From: Pyrenula massariospora
Taxonomy: Eukaryota > Ascomycota > Eurotiomycetes > Pyrenulales > Pyrenulaceae
Assembly (NCBI GenBank): GCA_021030905.1
Contig: JAGFMI010000004.1
Coordinates: 1,798,001-1,862,000, forward strand
Reading direction: 5' to 3'
DNA: 64,000 nucleotides
Under the pieces are notes generated by a model. The model saw only the letters and a list, made by a program, of their open reading frames with translations, was not told the DNA's origin and did no database searches. The position numbers and the translations under genes were made by a program. Of this stretch, positions 1 to 64,000 are shown piece by piece. Position 1 is the stretch's first letter. Each line of letters opens with the position of its first letter.

Positions 1-740
1 CAGGAAGGTGATACAGATGCTTGCAGGGCGCACACAATTTCGTCACAAAGAGCGACACTGCACCTGGTTGAGCGGGTAATATCTACCAGGAATACAGAGG
101 GGAAGGTTGTTGAGGATGAGTTGACAAAGGAAGATCGATATGTATTGAAGGCAAGGGATTGGATCCAAGCCGTTGGAGAAACAGGAGCTGTCCACAACAC
201 TCATAGGGACACATGCAACATAGATAAAGGACTGTGACCGTTCATCTATCTGATCGAATTTCTGTGTTGGGGCCATATGTTCCTCCAAGCGTGAAAAGTC
301 CTTGGAATGGCCCCCTGACAGCCCCTGAAACACTACGTCATAAGGATTCAAAGGTTGGACGAATGACGATCCATCTCCTGACCAGTGGAGAGCTGCATGC
401 GCATTTGATGCAGGCTGCAAGGTATCAACAGCGACATTATCGTAGATGAGACTGACGCTGGAAGAGAAGCAAACGTTGAAGAAACGTCCAATATATAAGT
501 TCGTGCTGTACTCTTAAAATAATCGTCAACTCTCCGGTTCGCGGAGGCTTGGCTGACATAAGGACGCGCATCCGCCAGTCGCCGGCAAGACGCCCGCCGA
601 GCCCATGAAACCCAAAGACTGTCATACGTAAACACGAGTTTCTCTCCCTGGGGTGTGAGCTTCCAGCTCGACATCATTACTTCTACATCATCCACAAGCG
701 CTTGAATCCATCTGTGCATGCTAGAATTTGCTGCCATGCA
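1..740 (-). other. Unassigned open frames on the minus strand
   Basis: Two overlapping minus-strand frames (348..737, 129 codons, and 43..420, 125 codons) run through this edge. Neither shows a domain I recognise, and no splice joining gives a clearly better protein. A third frame (437..625) contains a GFHGLGG stretch resembling the start of a lipase-like fold, but it cannot be linked convincingly to a longer product. This may be part of a gene truncated by the window edge, a decayed gene, or chance. Confidence 0.2.
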
Positions 741-818
741 GATGGCGCTTTACCACGCTGCTCTCCCCCATCGGTAGCACACGACCACGACGCTGTGAAA
801 CTCCTGCCAGCTTTCCTC

Positions 819-2108
819 ATGTCGGACCAACCCTTGAACGAGAAGTCCGTCACGGATGCTTCGGGTCAGGGTGAATATGAAAATTACGAGCTACAGACCA
901 ACGGCCACACACGGTCACCTACGAAAGAGTCGAATCCAAGCTCCTCAGCTACCTCAAACGAACCCCCAACTGCGGAGCCCGTACCTGCTCAAATCCCTCG
1001 CAACCAAGCTACACCACACGCCCCGTTCCGCATAGCCAGCGATGAGAGCACATCTCGTGTTGGCGGGAGAAGAACATCAGAATGGGTTCGAGTGCCTGCG
1101 CCTCCACCGCTGCCATACTCGCTCTATGAACACAAATTGACAATTTCAATATTCTGGTTCTTGATCCTGGCAGAATCGTGCTTTATACCTATATCATTCT
1201 ACTACGGGCTATGGTTCGGAACAAATCTACGGCATGGAGCGCGTGAGTTTCCCTCACGCAACTTCTCATCTTCTACATTGGATTCGCACTAACCTCGTGG
1301 ATCTTGAACAGTATTCGCAATAATAACCTCCGTCTTCGGCTTCGTCACCGGCTACGAATACTGCATCCGCGGCTGGAAGCTCCTCAAGAAATCCCCCGAG
1401 TACCGCCCCCGCGGCTCCCCGCGCTGGGGCCTCGACACGGTGCAATGGTCCCTCTCCCTCCCCTACTTCTGCATGACCGTCATCCTCATCGCGGGCTCTA
1501 TCCCCACCGAGCCGCTCGTCCGCGTCCTCGCCATCCCGCTACCGATCGGCTTCATCCTGCTCGGCGTCTGGCTCTACGCCAGCGCCGTCATGTACCAGTT
1601 CAAGCTCAAGACCCCGATCCGACTCAGCAGCACGCCGAAGGGCGTCGTGGCTCCGCCGCTGGTGTACCACATCATCGAGGACGTGGTCGCGGTCGACGGC
1701 GGCGGGAAAGTGCGCTACCGCGACGCGCTGCACGACCGCTTCGAGGCGAGCCCGCGCTTCCGGCGCCTGCTGTGGCATCTGACCATGTTCTGGGGCCTGC
1801 CGACCGCGGTCATCGGCGCGGTGCTGCTCGCGCTCATTTTTACGGTCAAGAAGGAGGTCGCGTACGGGCTGGGCTGGGGCGTGCCGACGGTGTGGACGGC
1901 GATCTGGACGGTGATCACGATCGTGTGGGTAAGGGCGGAGTTAAGGCTCGAGCATGAGAAGTGGGGGGCGGAGGGTGGGGGGATGAGGTTTGGCCGGAGC
2001 CTGAGTCTGCCGGTTAGTGGGTGGCATTTGCCGGAGGGGGAGAGGCCGAGGGGATTTGTGGGCAGGATTAAGAGGTTGGGGAATCCGAGGAATCCGAGTG
2101 TGAGTTGA
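819..2108 (+). CDS. Multi-pass membrane protein of unknown function
   Basis: Two exons (819..1242 and 1312..2108) joined across a 69-bp GTGAGT...CAG intron in matching phase give about 406 residues. The first ~110 residues are polar, Ser/Pro/Thr-rich and probably cytosolic. After a short PPPLPYSLYEHK linker come about six hydrophobic segments: one before the intron, one just after it, a pair in the middle, and a pair around residues 300-345. The tail is basic. The start is the ATG opening MSDQPLNEK; frames upstream of it look non-coding. This architecture is common among uncharacterised Pezizomycotina integral membrane proteins. I recognise no catalytic motif and assign no function. GC content rises strongly in the second exon. 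Confidence 0.7.
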
Positions 2109-2320
2109 TGGGCTTGCGGGGGGTTGGGGTGGGATTTATTTTTGTGTATATGATACCCAGTGTCATTGGAAACGTTGTACTGTACACAGACCACAAGTGT
2201 CGAGTTTGAAGAGGTGGTGTGGCGGGTTTGTAATTAGGCTGTTGGAGTCCGTTCGCGGCTTTGGGAATATAAAGATACCACATATTTCTATTCTATACCG
2301 AAACTCGTCCTCAAAATATC

Positions 2321-4441
2321 CTACCCAACACGCTCACCTCCCATATCCCCCTCCCCCTCCCCACCCCCATTCTCTCCTCGCAACAACCTCTCCAAACCAA
2401 CCCCCAAATCCTCCCCCTCCCCCTCCCCCTCCTCCACCCCAACCAGCCTCAGCACCACCCTCGCATTCTCCCTCTCATACCTCCCCTCCCCTTCCCCCTC
2501 ACCCCCTACTATCTCGCTTACCTTCCCCCTAAACCCCCCATCCTCCCTTATCACCCTCAAAAACGCCCCCCTCCCCCGCCCCGTCTGCACAAGCACCCCC
2601 ACCGCCATCAAGCACTCCAGCCGCGCGCCCGCGTGCGGATGGTGCGCTATCACGTAGATCAACGGCTGCAGCAGCGACACGAATTCTGCGGCCGAGGATG
2701 AGACTGGGGGGAATAAAGCGTTGAGGATGGGGATGTAGGAGGATGGGGAGTGTTTTTTCAGGGTGCGGCACAGTTCTGCGATGGTGCGGGCGATTTCGGC
2801 TTTGAGGGTGGGGTTGTCTGTTGTGGTGGAGAGGGTGAGGGCTGTTGAGAGGGGGGTGGGGGTTTCTTGGGGTGGGGGTGGGAGGTGCCATTCCCCGTCA
2901 TCGGAGGAGGAGGAGGAGGGTTTGGTGAGGCCGGAGAATTGGAGGACGAGCGGGACCGAGTCTGTCATGACGGTTCGCGCGGCGCGGAGGGCGTCGAGCT
3001 GGTCGTCGGGCCAGGTGCGGGTCTGCCAGAGCGCGGCGAGGGAGGGGAGGATGGCGCAGGCGGCGAGGGCGGGTTTGGCGGTTGGGGAGGCTGAGCGGGA
3101 GATTGAGCTGAGGAGTTGGAGTTCGGCGCGGAGGGATTGGGAGGGGGGCGCGCGGCGGATGCGGGTTTGCAGGGCTTTGTGGAGGTCGTGGGAGATCATG
3201 AGGGTGGTGTTTGGCGCGTTTGTGAAGGCGCAGAGGATGAGGCAGCTGCAGACTATCTGTGGGTTGTCTGTTGAGGTGAGGAGATGGGTCTGGTAGCGGT
3301 GCCATATTTCTTGGCTTTCCAGGATCTCTTGGGGGAGCTTGCGGGCATTGGAGTATAAGGCTTCGATGAGGGTGTTGTGGACTTGTCTGCAGTGCGTGGC
3401 GGTGGCTTTGGTTTCGTCGTCGAACTCTTGAAGGTTTCCTGACGGTGAGGTTCTGTCTACATACCAGAATGATTTTACCACGACTTTGACGAATTCGTCA
3501 AGCAAAGAAATATTCCACTGTGTCATATCGAGGGTTTTGAGGGCGGCTAGACAGCAGTCTGCAATGGCGCAGAATTGGTCTGGTTCCCATTGCGTCGACG
3601 TTGTAGCTTGACATAGCTCGGTAAATTCTTCTGGGTTGGTCGTTCCACGGTGGCAGATCATTGCAAGTAGATCACAGAGACTTTCTTGGTTTTCGGAGCT
3701 GGCTGCTAGCTCTGACTGAAACGATCGAGTAGGACCGAGCAGTTTGACCAGCCCGTTGTTGCTTCTCAGCTGGTCCTGGGCAGGGTCTGTCAGGAGTGTT
3801 AGCATATTTTATGATGCTTCTAGGCGTGGTATCAGCAACGCTCCTAGAGGGATCTTGTGTACGCAAAAGTAGAAGACAAATGCCTCACCATAGTCAACAC
3901 AGATATTGTATAAGGCATTGAGGCAAAGACCCCAAAAAGTAACGTTTTGAGAGATTATGTTGGCCAACTTTTCCAGAGCACCGGCAGCTACCAGCACAGT
4001 TCTATTGTCGTTGCATCTCCTATCTTCCTCTGCCATTTGTAAGCAGAACAACGACAAATAGGTAAATTGCCAAGTCAGCTGCCCAAGTCATACCTTCGTC
4101 AATGCAGCTATTAGCCATCAACCGGACGGCCTGGACTATCACACCGGATATCTGCCGTTGACGATTATCCAGGCCGACATCAAGAGCCTGACAGCACGCC
4201 AGCAGAATTTCCCGATGATACATGCGTTTTCGCCATGTTTCTGTCTTCTATCAATCAACGCTTTGACCGGCGCGAGAGGATAGATTAAAGGCAGCATACC
4301 ACTGCGGCTGGCGTCCACTAGCTCGCTGAACAGTCTTTCAACCTCATATGGTTCAACAACGAGCAGGCGCTGGAGGGTAAGGCCAAGCACTTGGAGTTTC
4401 TGAGGTGCCGGCACAGGTCCCTCTCCGTTGAGATTTTCCAT
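2321..4441 (-). CDS. Armadillo-repeat protein, SmgGDS (RAP1GDS1)-like
   Basis: Four exons (4441..4300, 4240..4094, 4029..3889, 3786..2321) join in phase to 631 residues, close to the ~600 residues of animal SmgGDS. The sequence is almost entirely helical, with armadillo-like repeats. Examples are the stretch around GALEKLANIISQNVTFWGLC followed by LNALYNICVDYG, and the later FTELCQ, CLILCAFTNAPN and LLQPLIYVIAHH segments. In animals SmgGDS binds and chaperones prenylated small GTPases; fungal relatives are usually annotated only as GTP-binding proteins. The family call rests on repeat pattern and length, so a generic ARM protein remains possible. The last ~70 residues are very rich in Gly and Glu, encoded by a C-rich plus strand. 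Confidence 0.6.
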
Positions 4442-4726
4442 CTCATATGAGAAATTGTGCCTCGAGGTTTGTTTAGCAGAAGGAATTAAAGACAGGTCAG
4501 AGAAAGGCTCCGGCCGGCATACCTTCCAACCGTTAGGGAGAACTACGTCTTAGTCCGCGTGTAGGTCGATCGTTTTGTAATTCATTTGATTACATTCTGA
4601 AATACATCTTGTCATAATCTTGGAAATCGATGTCATTAAACTAGGGTATCATCATAACGCTGAGTAATCAATCAATACTCAAATATCCCGCATCCTTACA
4701 GAGCTTCCCTCCATACCAGTACGCAA

Positions 4727-6765
4727 TTATCTGTACACTGTCGTCAAAGGCACAATAATTATCAGCAAAAGTCCCACGACCCCGGAGATGCATAGTGCTT
4801 TCCTCCCTCGACTCCAACTCTTCCATCGGTCCCACGTCATCCCATTCGCCATCCACCACACCCTGAAATCCTCGCTCCGACTCAGCGGTAGTACTCCGTG
4901 ATCCAACATGTCCATCTGAATAACTCCACCGTTCAGCCTCCTCCTTACTCTTCTTCTCAACTCCGCATCCCCGAGGACTTCCGTCGCCTCCTCTCCCATA
5001 TCTTTTCTCATGGCTTTTGCGAAATCCAGCGCTGCACGATGGGTACCCATGTCTCGGCCGGCACGGACAAACCGAGAGCTCATGTGAGCATCCAACCACA
5101 GGATATACTGGCCGAAGCACCAGACGGTCTGGATAACGCAGAAGGTGAAAAGGAGAAGGAAGGAGAAACCCCACTTGTATGTAGTTTCTTGGTTGCAGAC
5201 GCCCGCCTCTTGTAAGTATGTATAGTTGTATTCCTGGTTGTTGTAGCTGTAAATGGCCCTGCCGATATCTTCCATTTCGGAGTAGAAAGGGTAGTCACGA
5301 TCGCTCCGATTATTAAACGGTTCAGGGTACCCGTTCGGGAGATAGTGGACTCGAATGTCTAAGGTTGGAGGTTTCAGCTCGATGATGTTCCCGCTCATGT
5401 TGAAGACGCTTGAATTCTGCTCCGCATTGACGCCGTAATTTTGTGTGTACACATTGACGTGCCATACCATCTCGCATTTCTTTGGCAATGGCTCAGAATC
5501 CCCGCTCGAGTCATAAGCCCACGAGGGAGAGAAAGAGGCACAGTTGTCGTCTGAATAATAAGTTTCTTCGTCCATATCATCGAGTGATACCGCCAGGACG
5601 TTGAATGGTTCCGTCAAGTTCAACCGATGAGCATCCATGATCGTGTAGTCGACAAGTTTGAATTTTTCAACTGGGGTCCTGATTCTTTTTATTAGTTATC
5701 AAGCATATGTAACCATCAATGGAGAGTTTAGCACCAACAGAGGCCCACGAAGGAGTGGGACTCTGCCGCATGGGAAGATTCCAGAGAGCTAGAGGGACAT
5801 AATCAAAGTAGCCAGAGGTGTGCTGTAAAGGTAAATAGAAAGAGACCTACAAGCTACCGCTATAATCCTGCACATAAGCGATAAGATTCGAGCTGTATCC
5901 TGTCATGGCGCTAGTGAATGTCGGAAAGGCTGCGATCCAGATGCTGCTAATAATGATCCAGAACAGCGACGTTTTACCTCGCCACCCGAGATTCGTCCAG
6001 AAGTCACGGATGAGTTTGGTGATAGTGGAAGCTGTCGCAGTCTGAAAGGAAAGCGCCTCAAAAGTGCCGTAAGAGACCGGTCTTTCCTCCATAGTTCGAA
6101 GAAGGGCCTTCGAATAGATAATGTAGGAGATTATTGCTAAGACTGCTTGTCCGCCTCGACCAATGACCACGTCCCAAACTACGTCGATAAATTTTGCTGT
6201 CGAGAAGGAGAGACGTCCAAAACCAAGGGTTATCTGAAAGAATCCGCGCCGATCCCACTGAGAATAATCGCTGGCATAAGGTGGCATGAAGTCTCCAGCA
6301 GGAGAGCATCCTCCGGAAGTAGAAGACCTAACGGATGTCAGTATGGTACGGTCACCAAGAACATATTCTGCTTCTCCATAAAAACAATACGTACGAATAA
6401 GGACCTGAGCTTAAGTTCCTAAGACCAAGGTCTGGAATGTACATAGTAAGAACTAGAAATCCGGCTATGATAGACCACAGTGACGCGTGAATGCCAACAT
6501 TGCTGGATATCACCCTCCAGTTGGCATGGCGTACGGACTGGTTAGTCCTCTTGACGAATGGAAGAACATCATGATACCGGTCCTGGAAAAACCAGGCGGC
6601 CTTCCGGCTCGAATATTTTATATCTTCGGTTGAAGAGGGATAGCTAGATTTGATCGACGAGAATTTGAGACTAGATCTTGAGAACTTTTTTCCCAGAACC
6701 GGTTGATTGTCTTGATCTTCAATGTCGAGACCCGTGTAGCCAGTCATGGCGACGCCGCCGATCAA
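4727..6765 (-). CDS. Large membrane protein of unknown function
   Basis: Three exons (6765..6395, 6327..5851, 5678..4727) join in phase to 599 residues if the first ATG is used; a second ATG six codons later is equally plausible. An acidic/polar N-terminal tail of ~100 residues precedes a hydrophobic segment (SLWSIIAGFLVLTMYIP). Further segments follow around AVLAIISYIIYSKAL and LFWIIISSIWIAAFPTF. A long loop with Cys and N-glycosylation sequons (NMS, NRS, NYT) follows and is probably extracellular. Two more TM helices follow (SFLLLFTFCVIQTVW and the C-terminal ISGVVGLLLIIIVPLT). The layout matches uncharacterised fungal membrane proteins. I see no transporter or enzyme signature. Confidence 0.65.
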
Positions 6766-8381
6766 CGCCTAAATCACTAAATTAGGACGGGAGCATACGA
6801 CAAAGCCGTAGTATGAGTTGCGGCTCTGACGACACACGACGCGAAACGGGACTTCTGGGGCTCGAGATTAGAGTTGAACGCATTGAGTACAAATTTAGAC
6901 TGGAGATCTCAAGGCGGCAAGATTAACTAGAAGTCGAGCAAAGAGAGACCCAACAGAATGAGATCGAATACTTCCATAATGACAAATGCTTCTTTGCCAA
7001 CCGTCCGCAAGAAAGATGAAAGCGGTCGTGGCGAGCGTCAGCTTATTATGGGACGCCGCGGAACTTGAACTGTTGGTATTCATGGGTTAGCGGACTTTTG
7101 AGAGAGCGTCGGGGAGATCTCCATGTTGCCTAGACTGAAAACGTTCTTTTTGACTCTAAGCCACGGTTTTGAGCAAGGATCACTCAACAACGCCGCATGG
7201 GGGACAAATTAAACGTCACATATTTTGGGGGCGGAAAAACGGTCTACACAGCGAGGAGCCATGACCGACGGGTAGCGTCGTGGAATCAATCCGTGAAATC
7301 AGACTGTTGGTCCGAAGGTTGTCAGTGACTACTGTAAACCTTTGCGGCAACTGTTTGGTGGGATGATCTCGTTCGTGATGGTAGCTCGGTGGTGAGTTTT
7401 AGGAGAGTCGGAGGTGCCCACTAAACACCGGCTGCGGATTTAAGCTTGGTGCAACGCCTGTGATAAGCTTATCTAAAGTCTCTGTGGCGGCCCCTAAACT
7501 AACCCCCGAAGTGACTCACTTGAGGCTCTCCAAACCATCGCTCACCACAGAAACTCGGAAAGCAGATCTCAGCCCTGCGCATATGGGAGCAGGAGCGACC
7601 ATCAACAGGATCGCTGTCCCGCAGGATATGGAGTTCCTCATTATCGCCATTGGTATTCCTTCATCATCCATTGCCGGGTTCAGGATCCTCAATCATCGAG
7701 CCCCCTGATGTTGTCACCCATTGGCGAGAAAGCTTGCGCATGAAATGTGCGCGGGAGTGCATGAAGGCTTAGCTCCTGAAGTCCGTGACGTAACCGAAAG
7801 CGAGAGCGATGTCAAACTCGTAGGATCGATTAGATTCCTAGCGAACCTTGGCACGACGATCAAAGACCAACCATGAGCCAGGGGTCATAGCGAGCGATGC
7901 TGGAACACCACGAAAGCATACGATCAAAAGGGAATTTAACAAAGTCTAGAGAATTTCAAAAGGACGCAACGCGAACGAAAATTCTTGTAAGTTCAAGATA
8001 TTGCCTTCGAAAGGATGGTGGATTACCATAGAGCGTTCAAAGTTACTACACTGGAGCATCCAACCAGAACGAGGACGTTTGAATACCTAGTGGGACGATC
8101 AGGGAGGAAGTAAAAGGTTGTTTTCAGCGGTCTCTGAGAGAAAGAGATGGCTCCTGGTTGATCTCGCTCAAGATGTTGGCTTGATATTTGAGCGTGGAGA
8201 CGAGGTAAGCTTCGCCCTGAAGATAATCTGGTAGACCATTGGTAGATGACATGAATGGAATATGAAACATATGGATGCTGCAAACAGACTTTGGCAATGG
8301 TATCGAGAAGGCGCTGGATGTTATAAAATTCAATCCAGATACGACATGTCCCGTACGTCGTCAACGATCTGTTCTCGAGTG
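6766..8381. other. Intergenic stretch, no supported gene
   Basis: About 1.6 kb between the membrane protein start and the 3' end of the oxidoreductase-like gene. Only short, unrelated frames occur (for example 7460..7708 plus and 6895..7083 minus), without domains or convincing splice partners. It should hold the promoter of the gene starting at 6765. I see no RNA gene or repeat. Confidence 0.5.
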
Positions 8382-9266
8382 TCATTCCCCTCCCTCCCTC
8401 ATGTGTTGCTCTCGTAGCCGTTTCTCAGTCTTCATAAACTCACGTATTCCCACTGGTATACTCTCAAATAGATCCTTTCCCTCCGCCAGGCTATCGATCA
8501 AGTTGTCTTCATCTTCGTCTCCTATTCCCCAATTTGTTTCTGAACCTCCACCATCGTCATCCATGCTCGTCGCTGCTTCAGCAACCTCCTGCCTGGCGGA
8601 GACACGCTGCTTGGGTGGCACCTGGCCCACGCCTTTTCTCGACGCGTCAGCTCCTGCCTTTTGTTGCGCACGCGGTGATGTCGAACTTTGCTGGGCAGTT
8701 TTGATCCGTCCCGCCCACTCCTCTATCGAGTCACGGTAATCATCCCAGACACAATGCATGCACCCAGACATGCAACAATTGTCGGGCTCTACCGGTCGTG
8801 GTGGTATTGGCACTCCATTTATAGTGCGCCATGTGGAAGCTTCAGTGGCAGGAGCGGGCACATACCGCCGAGATCCGGTGCCAAACAAGATCTTGGCACG
8901 ATCTGTAGAAGATGAAGGAGGAGGTTGTGACGTTGACGGAGGAGAAGTTCGTGTACTAGGAGACGAGGATGGCGTCAGGAGATCGGCATAATAGCCAGTA
9001 AGGGGGACGGCTTGGGTTTGTGACAGCTCTGTCGGGGAGTGGGAGGAGCTCGAGGCGTGTAAGCGACGGGGACGAGGGCATCGATGAGGATGAAGAATAT
9101 CAAGGCCGGCCGCTGAATGATGCTGACCAGAGTCTTGGATGCTTAGGATCCGAGACTGACATCTGCGGCAGAAATTTCGTGGGTGGTGCAGAGGGCGCAA
9201 ACCGTTGCCGAGAACGTTCGTAACATAAGAACCAAAGTGTCCGGCACTCCGGCGACTAGGAAACAT
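8382..9266 (-). CDS. Oxidoreductase-like (OXLD1-type) protein, probably mitochondrial
   Basis: Single exon, 294 residues. The diagnostic part is residues ~151-185: a proline-rich lead-in followed by PDNCCMSGCMHCVWDDY, with cysteines at about 164, 165, 169 and 172. This is the signature of the oxidoreductase-like N-terminal domain (Pfam PF09791), found in fungal proteins and human OXLD1. The N-terminus is rich in Arg and Ser with no early acidic residues, as in mitochondrial presequences. The clustered cysteines suggest metal binding or redox use; the biochemical role of the family is not established. The C-terminal third is acidic then basic (EKRLREQHMREGG), as in other fungal members. Confidence 0.8.
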   Translation of the reverse strand: MFPSRRSAGHFGSYVTNVLGNGLRPLHHPRNFCRRCQSRILSIQDSGQHHSAAGLDILHPHRCPRPRRLHASSSSHSPTELSQTQAVPLTGYYADLLTPSSSPSTRTSPPSTSQPPPSSSTDRAKILFGTGSRRYVPAPATEASTWRTINGVPIPPRPVEPDNCCMSGCMHCVWDDYRDSIEEWAGRIKTAQQSSTSPRAQQKAGADASRKGVGQVPPKQRVSARQEVAEAATSMDDDGGGSETNWGIGDEDEDNLIDSLAEGKDLFESIPVGIREFMKTEKRLREQHMREGGE

Positions 9267-10618
9267 GGGGCCCTACCGCGACGTGTAAAGGATCAACATT
9301 ATAGTGAAATGAGGTGGTCTGAGAAAATAACAGCAACTGAATTATTAATACTTCTATCACGCTGAAATTATAGTTCAGGATGTGAAGCTGTGCAGAGGGC
9401 CAACATAGCTCTGGGGATGATACGTCATTTGAATTCTTGGTGGCTAACGGCGAGGAAAATCTGCCACGCCGTCAGGTGAGGAGTAGGTAGCGTCCGTCGC
9501 CGCTCTTCATCTACTATGGAAGGCTCAGGCCTGTAACATTTTAGTGGCCTCTACTGTCCCATCGAGCATTACATTCCTTAAATATACACATTTAACAAGC
9601 AACATTACAGAAGACCCACCAAAAATTTAACGGCTGTCACGTAGTATCGCTTCAACCGACCCTCAACTTTCCTCCGCCCTTCACCTCGTCACCTCTTTAT
9701 AAGTAGCTTTCGTGAGGGGGAAAGATGATGGGACATGGTATATGCATTATAACGCTCGTTCAAAGCTCCTGGCAGCTGCGATTCAGGACAGAGAGGCAAA
9801 TAACGGCACGAATGTTTTGATGGGCTCGCTCACCCATGCTCTTCATGGCTAGTTTATTCTGCTGTCTTACAGTACCTGCAGCGTTTGTGCATAGCCAACC
9901 AGTAGGATAGGATTACGCACCTGAGCGCATGATAAGGGCCGTCTACCGTAAGGATGTTGAATCCCCGCTGCGGATCCTCAGCCACGGTTAGGCTGGGTAG
10001 GTAGGGCGGAGCGGAACACTGTGAGGTAGGGTTATCTGGACACCTCTCCACCGTTCGCCTTTCCTCCGCATCTTCCCCCTTATCTAGAGCTTATTACGTA
10101 TGTCACTCATCATCGCCAAGTCTGGACGAGCTCACAAATCAAGCCATCCTAAGCCGATGGATAGAGTAGCCCAAGATCCGACGTTGGCGTTCAGCGGTAG
10201 CCGAAGTGGGATGGAATGCTAAGTCTGCCGTGGACTAATCTACAGCCATCACAAATCGCGCCCTATTTACCCGGTAGATCCCTGGTCTAGATCCCACCCA
10301 CGACGCAATATTTTCTGTGACGACTCTTGTCCTTACTGTTAGGCGATCTCCTGCCCTCCCGCGTCCCCGCAGTCATTAATAACCGTAGTGCCACACGGCA
10401 GTCAAGCTTAAATTTGGATTTAGAAGCTGCAGATCGGGCGGGTAAGGGCTGGTAACTGGTAGCTGGTAGATATGACGAGCTCAGGGCAGGGTAGGCATTG
10501 GTAGGATCTCTTTGAAAGCCCTTTCTTCTCTTCCTCTCTCTTCTGTCTTGCTGTTGATCTCCCTCAAAGGCGTTGACTGAAGCTCGGTGAGGAGCCATTG
10601 GCAAAGTCAACCGCAGCG
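9267..10618. other. Divergent intergenic region
   Basis: About 1.35 kb between two divergently transcribed genes (oxidoreductase-like on minus, TRI14-like on plus), so it should carry both promoters. Only short overlapping frames occur. No TATA box, RNA gene or repeat is convincing. Confidence 0.5.
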
Positions 10619-11788
10619 ATGAAGTTTTCGAAAGCACTCGAAACCTGGCTGGTGAGTGCCTTTTGCTTTGGAAGTACATGGGCTGCTACGTCACGACCAA
10701 AGACTTGCCCTCCTCTGAATAGGACCACCTTCACCATCGATGAGTACCAGTTGTATCCGGAGAATGCCAAATGGGACACCAAACGCTGTCTGGTTTACTT
10801 TGGGTAAGACTACCGCACTTCACGTCCCCTGTCTATTGGCCCCTTGGCCCAGCGGGAGAATAAGTTATTAACTCGTACATCCCCCAAAAGTGTCCTCTTC
10901 AACGCTTCCGTCGCAATTTTTAACCCCTACGAGAACAAAGTCCTCGAAATTCTCAAATTCCCAGGCATATCCGGCGATCCCGCCTTACACATCGGGGTCG
11001 CATCCCCCGCGCCGGACGGACGTCACCTCACCGTCCTTGTTGATGCCGCTGCAGCATTCAACACGGGCGGGCAGGACGTTTCGGGGGACAACATCGTCAT
11101 CTCGTATGATCTGGACGCACAGGCGGAAGTTTGGCGGCGAAACCTGACCGCGTTTACGAAGGGCAAGTATGGCGGATTTCAAGACGTAGAGCACGACAAG
11201 AGGGGAAATATCTATGTCGTTGGATCGTATCCGGGGACGATTTTGCGGTTGAATAAGGATGGTAAGGACCTCGTTGGATGGTATCTTCCCCCTCCGGAGG
11301 TTCTCACCAATACTACCGTTCTCGGCTTTGCGGGTCTGGCGGCCCTCAGGAAGGAAGAGGTGCTCCTCACAAACAACAACGCTGACGGAGAGATCTACCG
11401 CTTCGACCTCTCCGCCCCACGAGGGACACCTATCCTCGTCCCAACCGTTCCGGACGCTCAAGTCCAAGGCAGCGACGCAATCTACCTCCCGCCGAAATAC
11501 GGCGGCACCGTGCTCCTCGTCGCAATCGACGCCGTGGGCGTAAGAGTGATTCAAAGCACGACGGGCCGGAGCTGGACGGCTGGGAAGACTTTGGGTACGA
11601 TACCGAATGATCCTGCGCTTGCGGCGCAGGGTGGATTTGTGACTGCGACGGTGCAGGAGGGTAGCGATAAGATTTTCATTCCAGAGGAATTCTTCTTAGA
11701 TCCCATTGTTAACGGGACGAATGCGGGGAATAGGAGCTTATTTCCTCAAGTAGATATAACGGCGCAGGTTGAGGCGTTGCTTGGATGA
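10619..11788 (+). CDS. Secreted TRI14-like protein (SMP-30/NHL-type propeller)
   Basis: Two exons (10619..10803 and 10891..11788) join in phase to 360 residues, the usual size for the family. A signal peptide of about 22 residues ends near GSTWAATS. The body matches the core trichothecene cluster protein 14 pattern from memory: DEYQLYPENAKWD, FNASVAIFNPYENKVLEILK, a FPGISGDPALHIG block, an FNTGGQDVSGDN block, GKYGGFQDVEHD and GWYLPPP. TRI14 contributes to virulence and toxin production in some Fusarium species, but its biochemistry is unresolved, and homologues are widespread in fungi lacking trichothecenes. No terpene cyclase or TRI gene lies nearby, so this is an isolated family member and no toxin pathway is implied. 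Confidence 0.8.
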
Positions 11789-12810
11789 GTGTGTTGCCGT
11801 TCATCCTTCCTTTAACATCCTCTGAAAATTACTGGACGGGAAAGGCCAATCAACTTGCCGTCCTTCTCAAACCTGATAGAGATTTCAATTTTGCTGATAC
11901 CGACGACGTTTCCGATTGAACGTTCCCAAGAACACGAGTAAAAGGTACCAAGAAAAGACTTGAATGATAGCCGCCAAGATAACGTAGAGGTACTCAAAGT
12001 CTCTGATGTAAGGCGGTGGATGCTTGATTCTCTAAGATAGGTGAGATTTAAGTGAGCAGCGTGTGGAGAGAATCTTCAGGCTCCTGGAGCGAATCCTTCC
12101 GGGAATGCGGCGATTCTAACCAAGCCGCAGAGTTATCAAGTGCGTATTAGGGGTTTCACATAGATATCGCATCCCTCGCAGATTATGCGCAGAGAGGCTA
12201 GACGGCGATTTGTCGTGGAACGTTCACGGTGACTTGACCAGTATAAAATAGCTGGCTTGCGTCCAATCACGCGAGTACCAGCAAGGGAGTTTCCACTGGC
12301 TCTGGCTGCTGGCAAATAATTATTGATATATGTCAAGACTGAGTTGCATGCTGATCCTACCCCTGACTATGGGCAGGATCACTAAGCAGCGACGTCATTT
12401 GTTGTCTGATCTTAACGGTATCGTGGGCGATAAGGCCCATAGAAGCTGACACTGTCACGCGTATGGTAAAGCTTAAAAGGGCAAAAAGAAGGGGGCGATT
12501 GCTGCGTACGCTGGTGGAATTGCAAAGGAGGAAAAGCGGCACTAGAGTGCGTTGCTAGTCGCGGAGATGACTTCGTTAAGGCTGTGAAGTGTAATTCTAC
12601 CCTTACTATGATATGATCTGGAGCCTTCTAATGTCTCACAGGATTGGTTAGGGACTTTGTTACTTCAATTTAGCAGCTAATTCCTTCGGTCAAGAAGACG
12701 GCTGGGGAAGATGAAAAGCCTCTGCTGTCGCCACAATCTTGTTTACGTCTCGTTTGTCCTCCGGAGCCAACCCGTCACACCACACTCCTCCTGCCTCTCT
12801 GGCAACAGCC
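11789..12810. other. Intergenic stretch, no supported gene
   Basis: About 1 kb between the convergent 3' ends of the TRI14-like gene and the alpha/beta hydrolase. Short frames at 11812..11997, 12136..12336 and 12357..12542 (all minus) show no domain. Nothing else was recognised. Confidence 0.5.
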
Positions 12811-13843
12811 CTACTTGGCTTTGCCAAAGTGTGTCCCAAGAAACCCCAGGATATAACCGGCAATCTCTTCGAGGTTGGTCTCCAGCGCAAAATGCCCAGC
12901 GTCGATTGGATGTACCTCTGCGTCCGGTAAGTCGCGCTTAAATGCTTCTGCACCAGGGTAAAGGAAACTACGGCCTTATTAGCTTCTTTTTACGCCTTAC
13001 GATTATTCTCATCATGAATAGCTAGACAGCGTACTGAAAAAAAGGCTTAAAATTAACGATACTCACATTGGATCATTTTTACCCCAGACAGCCAGTAAAG
13101 GCACCTGACTCTTCCGAAAGTATTCCTGCCACTGAGGATACAGTGGCGGATTCGTCCGGTAGTCATACAGAAGATCAAGCTGATAGTCATCGTTCCCAGG
13201 ACGATTGTTCATCAGTGACCAGTCCAACCACCATGTAACTGGATCCAGCTTGGAGGGATCCTTGGCACCCGTGGTGTACTGGCTTTTAGTAGTCTCGAGA
13301 GACACAAATGCGCGGACACCGTCGCGGTCACTGACATGAACGTATTAGGATATATGGAAGTTAGAAACGAACGCAGAAGAGTCTTGCTTACGCTTGACTA
13401 CCCGAAGCCCAGTATTTCCTCAAAGGATCCCAGAATGAGCCCAAGCCTTCCGTATACGCGTTGCCGTTTTGACTAATAATCGCCGTCACAGCCTCGGGTC
13501 GTTTTACAGCTATTCTCATGCCGACCGGTGCGCCGTAATCGAATATATACATTGCAAACTTGTCAATTTTCAAAGCATCGATGAAGCCTTCAATGACTTC
13601 CGCCATGTTTGCGAACGTGTGAGGGTACGTCTCAGGGGTTTCGGTAAAGCCAAAGCCCGGGTAGTCTGGTGCAATGACATGGTACGAAGCGGCGAGCAGA
13701 GGAATAAGATTGCGAAACTGATGAGAAGAGCTGGGAAAGCCCATCAACAAAAGAAGGACGGGAGCGGTAGGAGAGCCCGCCGATCGATAGAAGACGGTGT
13801 AGTTGCCGACGGTGGCGTGCTCGATGGCAGGGACGACAGACAT
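12811..13843 (-). CDS. Alpha/beta hydrolase (haloalkane dehalogenase/epoxide hydrolase type)
   Basis: Three exons (13843..13392, 13330..13067, 12967..12811) join in phase to 290 residues, typical for the family. The nucleophile elbow is FDYGAPVG with Asp102 in place of the Ser of lipases, which points to the dehalogenase/epoxide hydrolase branch. The acid is expected in the WGKNDP strand-loop and the catalytic His in DAGHFALE near the C-terminus. The cap region carries WWLDWSL and LDLLYDYRTN. The oxyanion segment that normally reads HGFP is MGFPSSSHQFR here. The substrate cannot be read from sequence; no secretion signal is present. Confidence 0.85.
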
Positions 13844-15050
13844 CCTTAGTGCTTTAGCAACTTTAAAAAAATCAGAGACTGGGAAGTCGGCAATTTTAGT
13901 CCTTTTGATTCAATGCTAGAATGGTGATTGTGATTCACCTGGCCGGGAGTTCGTAGAGGTTTGCTTCTTATATCTTTTTCTAGCCTTGGTCGCGGAGAAG
14001 ATCACCTTCGAAAATCACGCGGGAAGCATCAAGTCAGCGTATCATGCAATGATGACAGATATAAGCGTTGATGCTGGTAAATTGACAGCACTGCAAGTGG
14101 CAGGTGGTTGTGGTGCGTGGCGCATAGATTTTAAATTCTTTGCACACATATCAGGAGCATTTTGCGATGGATTGGTAGGATACATCATGTATATAGCAGG
14201 GCGGAAAGCACGGTGTCGTTATTGGATGTTCATTGTGGTACATGATGCTGGCGGGAGGGGAATGTCTTCGACAAGGCGTAAGAACTTTGGAGATTCAGAT
14301 GCTCAGGCAGGCCACGGCAAAGGGATTAGCTTATGAAGATGCACTAAAACGGAAGAACTAAGCTCGCGTAGCTAAGGTAAGTGCTCAAGAAAGCTGACAG
14401 AGAAAGGGTGAGCGGGGTTTTCCAAGCCACAGCCGTAAGTTCAACAAGACTCCGGTCAAGCCAAGGCACTACAAATGCTTAGAAGGGAGAAAATCCGAGG
14501 CCGTCAATTAAGGTATTGGCGGCAAAAAAGGTCAGGTATTTCGCTTTGGAAACGCAAAGCACTGCGTTGGCTGCAACCAGAACTCTTATTAAATTCCGGT
14601 ACGAGTTGATGTTCACCCAATTTGTGGCAGCTGGCCCAGGTAGCTACCAACATGAGAAGCTTTAGCTCAGCAAAATAGAAAGCTGGAAAAGACCTTGAGA
14701 AGTTCTAGGGCAACGTGAAGAAACAGATTTGGAAACGGTGATTGATGGGGTTTCCTGTCGCCCTGCCGTTGACATGACGAGAGTGGGCATTCCGAAGCAT
14801 GCTAGCGTTGGGGAGAGGGGAAGAGGGGCCGCCCTGTCGGTGAAAATCTCTCCCCAGCGTAACGGTGCTAAGTATTTCTCCGAAGATCATCCGCATTGGC
14901 GGCGTTACCCAAAGTGGAAGTACGATGCAGACGCGGAGACGCGTTCCTTGGGGTGCAGGTCCATCCATCCCCATTTGTCCAATTCATAACATATCAATAT
15001 TAATTCATGCGAGTGATTGTATTCCTAGCTCTTTTTGAGCACTACTGAGG
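13844..15050. other. Divergent intergenic region
   Basis: About 1.2 kb between two divergently oriented genes. A 116-codon plus frame (13986..14336) and an antisense pair near 14705..14989 have no recognisable domain and atypical composition. The region should contain both promoters. No RNA gene or repeat was seen. Confidence 0.5.
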
Positions 15051-17441
15051 ATGCTCTCATCCCCCTCCAAAAGGCGTAAAGTCTCGCACGTAGCTGCCCA
15101 GCCAGTCTCTTCTGACGCGACAAATGAGTCCTCAGTTTTTGGCAGCATCCAAACACAAAAGCCAGCCGTGGACGACACCGGGCAAGACAATCCGACCTTG
15201 GAGACGCAGAGATCGCAACGACGTGCTTCTTTCCAATCACCAACCAAAGCTTCCCTAGCCCGCTTCAATCCCGCCTTAATACCCGCCTCAACACAGAAGA
15301 AAACTCTACGACCTCCAACAAGGGCAACGCCTGCTCCCACCGACCCATCTGGACGAACAACTCGTTCAGCCGGTCGCGAGGATGGGAGGAACCGTCTCAG
15401 CCTGGTCCAGCAAGTGCTTGGGAGAAGACGGACGAGTGGTTTACCGTCAACCACACCTGATACAGAACGCGCGCCGGCGACTCTTGCAGCTACACAAGAG
15501 GTCGGGGATGAGAATCAACTAGGGCAATCCCCAAAAGTGCACAAAGAGTCATTCTCGTCTGCGATTGCGAGGGCTTTCGATGCAATTCCTGCAACCCAGA
15601 CCGTTACATGCGAGCCACTTAGACCCCGACAACCAAGTGGATTATTATCAACAACGAGCAATTCACACGATGTAGCTTTGAAGAGTGACAATACACAGTC
15701 CCAAAATCTACGGTCTCCTCATGGCGGAACTAGCAGTCAGCGGCCTCATTCTCAAACGGGCCGTATGGATGACCATGATGAAGAGGAACTTTTTAACTTT
15801 ATTACAAGTGGAAGCCGTGGTCGCTCGCCAGGAGAAGAGCCAGAGCTACCTCCAACGCCGATGCAGCTTGGCATTTCGTCCGCGTTAAACCGTCCACGGG
15901 GCCTGGATAGCTTGAGTAGCAGCGGTCGCAGGCGAAGATTTCGAAATGCGCCTAGCAACAAGACGAGCCCAACGAAGCAGCAAACACAGAACGTGGAAGT
16001 CACAATCAGCAGTCCGTTGAAAGAAAAATCTCAAGCAGCCTTGCAAAAGAGCAACAAGCATCCTAGAAGCCGTGAAGAGCGGACAGAAGAGCTTCATGAG
16101 GACACCTCACACCTTCAGCAACCTCACAGTAATTTAGACCGGCGGCGACGTGTCACTTCACCTCTCGATACTCAAGCATCAGGCCTTCCAAAACACGACC
16201 ATGAACCTGCTTCTGAGTATTACGAAGCGCAAAATGAAGAAAATCACGAACCAAATTCTGTTGAGCAGCGAAAACTCCTCTCATCCCTTCAATCTCAGCT
16301 AAGACAGCTGCAGTCGGAATTATCGCAATTGGAAGCTTTGGCAGTGGAGTCCGAACAAACTGAAGACGTCACGGAAAGCGCCATGGACCCTCTTGACCCA
16401 GGTTTGTATTCAATCTTGATCACGGAGAATACATCTTGTGATCCTCAATTTGATGAAAACTCTACGTTGCCGCTGAAAGGGCTTGAACAGGAGATTCAGG
16501 AAAGTCTTCGGTCGAGCATTGATACTGGTCCGGATCCTCTGCCTTTCTTAACACTATTCACACCCGGAAACCTGCGACTAAAGACAAAAACGAAATGCGT
16601 CTTCAAGGCGTTCAGAAAACCTACGGAGTCTGTGATTTTACCAAGTAATGCGACTACTGAAGCACACGGTCGAATCCGGCTAGTGTATAGTCTCGAGCTC
16701 AATGCACCGGCTCCATTTCCTACAGACATTTTCGCGTGCAAGCTTGAAATTTTGGTTGATCCAGAAGACCGCGCAGTAGTTTCCATCAAGGTCCTGCAGC
16801 TAGGTCATGGTACGCCTCAACCAAAGATCCAAGGTAGGAAACGAAAGCGCGGCTTGGATAAATCATCGGATCAATCACTACTGAATTCATCACTTGGACA
16901 ATGGGTTGCTCGACGCCTGAGACCAGGGAACCTCCACGAGCGAGATATTGGCGGCCTTGTATGGGGCATTGGGCAGTGGTGGAATGCGAATGTGGAGAGA
17001 GCAAGATGTTTTGCGTCGCTTGTACGACATTTTGCTACCGACGACGCGTCCCAGATAGTGTCAGAACGATCCAAGGAGCCTGATCTTGACTGGCAGGACC
17101 TGTTACCTTACCTTCATCGTGACGGGTTCACCTTTGACATCGATGGGACCGATCCGACGTCTCCATCCAAACATGATACTATACACCTACACTTGAGCTA
17201 CGTACTCAATTTAGATTGGATTAGCGAAATTCAGCCTTGGATTCATATTTCAACGAGTGGAAGCGATCTGAAGACGGAAGCAGGAATTCTGGACGTTTTC
17301 ACGATGCTGATACAGAGGAAGAAGATCGCTAACAATGGCTTGCTTACGCCCGGTCAGGAAACTTGGAGAAAGGCGACAGATGCGGTCTTAGGGATCAGGG
17401 ATTTGTTGACTGGGCGGCAAAGCGGACGACCAGTTCTGTGA
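15051..17441 (+). CDS. Large nuclear protein, possibly inner-kinetochore CENP-O/P (COMA)-like
   Basis: Single exon, 796 residues. The first ~400 residues are disordered, rich in Ser, Arg, Thr and Pro with many SP/TP sites and an early basic SPSKRRKVSH motif that could be nuclear targeting. A short coiled coil (EQRKLLSSLQSQLRQLQSEL, then SQLEALAVESE) follows at about 403-435. The C-terminal ~340 residues look globular, with alternating strands such as GRIRLVYSLELNAPAPFP then CKLEILVD, a helix around HERDIGGLVWGIGQWWNANV, and a final LSYVLNLDWISEIQPWIHIS. A disordered tail, coiled coil and RWD-like pair would fit fungal CENP-O (Mal2) or CENP-P (Fta2). I infer this from architecture and weak resemblance only. 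Confidence 0.5.
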   Translation: MLSSPSKRRKVSHVAAQPVSSDATNESSVFGSIQTQKPAVDDTGQDNPTLETQRSQRRASFQSPTKASLARFNPALIPASTQKKTLRPPTRATPAPTDPSGRTTRSAGREDGRNRLSLVQQVLGRRRTSGLPSTTPDTERAPATLAATQEVGDENQLGQSPKVHKESFSSAIARAFDAIPATQTVTCEPLRPRQPSGLLSTTSNSHDVALKSDNTQSQNLRSPHGGTSSQRPHSQTGRMDDHDEEELFNFITSGSRGRSPGEEPELPPTPMQLGISSALNRPRGLDSLSSSGRRRRFRNAPSNKTSPTKQQTQNVEVTISSPLKEKSQAALQKSNKHPRSREERTEELHEDTSHLQQPHSNLDRRRRVTSPLDTQASGLPKHDHEPASEYYEAQNEENHEPNSVEQRKLLSSLQSQLRQLQSELSQLEALAVESEQTEDVTESAMDPLDPGLYSILITENTSCDPQFDENSTLPLKGLEQEIQESLRSSIDTGPDPLPFLTLFTPGNLRLKTKTKCVFKAFRKPTESVILPSNATTEAHGRIRLVYSLELNAPAPFPTDIFACKLEILVDPEDRAVVSIKVLQLGHGTPQPKIQGRKRKRGLDKSSDQSLLNSSLGQWVARRLRPGNLHERDIGGLVWGIGQWWNANVERARCFASLVRHFATDDASQIVSERSKEPDLDWQDLLPYLHRDGFTFDIDGTDPTSPSKHDTIHLHLSYVLNLDWISEIQPWIHISTSGSDLKTEAGILDVFTMLIQRKKIANNGLLTPGQETWRKATDAVLGIRDLLTGRQSGRPVL

Positions 17442-17932
17442 TGAGGCACGGCTCGCAATGACCATGATGAGATTATTGTATGAGCAGGAGAAACTTGGGT
17501 ATGATGTTGAATATGCTGACTGGATAGTGGTGTGTGTTTCCTGTTCAAGAGAAATGAGCAATATGCTTTCAGCTGACAATGTCATTGTAATTGCAAATAA
17601 TGCTTCTGAACCATGCCAATGCATTGACATATGGTCATTGTCTCGGCATTTTGCAAGTGGCATTATTGACAGTCCTTTTGTGATCCAGAAGGGTAATGGT
17701 GGAACAAAGACGTGGTCACCACCGGACAAGTCATGTTACAAAGATGGCCGATGGCCAAGTCTCTACAAAGTTGTAATACCCTATTATTGCTAGCACTACG
17801 CCGTGGCTCTAGCGTGTTCTGTCGATGGTGGCTCTTGGTAGAGCTCTCATCGAGGACCTATAAAAGCCTTGTAAGCAGTTTCGTCCCATTTCCATCTTCC
17901 ATCACTGTTCGTCGGACGAAATCAACGCCAGC
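17442..17932. promoter_or_regulatory. Upstream region of the small secreted protein, with TATA box
   Basis: Between the putative kinetochore gene and the secreted protein gene. A clear TATAAAA lies at 17859-17865, about 70 bp before the ATG at 17933, inside the phrase CTATAAAAG. Short plus frames at 17458..17793 and 17712..18203 are not supported as genes. Confidence 0.5.
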
Positions 17933-18451
17933 ATGCGTCTACACGCTTTGTGGCAAGCAGTCTTCTGCTTCATCTGCATTCATTCAATTAGCTGCCTCCC
18001 TGGCGGCATTCGCATTAGGCGTCAGCTGGCACCCTCTTCTGGCATCGATTTTACTGTCTCTGCCCCAGCCCCGACACAGGGCACTGCCTACGGAACGCAC
18101 CACACTAGAACAAACCATACACAAACAAGCAGTAATGCCTCTGACACCCCGGAAACGGGAAGGGGACATCCTAGACAACAACCATCGCTACCTGTCACCT
18201 TGACCCATCATCCCTCTCCTGGTCCCACCCCTGTTGATGGCCCGATTCCACTGCCCGCATTTCCGCTGGGTGAGCCCGTTATCATATATCCTGCCCCAGA
18301 CATTCCAATGTCTGATCTAGTCCGTACGACCACAGTCTTCATGGACTTGTCCAGCAAACCCTCTGACACCCCGGCAACGGGAAGGGGATGTACTAAACTT
18401 CCGTGTTCAGAGATTTCTACGGGTGACAGTGAACCTCGCCCTACAACATAG
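17933..18451 (+). CDS. Small secreted protein with duplicated SDTPxTGRG motif
   Basis: Single exon, 172 residues. A signal peptide of about 20 residues (MRLHALWQAVFCFICIHSIS) is followed by IRIRR, a possible Kex2 cleavage site. The mature part is low in complexity, rich in Pro, Thr and Ser, with few cysteines. Two copies of the nonapeptide SDTP[E/A]TGRG occur, about 74 residues apart, each encoded by an almost identical ~30-nt block (near 18140 and 18362), evidence of internal duplication. A strong TATA box lies upstream. No known domain. The frame reads past the TAG stop for a further 27 Ser/Thr-rich codons to a second TAG. It may be a secreted effector-like or peptide-precursor protein. Confidence 0.55.
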   Translation: MRLHALWQAVFCFICIHSISCLPGGIRIRRQLAPSSGIDFTVSAPAPTQGTAYGTHHTRTNHTQTSSNASDTPETGRGHPRQQPSLPVTLTHHPSPGPTPVDGPIPLPAFPLGEPVIIYPAPDIPMSDLVRTTTVFMDLSSKPSDTPATGRGCTKLPCSEISTGDSEPRPTT

Positions 18452-18891
18452 TCATCATCTGGCCAAAGATCCACCGTAACCACCGTCACCTCAATCACGT
18501 CAACCAGCAGTGGTCACAGTAGTCGTAGCGCATAGGACCAACGGAAATTAGAAATTGAGTTTTAATGTTTCGATTGGCCGCCATGAGAGTCCCCTTTGTA
18601 ATGCAAAATGATTTCTCTAATTGATGAAAATATTCTTAAAATTTATTCGTTCATGGTGTATTTATTCGCTGTCTTTTTGTGTAGAGTCATTTCTAAGACC
18701 CCGCGGGGAAGTAACTTACCCCGCTACATCCCACTTGGGGCGTGGAGAAAACGTGGGGTAAGGGACGCGGCTTGGCGGCGTGAGAACAGCGAAGCTGTGT
18801 CGGCCGCTACGTAGACACACACCTTCAGCCGCAACTTCACAACACTATCACCACAAAGTTATAGCAACAATAGAACAGAACAGCCTTCAAG
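18452..18891. other. Intergenic stretch and promoter of the DJ-1-like gene
   Basis: Contains the Ser/Thr-rich read-through frame (to 18534), an AT-rich stretch near 18600-18690, and the presumed promoter and 5' UTR of the gene starting at 18892 (leader ending CCTTCAAG before the ATG). No other feature. Confidence 0.4.
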
Positions 18892-19813
18892 ATGAGTGCG
18901 ATTGCAGAGGGCAATGCCAACAACCAGCCCATCCAGGTTCTCTTTACCCTTCACGCGGGCGTTGACACCCTAGATTTCTGTGGCCCGCTCGAAATCCTGA
19001 CTGAAGCCTCGAACGAGAAGAATGCCTGTACGTTTCTCTCTCCGTGGCCTTCCAAATATTCAATTGACCCAGTCCACAGCACAGAAGGCTTTCCAATGCC
19101 ATTTCGCGGCTGCCAAACCCGCCGTAGTCACCTCCCAAGGCGCTACCTTCAAAGCAGACATGGATTTCGAAGATGCTGAAGACCGTCTCGACGAATTTGA
19201 CATTCTCGTCGTTCCCGGTGGCAGTCACCTCTCTGTTCTCGCAGAAAATTCCGAACCTCTCGGGCTGATCAAAGCCTTCACGGAGCTCCAGAAAAAAGAT
19301 CCGAGCAAGGAGCGTACTCTCTTTTCTGTGTCCACGGGATCACTCTTCCTTGCCCACCTTGGGGTCCTGCAAGGCCTAGCTGCGACTACTCACCCCGATT
19401 ACTATACAAAAATGGAGAATTTGTGCAAAGAGGCCGCTGCTCGGGATGCGCTGCAGCGCACAGACGTCATGGAGGAGAGGTATGTGGTGAACAATGCAAG
19501 ATTTGACCTTGGGGAAAACCTAGACGAAAATCCGTTCATCCTTGATAGGAAACCTGACGCGAGAAGGAAGTCAGTTGCCAGGAAGGGCAGTGATGCATGG
19601 AAGTTGTCAAGAAGGAGGGAATCATTGGTCAGACGAGGAACTCTACCCCTCGGTGGTCTGAGGGTCATCACCAGCGGTGGCATCACTGCAGGAATGGATG
19701 CAGCGTTGTACTTGGTTGCGGCACTCGTTTCCTACGAGACGGCGCTTGAGGTGGCCCGGGTTTTGCAATATACTTGGAGCAAAGGCGTCACGGTTGAGGG
19801 TATTGATGTCTAA
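18892..19813 (+). CDS. DJ-1/PfpI family protein lacking the nucleophilic cysteine
   Basis: Two exons (18892..19027 and 19080..19813) join in phase to 289 residues. Family features are the N-terminal strand IQVLFTLHAGVDTLDFCGPL, the FDILVVPGG strand-turn, the elbow LFSVSTGSLFLAHLGVLQGL, ATTHPDY, and a C-terminal ITSGGITAGMDAALYLVAAL. In most family members the elbow reads VCTG, with Cys as reactive residue; here the codon is TCC, giving Ser130. An insertion of about 60 mostly basic residues (around RRKSVARKGSDAWKLSRRRE) separates the elbow from the final strand. Without the cysteine, glyoxalase or protease activity is doubtful. It could be a regulatory or binding protein, or use Ser instead. 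Confidence 0.8.
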
Positions 19814-20263
19814 ATGCAGTCAGTGGAAGACTGCGTCAAAAGTGTCCCCTCAGCTAGAGTGAGAAATGTTCAATCAAGGGTCAAGGTAGGATATTTGGCT
19901 ACGTGAGCAACGAAAAACTAAATGAAAACGAACTCCAATAAAGAGTTCTTGAACGATTATGCTGAATTCATCGCTTTCACATTAGCAGAATTTTTATTTT
20001 TAAGTAGACATGAGTTCAATAAGTTCCCAGTAGAGATAGGCACCGCTATCACGCGAGGACGCGCCTCGCGTTTCCATGGTGAATAGCGCTAGGCCCCAAC
20101 CGGCGATATTATAGAGCAAATCTACGGGATCAATTGAAGCTTTCACCGTCGCCAGACGGCATGGAACCGACCATACGATGGCATCGTTGCTTTCCCTTCG
20201 CTTTGATTTTCGCATCGTTGTTTGATATTGCCTTTCTGAACCCCACCTTGACCATGTTGCAGT
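19814..20263. other. Intergenic stretch
   Basis: Holds the 3' UTR of the DJ-1-like gene and the promoter of the LRR gene. Only short antisense frames cross it. No feature identified. Confidence 0.4.
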
Positions 20264-22801
20264 ATGGATAAGGAACCGCTTGGTATAAGGCAGGGATCAC
20301 GGTCCGGAACAGGCATTCCCCGTCCATCAAGGCTCCCGGCATCGCGGGCGAGTATCAATGCGCTGCATGCCGATCGAGACGCACCTGTAATTGGCATCAA
20401 TTCAACTCGTGCCCTAAAGCCGACTGCGTCCTCTCAGGCAAGGCAAATCTCTCCAGGAAAAAGCTTCGCCAACGGTACAACGACACACCAAACTCGAGAT
20501 GCTTTAGGCAGTCAATCCACAAGTACTAATCTGTTACTCGAAGAGTCCCAATCCCCAGCTGTCGCGCTCCAAGGTTCTATCCTCGAGAATTCAAGTAACC
20601 TCTCAGACCCTCTTGAAAGTAATACAGTAGGAGGGGATGAAGTAGATACACGCTCGAGGTCAGACATTCCTATCAAGCGAAGACCGCGCCCATCGCTCTC
20701 GGATCGAACCATCCAAACACTTTCTCAGATATCTTACTCGCCTTCCCCCGCCAAACGAAGATCTGGATTTTTCACGACTGACAGTCCCGTGCGCAATGTT
20801 CCGAGGCCGGCATCTGCTATGAGCACTTTCCGAAGCACTATCGGACCTGAGAGACTTTCATCACCTTCCAAAAAGGCGGCAATCCCGCCTCTTCCATCTA
20901 TACCCAAAGCCCACCAAAGTTCCCAAAAGGAAAGTACCTTGGATAAACATCAAGTCAGAAGCGTGCCTCGACCTCCGGTATCAACGACATCTTCTGCAAA
21001 GCCTAAAAGTGCCACTGTTCGATCTCCCAGCAAAATCTCTTCCTCGAACACCTTAAGAGCCAGACCAGCCGAAGCTACTAGTGGTCCACGCTATCCGGCA
21101 CGGAAAATAGGCAGTAAGACAATCTCGACAAGCCCTACCCGAAAGACGCCATCTCTTGCCTCAGCTTTTCAGCCGCCAAGTCAGGACGAGATGGACAAAG
21201 CTACTTCTAATATTGGAAGACTTAAACTGAGCAGTGGCAGAACAGCTAGCCGAGGCCGTGACGTCTCCAACCAGTCTACATCTACTGCAGGCTCGACCAT
21301 ACCATCTAGATCGAATGCATCTTCAAGAGCTTCGATTCGGTCACCTAAATCGCCAGCTACCGATGTCGAGCAATCCGACATCAAATCTTCTCCAGGTTCT
21401 AAATCTTCCAGCACTTTGAGGGCGACTATTGCGAAAGCAAAAGCTGAGGCAGCTAAGAAGAAGCGGACCAGTGATCAGCCACAGAAAGCCCTTGGAGGTG
21501 ATCTAGGTTTCGAGGATGTTTCAGACCCATTCAACCAAACCCCCAAGAAAGGCGCGAGCAAAGGTCTATTGCGCAAGCGCATCGAGGCCGGCAGAACCAC
21601 TGGAATTCTCAACATTGCGGCCATGGATATTCTAGAGATCCCAGACGAAGTAGTAAACATGTATGAATTTGATCCAGACGCAGTGGGGAGCAGCTGGGCT
21701 GAGAGTGTCGACCTCGTGAAGTTCATCGGCGCCGACAATAAGTTAGAGTACCTTCGCGAGGATGTTTTCCCCGAGGTTGATGTCAGTGCCGCCAGTGAAG
21801 ACCACAATCTTCAATTTCGGGGTTTGGAGGTCCTCGACATACGTGGCAATATTCTCAAGTCACTGCCGCCTGGAGTAGCTAGGCTTGATAGATTAGCCGT
21901 GTTGAACCTCTCTCATAACCAGCTTGGCATGTCTTGTCTCGAAGTCATTTGCGGTCTCGAGAATCTTCGGGAGCTGAATCTATCAAACAATCAACTCAGC
22001 GGCCCTTTGGCCAGCAGTATTGGAGTGTTATCCGGCCTACGCTCTCTCGACTTACGCGGCAATGAGATCACGGAACTGGAAAACCTTGAATCTCTTAGGG
22101 AACTCAAGCTGCTAAACGTTTCAACCAACAAGCTCAAGCACCTTCCCTTCGAAAGCCTCGCTGGCCTTCCTCTCATCGAGCTCACGGCGTCGAAAAATTC
22201 CCTCTCCGACTCCCTCATCCCTTCAAACATCTCCTCCCTTCCGACCCTCCAAACCCTCGACGTCTCCATGAACGCTCTCACCTCGATCTCAGACCTCGAA
22301 TCATTCTCATTCCTCGCCCTCCGCACCCTCGATGTCTCAGGGAACCGCATCACACATCTACCCAATATTTCAACCTGGACAAAACTCCAATCCCTAAACG
22401 TAGCCCAGAACTCCCTCCCGAGTATCCCACAGGGATTCACAAGCCTTGAAAACGTCAGTAATGCCAACTTCTCCTCAAACGACATCACACGGCTGGATGA
22501 GAAGATGGCGACAATGAAGAATCTGAAGAACGTCAACGTCCAGGGGAACCCGCTGAGGGACCGCAAGTTCTTCACGCTGGGGTGGGAGGGGATCAAGAAG
22601 GAGTTGCTGAAGAGGCTTGAGATGGGGATCGAGAGTGAGACGCAAAATGCGAGCGTTAACCTGAGAGGCGGGGCTGGGGAGGCAGCTGGAAACAAGGGCG
22701 ATGAGGGAGTGGAGGTGTCAACGGCACCGCGAGCGACTACACCGCCGACGAGGACGAGGAGGCCGGAACCGCAGATGCCGGCTTGGCTGTATGGGGATTG
22801 A
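20264..22801 (+). CDS. Leucine-rich repeat protein, LRRC40-like
   Basis: Single exon, 845 residues. The first ~400 residues are disordered and rich in Ser, Arg, Pro and Lys, with many SP/TP phosphorylation-type sites. A basic helix (LRATIAKAKAEAAKKKR) precedes the block GLLRKRIEAGRTTGILNIAA followed by MDILEIPDEV, which resembles the start of LRRC40-type repeats. About ten leucine-rich repeats of 22-24 residues follow (for example LEVLDIRGNILKSLPPGVAR, LAVLNLSHNQL, LRELNLSNNQL, LRSLDLRGNEI, LRTLDVSGNRITHLP). A cap segment (LKNVNVQGNPLRDRKFFTLG) closes the domain before a Pro/Arg-rich tail. It is likely a cytosolic scaffold; partner proteins are not evident. Confidence 0.8.
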   Translation: MDKEPLGIRQGSRSGTGIPRPSRLPASRASINALHADRDAPVIGINSTRALKPTASSQARQISPGKSFANGTTTHQTRDALGSQSTSTNLLLEESQSPAVALQGSILENSSNLSDPLESNTVGGDEVDTRSRSDIPIKRRPRPSLSDRTIQTLSQISYSPSPAKRRSGFFTTDSPVRNVPRPASAMSTFRSTIGPERLSSPSKKAAIPPLPSIPKAHQSSQKESTLDKHQVRSVPRPPVSTTSSAKPKSATVRSPSKISSSNTLRARPAEATSGPRYPARKIGSKTISTSPTRKTPSLASAFQPPSQDEMDKATSNIGRLKLSSGRTASRGRDVSNQSTSTAGSTIPSRSNASSRASIRSPKSPATDVEQSDIKSSPGSKSSSTLRATIAKAKAEAAKKKRTSDQPQKALGGDLGFEDVSDPFNQTPKKGASKGLLRKRIEAGRTTGILNIAAMDILEIPDEVVNMYEFDPDAVGSSWAESVDLVKFIGADNKLEYLREDVFPEVDVSAASEDHNLQFRGLEVLDIRGNILKSLPPGVARLDRLAVLNLSHNQLGMSCLEVICGLENLRELNLSNNQLSGPLASSIGVLSGLRSLDLRGNEITELENLESLRELKLLNVSTNKLKHLPFESLAGLPLIELTASKNSLSDSLIPSNISSLPTLQTLDVSMNALTSISDLESFSFLALRTLDVSGNRITHLPNISTWTKLQSLNVAQNSLPSIPQGFTSLENVSNANFSSNDITRLDEKMATMKNLKNVNVQGNPLRDRKFFTLGWEGIKKELLKRLEMGIESETQNASVNLRGGAGEAAGNKGDEGVEVSTAPRATTPPTRTRRPEPQMPAWLYGD

Positions 22802-23455
22802 GATGTTCTTCTTGACTTGGCGGAAGACGGAGGGGTGGGATCTGCTGGGGTGGGATACGGCAGCTTTTGCGGGACAACGACGCTGTTTCCCGGCTTCACA
22901 TATGCAGGTGGAATGCGAGTTCAGGTTTGGGTAGGGTTTTCGGTCCTGTATATCAATAAAAGAGGCGCAGAAAAGACAAATCCAGCTGCTGTCTGGGAAC
23001 GGAAGGGAAGTCGAGAAATGGCGCCATGTTCTCCGCGCTCTGTTCTCCGCGCTCTGGTTCGTACGAAAAGTGTGCTAGGTCTGGGTCGCAGCCACACCTC
23101 GTCTCTAACTAGCTTCGACGACGAGATGTTTGGATGGGAACCCATACACATGATTATGACATTGTGGCTGAGCTCGTCATTGCTCCCATAAGAAGATGAT
23201 TGCGATGACAAGTTTGTAAGTTCGATAGGCTGATGCACGGATGTACATACATACATAGTCACATTCAGCCGTTCAAGTCATCCACACGTCTCGTTTTCAC
23301 ACGTCTAATCCAAGGACACTACTTCCTCATCATCTCCAGCGACCCAAGCCAAAATGCCATCTCGTGACCATCTCCCTCAAAAGACCACCGCATATCATCA
23401 TTCCCATAGACATCGTATATCTTCCTCGCCACAGATCCTTCAAACCACCACCTAC
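22802..23455. other. Convergent intergenic region
   Basis: About 650 bp between the convergent ends of the LRR gene and the TopBP1/Dpb11 homologue. A plus frame (22817..23191) overlaps the 3' region without any domain. It contains 3' UTRs and a short tandem repeat of TACA near 23244-23256. Confidence 0.4.
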
Positions 23456-26400
23456 CTACCTCTTCGCCCTCGTCCTCCCCGCGCCGCCCCACCCCGCCAG
23501 CTCACCCAACTCGTCATCCTTCAACCTCCGCTCCTTCTTTTCCACCTTCTCTCTCGCCCCCTTCCCCGTCTTCCTCTCAACCATAACCTCCCTCAACCTT
23601 TTCGACTCCTCCGGTTCTTCCCACAGCAACTGCGTCTGCGGCGGCAACTCGTCTTCGTCCAGTCCATTGGTGAACTGGGTCTCGGAGTCGGCGTAACGTG
23701 CCGAAAGGACGGACGAGAGGGAGAACGGAGCGGCGGCTGTCGTGGTGGCGGGAACGTCTGCATCATCTCTGGCGATGATCTGGGTAGCTATGCCTGCCAC
23801 AGATCGCGGCTCCGCCCGGCCGGTCAAGCCCCTAGGTAGGGTTTCGATCGAACTCCAGCCACTTCTCATTGCCATGCCGTGGCGGCTGGTAGGTCGAGAG
23901 GTGGCGTAGGCGGCAGATTCGCTTTCTGGTTCGGCAGAGCCGATGACGCTCCCGACGCCGTCGGTGTTGAGGCTGTCGATCGAAGAAGCACGCGTGAGCG
24001 GCGTTCGTCCAGTTGTTTGTTCATTGGTGTTGTTTGCAGAGTTTGTCTTTGGCCCGGTGGAGGATGAAGAATGATTTGATAGATTCGATAAAGCGCGGCC
24101 GAGCAGGCGGGGCTTTCTTTTCTTTGGAGTTTTGGACGGTGAGGAGGATGGGGATGTGGATTCGTTGGCTGTGGGCTTCGAAGCGGGCTTGCGCCGTAGG
24201 AGCTCATGGATAGCCGAATTTATGGAGGAAATAGTGTTGTTGTTTGATCGAGATGGCATATGGTTGAAGGTGTCCTGGCTGCTGGCTCCGCCGTCGTAGC
24301 GGGAGGGCACCTTCGATCTGTTTGGACTTTGAGGCTTTTCTCCTATCTTAGACTTGGATTTAGGTGGCGAGTTCGGGGAGATCTCCTGGAGAGGTTGGAC
24401 GCTAGGTGAGCGCGGCAGAGATAGGCTTGTCGACGGTCGGAGGGTGTCGGAGCCTTGGGAGTTGACGTTGTCGGACTCTTTTTTAGGATTTCTTCGTAAT
24501 CTGTCTGCTCCACGAGATTGGTGTTCTTTTCTTTTCGGAGACGAAGAGGTTGGTTCGGTTTTCTTCATATTTAAGGGTTTATTTGGCGAGGTCAGAGGTG
24601 CGGCCGGGTCAGATAGTTTTGAAACATTTTTGACAGGAGATGAGACTGTTTCTTTTTTCAGGTGCGCGCGAGTTCTGTGATCTTCTTCCAGAAAATCGGT
24701 TCCTGGTTTATGTTTTGGTTTTATGTCATGGATTGCTCTGCTTTCCGGTAGATGGCTTTCATTTACTGCAGATTTTCGTGTGAGATGGCTCTTCTCGGTA
24801 TTACTGGCACTTTGATTGCGTACATCGTTTTGCCTCTGCTGCTTAGCATTTTGAGCCTTCGCTTTTATAGCTGCGGGAGTTTTCACCAGATATGGCAAAA
24901 AATCCTCTTTTTTGCCAGAACGGATACAGCTCCATAACCAATCAGCTGTTACAATTGGAATTTTGTGGTGGTACGCATGCAAAAACTTTTCTTCCTTAGG
25001 CATGTGGAAGTTGGCTACCAGCACAGAAACTCGGGTCGTCAGAAATTCGTCATAGGTGGCACCTGCGCTGATTAGCAAAGGATTTCACCGATATTACACT
25101 TTCTCACCTAGAACGGTCACGAGTTTTTGTATATGTCTGGTCTCCCAAAGTCCAAAACCAGTTGCATTGATGACTAGATTGTGAAAACCTGTGTCTCATT
25201 AGCCAGACACTTCTGGCATTCCCATGCTGGGCCACGTTACCTTCGACGGGTACTTTGCCCGGGTGCTGTGCAGGTATGTAGTGTGATGGGTCCACAAACA
25301 TCTTTGTCTGCATGCATTGCTCTACCCAAAGGTCCGTCACCGTCTGAACAGGGTGCTTAAGTGCGCTAGAGTTGGGAACTTCTTCCACTTTAATAGTATG
25401 TGGAACGAGAATATACCGCTTGGTTGTCGATGCAACGTGGGAGTCAAGCGCAGAAACTTCATCCACAACTTGTCCAGCATTCTCAATGATAACTCGACGG
25501 AGTATTGATGTCTGATATTCAAGTCAGCCTTCGACCGTCTCAGCCGTATGAATGGAAAATGTACCTCTTTTTTACCAAAGCCACAGATATAGATTACACA
25601 GGAACTCATATACCCTGGCTTTGAAAGATTTTCCCGCGCTTCAGACTCTGTTGGAACGGGCGCTTCCGATCTAGTTTCGAGTGCAGCGCTGTCATTGTCT
25701 GATGTATTTGTAACAAACGACTTTGACTGCTCGACTTGAAGGCGTACATTCGACATCGATCTTGAAGGTCTTAACTGCGATCGTTCTGTGAGGTCTACCT
25801 GAGCGTCGCCTCCAACAATCTCGTCCCACATGCTATCGCTCTGGCTGTTCAGCTTCGCACTGTGGGTTCTTCGGAGTTTCCGGGGTCCATCATCTGGCCC
25901 CGCAGATTCTCGTGGCCGTTTTGCGAGTAGGGTTTGTCCCTTGCCTCCACGATTCCAAGCTCCGTTCCCTTGCTCGTCCAATGGCGTCGTCGGATGGTAG
26001 AGAGACTCTTCAAGGCTCATTCCACGATCCAAACTATCCTTCAGCCATTTCAACGATACTATCACAATCCCCCATTGCTGCGCATAAGTATATTTCTTTC
26101 CTTCTGGAGTTGCAGCGATCAGATGGGTAACACCAGTCCGGGTAAGATCGCCGCGGTAAAGGCCACCATTTTGTTCAATAGTGTCTTGTAGTTGAGCGCG
26201 GAGGGTCACTTGGGCAGATGTCAGTCTACTGAGTAGAAAAACCAATGGAAGCCCCACAGTCATGGAAACCGGTTATGCAAAGCGCCAATCCTTCAAAAGG
26301 CTTCCATCGATGTACTTCTTCCAGCGCTCCTAGGTCAATTTCATCCACAGAGATCCAGGCCTCTCGGACAGCGAGCAACCATTCTGGCCTGACTGTCTTA

Positions 26401-26712
26401 ATATCTTCCCGCTCTCGTGCAACGTATTTGTACTTCGGAGTTTTCGTCTCTCCGATGATTAAGTGGGTGACGTCGGAAGTCAAACTAAGCTGGTGCTCGG
26501 CTCCCATTTCAAGGCCGATGGCGGCAAGCTCAGACTGCACGATTATTAGCGATTTAGCCGTCAGCTGACTGCTGAACATACCCGTTGCTCCACAGCAATT
26601 GAGGTGCAGCAAAACACGACGCCAGAGAGCGGTTTCTCCTTGTCTGCATTCTATCAGTACCGGATCTGAAATTGAATTTTTGGGCTTTACCCAGTTTCGT
26701 GCTGTCCGCCAT
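23456..26712 (-). CDS. Multi-BRCT replication/checkpoint protein, TopBP1/Dpb11/Rad4(Cut5) homologue
   Basis: Seven exons (26712..26691, 26643..26582, 26534..26258, 26208..25565, 25511..25241, 25188..25108, 25062..23456) join in phase to 987 residues. Four BRCT repeats are visible. BRCT1 is at ~11-95 (PLSGVVFCCTS, TSDVTHLIIG, YKYVAREREDIKTVRPEWLL). BRCT2 is at ~106-200 (FEGLALCITGFHDLTLRAQL, TGVTHLIAATPEGKKY, QWGIVIVSLKWLKDS). BRCT3 is at ~323-415 and BRCT4 at ~425-520 (GATYDEFL, KIPIVTADWLWSCIRSGKK). The rest is disordered, with SP-rich and basic stretches. In yeasts this scaffold joins CDK-phosphorylated Sld3/Sld2 to origins and activates the ATR kinase checkpoint. The first exon is only 22 nt, and the third intron uses a weak GTGGGG donor. 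Confidence 0.9.
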
Positions 26713-27213
26713 GATGCTGAGCGGTCGCACCGTAGCTCGAGAGACATTTCCCCTTGCATTGTCTTTGGGGTTATGGATGGCCGTGTGGTGGGTGAAACCC
26801 CCGGTTATCTTGAAATGGCCCGTGCGCACTGAGAGACGCGGTCACGCGTGATGCGCGCATTCACCGTGAGGAGTCTCCAAGATAGGCAGGTTAGCCGGTA
26901 GCTGACCTGCCACGCCGTTTTCGCTCCGACCAGCCACCTGCTTGAACACAATCGACTATCCATGGACGTCTCTGGTCTCCCGGACAACTTTGCGCAAACC
27001 TCATTTGCGTGTCGCAAATATTGAGTATCATATTTGGAAGACGTTCACACGCCATCCAGCGACTCGTTGCGCTTTGAAACACTGCCTTTATCGATAGTCC
27101 TTACAGTGGTCACAGACCACCCCTCCTTGCCCACTCCGCACAACTGCCAGCCTCCAAGTCACCGTTTGGAACGCTCGCTTTGGCCTTGTCTCAGTCTCGA
27201 GTCACCCCTAACC
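26713..27213. promoter_or_regulatory. Bidirectional promoter region
   Basis: A 501-bp spacer separates the divergent starts of the TopBP1/Dpb11 homologue and the coiled-coil protein. An open frame extends upstream of the plus-strand ATG to 27034, but its translation looks random, and the ATG at 27214 has a better ACCATGG context. An inverted repeat GTCACGCGTGATGCGCG lies near 26850. Co-expression of the two flanking genes is plausible. Confidence 0.4.
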
Positions 27214-28707
27214 ATGGCAAATGAGGCCGAATCGCAAAATATGCAGGAGTCGATAATTCGAGAGACTCAAGTACCTTCCACTCCTCCCCCAGCTGCACCC
27301 AACGACCAATCTCCCAAGGCTGCAGACGTTGACAGTATTGCAAAATCCACTTCCGACGACGACAGAGTCGTCGCATCCCCACTGCTACGATCACAATCGA
27401 ATAACATGACTCCTCCGCCGTCATCTCAGATCCCTTCGCTCCGTTCGCCCAGAACAAGATCCACCGCCGGCCAAAATCGCGGATTGCCGAATTCTCCCCC
27501 GCCAACTATCAAGATCGGCCAAGCTGACAGCCTTCCAACGGACGATCACATCAATGGCCTCGACGATAATGAAAGCAAACAGGTCGCGAAGGATCTTCGC
27601 GCCGCGCTTGCCGAAGAGCGCATGAAAAGTGCGCATCTGCAACTCCAACATAATCTCCTGTCCATGGAAACGAGAGAATCAGCACAGAAGGCTGAGATCG
27701 AGCAACAGATGATGCAACGAGAGGTTGAGGTCCTACAAGCTGCGCACATTCGCCAGAAGGCCATAGCGGCTTCTCAGCGCAACATCTCATCTGCACCGCT
27801 TGCTCAGAATGAAGCGCTCACAGCACGGATTGAGATACTGGAACAAGAACTTGATACTACCAACAAAAAGCTTCGACGTGCCATCAGAGCTATTGAGGAG
27901 CGCGAAGACCTTCTGCAGGATGCTAACGAGGAGATTGCTCGTCTTAAAAAGCGAATCCGGGACAACAGAGAGCACTTCAATCGGATGAGAATGCAGAGTC
28001 CTATTCAATTCTCTCCACGTACCGACTTCATGACGCCGCAGCGTAAGGCACCTCCTCAGTTCCCAACCAGTGCTAGGTCGCAGGGAGGCAATTCAGATGC
28101 ATTCGCGTACCTTCTTGCTGCCGATCAAGTCCTGAGTCAGGAGCCAGCTAGCGTTCCATCCACGCCGACAAAGACATCATCTTCCAAGAACCGCTATGGT
28201 CATTTGCGCGGCGCCCAATCACTGTCTTCTATTCCAACAACGCCGCAATCTCGACCGGTCACTGCCGACCGAAACTTTCTAACCCCTCAAAACAGGGCTC
28301 CAATCGACCCACGGATTGCTTATTCAGCTCCTGCTTCCCAGATGGCCAAGGAATCAATGGAACGCAGCCGTCATGATAGGGACAGTACGATCTCTGTGTC
28401 TGATGACGAAGAAGCTATCACCGACGAAGAGGTTTTACCGTCCTCAGCTAGTGATCTTGCCACAAGTATGCTGAGGCGCAACCCCGGAAGCCAAGAAGAA
28501 CGAATAACATCCAGTCAAACCGAAAAATCGAGCAACCTACTTCAGAGCAAACTTTTTGGGAATATCAAAAAGCCTGGTAGTGATCGACCTGAACTGGATA
28601 AGAAGCGTATGATTAGCGCGGGTAATGATCATGTCTCTAGGAAGAAGGCGAAAATCAGTGAAGGCGTTGGTTTAGGTATTGGTTCCTGGGGAAAAGCAAG
28701 GACATGA
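27214..28707 (+). CDS. Coiled-coil protein with SP/TP-rich flanks, function unknown
   Basis: Single exon, 497 residues from the ATG at 27214. The N-terminal ~110 residues are Pro/Ser-rich with several TPPP and SPR motifs. Residues ~120-270 form a long coiled coil (KQVAKDLRAALAEERMKSAH, AEIEQQMMQREVEVLQAAHI, EILEQELDTTNKKLRRAIRA, DLLQDANEEIARLKKRIRDN). The C-terminal half is disordered, with repeated FLTPQ/TPQ-type sites, an acidic SDDEEAITDEEV patch and a basic KKRMISAGNDHVSRKKAKIS that may direct nuclear import. The divergent partner is a replication/checkpoint gene. I recognise no named family. Confidence 0.75.
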   Translation: MANEAESQNMQESIIRETQVPSTPPPAAPNDQSPKAADVDSIAKSTSDDDRVVASPLLRSQSNNMTPPPSSQIPSLRSPRTRSTAGQNRGLPNSPPPTIKIGQADSLPTDDHINGLDDNESKQVAKDLRAALAEERMKSAHLQLQHNLLSMETRESAQKAEIEQQMMQREVEVLQAAHIRQKAIAASQRNISSAPLAQNEALTARIEILEQELDTTNKKLRRAIRAIEEREDLLQDANEEIARLKKRIRDNREHFNRMRMQSPIQFSPRTDFMTPQRKAPPQFPTSARSQGGNSDAFAYLLAADQVLSQEPASVPSTPTKTSSSKNRYGHLRGAQSLSSIPTTPQSRPVTADRNFLTPQNRAPIDPRIAYSAPASQMAKESMERSRHDRDSTISVSDDEEAITDEEVLPSSASDLATSMLRRNPGSQEERITSSQTEKSSNLLQSKLFGNIKKPGSDRPELDKKRMISAGNDHVSRKKAKISEGVGLGIGSWGKART

Positions 28708-29258
28708 GGATATTTATTTTCAAGACTTTCTTGTTGGATCGGAATGCTACAACCTTGCTGATACTGGATTTCCAAGACATGAAGTTTGGCGTTGCAGGCT
28801 ACATAGAATCACATTAGAGGTATAAAGGTCGTACCATGTTGCAAGACTCTGCTGTAGCAATTTGAATCCCCTGCCAGCACGTAAGTTCGTTACGCAGCTC
28901 ATGAGATTGTACAAAAATATCCTCTTAACCAACACAAAACTTCTCGATCCATGCCCTCAAAGCTTGAGACACTAGTAAACAGTAGATCCTTTGTATTTTT
29001 GCCCACGAATCTACGTAGATTGTACCGAATCATACTGCTGCAACAGAGGCGTGGAACACCGGAGAGCATGAAACAAATGGGGACCAACGAAGGGCAAGGC
29101 TGAAGTCGTGTCTAGTTCTGGAAATTAGGGCTGAGATAGGGCTTTAGCCTTGTCTCCACCACCCGCACCCATCTCCGAAATTTGATATTGCCGAAGAATT
29201 GAGTAACGACGACCCCTTTCACCGTCATCTTCGCAAAGCTTGATCGCCATCTGACACA
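28708..29258. other. Intergenic region and eL13 promoter
   Basis: About 550 bp between the coiled-coil gene and eL13. It should contain the strong ribosomal-protein promoter, but no obvious TATA box or named element stands out. Short antisense frames only. Confidence 0.4.
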
Positions 29259-30207
29259 ATGGTAAGAGATACCAATGCTTAGTTGTTCGATAAAGAGCAT
29301 ACCTATCTGCCCGCATCTCTTCTCTAGTTGAAAGACGCTAATTCGCAACTTGTGCGTAGGCTATCAAGCACAACCAGACTATCCCGAACAACCGTAAGCG
29401 ATTGCATTTTCCACTAGGTTCGCTGACTTCAAACCAACTGACTTTGTATCTCAGATTTCCACAAAGACTGGCAGCGTCGGGTTCGCGTACACTTTGACCA
29501 GGTATCCTTGGACCAGCAACTTGTACCTATCGGAAATGTCTCTAACACACCGATTTTAGCCGGGCCGTAAGAGTCGCCGTCGACAAGCCCGTCTTGCCAA
29601 AGTTTCGAAAGTTGCACCTCGACCAGTCGATCGTCTCCGACCTGTTGTCCGATGTCCCACAATCAAATACAACCGACGTGTTAGAGCAGGCCGAGGATTC
29701 ACGTTAATGGAATTGAAGGTACACTAATAGCCATGGACATAATCTGCTAGCGGTGTCTTGATATTTATCTAATTGCCTCTCACACAGGAAGCTGGCATTC
29801 CCCGCGCTCTTGCACCTACAATTGGCATCTCCGTAGACCATCGCCGGAAGAATCTCAGCACCGAATCTCTCTCCGCTAACGTCGAACGCCTCAAGTCCTA
29901 CAAAGCACGCTTGATCCTCTTCCCCCGGAAATCTGGGCAACATAAGAGTCTGGACAGCAGCAAAGAGGAGGTTTCGGCCGTCAAGAAAGGTGAAGCTAAG
30001 CTGGCTGGTACCGTTCAAGGAGTCCTGCCTGTCAAGAACGTACATCCAGAGGAGGCGGTCACAGAAGTTTCAAGAAGCAAGATGCCGAAGGGCGACGAGG
30101 ATGCGTATAAGAAGTTGCGTCTGGCGAGAAGCGATGCGAGATTGATAGGCGTCCGGGAGAAGAGAGCGAAGGCAAAGGCCGAGGAGGCGGAGTCAAAGAA
30201 GAAATAG
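29259..30207 (+). CDS. RPL13: 60S ribosomal protein eL13
   Basis: Five exons (29259..29261, 29360..29393, 29455..29501, 29560..29718, 29788..30207) join in phase to 220 residues. The first coding exon is the start codon alone (ATG before GTAAGA); exon 2 supplies [11 protein letters not shown]. The rest is diagnostic of eL13: [75 protein letters not shown] and [20 protein letters not shown], then a Lys/Glu-rich tail ending ESKKK. It belongs to the large ribosomal subunit. Four introns in a short highly expressed gene are usual for filamentous fungi. Confidence 0.97.
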
Positions 30208-30892
30208 AGGAGCCTGACTTGAGAGGAAAACTTTACGCTTGGGAAGGATGTCAAGGACAGCTTTTCCAAAACTTGTCGGTCTGCAGAAGACCAACATTTG
30301 CGAACAATGGATGTCGTATTGGAGCTCCAGTTTCACAGCAATGACAATCGTCTGCGAATTGATTATGTCGTCCATCTTGTTGTTTCATTAACAATAAATC
30401 GTTTCGCAATCTTTCAATCGCCACAAAATAGCCAACCTTCCATCCTGAAGTTCTCGGATCAGCTGTTTGTCCGCTGTTCAGATACTAATTCAGGATCGAA
30501 ATTCGGCAAAGCCATGTTCATCTCGTCAAACTGGTTCTCAGCCTCTCAAAGCCCGGAGTATTGTACAGTACACCTTAGCGTGCAGGACATCCCCCCCCCT
30601 TCGGAAGCACGCATTAGACATGTTTATTTCTTATATCATCCTATATCTGTAGCACTACCTCTACCCCATGCCATATATCACATCCGTGCACGAGTTCTAG
30701 CCTCCGCGTAGCGCAAAGGAAAAGCCTGTAACCAAGTTTCTCTCATTATGACCAACGCTCCTAAGCATGCATGCTAAATCATACGCCCAAAAGTCCCCGA
30801 CCGGCATTCATTCCCAGTATAGAGCTAATATATATATGCGTATACCCCAAGCTCGCTAGACAAGCCAAACCTAACCCCGTACCTTCGCAGGC
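30208..30892. other. Convergent intergenic region
   Basis: About 685 bp between the 3' ends of eL13 (plus) and the sugar permease (minus). A 137-codon plus frame (30298..30711) has no domain. Contains a CCCCCCCC run near 30590. No RNA gene recognised. Confidence 0.4.
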
Positions 30893-33169
30893 TCATTCTC
30901 CTACGGCGAATCGTTCATGGTCCCGCTTCGTGTCTTCGACGATGCGCTCCGCCTGCTCGCCCTGCGCCGCCTCAGTCCCGTCGAGCAGGTTGTTGATCTT
31001 CGTCTTGGCGAAGTTGCGGGCAGGGATTTTGTTTGACTGGTGTGGCGGGGGTGGTGGTGTTAGTTTCAGTTTCAGGTTCGTATTCGTGAGGGGATTGCAT
31101 TTCATGTCGTTGGGGTGGGGGGGGGGATGATCAAGGGTTGGCTTACGAAAAGAATGTCCAGCTCCGCATACGTTCTGCCCTTCGTCTCCGCTGGAAGATA
31201 TTAGCTAGAGATAGATCATTGTGATTAGGTTACGTACGCAGCCGGAAATACAAATACGTATTCATCAACAGGTTGATCCCCGCCCAGAAGAAGCAAGCTT
31301 TAGGACCCCAATTCCAAGCGGAGGAGTTGAATTGGCGGTAGGAGATGATGTTCACAAACGCAAGGTTGATGATGTTGTAGGCATTTCTGGCCAAGACGAT
31401 AGACTTTGCGCGGAGGCGGGTGGAGGGGATCTCAGAGACGATGGTGTAGACTACCGGACCGACCGAGAAGTCTGCCGTCGCGGAGAGAAGAAGGACCATG
31501 GTGCCTGCTGTCCAGGAGGTAGCTGTTGTGGGATGTGAGGGGATTCCCATTCCGCCCGCAACGCTGCGTACAAGGTCAGTTGGATGAGATGATAAAGAAG
31601 GAAGCGGCAAGTACGTACAGAAGCAGCACGAACATCACACACATGCCATAGCACATGAGCTTCTTGCGCCCGACCTTGTTGAGGACGAACCACGATGCAA
31701 TCGTGCCAGCGGCACCAATGGCTGTTTGGCCCCACGACAGGCTGTATGCGTCGTCTGTTCCAATGCCAGCTTTCACGTAGAAATAAGATGTCAGTCCGCC
31801 GACGACGGTTCCGGAAAGGGTTTGAGCGATCCATGTCATACAGACGATTTCGGTGCGTCGGCCGTCCGTGCCTTTGAAGCAGTCCCAATATGAGGTTCCA
31901 GCAGCAGCTTGCTTTTCCATTTCATTTGTATAGATCATGACTGCGACTGTTATGTTATCGCTCTTAATGAATTATTTTGGTTGAGACTTACGAGCCATAG
32001 TACGGTCGGTATCACGTTCATCAGATCCGACCTTCCTGGCTAGTCTCTCCAAAGATTTGCGAGCTCGGTCATGATGACCCTTTCGCATACACCACCATGG
32101 TGACTCTGGCGCGAGGGCAGTGCCTACCATAATCGGTATGGGCCATATCCACTGTAGGGCAAACGGTATCCTGTAGCTTCAAGGGGTTAGTGGTGGCTCT
32201 ATTCATGTTATGAAAGACTCACGCCCAATTATCTTCTCGATCAACAAGTGCCCGAAGGACCCCAGCAGAAATGAACTGCCCAAAGATCCAGCAAAGGTTG
32301 ACGTAGGCGGTCAAATAGTGGCGAAGAGGTACCGGACAGACTTCTGCTGCATAAGCTGTTGTCATCGTCTACGGAATTAGCATTACCTATAGCCATTTAC
32401 CGGAGGACCTACCTGGAATACACCCCAGCTAATCCCTTGGAATATTTGTCCAACAAGGAAAATGGTAAGAGTTTGAGCATAGAAAGGGATAAAGATGAAT
32501 CCGATGAGAGCGAACAATGCAGCATTAAGAGTCCATCGGTATCCCACTCGCTCGGACATGAATCCGGCAATCTGTCGGCGTCAGATTTCACTAGCAACGT
32601 ACTTGCAGTCAGCTTAAGCCTTACCTGAAGACCAATAACCTCCCCGCAATTAGTTGCAGCACCGATGCCATTCTGCCATGAAGGCGGAATATTCAACGTC
32701 CCATCAGGGGCCTTAATCCCAAACACCTTAAGAAAGGACGGGTAGGCATTGACTATTCCTTAGCATTTCCGGGTATAGAGTAAATCTGATTTGATGACTT
32801 ACACGAGCCGCATACGGCGGTATCGTAGCCTTCCATTATGAGTGCAGATGACAAAATGATGCTCCAACCAATTGCTTTAGGATAGACCCGGAAAGCGGTG
32901 AGCAACTTCATATCTCTTTCTCGCTCATTCGCCTCGTTTGCCTCGTGAACAAGCGTCTAACACATCATCAGAGTAGCCATTCCCAAAGGACTTTGACAGA
33001 GTTTTACCATGAAGTCATCGACGTTTGCTGCGATGCCATTGGCGACTGCGTCATTGATCTGAGCAGACTCATGGAGGTCTCTTGGATGAGATCCATAGCC
33101 AGGTTCGGATTTTTCTATGTGCCTGGGATCGCCACCTTTCTTGTTATCTGTGTCATTTTGAGGATCCAT
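30893..33169 (-). CDS. MFS sugar permease, maltose/alpha-glucoside type
   Basis: Ten exons (33169..33008, 32956..32803, 32752..32625, 32571..32413, 32368..32223, 32170..31992, 31940..31619, 31563..31238, 31190..31147, 31036..30893) join in phase to 587 residues. Family features are the N-terminal EANERERDMKLL then FRVYPKAIGWS, GYDTAVCGSFNAYPSFLKVF, IAGFMSERVGYRWT, PVPLRHYLTAYVNLCWIFGQ, PESPWWCMRKG, LMIYTNEMEKQ and the signature RLPETKGRTYAELDILF. Twelve TM helices are expected. The pattern matches fungal MAL61/AGT1-like H+ symporters, so maltose or other alpha-glucosides are the likely substrates. No alpha-glucosidase or MAL regulator lies beside it. The last intron contains a long poly-pyrimidine run. 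Confidence 0.92.
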
Positions 33170-33997
33170 ATTGCTCGCTCAGATAGGTATGTAGGCAGCG
33201 GGTATAGCCAGGTAAGTTGGTTCCTTCGTGGGTGGAAAGTTCTGGCTTTCGTAGCGGCCACCGCTGGAGTGAGGAAACTTCGACATATCCTGCCTTCGAA
33301 ATGCACTTTACTCTAAGTCCCGGCGAGAATGAGTGGTGGGCAAGGTTGCGCCGATGCAGTCAAGGGAGGTGCGGGGTTTTCCTAAGTCGGTATGCGGAGG
33401 TGTAAATCCTGGATAGTTGCGATGTCACGTGGTTTGGCTCTCAGAGGGGCTCCCCAAAAGTCTCTACACTTAAGAACGCTGATCCATCTAGACGCTACAC
33501 ACCATAACACCAGGCTGTGCTCAAATCTGCAAGCAGATCCTTAAAGATCTGTGATTGTATTGGCATAATGAAAGTGTGAGATTAGGGAAGATGCTTTGGA
33601 CAAAAGCGGTGTGTCAGATAATGCAATTGACAACTTAGTAATCCTGTTGTGTGTCGCTATGATTTAGATAAAGATTAAGAAACGTGCAGGAAACTGGTCA
33701 AAACAGCGTGGAAACGCCAGACACCTTTGAAATGAATCATGATTCCGCAAGAAGCCTGTTGCGTTAAAGGAATGATCTCTCCATTGATTGACTTAGTCTG
33801 AGGAGCGTTTAAAGAGAGTGGAAACATTGCGAAAGTAGCAAAAAGACAGTAAAGATGAAGGAACACCAGGCAATTCCGACAAAAGGACATACTAGAAACT
33901 CTAGGGTTGACTGAAAGGCTCTCAGGATCGGAGGCTTCGCTCCTGTCTCTGACTGGCGTTTCGTACTAAAATCAAGTGATGGACTTCTGTAGAACAT
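33170..33997. other. Intergenic region
   Basis: About 830 bp between the permease start and the 3' end of the acidic secreted protein. Minus frames 33675..33890 and 33809..33997 continue past that gene's stop but lack features. Contains the permease promoter. Confidence 0.4.
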
Positions 33998-35178
33998 TTA
34001 TTGAGTCCCAGACAGAGAGCCTGAGCTTGCCTTCTTGTTGGAAGAACCTTTCTGCTTCGATGAGCCTTTCTCGGCCGAGGTCTTCTTCTGGTCCGTAAGA
34101 TCATTGTTATCGTTCTTGTTGTCGCCATCATCACCGCCTCCATTTTTAGGAGAAACGCCGTCAAGGTCACCGCTGTCAGCAGGTTGGTCATCATTTAGAC
34201 TACCCTCATCGTAATCGTTGCTTGGCGTATCATCATCATCATGGTAATCTTCATCGGCACCTTTTCCCTTAGCGGCGTTCTTGCCGACTGATTTTTTGCC
34301 ATCTGACGGTTTTCCTTCGTTTCCGGCTATGCCGTCGTCGTCTAAACGGTCGTCATTGTTGAGCGAGTTATCCGTATTGGAGGGCTCATTGTCGTTGAAA
34401 GCTTCATCATCGAAAGAGCCACTCTCATCGGAGGAGCTTGCATGGTCAGGACTATTCTTGCTAGGGGAAACCTTATTGTGGTTAGAACTAGTCTTGCGGT
34501 TATCACTGGATTTTTCGGAGTCAAATTTGGTCCCATCGTCCGACAATCCGTCACCAATGCCGAAATTGTCATTTCCTGAATTTTTGAATCCGTTTGAGTC
34601 ACCAGAGCCTGATGACTTCTTATTAGCGATCACCTTGGATTTTTTGGGAAGCGCCGTTACCGAAGTCTGAATTCCCAGAATTACCTGAGTTATCTCCTGG
34701 TTCTAAAATACCCCGGTCATCATTCTCACTGCCACTGTCACCGCTTGAATGGCCTCCTAGAAGCGACTTTGCCAGGTCTCCGAGCCTTGACCTACTTTTA
34801 CCGGATGGTCGGGCCTTGTGGGTATCCGTGGTTGCGACTGGCCCTTTGCCAAATGGGACAGGGAGAGGCTCGAGCATATCAACATCCGGCGGAATATTGA
34901 CTGAGCCAGGGGAAGCCGCGGGAAGCGGAGAAGATGTGTCGCTTGGATCATCCCCTCCGCCTGTGACGACGTCTTTGAATTGATCGAACTTATCTCCCCA
35001 ACTAGAACCCTTGGTGGCGGGCTTAGTGGATCCTTTTGGCCTGTATTGGGCATTAGCACTGATCCGCACTGAACTAGCTTGATTATCACACTGACATCTT
35101 GAATCTAGGTAGACCCTCACATTCATTGACCAGCAGGACGACAAGAAGGAAAACAAGGGATCTTTTCGGATACATCAT
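33998..35178 (-). CDS. Secreted acidic low-complexity protein
   Basis: Three exons (35178..35121, 35068..34661, 34608..33998) join in phase to 358 residues. A signal peptide (MMYPKRSLVFLLVVLLVNEL, then RISANA) leads into a protein dominated by Ser, Gly, Asp, Asn and Lys. The C-terminal ~200 residues are strongly acidic with imperfect repeats of DDD, GNS, SDD and KGSSKQKGSS types. The second intron (52 bp, GTAACG...CAG with GCTAAT branch) is inferred because the upstream frame otherwise stops just where the second frame opens. A short amphipathic stretch, SSWGDKFDQFKDVV, is the only part that looks ordered. No family recognised; a cell-surface, matrix or effector-like protein is possible. Confidence 0.55.
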
Positions 35179-36966
35179 GGCCAACTAATTGGGATCGAAC
35201 AGTTCAACAAAAGGGTGATAAGACAGTGATAATATATACCAACGGATTAGCCGACGCTATAAGATGTGCCGGAAATGTAGCTAGGCTGCTCGTAGTACAC
35301 AGTGGGATTGAATTGAATCACAAGGCTACTGAGCACCTGAGTTTGATAAAGAGCAGGAAATGTCGGAGTGGAGGAAAGGCTAAAATAGTCAGTACACCTG
35401 GTACTGAAGGGATTATTCTGGTGATAGCCTCAGTCGATAGGAGTCATTTCGAGCCGATTATATACCTTGTGCTTGGAGCATGATCAGTATCAAGAGCCGG
35501 GGCATGATGCCTAACATTGGAAGCCTACCTGAAGCCATGTTGGCCACTATCACGGGGGCGTTAGCAATACTACAAATTTCAAAGATAACTTAGCAACAAG
35601 GAGGTTGTTTGCACCTGCTGTAGCAACTTCTCGAGGAAGAAAGCTTAGTAACATGATTTCAGGCTTTGTTAGCATGCTTGAGTTAGACGGTTATCAGTAG
35701 TAGATCGCCATCCTGGTGAGGTAGGGTCTGGCAACATGACGTTTCCAACACCCTGTGGTTGCAAGTACTTCATTCTCTCGTTGTGTTTAACTCTTAGTAT
35801 CTTTTGTTTGTCTCTAGTCTCGGCCTTGAATGTGGTAGTCCTTTCCGTGAACTGTTTGTTGTGTTGAAAGTGAATGGAGGAGCAGCTCGGACATGTAGCC
35901 CTGTTGGAGGTCGATAGTGGCACTTTGAAAAGGTGCATACGTTCATGCTTCCTAACAAATTAGGAATGAAGCCTGTTGCAGTGTCAATGTGCTTAAAGAA
36001 GCAGAATTGAGCGAACGATTCATAGCCCATCTCCAAACCCGGCGACACAGGTCAAGAATTGAATCTACAACTTCTCAATACATTTCCAAGGTTTGAGTTA
36101 TCTGCCCGAGAATGGTAAAGTTAGAGGAGTCTGAATAAGGGGCTAGCCAATTTGAGGCAAAGTACAAAGGTAGCGTCATGAAGCTCCACTGGCGGATCTG
36201 GTCTCTGTAAATATTGTTCCAGGGCTTATGTTGAAGAAGGCCATAAAATGCGCATGACATATCCAACGATATTAACTTTCAACATGAAGGCACAGCAGTA
36301 AGGCGTTATTAAAAGTTGGGCCGACGACATGGAGGAAAGTGTGCCAGACAGAGCCTCTTGACTCTTTCAAGGGGAGCTCTGAAAGTGTGAGGATGATTGT
36401 TCAAGCGAGCCAATCATTTTTCGTGTTCGAGATCTAGCTTTCCCCGAGCTTTGGCCATTTCAAGCACATTGTACCAAGATGGATGGAACGCTGACAACCG
36501 ATGCTGGTTGGGCCGTAAGGTGAACTGGGGCCAGCAGCCACGGAACGATTTCTGAAAGCAGACGAAACTATGACTCTCAAACTTCACATTCGTGAGAAAA
36601 CTCTGTGTTATGAAGGCTCAAGACCCTCTTATAACTGTTTACATCTTGTTTATAGTTATCAGAAATCTAGGTTGGTTTAGGAGGAAAGGGGGAAGAGATT
36701 TGCTGCGTCAGGGAAAGGTCCAGCCGGCTACGGTAGCCGTAGCGGCAAAAAGCGCACAATACTGGTCAAGTTTGTTTGCCCCAACTCCGGCTCAGCATTA
36801 CTCCTCAAGCTTCATAGCATAGGCGTCCCAATTAAGCTGGAGAGACCTCAGACAAATTTTCTAATTTTACATAAGTGCTGGCTGAAACGTTCGGAAATCC
36901 CTTCTTCGTCAAAAGCGACAGTTGGTCCTTTACCAAACTCTCCCCTCACCTCTACAACGAACAACC
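35179..36966. other. Long intergenic region, no supported gene
   Basis: About 1.8 kb. Three short minus frames (35669..35938, 35794..36048, 36075..36266) and one plus frame (36592..36822) occur. None has a domain, and I found no splice plan that unites them. The region contains the promoters of the secreted protein (minus) and of DPM3 (plus). It might include a decayed gene. Confidence 0.4.
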
Positions 36967-37352
36967 ATGACCCGAGCCACACGCACGATTACCCTTTTCG
37001 TGGCTCTTGCCACGGTCAGCCCTTCCTCTTCTATTGATCTCATTTTCCCTTGACTAAAGCAGCTTTATAGATATATGCCGTACTTCTCCTCCCACTCCTC
37101 TCGCCTGATCCGTCCCAACCTCCTTCACCGATTGCATCAGCCGTATCTTCAGTTGTTCCTCTGAAAGTCCAGATCGAGATCATTCCCGTACTACCATTCT
37201 GGGCAGTTGTATCAATCGGCGCATACTTGCTTGGACGACTAGGCGTAGGGGTCCTCAGGTTTAAGAGCGTGGATGCCGCGTACAAGGAGTTGATGGGGCA
37301 GCTAGACGATAGTCGCGCCGAGTTGAAGAGCATGGGCGTGGGCACGGATTAG
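36967..37352 (+). CDS. DPM3: Dolichol-phosphate mannosyltransferase subunit 3
   Basis: Two exons (36967..37014 and 37071..37352) join in phase 0 to 109 residues. The first exon gives MTRATRTITLFVALAT. The acceptor TTTATAG is chosen because an earlier CAG would run into a stop. Two TM helices are visible, the first ending in VLLLPLLSP and the second at IPVLPFWAVVSIGAYLLGRL, followed by GVGVLRF and the characteristic cytosolic tail DAAYKELMGQLDDSRAELKS. DPM3 is a small ER membrane subunit that stabilises and tethers the catalytic DPM1, which makes dolichol-phosphate-mannose for N-glycans, O-mannose and GPI anchors. The donor GTCAGC is unusual. Confidence 0.85.
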
Positions 37353-37560
37353 GTTTCCGAAAGGCAAACGAGGAGTATTGCGAATAAGGGCTTCAAAACT
37401 GCTCAAGTGCTAAGTTTGCAAGGCTACCAAGATTTCTAGTCACACCTACCAAAGCATTGCCTGTTCGTGTTGAAACCGAAACCTTCGAAGCAAGATCAAG
37501 CTTCACATTTGCATTCTGTCTATTGGAACACTATTTCCAAGCGAGGAGGTCTAACATTCT

Positions 37561-38351
37561 CTAATGTATCGTCTTTTCGCTGGCCAAACGATCATGCTCG
37601 TCAATGTCTGTCGCCTCCCACGGATAGCAGATCCAAACGTCTCCGACCGTTCTCGCCGCTAGATAATCTCCACCGTCCTTTGCCATCCCTTCCGGCAGGT
37701 GCCCCTTTTTTTCCTTATCCTTGTTATGCAAAACGAAGATACACAGTCTCGTCTTCTCTTCTTCTCTCCCTAGCTCCTTCTGTGCGTTCGCGATATCCTT
37801 CTGCAACTCGCGGACCGCATACTCGAGCGTTGTGCGAGTATCGTCGACTTCATCGACTATAAGAATGTTCTTCCCGATCAGGCTCGACATGTGTAAGGAA
37901 GAGAGATCGAGCCACTGTGTTCGGGTGACTTGGGTACCGGGAGTTTCTTCAGGGCCGGTTGAGGTGAGCTTTTCGTAAAGAGATAGACCGATTGCTTGAA
38001 TGGGAATATTAGGGGAGCCCGGGCGTTTAAGGAAGGACCTGTGTGGATAACATGGTCAGCAAACAACACCATAATAGGGCAGATTTTGAATGAAGCATCA
38101 CACTAACCTGAGAATTCGTGCAGGAACGTATCCGCCGCCACCGATCGCAATCATGAGGTTCGGTTGAAAGTCATTAAGAATTCGGTCCGCCGAGGCTTGA
38201 CATAGCTTGTGGACCTAGACATTCGTCAGTGTCGGTGTCGCAACCAGGCTGGACACACTATGCTCGCTATTTTTCGAGCGAGAACAATTCAGCAAAGAAT
38301 GATGACGAGGGTACCTACCTGGTTGTATGTGACATACACTTTCTCCACCAT
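37561..38351 (-). CDS. XPT1: Xanthine/hypoxanthine-guanine phosphoribosyltransferase (Xpt1-type)
   Basis: Three exons (38351..38319, 38214..38108, 38038..37561) join in phase to 205 residues, matching the yeast enzyme length. Key features are MVEKVYVTYNQVHKLCQASA at the start, the strand FQPNLMIAIGGGGYVPARIL, IPIQAIGLSLYE, TQWLDL and the PRPP-binding loop NILIVDEVDDTRTT. The enzyme salvages xanthine (and possibly other 6-oxopurines) to nucleotides with PRPP in the cytosol. An insertion rich in Lys and Glu follows the PRPP loop, as in fungal homologues. The C-terminus has WICYPWEATDIDEHD. It converges on DPM3 with about 200 bp between stops. Confidence 0.9.
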
Positions 38352-39138
38352 CTTTGCTCTACAGATGTCGATTGCCTCAAATTCTCGAGTTGGAGGTACT
38401 AGGGTTCTGCGACAAGCTCCGGAGTACTTGGTACCGGCTTGAATATGCGAAAGGCTTCTTGTACGTTCAGCAAATGTATTAATATTCCAACAAAGGCCAA
38501 CAAGGTGACCGCCAAAAGTCACGACTCACATGTCGAGGTAGCTAGGCAGTGAAAGCACGTGCGGGGGACAATGCTGCTAGTCGTAGCTTTTTTTGTTCGC
38601 CCCGCCAGCGCTCGCCATACCTTCCAAAACCAGCCCGATCAAGGGAAAAGGATAGGCAACAGCTACAAAGTCCCTGTCCCCTTTCCCCTTGTTACTGGCA
38701 CTTACGAAAACATTGTGAGCTCCTTTATTGAGACTATCAAGGCAATTTTCACTACCGTATAATTCGAAAGGCGCAGACTTGACCGATATATTGTGAGATG
38801 ACATGGAGAATATATTAAGTAGATTATGGATCTTCCTGCGAGCTTCTGACTCAACGTCTAAAATTTCAAAGTAGCCTTATTTCCTCGAACCCCTATAATT
38901 CACCCTCAGGAGCTTTCACGGTCTTCAAGGGTCTTTCGTAATCAAGTATTACAAAAAGCAACCCGCTATGATGACTGTCACCGAAATTACTGGTGAAGTA
39001 GCTTGCTATCTCTGAAGAAACCACTGCAAAGAGGTTGTGCGAATGCTTCGTACAGTCGATATTGTCTCCCTTAAACGCCAGCTCCAGTTCTTTTCACATA
39101 CGGACCCCAATTTCCGGTTCTTGTTACTTGCAGCTCCA
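38352..39138. other. Intergenic region
   Basis: About 790 bp upstream of XPT1 and downstream of the small cysteine-rich secreted protein. Short frames on both strands (38549..38762 plus, 38577..38804 minus) have no domain. No RNA gene or repeat seen. Confidence 0.4.
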
Positions 39139-39390
39139 TTAGTTCCATGAGATCCCCTTGCACCGGTCATAGCGAATTTTAATACAAGAATCATCTCCAC
39201 ATGCCCGGACAAAACAAGCAAAGGTTTCTAACCATTTGTCTGCGGAATTGCATGCAGGTGTTCGGGAGCTGCCCATCTGGCAACTGTACGTGGACAGGTT
39301 GCAATCCCGTTTCTCGACTGTTGGGAACGTGGCAGCATTGTTGAGGCTGAGGAGGGTAAGGGAGGTGGTGACGAGGAGGGTAAGTTGCAT
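39139..39390 (-). CDS. Small cysteine-rich secreted protein with Kex2-type propeptide
   Basis: A single-exon frame of 83 residues. The N-terminus MQLTLLVTTSLTLLSLNNAA is a good signal peptide, followed by TFPTVEKR, which ends in a Lys-Arg Kex2 site. The mature part would be about 55 residues starting DCNLSTYSCQ, with seven cysteines (DC, SC, AC, FAC, RAC, DSC, RC). Such layout is typical of fungal effector or antimicrobial candidates. An odd number of cysteines suggests a missing residue, a free thiol or an undetected C-terminal exon (a GTGCAA donor-like site lies near the end). No family recognised. Confidence 0.5.
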   Translation of the reverse strand: MQLTLLVTTSLTLLSLNNAATFPTVEKRDCNLSTYSCQMGSSRTPACNSADKWLETFACFVRACGDDSCIKIRYDRCKGISWN

Positions 39391-41028
39391 TTTCGATAAT
39401 TTCGATATTCAAGAGTTGGTCTGGGGACGGGGAGGGTTAGTTTTGAATGCAAGCAGTCTTCGATGTTTCAAGGCAGGAGAGTTCGGAGCCAACGCAGGCT
39501 TGTTCGATTTGGAGAAGAAGAAACGATATGATGGGAAACAGGGGCCACCGAGATCAAGAAGGATATAATGGTCTATATGACCGCTTGCTATTTGGTCCCG
39601 CCAACCACTGCATCATGATCTCTCAATTGTCGAGAGGACTGCTCTCAGGGATGCGGATCCATCTGGTGGTATCCAGGCAGCCCATTTGTGCTTAAGATTA
39701 GACCGCAACGTGACCCCAGGTGGTTTGTACTCTTTACCCGGGGCTAAAACCGGGCGTCAAGCACGACAGCATGATCACTTATTTCGACATCAAGAAGACA
39801 TGCCCAACAAAGCCTCCATTGTTGGGTCAGAAAATGCTAACGCCGGATCATGAGGCTGCTTGGCTGTCAGACCTGAAGTTCTACGGGCGCTTGAGGATGT
39901 AAGCATCTACATCATTCCGCCGAACAGGCGATCAGACTACGGGAGCTTGAGGTTCTTTTGAACGTTAGCAAGCTTAAAGTTGCCAAAAAGGAACAGATTC
40001 CATCAGCCAGAACAAAATTTCGATACCTCTTTAGCCAAGATCCTTTCGCTTGAGAAGCGAGCTCCATTGCGCTCATTGCCACGGGTTGGACAGATTTGTG
40101 AGTTGATCTAGCCCGTTGAGAGGACAAGCCTTGAGGCACGCCGACTGTGTATAAGCTGCCTCGTGCAATTATACGAGCCCTCTTTATTCCAGTCGACTTC
40201 TGTTTGGTCTTTCGTAGTCACTGATGACCTTGGGGTACGGAAAGTAAGATGCATTATTGCATGATGCTAGCAGACAATACGGAAAGGAGATATATGATGT
40301 GGGACGTGAATCGAAAAATGCCAGCAAAGCTAGTCAAGCGGCTTAGAAGTTCCATACGATTGACTTATCGGTTCTTGTGCTGTAGCATTTGACTTTTCGG
40401 CTATTCCGTTCTCGGCGTCCCAGGGGCGAACGCAAAGGAGAACGGTGGCTAGGGTAGAACGATCATATTCGACCATTGAAGAAGATCTTGGATCTACCCT
40501 TTCAGCCTTTCCGCAACCATTTCGTGGCGCGCCCTTATGCGCGCCAGATACGCTAAGTGAATACCCGCGCAACCAGTCACTAAGTGAGCCGGCGATCTGA
40601 TCGATCTGTGTCACCTACAAACCTTTTCCGCACCTCATCTCCTGCATCCCTCCTCTTTTTTTCCACTCGCCTACATAATCCTTCGTTGATCCTAAGGTGC
40701 AAACGGGTAGGTCCCTCCATGTCGTCTGTTTCACCTTTTTATACTCACGAGTCCGCGATTAGGGACTATGAACGTCATATTGAACTTGTCAGCGGGTCGG
40801 TACAAGGGGACCGGAGCGAAAACCATGCATATTAAACCGAAGCATACATCTTGCTAATACAATGGACTTGTGACACGTCACCGCCACTATGCAAACATTA
40901 TACATTTCGTACATCAGCATATCTCGTGTGGCCACTGAGATATCCAAATAGAAGCCAAAACTTCAAACCTATGACAAACTGAGATCGCACTCATGCATAG
41001 GTAGATCAAGACTAATCTTTCATACAAA
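39391..41028. other. Long intergenic region, no supported gene
   Basis: About 1.6 kb separating the housekeeping part from the putative biosynthetic cluster. Frames at 39236..39568, 39720..39902 (plus) and 40330..40614 (minus) lack domains. No terminal repeats or transposase remnants that I can see. Confidence 0.4.
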
Positions 41029-42413
41029 TCAATCCAAAAATGCACTAGGAACCTCCGGACCCCAAACAGCCAAGCTCTCATCCGCAGCCGCAAGATACCC
41101 CACCGGCGTCTCCTGGTTCACTAAATCTCCATCGGCATAGTGCTCAATCATAAAATCGCTCGTATCCCACCAGTAGTCAAAGATCTGACTCCCAAGAATA
41201 TGCCGCCCCACCCCCCACACGGGCTTGTACCCTTTCTTCTGGAGCCATTGATGGCCGAGGAACTGCGTATCGGTGTCGTGGATCTCGAACGATGCGTGAT
41301 GCACGTGGGGATAGGGTATGGACGAATCCGGAGCGAGGGTGCTGAGAAACATGCTGTGGTGGTCGACGTGAGAGGCGCCGCGGTCGATGTGGCCGAACAT
41401 GGCGACCATTTTGCGCGTGCCAGGGTCGGGCTCGTCGACGTAGAGCATGTCGCTGGGGATGATGTTGAAGTTCTTGGTGTACCATTGGAGGGCTGCGTCA
41501 AAGTCTTTCACACAGAGGCCAAAGTGGCCGAGCTATGCTGTACGTTAGATCTGTGCGTGAAGAGTCTGGTCGAGGAGACGCACCTTGTGGATGGCGGCGG
41601 GCCCAGGTTCAAAACGCTGGAACTTTCGCAATCGAGGCTTATCAGACTCGTCGTTGACAAGAAGTTTCTCTGGACGCCCGAGGGGCTCGGCTGGGGTCTG
41701 ACCGTGGATGAAATTAACGGGAAAGCCTTCAGGATCTTTGATCCTGATGATGGAGCCGCCTCCAGGTGCAGAATCCATCTTCTCAATGTGCTTGCTCACG
41801 ACTGTTGCACCTGGCAGCTTAGAAACTCTGCAAAAGCATGAGTCCTTCGAAGCTGGAAAAATGTCCCTCGATCAGGGCGGAGGGGTATAGATACTGACTT
41901 TTCAAGGTCCTCATAGCTTTCTACTTCAAACGCGCCTCCGAGATACTCTCTCGGACCCTTGCGTATATAGTAGACATAGTGATCGGGACCGTAGCCTCGA
42001 AGCCAGCATTCAGCGTCCGTCCTTCGCACGATTTGAAGCCCAAAATCTGTTTCAGGTGAGCATGCGTCTACGAAGGTCAAAGAAGCCACTACCGCACCCT
42101 GCAGAAATGTGCATATTCGATCAATGTCTTCGTGCTGGTATCTCATGTGACTTAGCTTCACGATCTTGACCTGGTTGGTCTTGTCAACGCCCATTGCATG
42201 CCGCCATTGGTCTTGAGACTGGCTCTCCGGACCTAACGCAATAGTATCTGGCACGGAAGAGCCACGATTTGGCGTTGGACCTCCTTCTCCCGTTGTAGAT
42301 TGATTCTGCAGAGGGTTAGATTGTGAGATAAATACGATTGGAGAATTATATCATACGTCAGCCTGGATTGTAAAAGACGTGAGGTCACGCCGCATAGTAG
42401 AGAGACCGCTCAT
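41029..42413 (-). CDS. Two-domain vicinal-oxygen-chelate (extradiol) dioxygenase
   Basis: Five exons (42413..42357, 42305..42098, 42046..41899, 41827..41584, 41532..41029) join in phase to 386 residues. Tandem glyoxalase/extradiol-type domains are visible: the first opens with VKIVKLSHMRYQHEDIDRIC and closes with IIRIKDPEGFPVNFIH. The second opens with LGHFGLCVKDFDAALQWY. Expected Fe ligands in the second domain are His222 (GHFG), a His in YPHVHHASFEIHD (~297-298) and Glu349 (SDFMIEHYADGD). Family members cleave catechol-type rings; fungal relatives are often called metapyrocatechase or 2,3-dihydroxybiphenyl dioxygenase-like. It is encoded head-to-tail with an MFS transporter, suggesting use in detoxification or in the adjacent biosynthetic locus. 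Confidence 0.88.
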
Positions 42414-42989
42414 GTCGGGAGCTTGGTCTGCAACAGCCAATTTCAGGGATTCGAATGCACAACTTCAGCCTCGATCTTTGGTAAGATTCAAGTGTTGAAG
42501 TCCGACGAACGTGTGCTTTGAGACTTTTGTAAGCCATTGCTAATTTGCCTGAGCACTGTTCATCCGGTAGGATCTCTTAGCCGGCACTCGAGGCCGGGTG
42601 ACAGAAGTTGTGGCACCTAGACTTCTGGTCATCTTTCTCTTTCTCCGCATCGGCACTTGGGATCTGCGGCAGGGATTCGACACCTGGGACGAGGACCACC
42701 AAACGCGTAGGACGAACAACGTCGCGAGAATTTTGGAAAAAGCAAACAAGTTCTAGTACTAAATATGGACTCCTGAGCCAGACGGTGATTCACGACGACC
42801 TTAAGAGATCTTCTCGCCTTCCGACTTGCGCCGAATCGCTCCGAGACCATGAACGAAGAATTTCCTCCCTGAGATCCGTACAGTGACACTTCAATGCCCG
42901 AGCAGAAGACATTGTCATTCACGGTTCCACAATCACAACTTTGCTTCAATTCAATAAATCGATACCAGCAGAGACGTCAAAGCGAATTT
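42414..42989. other. Intergenic region between dioxygenase and MFS gene
   Basis: 576 bp containing the dioxygenase promoter and MFS 3' UTR. Minus frames (42540..42749, 42629..42949) are Cys- and Arg-rich, but their spacing does not make a Zn2Cys6 cluster, so I do not call a regulator. Confidence 0.4.
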
Positions 42990-44598
42990 TTACCATTTTC
43001 CCTTGAGAAAAGATGGTCTTCCTCCAAGCCATACCAGTGAAGCGATCGCGGAAAGACCTGCAAGACAGGCAAGTGCGGCGTTCATATCGCCGTAACTAAA
43101 ATGTTGTCGAAGCGCTCCAGCTAAAGATGAACCCAGCATCATACCGGAATTGAATGCCATAAGATTGATGCCAAATAAGGAGGCGAATGGTCCATTCTCT
43201 CCAAACAGCACCGGATTTCTCCTATGGTACTCTTTCACGACCTTGCTTGTCTCCACAAAACTCGGCGTGCCCACCACAGCCAGTCCCAGACCTGAGAGGC
43301 CAAGCAGTGTGCAATAAAGACCGATATGGATTTGGCGTGGCTCTGATTGAACAAAACGAAAGAAAAATAATATCGGCGTCAAGAAAGAGAAGCCAACGAC
43401 GGCCACCGGCTTAGAGCCATAGCGGTCGACAGCCCAACCGCCAATGGGGACTGCGGCAAGCCTCAGTGCTCCTAGAGGTATGAAAAGCAATCCTGCTTGT
43501 AGCGCTGTGAAGTTGAAGAGACGGCTAGCTTCAAGTGGGATCGTGGCGTCAAACCCTCCCAGTATGGCGGACTGTGTGGCAGAGAGGGCGACTGCGGCTA
43601 TTAGCGAAGAGTGACGGAAGCATAGAAGGATCGGTGCGCTTCGCAAGATTCGCGATGTTGGTTTCTCCAAGAGATATTCCATTGAGTCTCCATCACTGTC
43701 AAGCATAGGTCGTGTCGCTGAGAATGATTCATCGTCCAACTCTTCGCGCTCTTCTGATCCTGAGGATCTATTGCTCTGGAGCTTAGCCTCTATATCTGCT
43801 CCTGCTCTGACGCCTTTCGACTTGTCCTCCATTGGGTGCTCATACTTAAGAGCGATCTTTTTCTCGACCAGGACTAGTCGCATCAGTAAATCCAAGAGAA
43901 GCAGCCCACCGGCGATAGCTGCAATGCCATAGAGACCACCAGTATCATACACAATACCACCAAGCGGGGGAGACAGAAGCGCCCCGACATTCACGAAGCC
44001 TAAAACCTATCCGCCAATAAGCAAATGTGAGACCACTATCGGCTCAGGAGCCAGAAGCTAGATTGAATCATACCATCCCAAGTGTCTTCCCCATGTTTTC
44101 CACGCCCACGGTGTCATAGCATATAGCAAAGCCGACGCTCCAGATAAGCGCCGAACTGAGTCCTTGGAAACACCTTGCAATAATTAAGGTGATAACTGAA
44201 TGACTGGTAAAGAAAATGACCGTTGACTAGATGGTTAGCGCGATAGCTGATGAAGTGGATGATTGTTTGAGGCTCACAGCTATTAACACGATTAGACCAA
44301 CGAGATACGGCGTCCTCCTCTGCTCCGATCGGTCTGCTATCGCTCCAACTACCGGAGAAAAAACAGCAGACGAGCCCGCATACGTAGCAAAAATAACAGA
44401 TGAGAATTTTTGCAAGTTTTCTTGGCTGACTCCAGCTCGGTCCTCGAGTACGAACGGCAAAACTGGTACCACCACTCCATACAGGAATGTTTCACTAAAG
44501 AGACCAATGATGACTGTTGAGACGATGAAGAGGGTATGTGAGCGCCAGGAGAGGCCCCGTGGTCGATAATTAACAGTGGTGTCTCCTCTTGGATCCAT
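42990..44598 (-). CDS. MFS transporter, drug/efflux type
   Basis: Three exons (44598..44278, 44226..44074, 44006..42990) join in phase 0 to 496 residues. Twelve TM helices are expected. Features are the TM1 region LFIVSTVIIGLFSETFLYGV, the A-like loop ADRSEQRRTPYL between TM2 and TM3, ARCFQGLSSALIWSVGFAI, NVGALLSPPLGGIVYD, and a central acidic hydrophilic loop (SGSEEREELDDES). The second half opens with APILLCFRHSS and has DRYGSKPVAVVGF. This resembles fungal DHA1 efflux pumps and vesicular amine transporter-like proteins. The position beside a RiPP-type precursor suggests product export, but it could equally serve the neighbouring ring-cleaving dioxygenase. Confidence 0.88.
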
Positions 44599-45017
44599 TT
44601 TCTGGTCCTGGCTACAAGCTATGTACGATGTGAAAGAGAGAAAGAGAGATTAAAAAGGATGGAATGCGAAAGCCATGGCTCTTATCTACTGACTCAGAGT
44701 TTCAAAGCACGTGCAATCTGACGCCGCCACTGCAAACGGAATTTGATTGGATCGCCTTTGCGTCCTCAGAACCTCAAGTCCCCATTCTAGTAGTCCCTCT
44801 TATAATTTTCTCTGAAGAGAAACCTACGGGCTGTGAAAAAGAGCGACTAGATTGGACAAAACTACAGAACACATAGGCGCCACAAAGCTTCCAACTTGAC
44901 ATTTCCTACCGGCGACTTCAGAGTTTGCTTATGCAGGCAGAACAGGAAACCTTCAACATCCCTCCTCCAGTCAAGTATCGAAGCAGCAGCGGTTTGAACC
45001 ACATTGCTACTCGTGGA
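44599..45017. other. Spacer between MFS gene and RiPP precursor
   Basis: 419 bp with the MFS promoter and the 3' UTR of the precursor gene. No additional feature. Confidence 0.4.
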
Positions 45018-45469
45018 CTAGTTCTTGATAACCCCCCAAGACGCGTCCTCAGGATTGACAGCTCGTTTCTTGGTGTTGGCCCAAGATGCGTCCTCTGGAC
45101 TGAGAGCTCGCGCCTTGGTGTTCGCCCAAGACGCATCCTCCGGGCTCAGATCCCGTTCCTTGGTGTTAGCCCAAGATGCCTCCTCTGGCTTCAGCTCTCG
45201 CGCCTTGATGACTCCCCAAGACGCGTCTTCAGGAGTGACCTCTCGTTTGGTGTTAGCCCAAGATGCGTCTTCTGGGCTCAAGCTTCGCGCCTTGGTGTTG
45301 GCCCAAGATGCGTCCTCTGGGCTCAAGCTTCGCGCCTTGGTGTTGGCCCAAGATGCGTCCTCTGGGCTCAGACTTCGTGCCTTGGTGTTAGCCCAAGAGG
45401 CATCTTCCGGGCTCAGACTTCGAGCCTTGGTGTTAGCCCAAGAGGCCTCTTCTGGGCTTAGATCACGGG
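45018..45469 (-). repeat. Ten-unit coding tandem repeat, ~45-bp period
   Basis: Units are 45 bp (42 bp for the unit ending in K-R) and encode x-x-[SKTN]-P-E-[DE]-A-S-W-x-x-x-K-(x)-R. Invariant residues are P, E, A, S, W and the Lys near the unit end. Third-position changes are scattered between units except in the identical neighbours 3 and 4, so the array mixes old divergence with recent homogenisation. Confidence 0.9.
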
Positions 45470-45597
45470 CTTAAACTGTTTAGCATTCGACATCTCAAAT
45501 CCTGTGAAGCAAATCTATTCAACGTACAGTTAAGTGGAAGGGCATAAGCTGATGCAGCCAAGGCGGCAAGTAGAACAACTTTGTTGGATAACTGCAT
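45018..45597 (-). CDS. Secreted tandem-repeat RiPP precursor (dikaritin-like), W-led cores
   Basis: Two exons (45597..45528 and 45469..45018) give 173 residues. The acceptor is fixed by frame: an earlier AG would create a stop. The signal peptide is MQLSNKVVLLAALAASAYA. Ten repeats of ~15 residues follow, of the form xLSPEDASWANTKAR. Eight contain W-A-N-T (repeats 1-5 and 7-9) and two contain W-G-V-I (repeats 6 and 10). Repeat ends are K-A-R mostly, K-R after repeat 5, K-E-R after 7, K-K-R after 9, and KN at the C-terminus. Dikaritin precursors such as UstA have this design: acidic spacer, aromatic-led tetrapeptide, basic cleavage site. Two UstYa-type genes lie within 6 kb. Repeats 3 and 4 are identical at the nucleotide level, indicating recent duplication. 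The cyclic-peptide product is inferred. Confidence 0.85.
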
Positions 45598-47071
45598 GTT
45601 GTGATGGAGCAGAGACGAGCTAGGACGGACAATGTTTGATAGTGTTTCGTCTTTGGAGAAGATGCACTCAACTTGTACTCACTGAAGGCTGGCGAAAGAC
45701 TTGCCGTGGCTCCTTTTCAACGGCCGCCAAGGAGCTACACCCTCGAGCGACACTGGAGAGGATCTGCGGTTGGTGATCTACGTTGGATATGCCGCCCTCT
45801 GACTTTCCGCATGCATTCTAATCTACCTAAGAGGGCATATACGAGAGATGAAACCTCTGTATTGAGTTTGAGTTCCCGCTCCCGTTTCCCACGTAATATT
45901 TACGATACTTGTCGTTACCGTTCAAAATGTTTCACCGGTGTAATACAGGTAACGTAAGTATTTAATGCAGTAGGGGTTCATCCGCCTTCCCCCACAAAAG
46001 TACATGAGCCTCTTCACACCGCAGGATTCATGCATGAAAACCTTTCACCACATGAGGCATTAGTCTAGATGTTGTTTTGACTTTCTTGATACGAAGCCCT
46101 ATGATTTCGACAGGGTAGTGCGGCAGCCGATATCCGAGCCCAAGAGGGGTAAACCGGTTGAATCCTTCTAGTTCGGACCCGTGCCACTGGCGCTGCAGAT
46201 GCTGCAGGTGTTGCAGACGCACGGGAATAAGCTTCGTTGTGATTATTAAGTTAGACCAGGGGCGTCGCGATCCACTGTCATCTTTGGATAAGCTAGCAGC
46301 TTCTCGGCAGGCCATGTTTATGTTGACTACACCTCGACCTTTCTATGACACGTCGACTGCGTACTTCAAAGCTGAAACGACGATCTGCGTGCTTTGTGGT
46401 TGGCTCTATGCCATATACATTGATTGCACTAACATCTTTCTACCACGAGGCATGATCCTGGTACCATGGAACACGGAGAGACTGCCTAAACCGTAAACGG
46501 GGTGGACTTCTAGATTTGACCGCCATTGAGGCAATTGGTGAACGCCACCATGTCAGAATTTAGCGAATAATCTACTGCAGCGTCATGTTCTTCATTTTTA
46601 TGTCCGATCGGAGCGCATACATAGTGAAAGAGAGAGCCAAATCATAGTGGAACAGAATTCTAGACCGTTCTCAATCAATAGATCGCTACCTTACGACATT
46701 AGATCAATCCACTGTCGCTTGAAATAGCCGAACAGCTCACCGCTTTCATCGAAGTTTTTTCATCGATCATAACGGTGCTTCATTGAGCCGTCTTACGGGG
46801 CGGGTCTCTATAGGCTCGTGATCAACAAGAAAGACCAACAATTCTTCCCAATACATCAGAGGCAAGTGCGGCAAGACGGTAGGCGATGCTATCGCCGCTT
46901 TAAGATTTCTCGATGAAACTAGCCCTCTTGTGTATGGACCGAGTCTACCGTGAAACTTTTACCTAAAGCAAATCGATGAAGGAAGACAGAGTCATTCGCG
47001 GTCCCCCACGATCTGTAAGTCAGGCTTCTTAACAATTGAATTTCATTAAGACATGATTGTACAAGTCAATC
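45598..47071. promoter_or_regulatory. Divergent region between precursor and UstYa-type gene
   Basis: About 1.5 kb from which the precursor (minus) and the first UstYa-type gene (plus) diverge, so it should hold their promoters. A minus frame of 95 codons (46028..46315) and plus frames at 45673..45957 and 46158..46496 have no domain. I see no transcription factor gene and cannot name an operator. Confidence 0.4.
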
Positions 47072-48100
47072 ATGAAGAATCAATGGAAACACCCGTTAAA
47101 GTTCGATTATGCTCCGGTACACCAGAAAGACGGTCAAGTCGAGCTCGAGGTATGGTCCCAAGTTTCACATCGTCGAGGCAGGCATATTGACAACGCCATT
47201 ATGGTAGGATCCAGAGCTGCAAAGACACAAGACCCTAAGCAAGATTAGCATAGTATTGTACATCAGCTTGTCATTCAATATCTTGTTTTCTCTACTTCTC
47301 ACATTCAACTTTCTCAATCCCCGACAATCCTCTCCGAATGAAATCTTAAAAGGAACTAGCACATTTTGTGAGTGTTGATGTATGAAGGAAGGCTAGGTCT
47401 AATGCTAAGACTCCTTGATATAGCTCCATTATTTGAAGAGATCAGCTTCAGTTTTCACGATGATATGATTGATATACCCGTCTTCAACAACCCACGCACC
47501 ATCTACCGAGATCCTCCGTCCCCGGAGGTAGATGCAGCATGGGAACGAGTTGCAGAAATGGGAATCTTTACGATTTCTGGAGAACAAGTGAAGCGCCTTG
47601 GCAAAGATCCCGAAACTGCTGCTCGAGCACCTCCTGAATGGGGTCGCGGAGACGACGCTTATTTGGCACGCCTCCAGGGCCAGCATAACCTGCACTGTCT
47701 TAATACGATTAGGAAGTTCAGCTTCTTTTCGTATTACTACGGAGACGAGGCTTTTGGTGCCAACAAGAGCACGCTTGACATGCCGCTCTTTGAGAGATCA
47801 CACCACACGCACTGTCTGTATACGGTCCTCCTGGCGCTGATGTGCCAGCCGAACATGAACATGTTTACGGATATGTGGGTGGAGGAAGGCCATAGGCCAT
47901 GGGCAGACTATGCAGTGAATCGCAAATGCGTTAATCATGATGCAATCCTGGACTGGCAGAGGGAGAACGCTTGGATTGATGTGGAAATGTTAGACTCTAT
48001 GCGGCCACCCCCTGGTACGAAGTTTGCCCCTGTACCAGAGGAACTGGCGGTCGGCGACCAAGAACATTATGTGGAAGGCTGCGATGGACGCTGCGGGTAG
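47072..48100 (+). CDS. UstYa-type (DUF3328) RiPP macrocyclisation enzyme, copy 1
   Basis: Three exons (47072..47149, 47208..47367, 47424..48100) join in phase to 304 residues. The short polar N-terminus (MKNQWKHPLKFDYAPVHQKD) is followed by one TM helix (~35-60; IVLYISLSFNILFSLLLTFN). The body has PPSPEVDAAWERV and the two family-defining motifs HNLHC (167-171) and HHTHC (206-210), the latter followed by LYTVLLALMCQPN. UstYa/UstYb proteins catalyse oxidative side-chain macrocyclisation of dikaritin cores in the secretory pathway, with the HxxHC pairs presumed to bind copper. It starts divergently from the repeat precursor 1.5 kb away, which supports a joint role. Confidence 0.88.
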
Positions 48101-48364
48101 AAATATAGAAACTTTTAGACAGCGATTCCTTCCAATTGTTTAAACCGTACATTCTAATTAAAATTAGAAACTTCTATTAATTGCGTATGAACTGTCAGAA
48201 GTGCACCAATTGATGAGTAAGCCTGTACAAGAACTTGGAATATAAATTCTGATCGTATGACGTTCGAAGAAGAAACTTCCTTTCTTTCAACAACTTTCCT
48301 CCTAATCATCAGGTCGCAATCCGTCTCCTTCCTTACCCTAGCTCGAAACATTCACCACCTCGCA

Positions 48365-48892
48365 ATGGAGCACAGAAAGTACAAGTACAGATCCTTTATC
48401 GAGCGCAGTCTAGGTAAGACAAAAACACAATAAATTGCAAAAAAGTGCTCAACTAGCCCTTTCTGACCCCCTAACCTAGCTGCCCTCAGCGCCTCCGACA
48501 TCGACACCTTCCTCAACCCCGCCCACTACACCCGCACCTTCACCAAGCACCTCCTCCCCGACTCCATGGACGTGCCCCCCGAATCCCTCTCTGAATGGCG
48601 CGCCGACCTCACGACCGGCTTCGTCGGCCAGAACTACGCGTCCAGCGAGGCGCGCATCCTGCACTACTGGGAGGATGTGGGCGAGCGGAGCGCGTTGGTG
48701 TGGTGTGGCGAGAAGGGGGAGTTGGTGGATGGGGAGGTGTATAAGATGGAGTATGTGATGATGTATGAGTTTGATGGGGAGGGGAGGGTGGAGAGGATTG
48801 TGGAGATGACGGATTCGGCGTTGCAGAAGGGGATTTATGAGAGGTGGATGGCGAGGGTTGGGGGGGAGGACGGGGCGGAAGGGAAATATTGA
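48365..48892 (+). CDS. SnoaL/NTF2-like small protein
   Basis: Two exons (48365..48413, 48480..48892) join in phase to 153 residues. The length and order (helical start RSFIERSLAALSASDIDTFL, then strands RILHYWEDVGERSALVWC, YKMEYVMMYEFDGEGRVERI and a C-terminal helix EMTDSALQKGIYERWMARV) fit the cone-shaped NTF2/SnoaL fold. Fungal clusters often include such proteins as cyclases, isomerases or dehydratases, but catalytic residues vary, so function cannot be read. It lies on the same strand between the UstYa-type gene and the sulfotransferase-like gene, with 264 and 178 bp gaps, suggesting co-regulation. Confidence 0.6.
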
Positions 48893-48996
48893 AGGGGGCT
48901 CTTGATAGACCAAAGTTCTAGAGTTTAGAAGAAGAGTCGAATTTGCAACCGTTAAGTCTGGTGATTTCTTGCAAGTGCATGGCGTGATTGTATGAT

Positions 48997-49020
48997 GTCA
49001 CGTGACTGCCCATATATAAA
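48997..49020 (+). promoter_or_regulatory. Palindromic E-box and TATA box upstream of the sulfotransferase-like gene
   Basis: The 10-bp palindrome GTCACGTGAC (core CACGTG, a bHLH-type site) at 48997-49006 is followed by TATATAAA at 49013-49020, about 50 bp before the ATG at 49071. The arrangement looks like a compact core promoter. Confidence 0.5.
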
Positions 49021-49070
49021 TCATAGGTTTCGTTATCTAAACTCTCTCTGTAAGGTGTGAAGATCTTAAA

Positions 49071-50057
49071 ATGGAGAATTCCAGTGGTCGCCATATCCTG
49101 CTCATGACTCATCCCCGTTCCGCGTCGAACTTGCTCGTCCGCATACTAAATCTTGAAAACCAGCCCAGCGTCCTCTCCCGAGAAAGTGGGGGGTACTTCT
49201 TTCTACCCACCGTCTTGCTGAGCAACACCCTTGGAAATCGTGGACTTCCAATCTCAAAATGGCAAAACTTTCAACGTCTAGAAATGCAAGACTCCTACCA
49301 AACCTGCTTCGACGATCTCGAGCGTCACCTCTCTGCCGCGGAAACGCAGGGAAAAGTGGCCTTCGTCAAGGAACACGCAGAGTTCATGATCGAGCCTACC
49401 GCGCAGACCCGATTTATCTACGGGACTGAAGCTGTAGACGAACTGCCGTGGTCTGTCAGTCTGCCGCCAGCACTCGGTACAGATCCGACTCACTCATCTC
49501 TGAACGAGACGGTCCTACCAGACGCGTTCCTCCGACTCTGGCGGCCCGTGTTTCTCATCCGGCATCCGCTGCTGGTCTTCCCGTCGCATCTGCGTGCGAT
49601 CAGGGATACGGACGGCGTCGCCGCGACGCAGGATGAGAATGAGATGAAGGCAATCATGACGCTGCACTGGTCGCGGAGACTTTATGACTTTTATGCTGGT
49701 GAAGGGCGGGATCCGATCGTGCTTGAGGCGGACGATGTCATGACGGAGCCGCGGCTGGTTAGGTATTTCTGCGAACTGGTGGGTTTGGATCCGCAAATTT
49801 GTCGGTTTCGGTGGGAGCCTAAGAATGGTGACACGGGTGAAGATCCGTTAATACGCAGATTTCAGTCTACGATATCCGAATCATCGGGGATCGTGGGTGG
49901 GAAGACGGCACACGGGTTAGATATGGTGGTGGAGTTTGAGAAGTGGAAGCTGGAGTTTGGTGAAGAAGAGGCTGTGAGGCTTCAGCAGTGGGTGAAGGGA
50001 GCGATGGCAGACTACGAGTTTCTCAGTGGTAGAAAATTGAAAGCTGGTGGGCTCTGA
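49071..50057 (+). CDS. Sulfotransferase-like P-loop protein
   Basis: Single exon, 328 residues. The N-terminal strand-loop ILLMTHPRSASNLLVRIL matches the 5'-phosphosulfate-binding loop of sulfotransferases, and PVFLIRHPLLVFPSHLRAIR resembles the second (3'-phosphate) site with its R-x-P pattern. The fold ends with LSGRKLKAGG. Fungal genomes carry many such proteins, often annotated only as P-loop NTPase or sulfotransferase family, and few are characterised. In this locus it might sulfate a RiPP or a hydroxylated side chain. No signal peptide is present, so it would act in the cytosol unless the substrate is reached before secretion. The PAPS dependence is inferred. Confidence 0.7.
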   Translation: MENSSGRHILLMTHPRSASNLLVRILNLENQPSVLSRESGGYFFLPTVLLSNTLGNRGLPISKWQNFQRLEMQDSYQTCFDDLERHLSAAETQGKVAFVKEHAEFMIEPTAQTRFIYGTEAVDELPWSVSLPPALGTDPTHSSLNETVLPDAFLRLWRPVFLIRHPLLVFPSHLRAIRDTDGVAATQDENEMKAIMTLHWSRRLYDFYAGEGRDPIVLEADDVMTEPRLVRYFCELVGLDPQICRFRWEPKNGDTGEDPLIRRFQSTISESSGIVGGKTAHGLDMVVEFEKWKLEFGEEEAVRLQQWVKGAMADYEFLSGRKLKAGGL

Positions 50058-50133
50058 TGCCCCGAGACGGATGCCACAGATACGTGTCTAGGTCAAATAC
50101 ATATACACGAGGCGAGAAAATGCTGTAGTATTT

Positions 50134-51133
50134 CTAGTCTTCTATTGAAATGTGCGACAAATTCCTCGGCGGATTGTGATGCTTAGCCACCCATTCCCTT
50201 ACAGCATTGGGATCTTTGCATCGTCTATGTGGTACCCCATAACCTTCAACCATGACTCGGCTACCATCATCCTCTGTCACAGCCCACTCAGCGGACAAGT
50301 CTGCGCTACACTGTATTCCCTGAGCGAGGTATCCAAGACAATGATGTGGGTGATTGTTCTCGAGCTGGTCTTCAACTAGCTGCTTCTTTGTCTCATCTGA
50401 TGCCCCGTCGCGAATAGCATTGACCAGGTTCCAGTAGAATTTTCTCATGACCGCCTACAGGAGTCAAAACGTGAAATTTGTCCAATATCTGAAAGAACTT
50501 ACCACGCAATGTAGCTGATGATACATAGAAAGGAGAAAACCATCGTCTCCTGTTGGAGTCGTGATTCCTGGTTGTAGACCGTAGTCTTCGTAATTTGGAA
50601 TTTTGACAAATCCCTTACCAGCTGTTCATTGTCAGCTTGTTGAGCAAGTTGGGGATTCTGATCACCTACGTGGCGTTAGAGCATCCCAAAATGGCTGGTT
50701 TTTCTCATTTGGAGGTTCGAAAAGCTCTTTGATTTCTTCAAAGGTTACTGTCGCTTCTGGTACTGTACAATTATCAACAAGCGAACATCGAGGCCAAATA
50801 GACATACTCACTTCGTGGTGCAAAGTCTTTATGTGATGATAATGTCGATGGAGGTGAGCCTTGTAATGTCCATGTCCCTATGGATCCAATTACGACACCC
50901 ACGAGAAGGATGAATAAAACCCATATTTTATTTATGCCATGTCGAGGTCGTTGTCTAATATGAGGGCATTCCAAATTTCCTTTCTCCAGAAAACCGTCAT
51001 CTGAGGATGGATCTTCATTGTTGATAAGATCTGTTTGTTCCTCAGCAAAACGGTTATCGTTGGATCCGACAAAAGCAGCTCTATCGAGACTTCCAGGCCG
51101 CCGACCAAGTGGGCTCTTCAACCCCATGAACAT
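50134..51133 (-). CDS. UstYa-type (DUF3328) RiPP macrocyclisation enzyme, copy 2
   Basis: Four exons (51133..50812, 50762..50670, 50621..50503, 50454..50134) join in phase to 284 residues. The open frame continues upstream to a GTG, but the first ATG is at 51133. A ~70-residue cytosolic part is followed by one TM helix (IWVLFILLVGVVIGSIGTW). The lumenal part has the PPNEKNQPFWDALTP and GFVKIPNYEDYGL blocks and the paired motifs HQLHC (~173-177) and HPHHC (213-217), the latter followed by LGYLAQGIQCSADLSAEW. This is the second family member; dikaritin loci usually encode two or more, each acting at a different cyclisation or oxidation step. It diverges clearly from copy 1, so the pair is not a recent duplication. 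Confidence 0.88.
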
Positions 51134-52725
51134 ATTGGCAGAGCAAAAGTTTTCTCTCCGTTGCAAATCTTGCACGTCGTATGGCTTGAGTTCGATGGCA
51201 AAAGGCTTCACTCTGGGGAGTGAATCCCCGGAATTGAGCCTCCCACTGTCTTCGAATTGTCGATGTCCTTACCGGCCTGCCCCATCAATCGCTCAACAAA
51301 AGCGGCGTGAGATAGCCAAGTTTTTGCACGTCATAATGATTCATCGCTGCTAGATTCTGCAAAGATTAACTATGTTCAGCTCCGAGATTAGGTCTCGATG
51401 TAATGCCCAGTAAGCGACATGTTCAGTCCCATCATTTTTTGGTCTCCACACAAACTGCAACGAAGGAAATTTCGCATACTTCAAAGGGGAAGAATGATGA
51501 GACACGGTACGAGGAGATCGGGACAACAGACATCCCGTCGGAGGCAAATCGCGGTTGATGGCCATATCGGGAAACTTTCAACGGCAATGATATCTTTTTT
51601 ATGCAGGTCTAACGTAAGGGGTCGGAGTCTATTTCGGAATGAGGACGTTGAATCCCCATAATTCCAAATGTCCATATTCCAGAACAGGAAATTGGGCTTT
51701 TCACCACTAGCGTGCACGCCCTATATCGAGCGGGAACGGTCTGAACGCTTGGTCTGGTACTAGCGGTAAAGAAACGGGCCGCTCCTAATGGGGAACATTA
51801 CAGCGCTATAAAATACCCGCTAAGGTTGCGGCTGAAGTAAGCTCCCGCTCGCCAAGCTCAGCAGCTAAGCCTGAGGGAGGTTTCTGTATGACCATAATCG
51901 GCAGAAGCCAGTCAGCCCTTAAGACCGAAAGGATCGCGCCGGCTCCGAGCATCTCCGCCCCCAGTCCTTGATGCAGTTTAAGTTAACGACTCGATTCAAC
52001 CAACGCGGTGATCATTTCGACGCAGCCTACCAGTCATTCACAAAACCTCAACGGGTGGGGGAACACGAGTCATCAATCCTTTGCAAAGGTACAGGACTCC
52101 ATAGCGGCAATCTGCAAGGTCGGCAGCGCACTGAACTAGTCGAAAATGAAGTCGTGTTCGGTCAACAACACTAGACTTTTGCCCGAGGGCGGAGAAGGAT
52201 ATGACCAGTCTCGATATTGACATTCTATCCCGACAGCACATAACTTGGCATCATTGTGCCAGCATTTACGGCTTTGTGGCGCAAAATGATGCTGCTTGAC
52301 GTATGTGCGGAAGCTTTTCCGGGCACGCATTTCTCAGCATCGGAGAGAGTTTATTGGGTGAATAGATCGTGCCGTATCTAGCTAGCATCTTACTGTTAAG
52401 GATAGAGCAAATATCCAACCTAGTGAAAGACAGAGGCAAGAGCCCAAGATCTCACTGCTGTAGAACTACCGATACCACGGATTCCCTTCCTCGGCAGTGC
52501 GAGCACAGTTGCGGCATTTGTGGTCCTTGGTACACGTGAACAGACAAGCGTTCAACAGGTACTGCCAGTGCTGCCACCTGGTTTGAGAGATCGCCAATAC
52601 GCAAAAGAATCCAACGACTACCACGCCGAACTTTGGTTGTCCATCTCATAGCACCAAAGCCTTGAACGATCGTTATCAAGAATCACATAATCTTCTCTTG
52701 TCATTACGCAATTGATTCGAACACG
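51134..52725. other. Divergent intergenic region inside the cluster
   Basis: About 1.6 kb between UstYa-type copy 2 and the 2-oxoglutarate oxygenase. Minus frames at 51350..51565 and 51481..51717 show no domain. A TATAAAA-like element is at 51810. No RNA gene seen. Confidence 0.4.
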
Positions 52726-53846
52726 ATGCCTGGTCAAATTATTCAAACTCAGAGTGACTATGAACAACCCGCAAATATACCTGTTATAGACTTCGCTTTA
52801 CTCCAAGGCGGCCTTAAAGAGCGAGCTGTTGCACTGAAACAGCTTGATGAAGCTTTCCAATCTCAAGGCTTCATCTATTTGGCAAACCACAGCATCCCGC
52901 AAAAGACTGTCGACGAAGCGTTCGAATGGGTTCGTAATTGTACCAATACCATTTCGAGCCAAAGGTTAATCTTTAACAGTCCAAACGGTTCTTCAAACTA
53001 CCACATCACCTCAAGCAGCTCATCGCGCACCCTCCAAGCGGAGAGCTCGAGGCTCACCGTGGCTTCGCCGAGGTCGGCCTTGCGCTTGTCAGCCAACTCG
53101 TCTGGGACCGCGATGAAGTTGCCGAGCTTCGCAAGACCTCTCCAGAGATGAAGGAGACGCTTGAATGGGGCAATCCAGCGGATACGACCTCACCAAACCG
53201 TTGGTTACCCGAGGATATCCTGCCAGGCTTCCGTAGCTTCATGGAGTCGTGGTGGGACGCATGCGTAAATCTAGAGCATGCGTTGCTCCGCAGCTTGGCT
53301 GAAGCCCTGCAGCTTGCAGATGTCGATCATCTGGCCAAGAACCAGACCAAGGACACCTGCCACATGAGCATGGCGTACTATCCTTCCATGCCGGTCTCGC
53401 CGTTGAAGAATCGAGAGCTACGTCGGCTGAACGCGCACACGGATTTCGGACAGCTGACACTGCTGTTCCAGGACATGGTCGGCGGACTTGAGGTCCATGA
53501 CGGCAAGGTGTTCCGCCCAGTGATACCGAAGCCCGGGACTGTCGTCATCAATGTCGGAGACATGCTGGAGCGGCAGTCAAACGGGCGCTGGAAGAGCGCT
53601 TTGCATCAAGTGGCAGCTCCAAGGGAAGCAATGTGTGCGTTCGACAGCAATGATTACGGGGAGGATACGGAAAAGGTTGTGGATCGGTATTCGATCATTT
53701 TCTTTGGCACACCGGATCCGGACTCAATTGTAGATACACTGCCAGGCTGCGAAAAGGGCAAATGGAAACAAAATATGGTGGGGGAATGGAACGTGAAGAT
53801 AACAGCAGCAGAGTGGGTTCAGAAACGACTTGCGGCGGAGTACTAG
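52726..53846 (+). CDS. Fe(II)/2-oxoglutarate-dependent oxygenase (isopenicillin N synthase family)
   Basis: Two exons (52726..52929, 52980..53846) join in phase to 356 residues. The N-terminal DIOX_N part has IPVIDFALLQGGLKERAVAL, LDEAFQSQGFIYLANHSIP and SKRFFKLPHHLKQL. The double-stranded helix carries the metal triad His221 and Asp223 (NAHTDFGQLTLLFQD) and His277 (SALHQV), with Arg304-x-Ser306 (DRYSII) for 2-oxoglutarate. Such enzymes hydroxylate, desaturate or epimerise small molecules, alkaloids and peptides in fungal clusters. No signal peptide. The donor of the intron, GTTCGT, is unusual but gives the only continuous domain. Confidence 0.88.
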
Positions 53847-54054
53847 GAACTAGGTCTGTAGACAACAATGCTTTAGCTGCAGACGCAGTGATCGCGAAGG
53901 TTCACTGTCTTTAAGATTGGCCAAGAAATGCCCAGTAGCTTTGTAAATGCAATATAAAATCAACAGAATCATGGAATGTTATATCTAATATTTTTGAAGT
54001 ATTCTTTTGTCTAAATTTCATATGAGCGATGAACAAAGCGTGAAGCAGCAAAAC

Positions 54055-55770
54055 TCATTGTCCAAACTCGGCAAACCACCTGCCAAGGTTTCCCGCGCAC
54101 TCGGTGCCATAAAGGGTGCGCACAATATCAAAAGGCTCTAGGTTGGGGAGGCAAGTCTCGGATCCAGATGGGCCATAGCGGGCAGCGGTATCTGGTGCTA
54201 AGGCAAGCTTATCTGGAGCTGGGTCATCCAAATAAAGATTCGATCCGGCTTCATTAGTGTTAATGAAGGCTCGTCGAGACATGTAGACTTCGATAAGCGT
54301 AGGGTAGCTAGGACCATCCGGCATGCTTCGAATCTTTTTCAGTGTCTTTTGCGAACGCGAATAGATGCGACGCTCTGCTCCGTCGTCGACGCTGATAAGC
54401 AGCACTTTTGGTGTCCGGCTTTCGGATCCCAGAGATGATGCGTCTGACTCAAAGGAAATATCCGACGATGAGCTTTCAATGTCAAAAGACGTTGACAATT
54501 CCGGAGCATTCTCTGCTAGGGCAGGTCTCACGACCTGAAAAACGTAGAAAAGATAGCCAAGTGCCCTAAAATCTCGCGGCCGCTCTTTCGGAGGGATCAG
54601 GTCGTAAAAAAGGCGCCATACGCCATCCGGTTGATCGTAGAGCTTTTGCAAGACTTGATCTAGACACGGGCGTTGTCCCTTCTGCAAGGCTTCATGGATT
54701 GAAGAAGCAACAACGTTGTGTCGAGGAGTGACTTTCACATCCAACTCCTGATGAAGTGCCACGCCTCGTTTGCCAAGCTCGTGCATAACTGCTGCCTGAA
54801 ACACCGAGCCAACCTGATCGCATCGAAACTCAATAGCCTTCATCCATTGTACCGCCACCTCTGTTGAGCAAAGCTCATCGCGAAGCTTGTCATCTATGGA
54901 TTGATAATAGTGAAAGCTTGGAACGTCCAGCGATATGCAAAGATCCAGCTTACGAGTTGAAGTCGGTGATAGCGCCTTCCTTCTTAGGACGATCAGTGAA
55001 GCTATGTCCGCAATAGTAGTGGATGAGCGGGCAATGTATTCCATCTCGTACAGCGTAGGTTTGGCGCGCTGAAGGAGACCAATATCTGGGCCATTAAGTT
55101 CACTGAGACTTTGTTGGAGCAGTCTTGCGGAGAACAAGCAAACCCCAGACACAACATGCACGCTGTCGAAGTCGGAGGCTTTTCCCTTTGGAAATAGAGA
55201 TACATCGGCTTTCAAAGAAGGGCAGGAGAAGTGCAACAATTGTTTCGAACGGAGTCGTTGCGAGCATTTTTGATTCTGTTCGAATTCGAATTCAAGCTTT
55301 TGGTACGAGCTCGTCCCTTCTAGCTCTTTTGCGTGACCTTCACAAGGTGGACCACCCACAAGACTTGCCTTATGGACATGCAAGGTGGGGGCTCTTGAAT
55401 TGTTGCCGTTAACAGCCTGGTGTTGTGAAATGACCGCGGTAGAAGCACCTGCAAGAAGTTGCACTACCCGGTCGGTAACCTTCTGTCCTTTGGAAAGTGC
55501 TCTAATAAATTTTTCGCCAATTCCTGGCGTTTGTTCGTATGTCCCGCGAGCTTCTTGGTTGAGCAAGACGCCGTAGAAGCCCTTAATATTCTGAAACGGG
55601 CTGTCATTGGGACTGCTCTTGAAATCGATGTTGGAGAAAGATATCCCACGTCCGTTTGGGTCTTTGTTTTTCAGATCAGCCACAAGAATCTCCAAATCCA
55701 TGTCAATTGCTAACGCAGTACTGGATGAGATAGATGAATGTCGAAACCGAGTACTTGTCAACCCTTTCAC
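54055..55770 (-). CDS. Unrecognised 571-residue protein in the cluster
   Basis: Single exon, 571 residues from the first ATG; a second ATG 23 codons later (MDLEILVADLKN) is also possible. I do not recognise a family. The N-terminal ~170 residues look loosely structured. A strand-turn VHVVSGVCLFSARLLQQSL at ~205-223 is followed by helices, then a long helical stretch (EVAVQWMKAIEFRCDQVG, SVFQAAVMHELGKRG) and a block with WRLFYDLIPPKERPRDF. After an acidic Ser-rich linker (SSSSDISFESDASSLG) comes a C-terminal part of ~110 residues. The order of a G-h-C/S elbow and an h-x-x-EL helix loosely recalls cyclodipeptide synthases, but this is weak. It sits 208 bp from the 2-oxoglutarate oxygenase stop, tail to tail. 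Confidence 0.65.
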   Translation of the reverse strand: MKGLTSTRFRHSSISSSTALAIDMDLEILVADLKNKDPNGRGISFSNIDFKSSPNDSPFQNIKGFYGVLLNQEARGTYEQTPGIGEKFIRALSKGQKVTDRVVQLLAGASTAVISQHQAVNGNNSRAPTLHVHKASLVGGPPCEGHAKELEGTSSYQKLEFEFEQNQKCSQRLRSKQLLHFSCPSLKADVSLFPKGKASDFDSVHVVSGVCLFSARLLQQSLSELNGPDIGLLQRAKPTLYEMEYIARSSTTIADIASLIVLRRKALSPTSTRKLDLCISLDVPSFHYYQSIDDKLRDELCSTEVAVQWMKAIEFRCDQVGSVFQAAVMHELGKRGVALHQELDVKVTPRHNVVASSIHEALQKGQRPCLDQVLQKLYDQPDGVWRLFYDLIPPKERPRDFRALGYLFYVFQVVRPALAENAPELSTSFDIESSSSDISFESDASSLGSESRTPKVLLISVDDGAERRIYSRSQKTLKKIRSMPDGPSYPTLIEVYMSRRAFINTNEAGSNLYLDDPAPDKLALAPDTAARYGPSGSETCLPNLEPFDIVRTLYGTECAGNLGRWFAEFGQ

Positions 55771-56873
55771 CTACTCCTGATGACATTCCAATATCATGCA
55801 TGTGATACATTAGGAGATGAACCCATCTGGCTGGGTTTTTTGGACGCAACCAACGCGAAGTCATTTTATCACGTGAACTTTCAACTACCTATCCAGTCAT
55901 TTGAGACATTTGGGTTGATCAGAGAAGCGGCTCGGATTTGCTTCAGGACCCTGGTGGTCCATTGTAACGTAGTCACTGCAGCGGCCCCTCGCTGCCTAGG
56001 GTCGGTCGGTCAGCCCCAACTCTGGTGGCGATTCTAGACTTCGGAGGAAAGTTTGAAAAGCATGTCCGCAAGTGGATTCATTTGCAGTCTGCACATGCGT
56101 GATCTGATTGGGGAAGACGTCCATGGCCATAGTCTTCCTCCATTCGACGCTTCCGCCAAATTTGGCAAGTGCTCTCCTTGCCGTCATTACGACTGAACTA
56201 GCTGTTCGGCGAGTGATATCAGCTAAAGACCGAATCCTATGTAAGAGGGTTCTTGTGGATGATCAGCGGGAAAGGCAGAGCCCAAGGTGCTCGGCTCCGT
56301 TTCGAAAAATTTTGCTGACGGGTCAGTCACGTGCGCGGGATCCTCAAACCTACTAAGTGCGTGACTTTGAGCTAGTTCTTGTTCGGTATAGCTAACACGG
56401 CCTCCTCCGAATCCTTGCAATGGGGAGGCGACCCTTGGAACCCTATACCCACATGTCGTCTAGCCAAGCGTAATGTACTCCTCAACCCGAACTTACTGTG
56501 CGCCAACTTCAAAAAGTTATGACATTGACTTATGATCCCTGAAGACGGACGGCGATAGAGTGCTGATCCACTTCAGTAGTATTGACTAAGCGGGATAGAT
56601 GATGTCCTTCTCCGCTGACCACCATGTCTTCACCGCAACGCAATGATGTTTCTTTGGTCAAGCTGCCTTGACAAGTGCAGAGTTTACCCACAAGGTACGA
56701 ACGCACGAGTACTGGGCGGAGAGCTACCAGCAGAAGAGTCCCTAGTACCGCAAAACTCCCCCAATGTTGTGTAATTTAGCTTGCGTTCCACTTTCCACCA
56801 AAGGGCCAGTTGAAGCTCTGTGTCTCCTTTCTTGGTCTCATGTTGCTTTTTGACGCTCATATCCAGGTCACCA
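55771..56873. promoter_or_regulatory. Divergent region between the unknown gene and the P450
   Basis: About 1.1 kb separating divergently transcribed genes. CACGTG-type sequences occur at about 55870 (TCACGTGA) and 56325 (GTCACGTGC), similar to the palindrome near 49000. Short frames (55738..56037, 56108..56356) lack domains. Confidence 0.4.
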
Positions 56874-58853
56874 ATGTCTCCCATCGAAGTTTCATCTTTG
56901 CAAATAATACTGTTGATTCTTCTGTCATTACTAGTCTACTATGCTGTTGTTGCCGTCTATAGGATATTTTTTCACCCGCTGAGCCGCTTTCCTGGGCCTT
57001 CACTAGCAGCAGCATCCATATTTTACCGAGCGTATTATCAAGTTTGGAGAGACGGTGACCATGTTGCTCAATTTACTAGACTTCACGATGTACATGGTAA
57101 TTGTGTCGTGTCTTATAAGTTGTCTAACAAGAAACTGACTCAAGAGAAAGGGCCCGTGATTCGGATTGCACCAAACACTGTCAGTACCTTCCCCTAGTAT
57201 CGTACGATCTACTCTCATGGATCTTGCAGCTACACTTCCGCAATCCAAGAGCTTTCAATGACATCTTTAAATTCTCGTCGAAGTTCACCAAAGATGGCGA
57301 CTTCTACGACCACCTTGGCCAGTCCGAAGCCCTCTTCGGAATGGTAGACGAAGAGGAACATAAGAAACGCTTCAGGCTTGTTGCGGATCTATTCTCCAAA
57401 AAGTTTTCTCAAGATTTTGAGCCTCTCATACATAGCAATGTTTGTGACTATCACCTTGTTCTCCTTCACAATGTTACTAATCACTTCTGAGAGACTAACA
57501 GGCGAATCGATTATGCTATCTGCTAGCCATCAATGCAAGAAATGGACCGACAAACATTGCTCGAGGTCTTCGAGCTGTCGCGTTAGATATCGTACAGGAA
57601 TTCGTATTTGATTTTGTTCCTCCGCATTTACGTGGTCTTCGAGACGAGAGATTTGACACTTTGTTTGTTGACACGACTTTTGATGTTATGGACTGGACAG
57701 CATGGTGCTTTCGCAATTTCCCTTTCACGTTGAATCTTTCAAACTATACTCCGCAGTGGCTGCGGCGACACATCCTGCCAGGAGAGGCGGCTAATATCGA
57801 GTCGTTTACCGTGAGTCTATTCTTCTCGGCGATTTGTATTCTTGCGGACGGCCACCAAAGATGTCCTAAATTGCTAACAAGACTTTGGAATTTACAGACA
57901 ATCCTTGACTTGGTCAACAGCAACGTCGCCTCTGGTCCCAGCTGGAAACGCGATAGTCTTCTCGGTCGCATGGCCAACAAAGTCACACTCACATCGCTGA
58001 CTTCAGAATGTATGGGAACTATGTTTGGAGGAGTGATCAATTTAGCGAATATGCTACCGTACGGCGTATTTATGGCATGTGATGTCGCTGGAATGCAGGA
58101 GCAGCTCTTCCGAGAATTGCGTTCGGTATGGCCGAGACTCGAAAGTCCCACTCCACCGTATGAGGTATTGAAGGAACTACCACTTCTTGTAGGGCTCTCG
58201 AGATCATAGTGATTGTAAAATCGTACTGACTCCAGCGCAGAACGGTATTGTCAACGAGACTCTGAGACATATGCACGGCATTATTACCGGGCCTCCTCGA
58301 GTAGTACCTTCTCCAGGAGCGGAAATTGATGGCCATTTCATCCCCGCAAAGGTAATGACTCCCAGTCGTCTCGTTGAACGGTCAAGAGCATGAGCTGATA
58401 TTTACCAGACGGTGGTCAGTACATCCTCACTGTACAGCCATATGAATCCGGAGGTGTTTCCCGAGCCTGAAGACTTCAAGCCCGAACGCTGGCTACATCC
58501 AACACCAGAGATGGAGCGGTCATTGGTGCCATTCTCAAAGGGCCGACGAATGTGTCCTGGCAAAGAGTAAGTGGTCCGGTGTACCTGAGCGCCCGGCATT
58601 CATCAACTGCTTTACTGACCCCGCCGAAATCCAGAATCTCTTTGATGGAACTCTACATCGTCTTCGCCGCTCTCTTCAGACGATTCGAAATCACAATCTA
58701 CAACACTACGTACGTATTGACTATCCATCTGCTGTCTGTCCTCGCTGATAAGGCTGGTATCCCAGACGTGAGGACTTTGACTGGAAAGTCTACATCTCCC
58801 TCCACTTCAAGGGGCGACCATTCCACGCCCATCTTCGCCAACGTACCGAATAG
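56874..58853 (+). CDS. Cytochrome P450 monooxygenase
   Basis: Nine exons (56874..57096, 57151..57179, 57230..57439, 57502..57810, 57898..58188, 58241..58351, 58409..58566, 58635..58709, 58766..58853) join in phase to 497 residues. An N-terminal ER anchor (LQIILLILLSLLVYYAVVAV) is followed by FFHPLSRFPGP. K-helix ETLR, the PERW-type motif FKPERWLHP and the heme loop PFSKGRRMCPGKE (F-x-x-G-x-R-x-C-x-G) are intact. The I-helix reads MFGGVINLANML, lacking the usual acid-alcohol (D/E-T) pair for oxygen activation. The N-terminal half resembles fungal CYP58/TRI4-like enzymes (FGMVDEEEHKKRFRLVADLF). One exon is only 29 nt. It is a candidate tailoring enzyme for the locus. Confidence 0.88.
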
Positions 58854-59969
58854 GATAGAGCTCCATAGACATAAAATAATGAGTAAGCGGCGTCATCGCG
58901 TCTGCAGTTACCAGTCCCTGAGAGGCAAGTCCCAGCAGTGTCCAACGTCACACACGCCCTTAATTTCCCACAATCGGAGTCCGGGGTAATACTCCAGGGC
59001 ACGCCCTTCCCAGTATAGAAATCGGTGCTGGCATTTTAGCCAATCCAATACGCTCTCCGCCGACCCATTCGTCGACCACATGGCCCTTACGCAAGAAGCT
59101 TCTCCTAGCCCGTCGTGTTCGCCTCGGCTGTGATTCGTCCGTGCGCTTTTTTACGTGAAGCGGAACTCGACCGTTGCACAAGATGAAATAAGCAGAAGAG
59201 CAATTCCCCGCTTTCCGCGTGCCCTGCAGGACAGTGAGCAAGATCTCACCAGGGGATAGGGATCGTCGGCGGCGCTTATCTCAGCGGTAACGCACGGTGG
59301 CGTTTTTTGCGGTTACGATGTGTGACGGGGGCCGATACGCGCCGTGTATGGGCGATACGCGCTAGTAAAGGGCGGGTATTGCCGGCGGAACGCGAGGCTA
59401 GCCGGAAGGGGGGTTTGCGCTAAGTACTGTATGATTATGATGATCTATATGAGATGAGGTCGAGGCGCTAGTATGCGATGCAGGCTGGAAATGTCGCCGA
59501 GCGAGGTTTTGCGTCCTATTCGGTGGTTCGGTTTCAAAGGGATATGAGGTGGCTTGGGAGGATGGTGGATATGATGACTGCCTTGGTAGACTGGCGAGTA
59601 GTCGATATTGTTCATGCTAAGACTGTTCTTGCCGACTTTTTGGTGCTACAAACGGCTTGTTCATCTGCAAATGAGCTAGGAATCCAAGCGAGGGAATTGC
59701 GAATTGCCACCGCCTTCGCCGTTCAATACTCCCAGCGGTAAAGGGAGGTAAGCGCCCATCGGCAGTTGAGAGTGGATAATGAAAAGGGTCGAGATGAGTT
59801 CTGATATCTGCCTCGGCTCTAGCAGAAGCGAAACGTTGAAGCCTCGGCCTGGAGATACGAGCAAGAAACAGAGATTTGCAATCACTGCGAGAAGTCTGGT
59901 TGGAAAGAGTCTGGTAGTTTGCCCCCGCCTGAAGTCCCTTCCAACATTGTTTTCCGCAGATCAGACACG
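58854..59969. other. Intergenic region with GC-rich patch
   Basis: About 1.1 kb between the P450 and the sedolisin genes. A GC-rich patch at 59260-59410 contains two copies of CGATACGCGC about 20 bp apart. Plus frame 59478..59741 has no domain. No tRNA-like fold is convincing. Confidence 0.4.
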
Positions 59970-62026
59970 ATGCGACTTGATTGTCCTATGTTGGTCCTTT
60001 TCTTGGGCTTTTGGCAGCTGTCGACGCTTGCCCAAACTTACGTTGTCAAAGACGCACATCCAGCACCCACGACATGGAGGAAATTGAGATCTCCGCCGCC
60101 AGATCTCGTTCTTCCTTTGACAATAAGCCTCAGTCCCACAAAAGGTCATTCAAAGGGGATAGAAAAGACTTTGTTTGAAGGTAATTCACCCCTAACTTTC
60201 CTACTATAGCTTGTCTACCATTTTTGGGACTAAGCACTTGAATGTTTTGAAGGAGTCTTTGAATATGAGCAATGCACACTCTTAGAAGCATTTTCTGACG
60301 AAGTTGATTCCCAGTCTCGGATCCCGACTCACCTCGATACGGTCAACATGCTGGCAAGGCAGACATACAGAGCCTGATACAGCCAGCACCTGATGTATTG
60401 CAAGCCGTGCAGAATTGGCTTCTAGAGCACATTGAGCCCGAGAAGCTGAGATATGGAACTGCTCAATCCTCCATAAAAGTTGATTTGCCTTTGAATGCTG
60501 TAGAGTCCATTCTTCAAACAAAGTATTTCATCTTCGAAAATGATGATGGACATCAAATTGTGCGAACAGAGCAGTATTCGTTGCCTTCGCATTTGCATAG
60601 ATACGTTTCGGTCGTAACACCTACAAACCAATTTCTTCGATCGAAAACTCCAGCCATATTTGGGGGTTTACGGCAATCAAGACCTGTAATTGCACGGTCT
60701 GTAAATAGTTTGCGAATGCGTGCTCGCGATGCTGTGGGGAGCCAGTGTAACTTCACTTCAGTTACGTCAGGTTGCGTGAGGACATTGTATGGGACAGCAG
60801 ACTATCAAGCGAAAGTTCCTGAGAAAAACGGTGTTGGCTTTGCCAACTTCTTAGGCGAAGTTGCCATCAGGTCAGATGTTGGGCAATTTCTGAATACGCA
60901 ACGCCCGGACATAGACGCTAAAGGACCACTGTTCGACGAGGTGTCTATTGCCGCGGGGCCAATCAACAAGACAATTGCGGATCTTGATGTGGACGACTCG
61001 CTCGACGGTCGGGAAGCAAATCTCGACGCTGAGAACATTCTTGGTGAGCCTTCGTGTATGTATTGTAACTTATCCTCGCTGACCGTCAAAGGCATCGTCT
61101 GGCCGACTCGGTTGACTGCATACTCAACAGGAGGTATTACCCAACTGTTATTCCTTGCATTATTTCTCTGACAAGAGAAAGGTCTCAATCCCGAGTTCAC
61201 TCCAGATAATTATAGCACGACGAACTCGGACGAACCCTTCTTGACGTGGCTGGATTATCTCCTCGATGAAGAAGATATCCCACAGATCATCTCAATATCG
61301 TACACCGACAGTGAACAGACCGTATCTCAGTCGTATGCTACGCATGTTTGTGACCGCTTTGCCGCGCTTGGAGCTCGGGGCGTGACATTCCTGGCTGCCA
61401 GCGGAGACCACGGAGTTGGTCCCACAGGATACTGCTATTCGAACGACGGTCTCGGATCGAGAAGGTTCCTCCCAGGATTCCCAGCCGGCTGCCCGTACGT
61501 CACGAGCGTTGGGGCCACAGCGAACTATCCCGAGGTGGCGGCATACATTCCTAGCTCGAGGATACCGTTCACGTCCGGGGCAGGCTTCAGCAACTACTTT
61601 GGCCAACCAGACTGGCAGACATTAATTGTCGATGGATACTTGGCGAACATTAATGGCACGAACGATGGGCTGTTCAATCGCTCGGGTCGAGCCTACCCAG
61701 ACATTGCGGCTCTAGGCCAGACCTATGCGACCATTTACAACGGGAGCTTGATTCGCGGAACCGGAACCAGCGCTTCGACGCCGACAGCTGCAGGAGTATT
61801 AACATTAGTGAATGATGCTTTGATCAATGCTGGAAGGAGTCCTCTAGGATTTCTAAATCCTTGGTTGTATAAGTATGGCTACCGGGCTTTCACCGACGTG
61901 ACCGAGGGGAGTAGTGCTGGCTGCAATAGTAGTGGGTTTCCTGCTGCGCCAGGATGGGATGCGGTGACTGGGTTTGGCACACCATATCTGCCGAAAATAT
62001 TAGATATATTAGGTCTACCTACCTAG
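59970..62026 (+). CDS. Secreted sedolisin (S53) tripeptidyl-peptidase
   Basis: Four exons (59970..60180, 60315..61043, 61092..61133, 61182..62026) join in phase to 608 residues. A signal peptide (MRLDCPMLVLFLGFWQLSTL, then AQ) leads into a pro-domain with VSDPDSPRYGQHAGKADIQS. The mature enzyme has the S53 triad: Glu304 and Asp308 (DGREANLDAE) and Ser524 (GTGTSASTP), with the oxyanion Asp403 (AASGDHGVG). Ca-site residues near AFTDVTEGSSAGC and DAVTGFGTP follow. These acid proteases remove tripeptides from N-termini outside the cell or in the vacuole. It could trim RiPP peptides after the Arg cleavage or merely serve nutrition; linkage is by position only. Confidence 0.92.
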
Positions 62027-62142
62027 GCAATATTACATTCCCTTTCGCTACGAATGAGACTGCGGGAGCATCAGCGGCAATCTAGTGAAACAGTGCGAAT
62101 TGTTTAGGACTTGCACAGGTGAGAATCGCTGTCTTTTAGGCC

Positions 62143-62883
62143 TCATGAGCCAATTTCGACATCAATCCACACTGCCTTGACAGTCTCCGTGTAAAAGAGG
62201 CCCATGTCATTCTCCTTCCGGAACGACACATCTTTAGGCTTTGCAATAACTCTCGTCTCACCTACTCCAAGTTCTTTGCCCTTCAAATCTTCATCGTCTG
62301 CCCTCCAGCCACCCTTAAAATGACTCGTAGACCTAGTGGGATCGTATTCTTCCTGAAGAGTTCCAACTTTCTTTCGCAGCCACGATGACCGTCCAGGTGA
62401 TTCAGTACCCGCAGCTGGCATAGATTGTGTGGCGGTGATATTCAAGGTGGTCTGCGATGGGTCTTTTACAGTGCCTTCTAACGAAGAGATACGATCCTTT
62501 ATCGAAGCTTCCAAGCCCCTAAGGACTGGTATTTGCAAACAAAAGCGCGATTGGTAGTCCTCATCTTTCAATCGGATGACGTGAGTAAGGGTCGTTGACG
62601 AAGGTACGCCGACAATATTTTCCTCTGAGACGAGGTTTTGGTCATGATCAGAGGGAATCAATACTAAAGTCAGTTTGAAAATACCGTCCAAGAGTTGTGT
62701 GACCAAGAAAGGCTCAATGTATTGGCGACAGATCTCTTGCACGCGACGATTTCGTGCGGCGTCGACTGCGGTCTGAAGTCTTGATGTGTGGTGCTGTTGT
62801 TGGGCTACGCAGGCTGTAGAGGCGATCGCTTCTTCGTAGGATGGTGCTTGTTCTTCAGGCCACTTGCTATTCAATTTCGACAT
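62143..62883 (-). CDS. Conserved hypothetical protein with PSYEE motif
   Basis: Single exon, 246 residues. The N-terminus contains APSYEEAIAS, a PPxY-like/PSYEE signal often found in fungal proteins that bind WW-domain ubiquitin ligases. A helical stretch (RNRRVQEICRQYIEPFLVTQ) precedes a strand-rich part with LTLVLIPSDH and LTHVIRLKDEDYQSRFCLQI, and the C-terminus ends LFYTETVKAVWIDVEIGS. This looks like a compact cytosolic domain of unknown function common in Ascomycota. Convergent with the sedolisin gene, 116 bp between stops; probably outside the cluster. Confidence 0.7.
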   Translation of the reverse strand: MSKLNSKWPEEQAPSYEEAIASTACVAQQQHHTSRLQTAVDAARNRRVQEICRQYIEPFLVTQLLDGIFKLTLVLIPSDHDQNLVSEENIVGVPSSTTLTHVIRLKDEDYQSRFCLQIPVLRGLEASIKDRISSLEGTVKDPSQTTLNITATQSMPAAGTESPGRSSWLRKKVGTLQEEYDPTRSTSHFKGGWRADDEDLKGKELGVGETRVIAKPKDVSFRKENDMGLFYTETVKAVWIDVEIGS

Positions 62884-64000
62884 AGTTGAAAGGAATGAAC
62901 AGTTGGAGATGTTCTGAGCGATAATCTCTGTCGTGTAAGAGGTCGTGAACTATACAATGTAGTTGCTATGGCCAACGTGAGTCGTGAATATGGCGCCTGC
63001 ATACACAAACAAGGTGACGTAAAAAATATGTTGGCTTTTCCTCATCCCGCTTCAGGCTGGGAATTTGGCACCCCGTGACTATCAAAGACTGGTTGATGAA
63101 TAAGGGCGCAGAGCTGATCAACAAGTCCGACTTGGCGGATAGACGGGAAAGTAGTCGTGGATTGGTCGAAACAATCAGAAAGATTTTGGAGCCAAGGAAA
63201 AAGGTGGCTATGGCGACCGTGAAGGGAATGGCCGAAGGGCCAAGGGAAATTGTGTAGGGTTACCTTGCATTTGGTTGAGGCATTTTGCTTTTAAGGTGGC
63301 GGCTCATCTTGAGTTTCTTCTTTAAAGCTTCACTAGTCACGAGGCTGAAAGGCAAGGCATAACTTGGTGGTTGGCTGTCGCAGGGTGCCGTGGAAACGAG
63401 GTCCGTAGCCTCAGGAATCTCCGCTAAGAAATGCTGGGGCCGATGGGGGGGCTAAGCCAGGTATCGTCTAGCTCGGCGAGGCTGGCAAATCCTCTTACAA
63501 GGCTGAATTGGTGCCTTTTTCCGTCTTCTAAGAGCCGCACTTACGTAGTATGTGTTTTGTGTGCATGCCCAAGCCGCAATCATACATTTTAAGGCAATGC
63601 GCATTATCAACAGCTATCTTCTTGAAGGACTAGTGGCTTCTGGTACCACCTATCACGTAGCCGCCCGACCACGTCTCGTGTTCCATTAAGATAGGACAGA
63701 TTCACACCGCTCTACCGAGATGTGAGGGGTGATGCTCTTCTACCTGTTAGTCACGAGGCGTCTCAGCCTCACTTGCCAAGGCTGTTGGGCCGGTGTCGAG
63801 CGATATGTGGTTCAACCAGTCTTGCGACATGCAAGGGCCGTCTACGGCCTTGAGGATGTCTCTCTTGCGGCTAGAATTGTGGCTGTACCTGCCTGCCATC
63901 CCGTTCCCAAGGTCAAATCTGGAATAGTGCAGATAAACTGCGTCCACGCGGCTGTGTGGCCGCTATATATTTATTTACTACCGCTATCTTTCTGTCCTTT
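62884..64000. other. Right edge, no supported gene
   Basis: About 1.1 kb. Plus frame 63075..63257 (60 codons) and minus frame 63747..63947 (66 codons) lack domains. The region contains the promoter of the gene starting at 62883. Nothing else recognised. Confidence 0.4.

Follow-up and report, generated by a model that had tools for sequence, protein, structure and literature searches.

A tandem-repeat precursor gene with tryptophan-led predicted cores beside UstYa-family genes in Pyrenula massariospora

The window analyzed here (the whole 64,000-nucleotide stretch of Pyrenula massariospora DNA) quite likely holds a dikaritin-type RiPP cluster, that is, UstYa-linked and multi-core, with its precursor gene on the minus strand at 45018..45597. 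This confidence applies to the cluster as a whole and excludes the question of a ring. The gene has two exons and encodes 173 aa, based on open frames and a predicted splice, and the cluster is real, probably working, dikaritin-like, and provided with Trp where its relatives have Tyr. The plan of a secreted, multi-core, dikaritin-like precursor that was put forward in the original prediction gains support from neighbouring UstYa genes at 47072-48100 and 50134-51133.

The first exon (45528..45597, MQLSNKVVLLAALAASAYALPLN) carries a predicted signal peptide, MQLSNKVVLLAALAASAYA, and the first mature residues, with a predicted cleavage site. Its start contains the hydrophobic stretch VVLLAALAASA (mean Kyte-Doolittle value of 2.5), and the peptide and its hydropathy agree with the ER signal peptide expected of a dikaritin / ust-RiPS precursor. 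A putative 58-base intron (45470..45527, minus strand, GTACGT...TTTAAG) joins the two reading frames, and exon 2 follows this intron and extends to the stop at 45018. The splice is needed because the signal peptide and the repeats would otherwise be unjoined, and the AAG acceptor is assumed because a nearer acceptor, ACAG, puts a stop in frame. The two-exon translation of 45018-45597 bears out the earlier call of a signal peptide followed by ten repeat units.

The repeats are under constraint at the protein level, with a pN/pS among the ten copies of 0.18 in the precursor frame, the lowest of the six frames. Its plus-strand mirror frame is also low (0.25, compared to 1.33-4.81 in the remaining four frames), so strand and frame are assigned with the further help of the signal peptide and the ATG at 45597; plus-strand ORFs covering the repeats begin with TTG. 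The plus-strand frame opposite the repeats (45022-45471) is open for 150 codons with the same periodicity, probably because the repeat is reflected on the other strand. An open mirror frame with low pN/pS, together with an AAG intron acceptor, could also be expected if the repeat had arisen by chance or were decaying and not a gene, but this is extremely improbable in light of the signal-peptide-like start, the protein-level constraint, and a shuffle control, in which none of 300 dinucleotide shuffles exceeded 0.17, compared to a best lag identity of 0.73 for the array. Tandem Repeats Finder (TRF) scored the array at 418, with 9.6 copies of 45 bases.

The array (45027..45440, minus strand) shows the tandem repetition of core units that is characteristic of dikaritin / ust-RiPS precursors. 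All ten units follow the plan PE(D/E)ASW-xxx-K, with K after every core, and the predicted cores are WANT in eight units and WGVI in units 6 and 10. The original description, ten copies of PEDASW-x-x-x-K-(x)-R, thus stands for the number of units and the two cores and requires amendment in its details: two of the ten units read PEEASW, and the final unit lacks Arg, ending KN-stop. Unit 1 joins the leader at S-R. The tripeptide following W changes en bloc (ANT or GVI) and PE(D/E)ASW and K are constant, a block switch between constant flanks that is expected of a core amid recognition sequences; the core limits, with predicted ends, are drawn from this switch after a fixed W. Cys is absent from the precursor, and beyond the signal peptide the only aromatic residues are Trp (W 10, F 0, Y 0, and H 0 in the mature part). 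A structural or cell-wall repeat protein would share the tandem repeats and the signal-peptide-like start, but is very improbable for a product of only 173 aa that lacks Cys, has a basic spacer at 9 of 9 internal junctions, and is encoded next to UstYa genes.

The nine internal junctions consist of KAR (six), KER, KR, and KKR (one each), such that two are dibasic (Kex2) and seven are K-A-R or K-E-R. This amends the K-(x)-R junctions named in the original prediction, which did not flag their mostly non-dibasic nature as unusual. Cleavage at dibasic sites would divide the precursor into fragments of 77, 57, and 14 residues. The KEP survey rule calls for at least three repeats between KR, KK, RK, or RR (PMC7329392) and, as worded in the accessible part of that survey, would probably miss this precursor because only 2/9 junctions are dibasic. 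According to PMC2515848, there is evidence that Kex2 also processes sites where P2 is another residue. Programs that search for precursors should accept K-x-R junctions if the reading holds.

The repeats could instead belong to a secreted precursor of linear, unmodified signalling peptides (pheromone- or effector-like), with the UstYa genes serving another purpose. Figures from the accessible part of the KEP survey give this some room, as the 15 genes nearest to a KEP include no UstYa gene in 78% of 7878 cases, and KEPs that lack a UstYa link often contain W (a W content rate of 24.5% for 6120 of them, compared to 20.5% for 1758 UstYa-linked precursors, so that W is not enriched by UstYa; PMC7329392). 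Additionally, the second dipeptide is x-P in 10/10 units, part of a possible Ste13-like peptidase substrate. The first dipeptide, however, is SL, EV, EL, DL, AL, or AV, and XA/XP, which directly follows the Kex2 site in ascomycete alpha-pheromone precursors, occurs in 0/10 units. Among the annotated pheromone KEPs of the same survey, UstYa genes are absent for 100% of the 227 yeast-type members and for 98.6% of the remaining 216 (PMC7329392), whereas two UstYa genes are adjacent here. Combined with the lack of Cys, these observations make linear signalling peptides unlikely, and the UstYa-linked RiPP cluster is the preferred reading.

The gene models for this neighbourhood were built by hand from open frames. 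Two UstYa-family genes lie inside 5.6 kb of the precursor, one of them adjoining, against a random expectation of about 0.018 UstYa genes within 6 kb of any point in the genome. Counting the genes modelled here, they are one and four places from the precursor; the published mean distance is 3.09 genes (PMC7329392, in the part available). UstYa-family protein 1 (47072..48100, plus strand, three predicted exons that, joined, match PF11807 at E 9.9e-48) has a membrane anchor and the motifs HNLHC and HHTHC, and UstYa-family protein 2 (50134..51133, minus strand, several exons with approximate borders that, joined, match PF11807 at E 6.7e-20) has HQLHC and HPHHC. Paired HxxHC motifs are thus found in both, as is expected of the UstYa proteins in a dikaritin / ust-RiPS cluster. 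UstYa 1 agrees at 19/19 columns that are invariant among 21 homologues, picked for their similarity to it, and differs at 2/11 nearly invariant columns. The lack of UstYa neighbours had been set beforehand as an observation that would count against the original prediction, and two such genes are present.

The remaining members include a likely exporter, an MFS transporter with several exons on the side of the precursor away from the UstYa genes (42990..44598, predicted ends, minus strand; two ORFs match PF07690, E 2.1e-19 and 4.7e-07), together with a 2OG-Fe(II) oxygenase with at least two exons (52726..53846, plus strand; PF03171, E 6.8e-17; PF14226, E 1.8e-12). A small protein (48365..48892, plus strand, 153 aa model) is without an assigned family, appearing SnoaL/NTF2-like by eye only, with no Pfam match and nothing at E 0.1 in a PDB search. 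A weakly sulfotransferase-like protein (49071..50057, plus strand) falls below the cut-off (PF13469, E 0.027), and the PDB search likewise returned nothing at E 0.1. Farther away, two adjoining ORFs at 60308-62023 (plus strand) match the pro-kumamolisin activation and subtilase domains and are probably one sedolisin-type protease; at ~15 kb from the precursor it was left out of the cluster. A weak P450-like stretch occurs at 57499-58206 (E 0.18); as the genome scan for P450 scored 92/262 candidates, a P450 may lie near the window. Rfam at the gathering threshold gave no match across the 64-kb window.

It should be noted that the window holds one of many UstYa loci in this genome. In the 37.8 Mb assembly, 82 UstYa exon matches correspond to about 57 genes at 44 loci (merged by distance), and 12 of the 44 have at least two genes. 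About 57 UstYa-family genes looks like many for one genome, this genome alone having been searched. Twenty-two UstYa regions out of the 44 loci were examined for precursors (the window, 20 taken mainly from the top of the list, and one more), and the simple repeat-finder was applied solely to UstYa-containing regions. The finder identified repeat precursors in 7/22 regions: the window, L017 (SYEGV), L018 (LWDSDGV), L026 (HIYAEYI), L032 (GFYLTE), L035 (PEYIYND), and L040 (AYTTV). Two further frames were discarded as the opposite strand of such precursor genes, and a looser scan adds repeats in L020 (HHQGK), L022 (Tyr and Trp), and L027 (GNYGNYG), so the finder's count is a lower bound. Trp is in every unit of two of the seven precursors (the window and L018), and among the listed precursor sequences only the window has mainly K-x-R junctions.

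Several of these loci are worth describing in their own right. The Trp-containing precursor of L018 (DSDAATLWDSDGVSE; 2829-3494, plus strand, contig C32) has five units with dibasic junctions and lies beside a UstYa gene. Two UstYa genes lie no more than a few kilobases from the Tyr-led precursor of L040 (PEVGYAYTTVEEKR; 2086-2730, minus strand, contig C11), as does a tyrosinase, a layout that, by analogy, resembles a classical ustiloxin-like cluster. An ORF of L020 (6679-7875, plus strand, contig C15) has repeated RHHQGK-type stretches near a UstYa gene, and di-histidine repeats next to UstYa genes are mentioned in the accessible part of the KEP survey (PMC7329392). UstYa 2 falls in a clade with the UstY genes of L040, L035, and L033 (FastTree support 0.957), of which those of L040 and L035 sit by repeat precursors; the finder detected no precursor at L033. 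UstYa 1 clusters with P0010, an Alternaria atra protein (support 0.95), and has 31-41% identity to most aligned homologues.

The five-gene definition of dikaritin clusters (Ding et al., cited in PMC12048977) includes a tyrosinase, for which the window has no match (24/24 genome candidates scored); clusters without a tyrosinase are not uncommon according to the part of PMC12048977 consulted. A tyrosinase occurs within 10 kb at 6/44 UstYa loci of the genome. Among the six other UstYa-linked precursors this is the case only at L040 (1.5 kb away), and the Tyr-bearing L017, L026, L032, and L035 have none within 10 kb. The absence of a tyrosinase as a pointer to a Trp pathway was consequently dropped, as 5/6 of the other precursors likewise have none within that distance, so that the lack of this gene does not single out Trp.

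Trp occupies the predicted cyclizing position in 10/10 units, a position that carries Tyr or Phe in dikaritin-type members elsewhere (PMC7329392 and PMC9233826, as far as the accessible parts extend). The claim that Trp has taken the place of a cyclizing Tyr finds a counterpart in the genome, in that the unit of L017 (xPQKASYEGVTE-KR) aligns to the window in a common frame, P-x-x-A-S-(W/Y), but the likeness does no more than hint at descent or at a recognition motif in common. When the L017 unit was shuffled identically in all copies, the observed score was reached in 30/2000 permutations for the whole protein, and in 583/20000 for a single unit. The whole-genome protein search from the window to L017 gave E 1.1e-4 and the reverse 3.2e-5, values that are inflated for tandem repeats. 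The two loci also share a unit of 14-15 residues and two UstYa genes nearby. Conversely, L017 is Tyr-led, has dibasic junctions, and belongs to another UstYa lineage. Paralogy of the two clusters, suggestive for the precursors, is not supported by the UstYa 1 tree, in which UstYa 1 stands apart from the UstYa genes of L017 and among proteins from other fungi (chosen by similarity). Simple duplication therefore does not account for the two clusters.

Under the preferred reading, the precursor protein would enter the ER, and its Trp-led stretches would be modified by the UstYa pair and perhaps also by the 2OG oxygenase. Cleavage after K-x-R/KR would be the work of a kexin-type or other protease, carboxypeptidases would remove Arg and Lys, and products derived from WANT and WGVI would leave through the MFS protein. 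The nature of the modification admits more than one version. A UstYa-linked RiPP with a core longer than WANT/WGVI, or with a change other than a ring (hydroxylation, chlorination, or sulfation), overlaps the preferred reading and is a serious contender, if somewhat below an even chance. UstYa-family proteins also hydroxylate and chlorinate and occur in non-RiPP clusters (PMC12048977, in the part available), so the presence of UstYa does not imply a ring. These several reported activities, the 2OG oxygenase and possible sulfotransferase of the cluster, and the AS before W, which is as conserved as W itself, are all consistent with a longer core or another modification; that only the three residues past W vary en bloc argues against it.

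Within the preferred UstYa-linked reading, any aromatic crosslink must use Trp because it is the sole aromatic residue of the mature part. A ring, if there is one, would extend from the Trp indole to core residue 3 or 4. In ustiloxin and phomopsin, Tyr is joined to Ile at position 3 (PMC7329392, accessible part). Residue 4 is beta-branched in WANT, WGVI, YEGV (L017), and YTTV (L040), with YEGV and YTTV being the cores of the Tyr-led pair of precursors to which sequence similarity led, and residue 3 of YEGV is Gly; residue 4 as the ring partner is slightly favoured on these core sequences. The idea is weakened, as the other four precursors, with core starts chosen by the analyst, do not have a beta-branched residue 4 (WDSD, YAEY, YLTE, and YIYN), leaving the pattern in only 2/6 of the other precursors. 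A tyrosine-free dikaritin-type pathway, in which UstYa proteins, with no tyrosinase involved, would tie the Trp indole to the side chain of residue 3 or 4 and K-x-R, in place of a dibasic signal, would free the cores, is therefore offered tentatively, as a possibility well short of even, its odds lowered by the loss of the tyrosinase contrast and by the 2/6 pattern. With Trp as the sole aromatic residue of its mature precursor, this compact cluster would allow indole coupling by UstYa proteins to be tested cleanly.

Clusters of this type are already numerous as predictions, and the chemistry described here is deduced from genes. A homologous precursor was not found at E 0.01 or better in a set of 5.8 billion proteins (2461 candidates). 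The leucine-rich-repeat ORF of the window has relatives in the same set from Pyrenula ochraceoflavens (53%) and Pyrenula sp. (46%), the best among 8000 word-sharing candidates scored; because the nearest relative in the set is distant, as judged by this one protein, the lack of precursor homologues is a weak sign of rarity. Counts for lichen fungi, drawn from partial texts, include 1,186 RiPP clusters across 111 lichen fungi (PMC12711211) and two UstY cluster clans of Parmeliaceae lichens in which no conserved repeats were found (PMC12048977). Tyr-based rings are described for ustiloxin, phomopsin, asperipin, and epichloecyclins, and victorin has a Phe-Leu ring (PMC9233826, accessible part). 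A Trp-crosslinked UstYa product was not found in the open-access literature searched, which included the accessible parts of PMC6339444 and PMC9769878 and did not extend to subscription papers.

Compared to ustiloxin and phomopsin, the precursor shares a signal peptide, tandem units, and short aromatic-led cores (YAIG, YVIG, and YVIP in the known systems; PMC7329392), as well as an acidic stretch before the core (EDYXI; PMC6339444), and UstYa-family genes, two in the ustiloxin and five in the phomopsin cluster, are present in the window too (all from the parts of these sources available). Unlike those systems, the window has Trp in place of Tyr, no mature Tyr, no tyrosinase match, junctions that are mostly K-x-R and not dibasic, and a 2OG oxygenase nearby. 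Within the genome, L018 (DSDAA(T/S)(L/F)WDSDG(V/I)SE) resembles the window in having Trp in all five units and a UstYa gene nearby, and differs in its longer acidic unit, dibasic junctions, and WDSD core. The novelty of a Trp core was overstated in the original prediction, as W-containing, UstYa-linked precursors were already catalogued (PMC7329392, accessible part). In particular, KEP type P-3 of Umemura 2020 (Fonsecaea, Cladophialophora, Galerina, Psilocybe, and Coprinellus), likened here by description and not by motif, also has W-containing repeats, with UstYa genes near 4/7 members (PMC7329392, same part), and one of its genera, Fonsecaea, belongs to the Chaetothyriomycetidae, as does Pyrenula.
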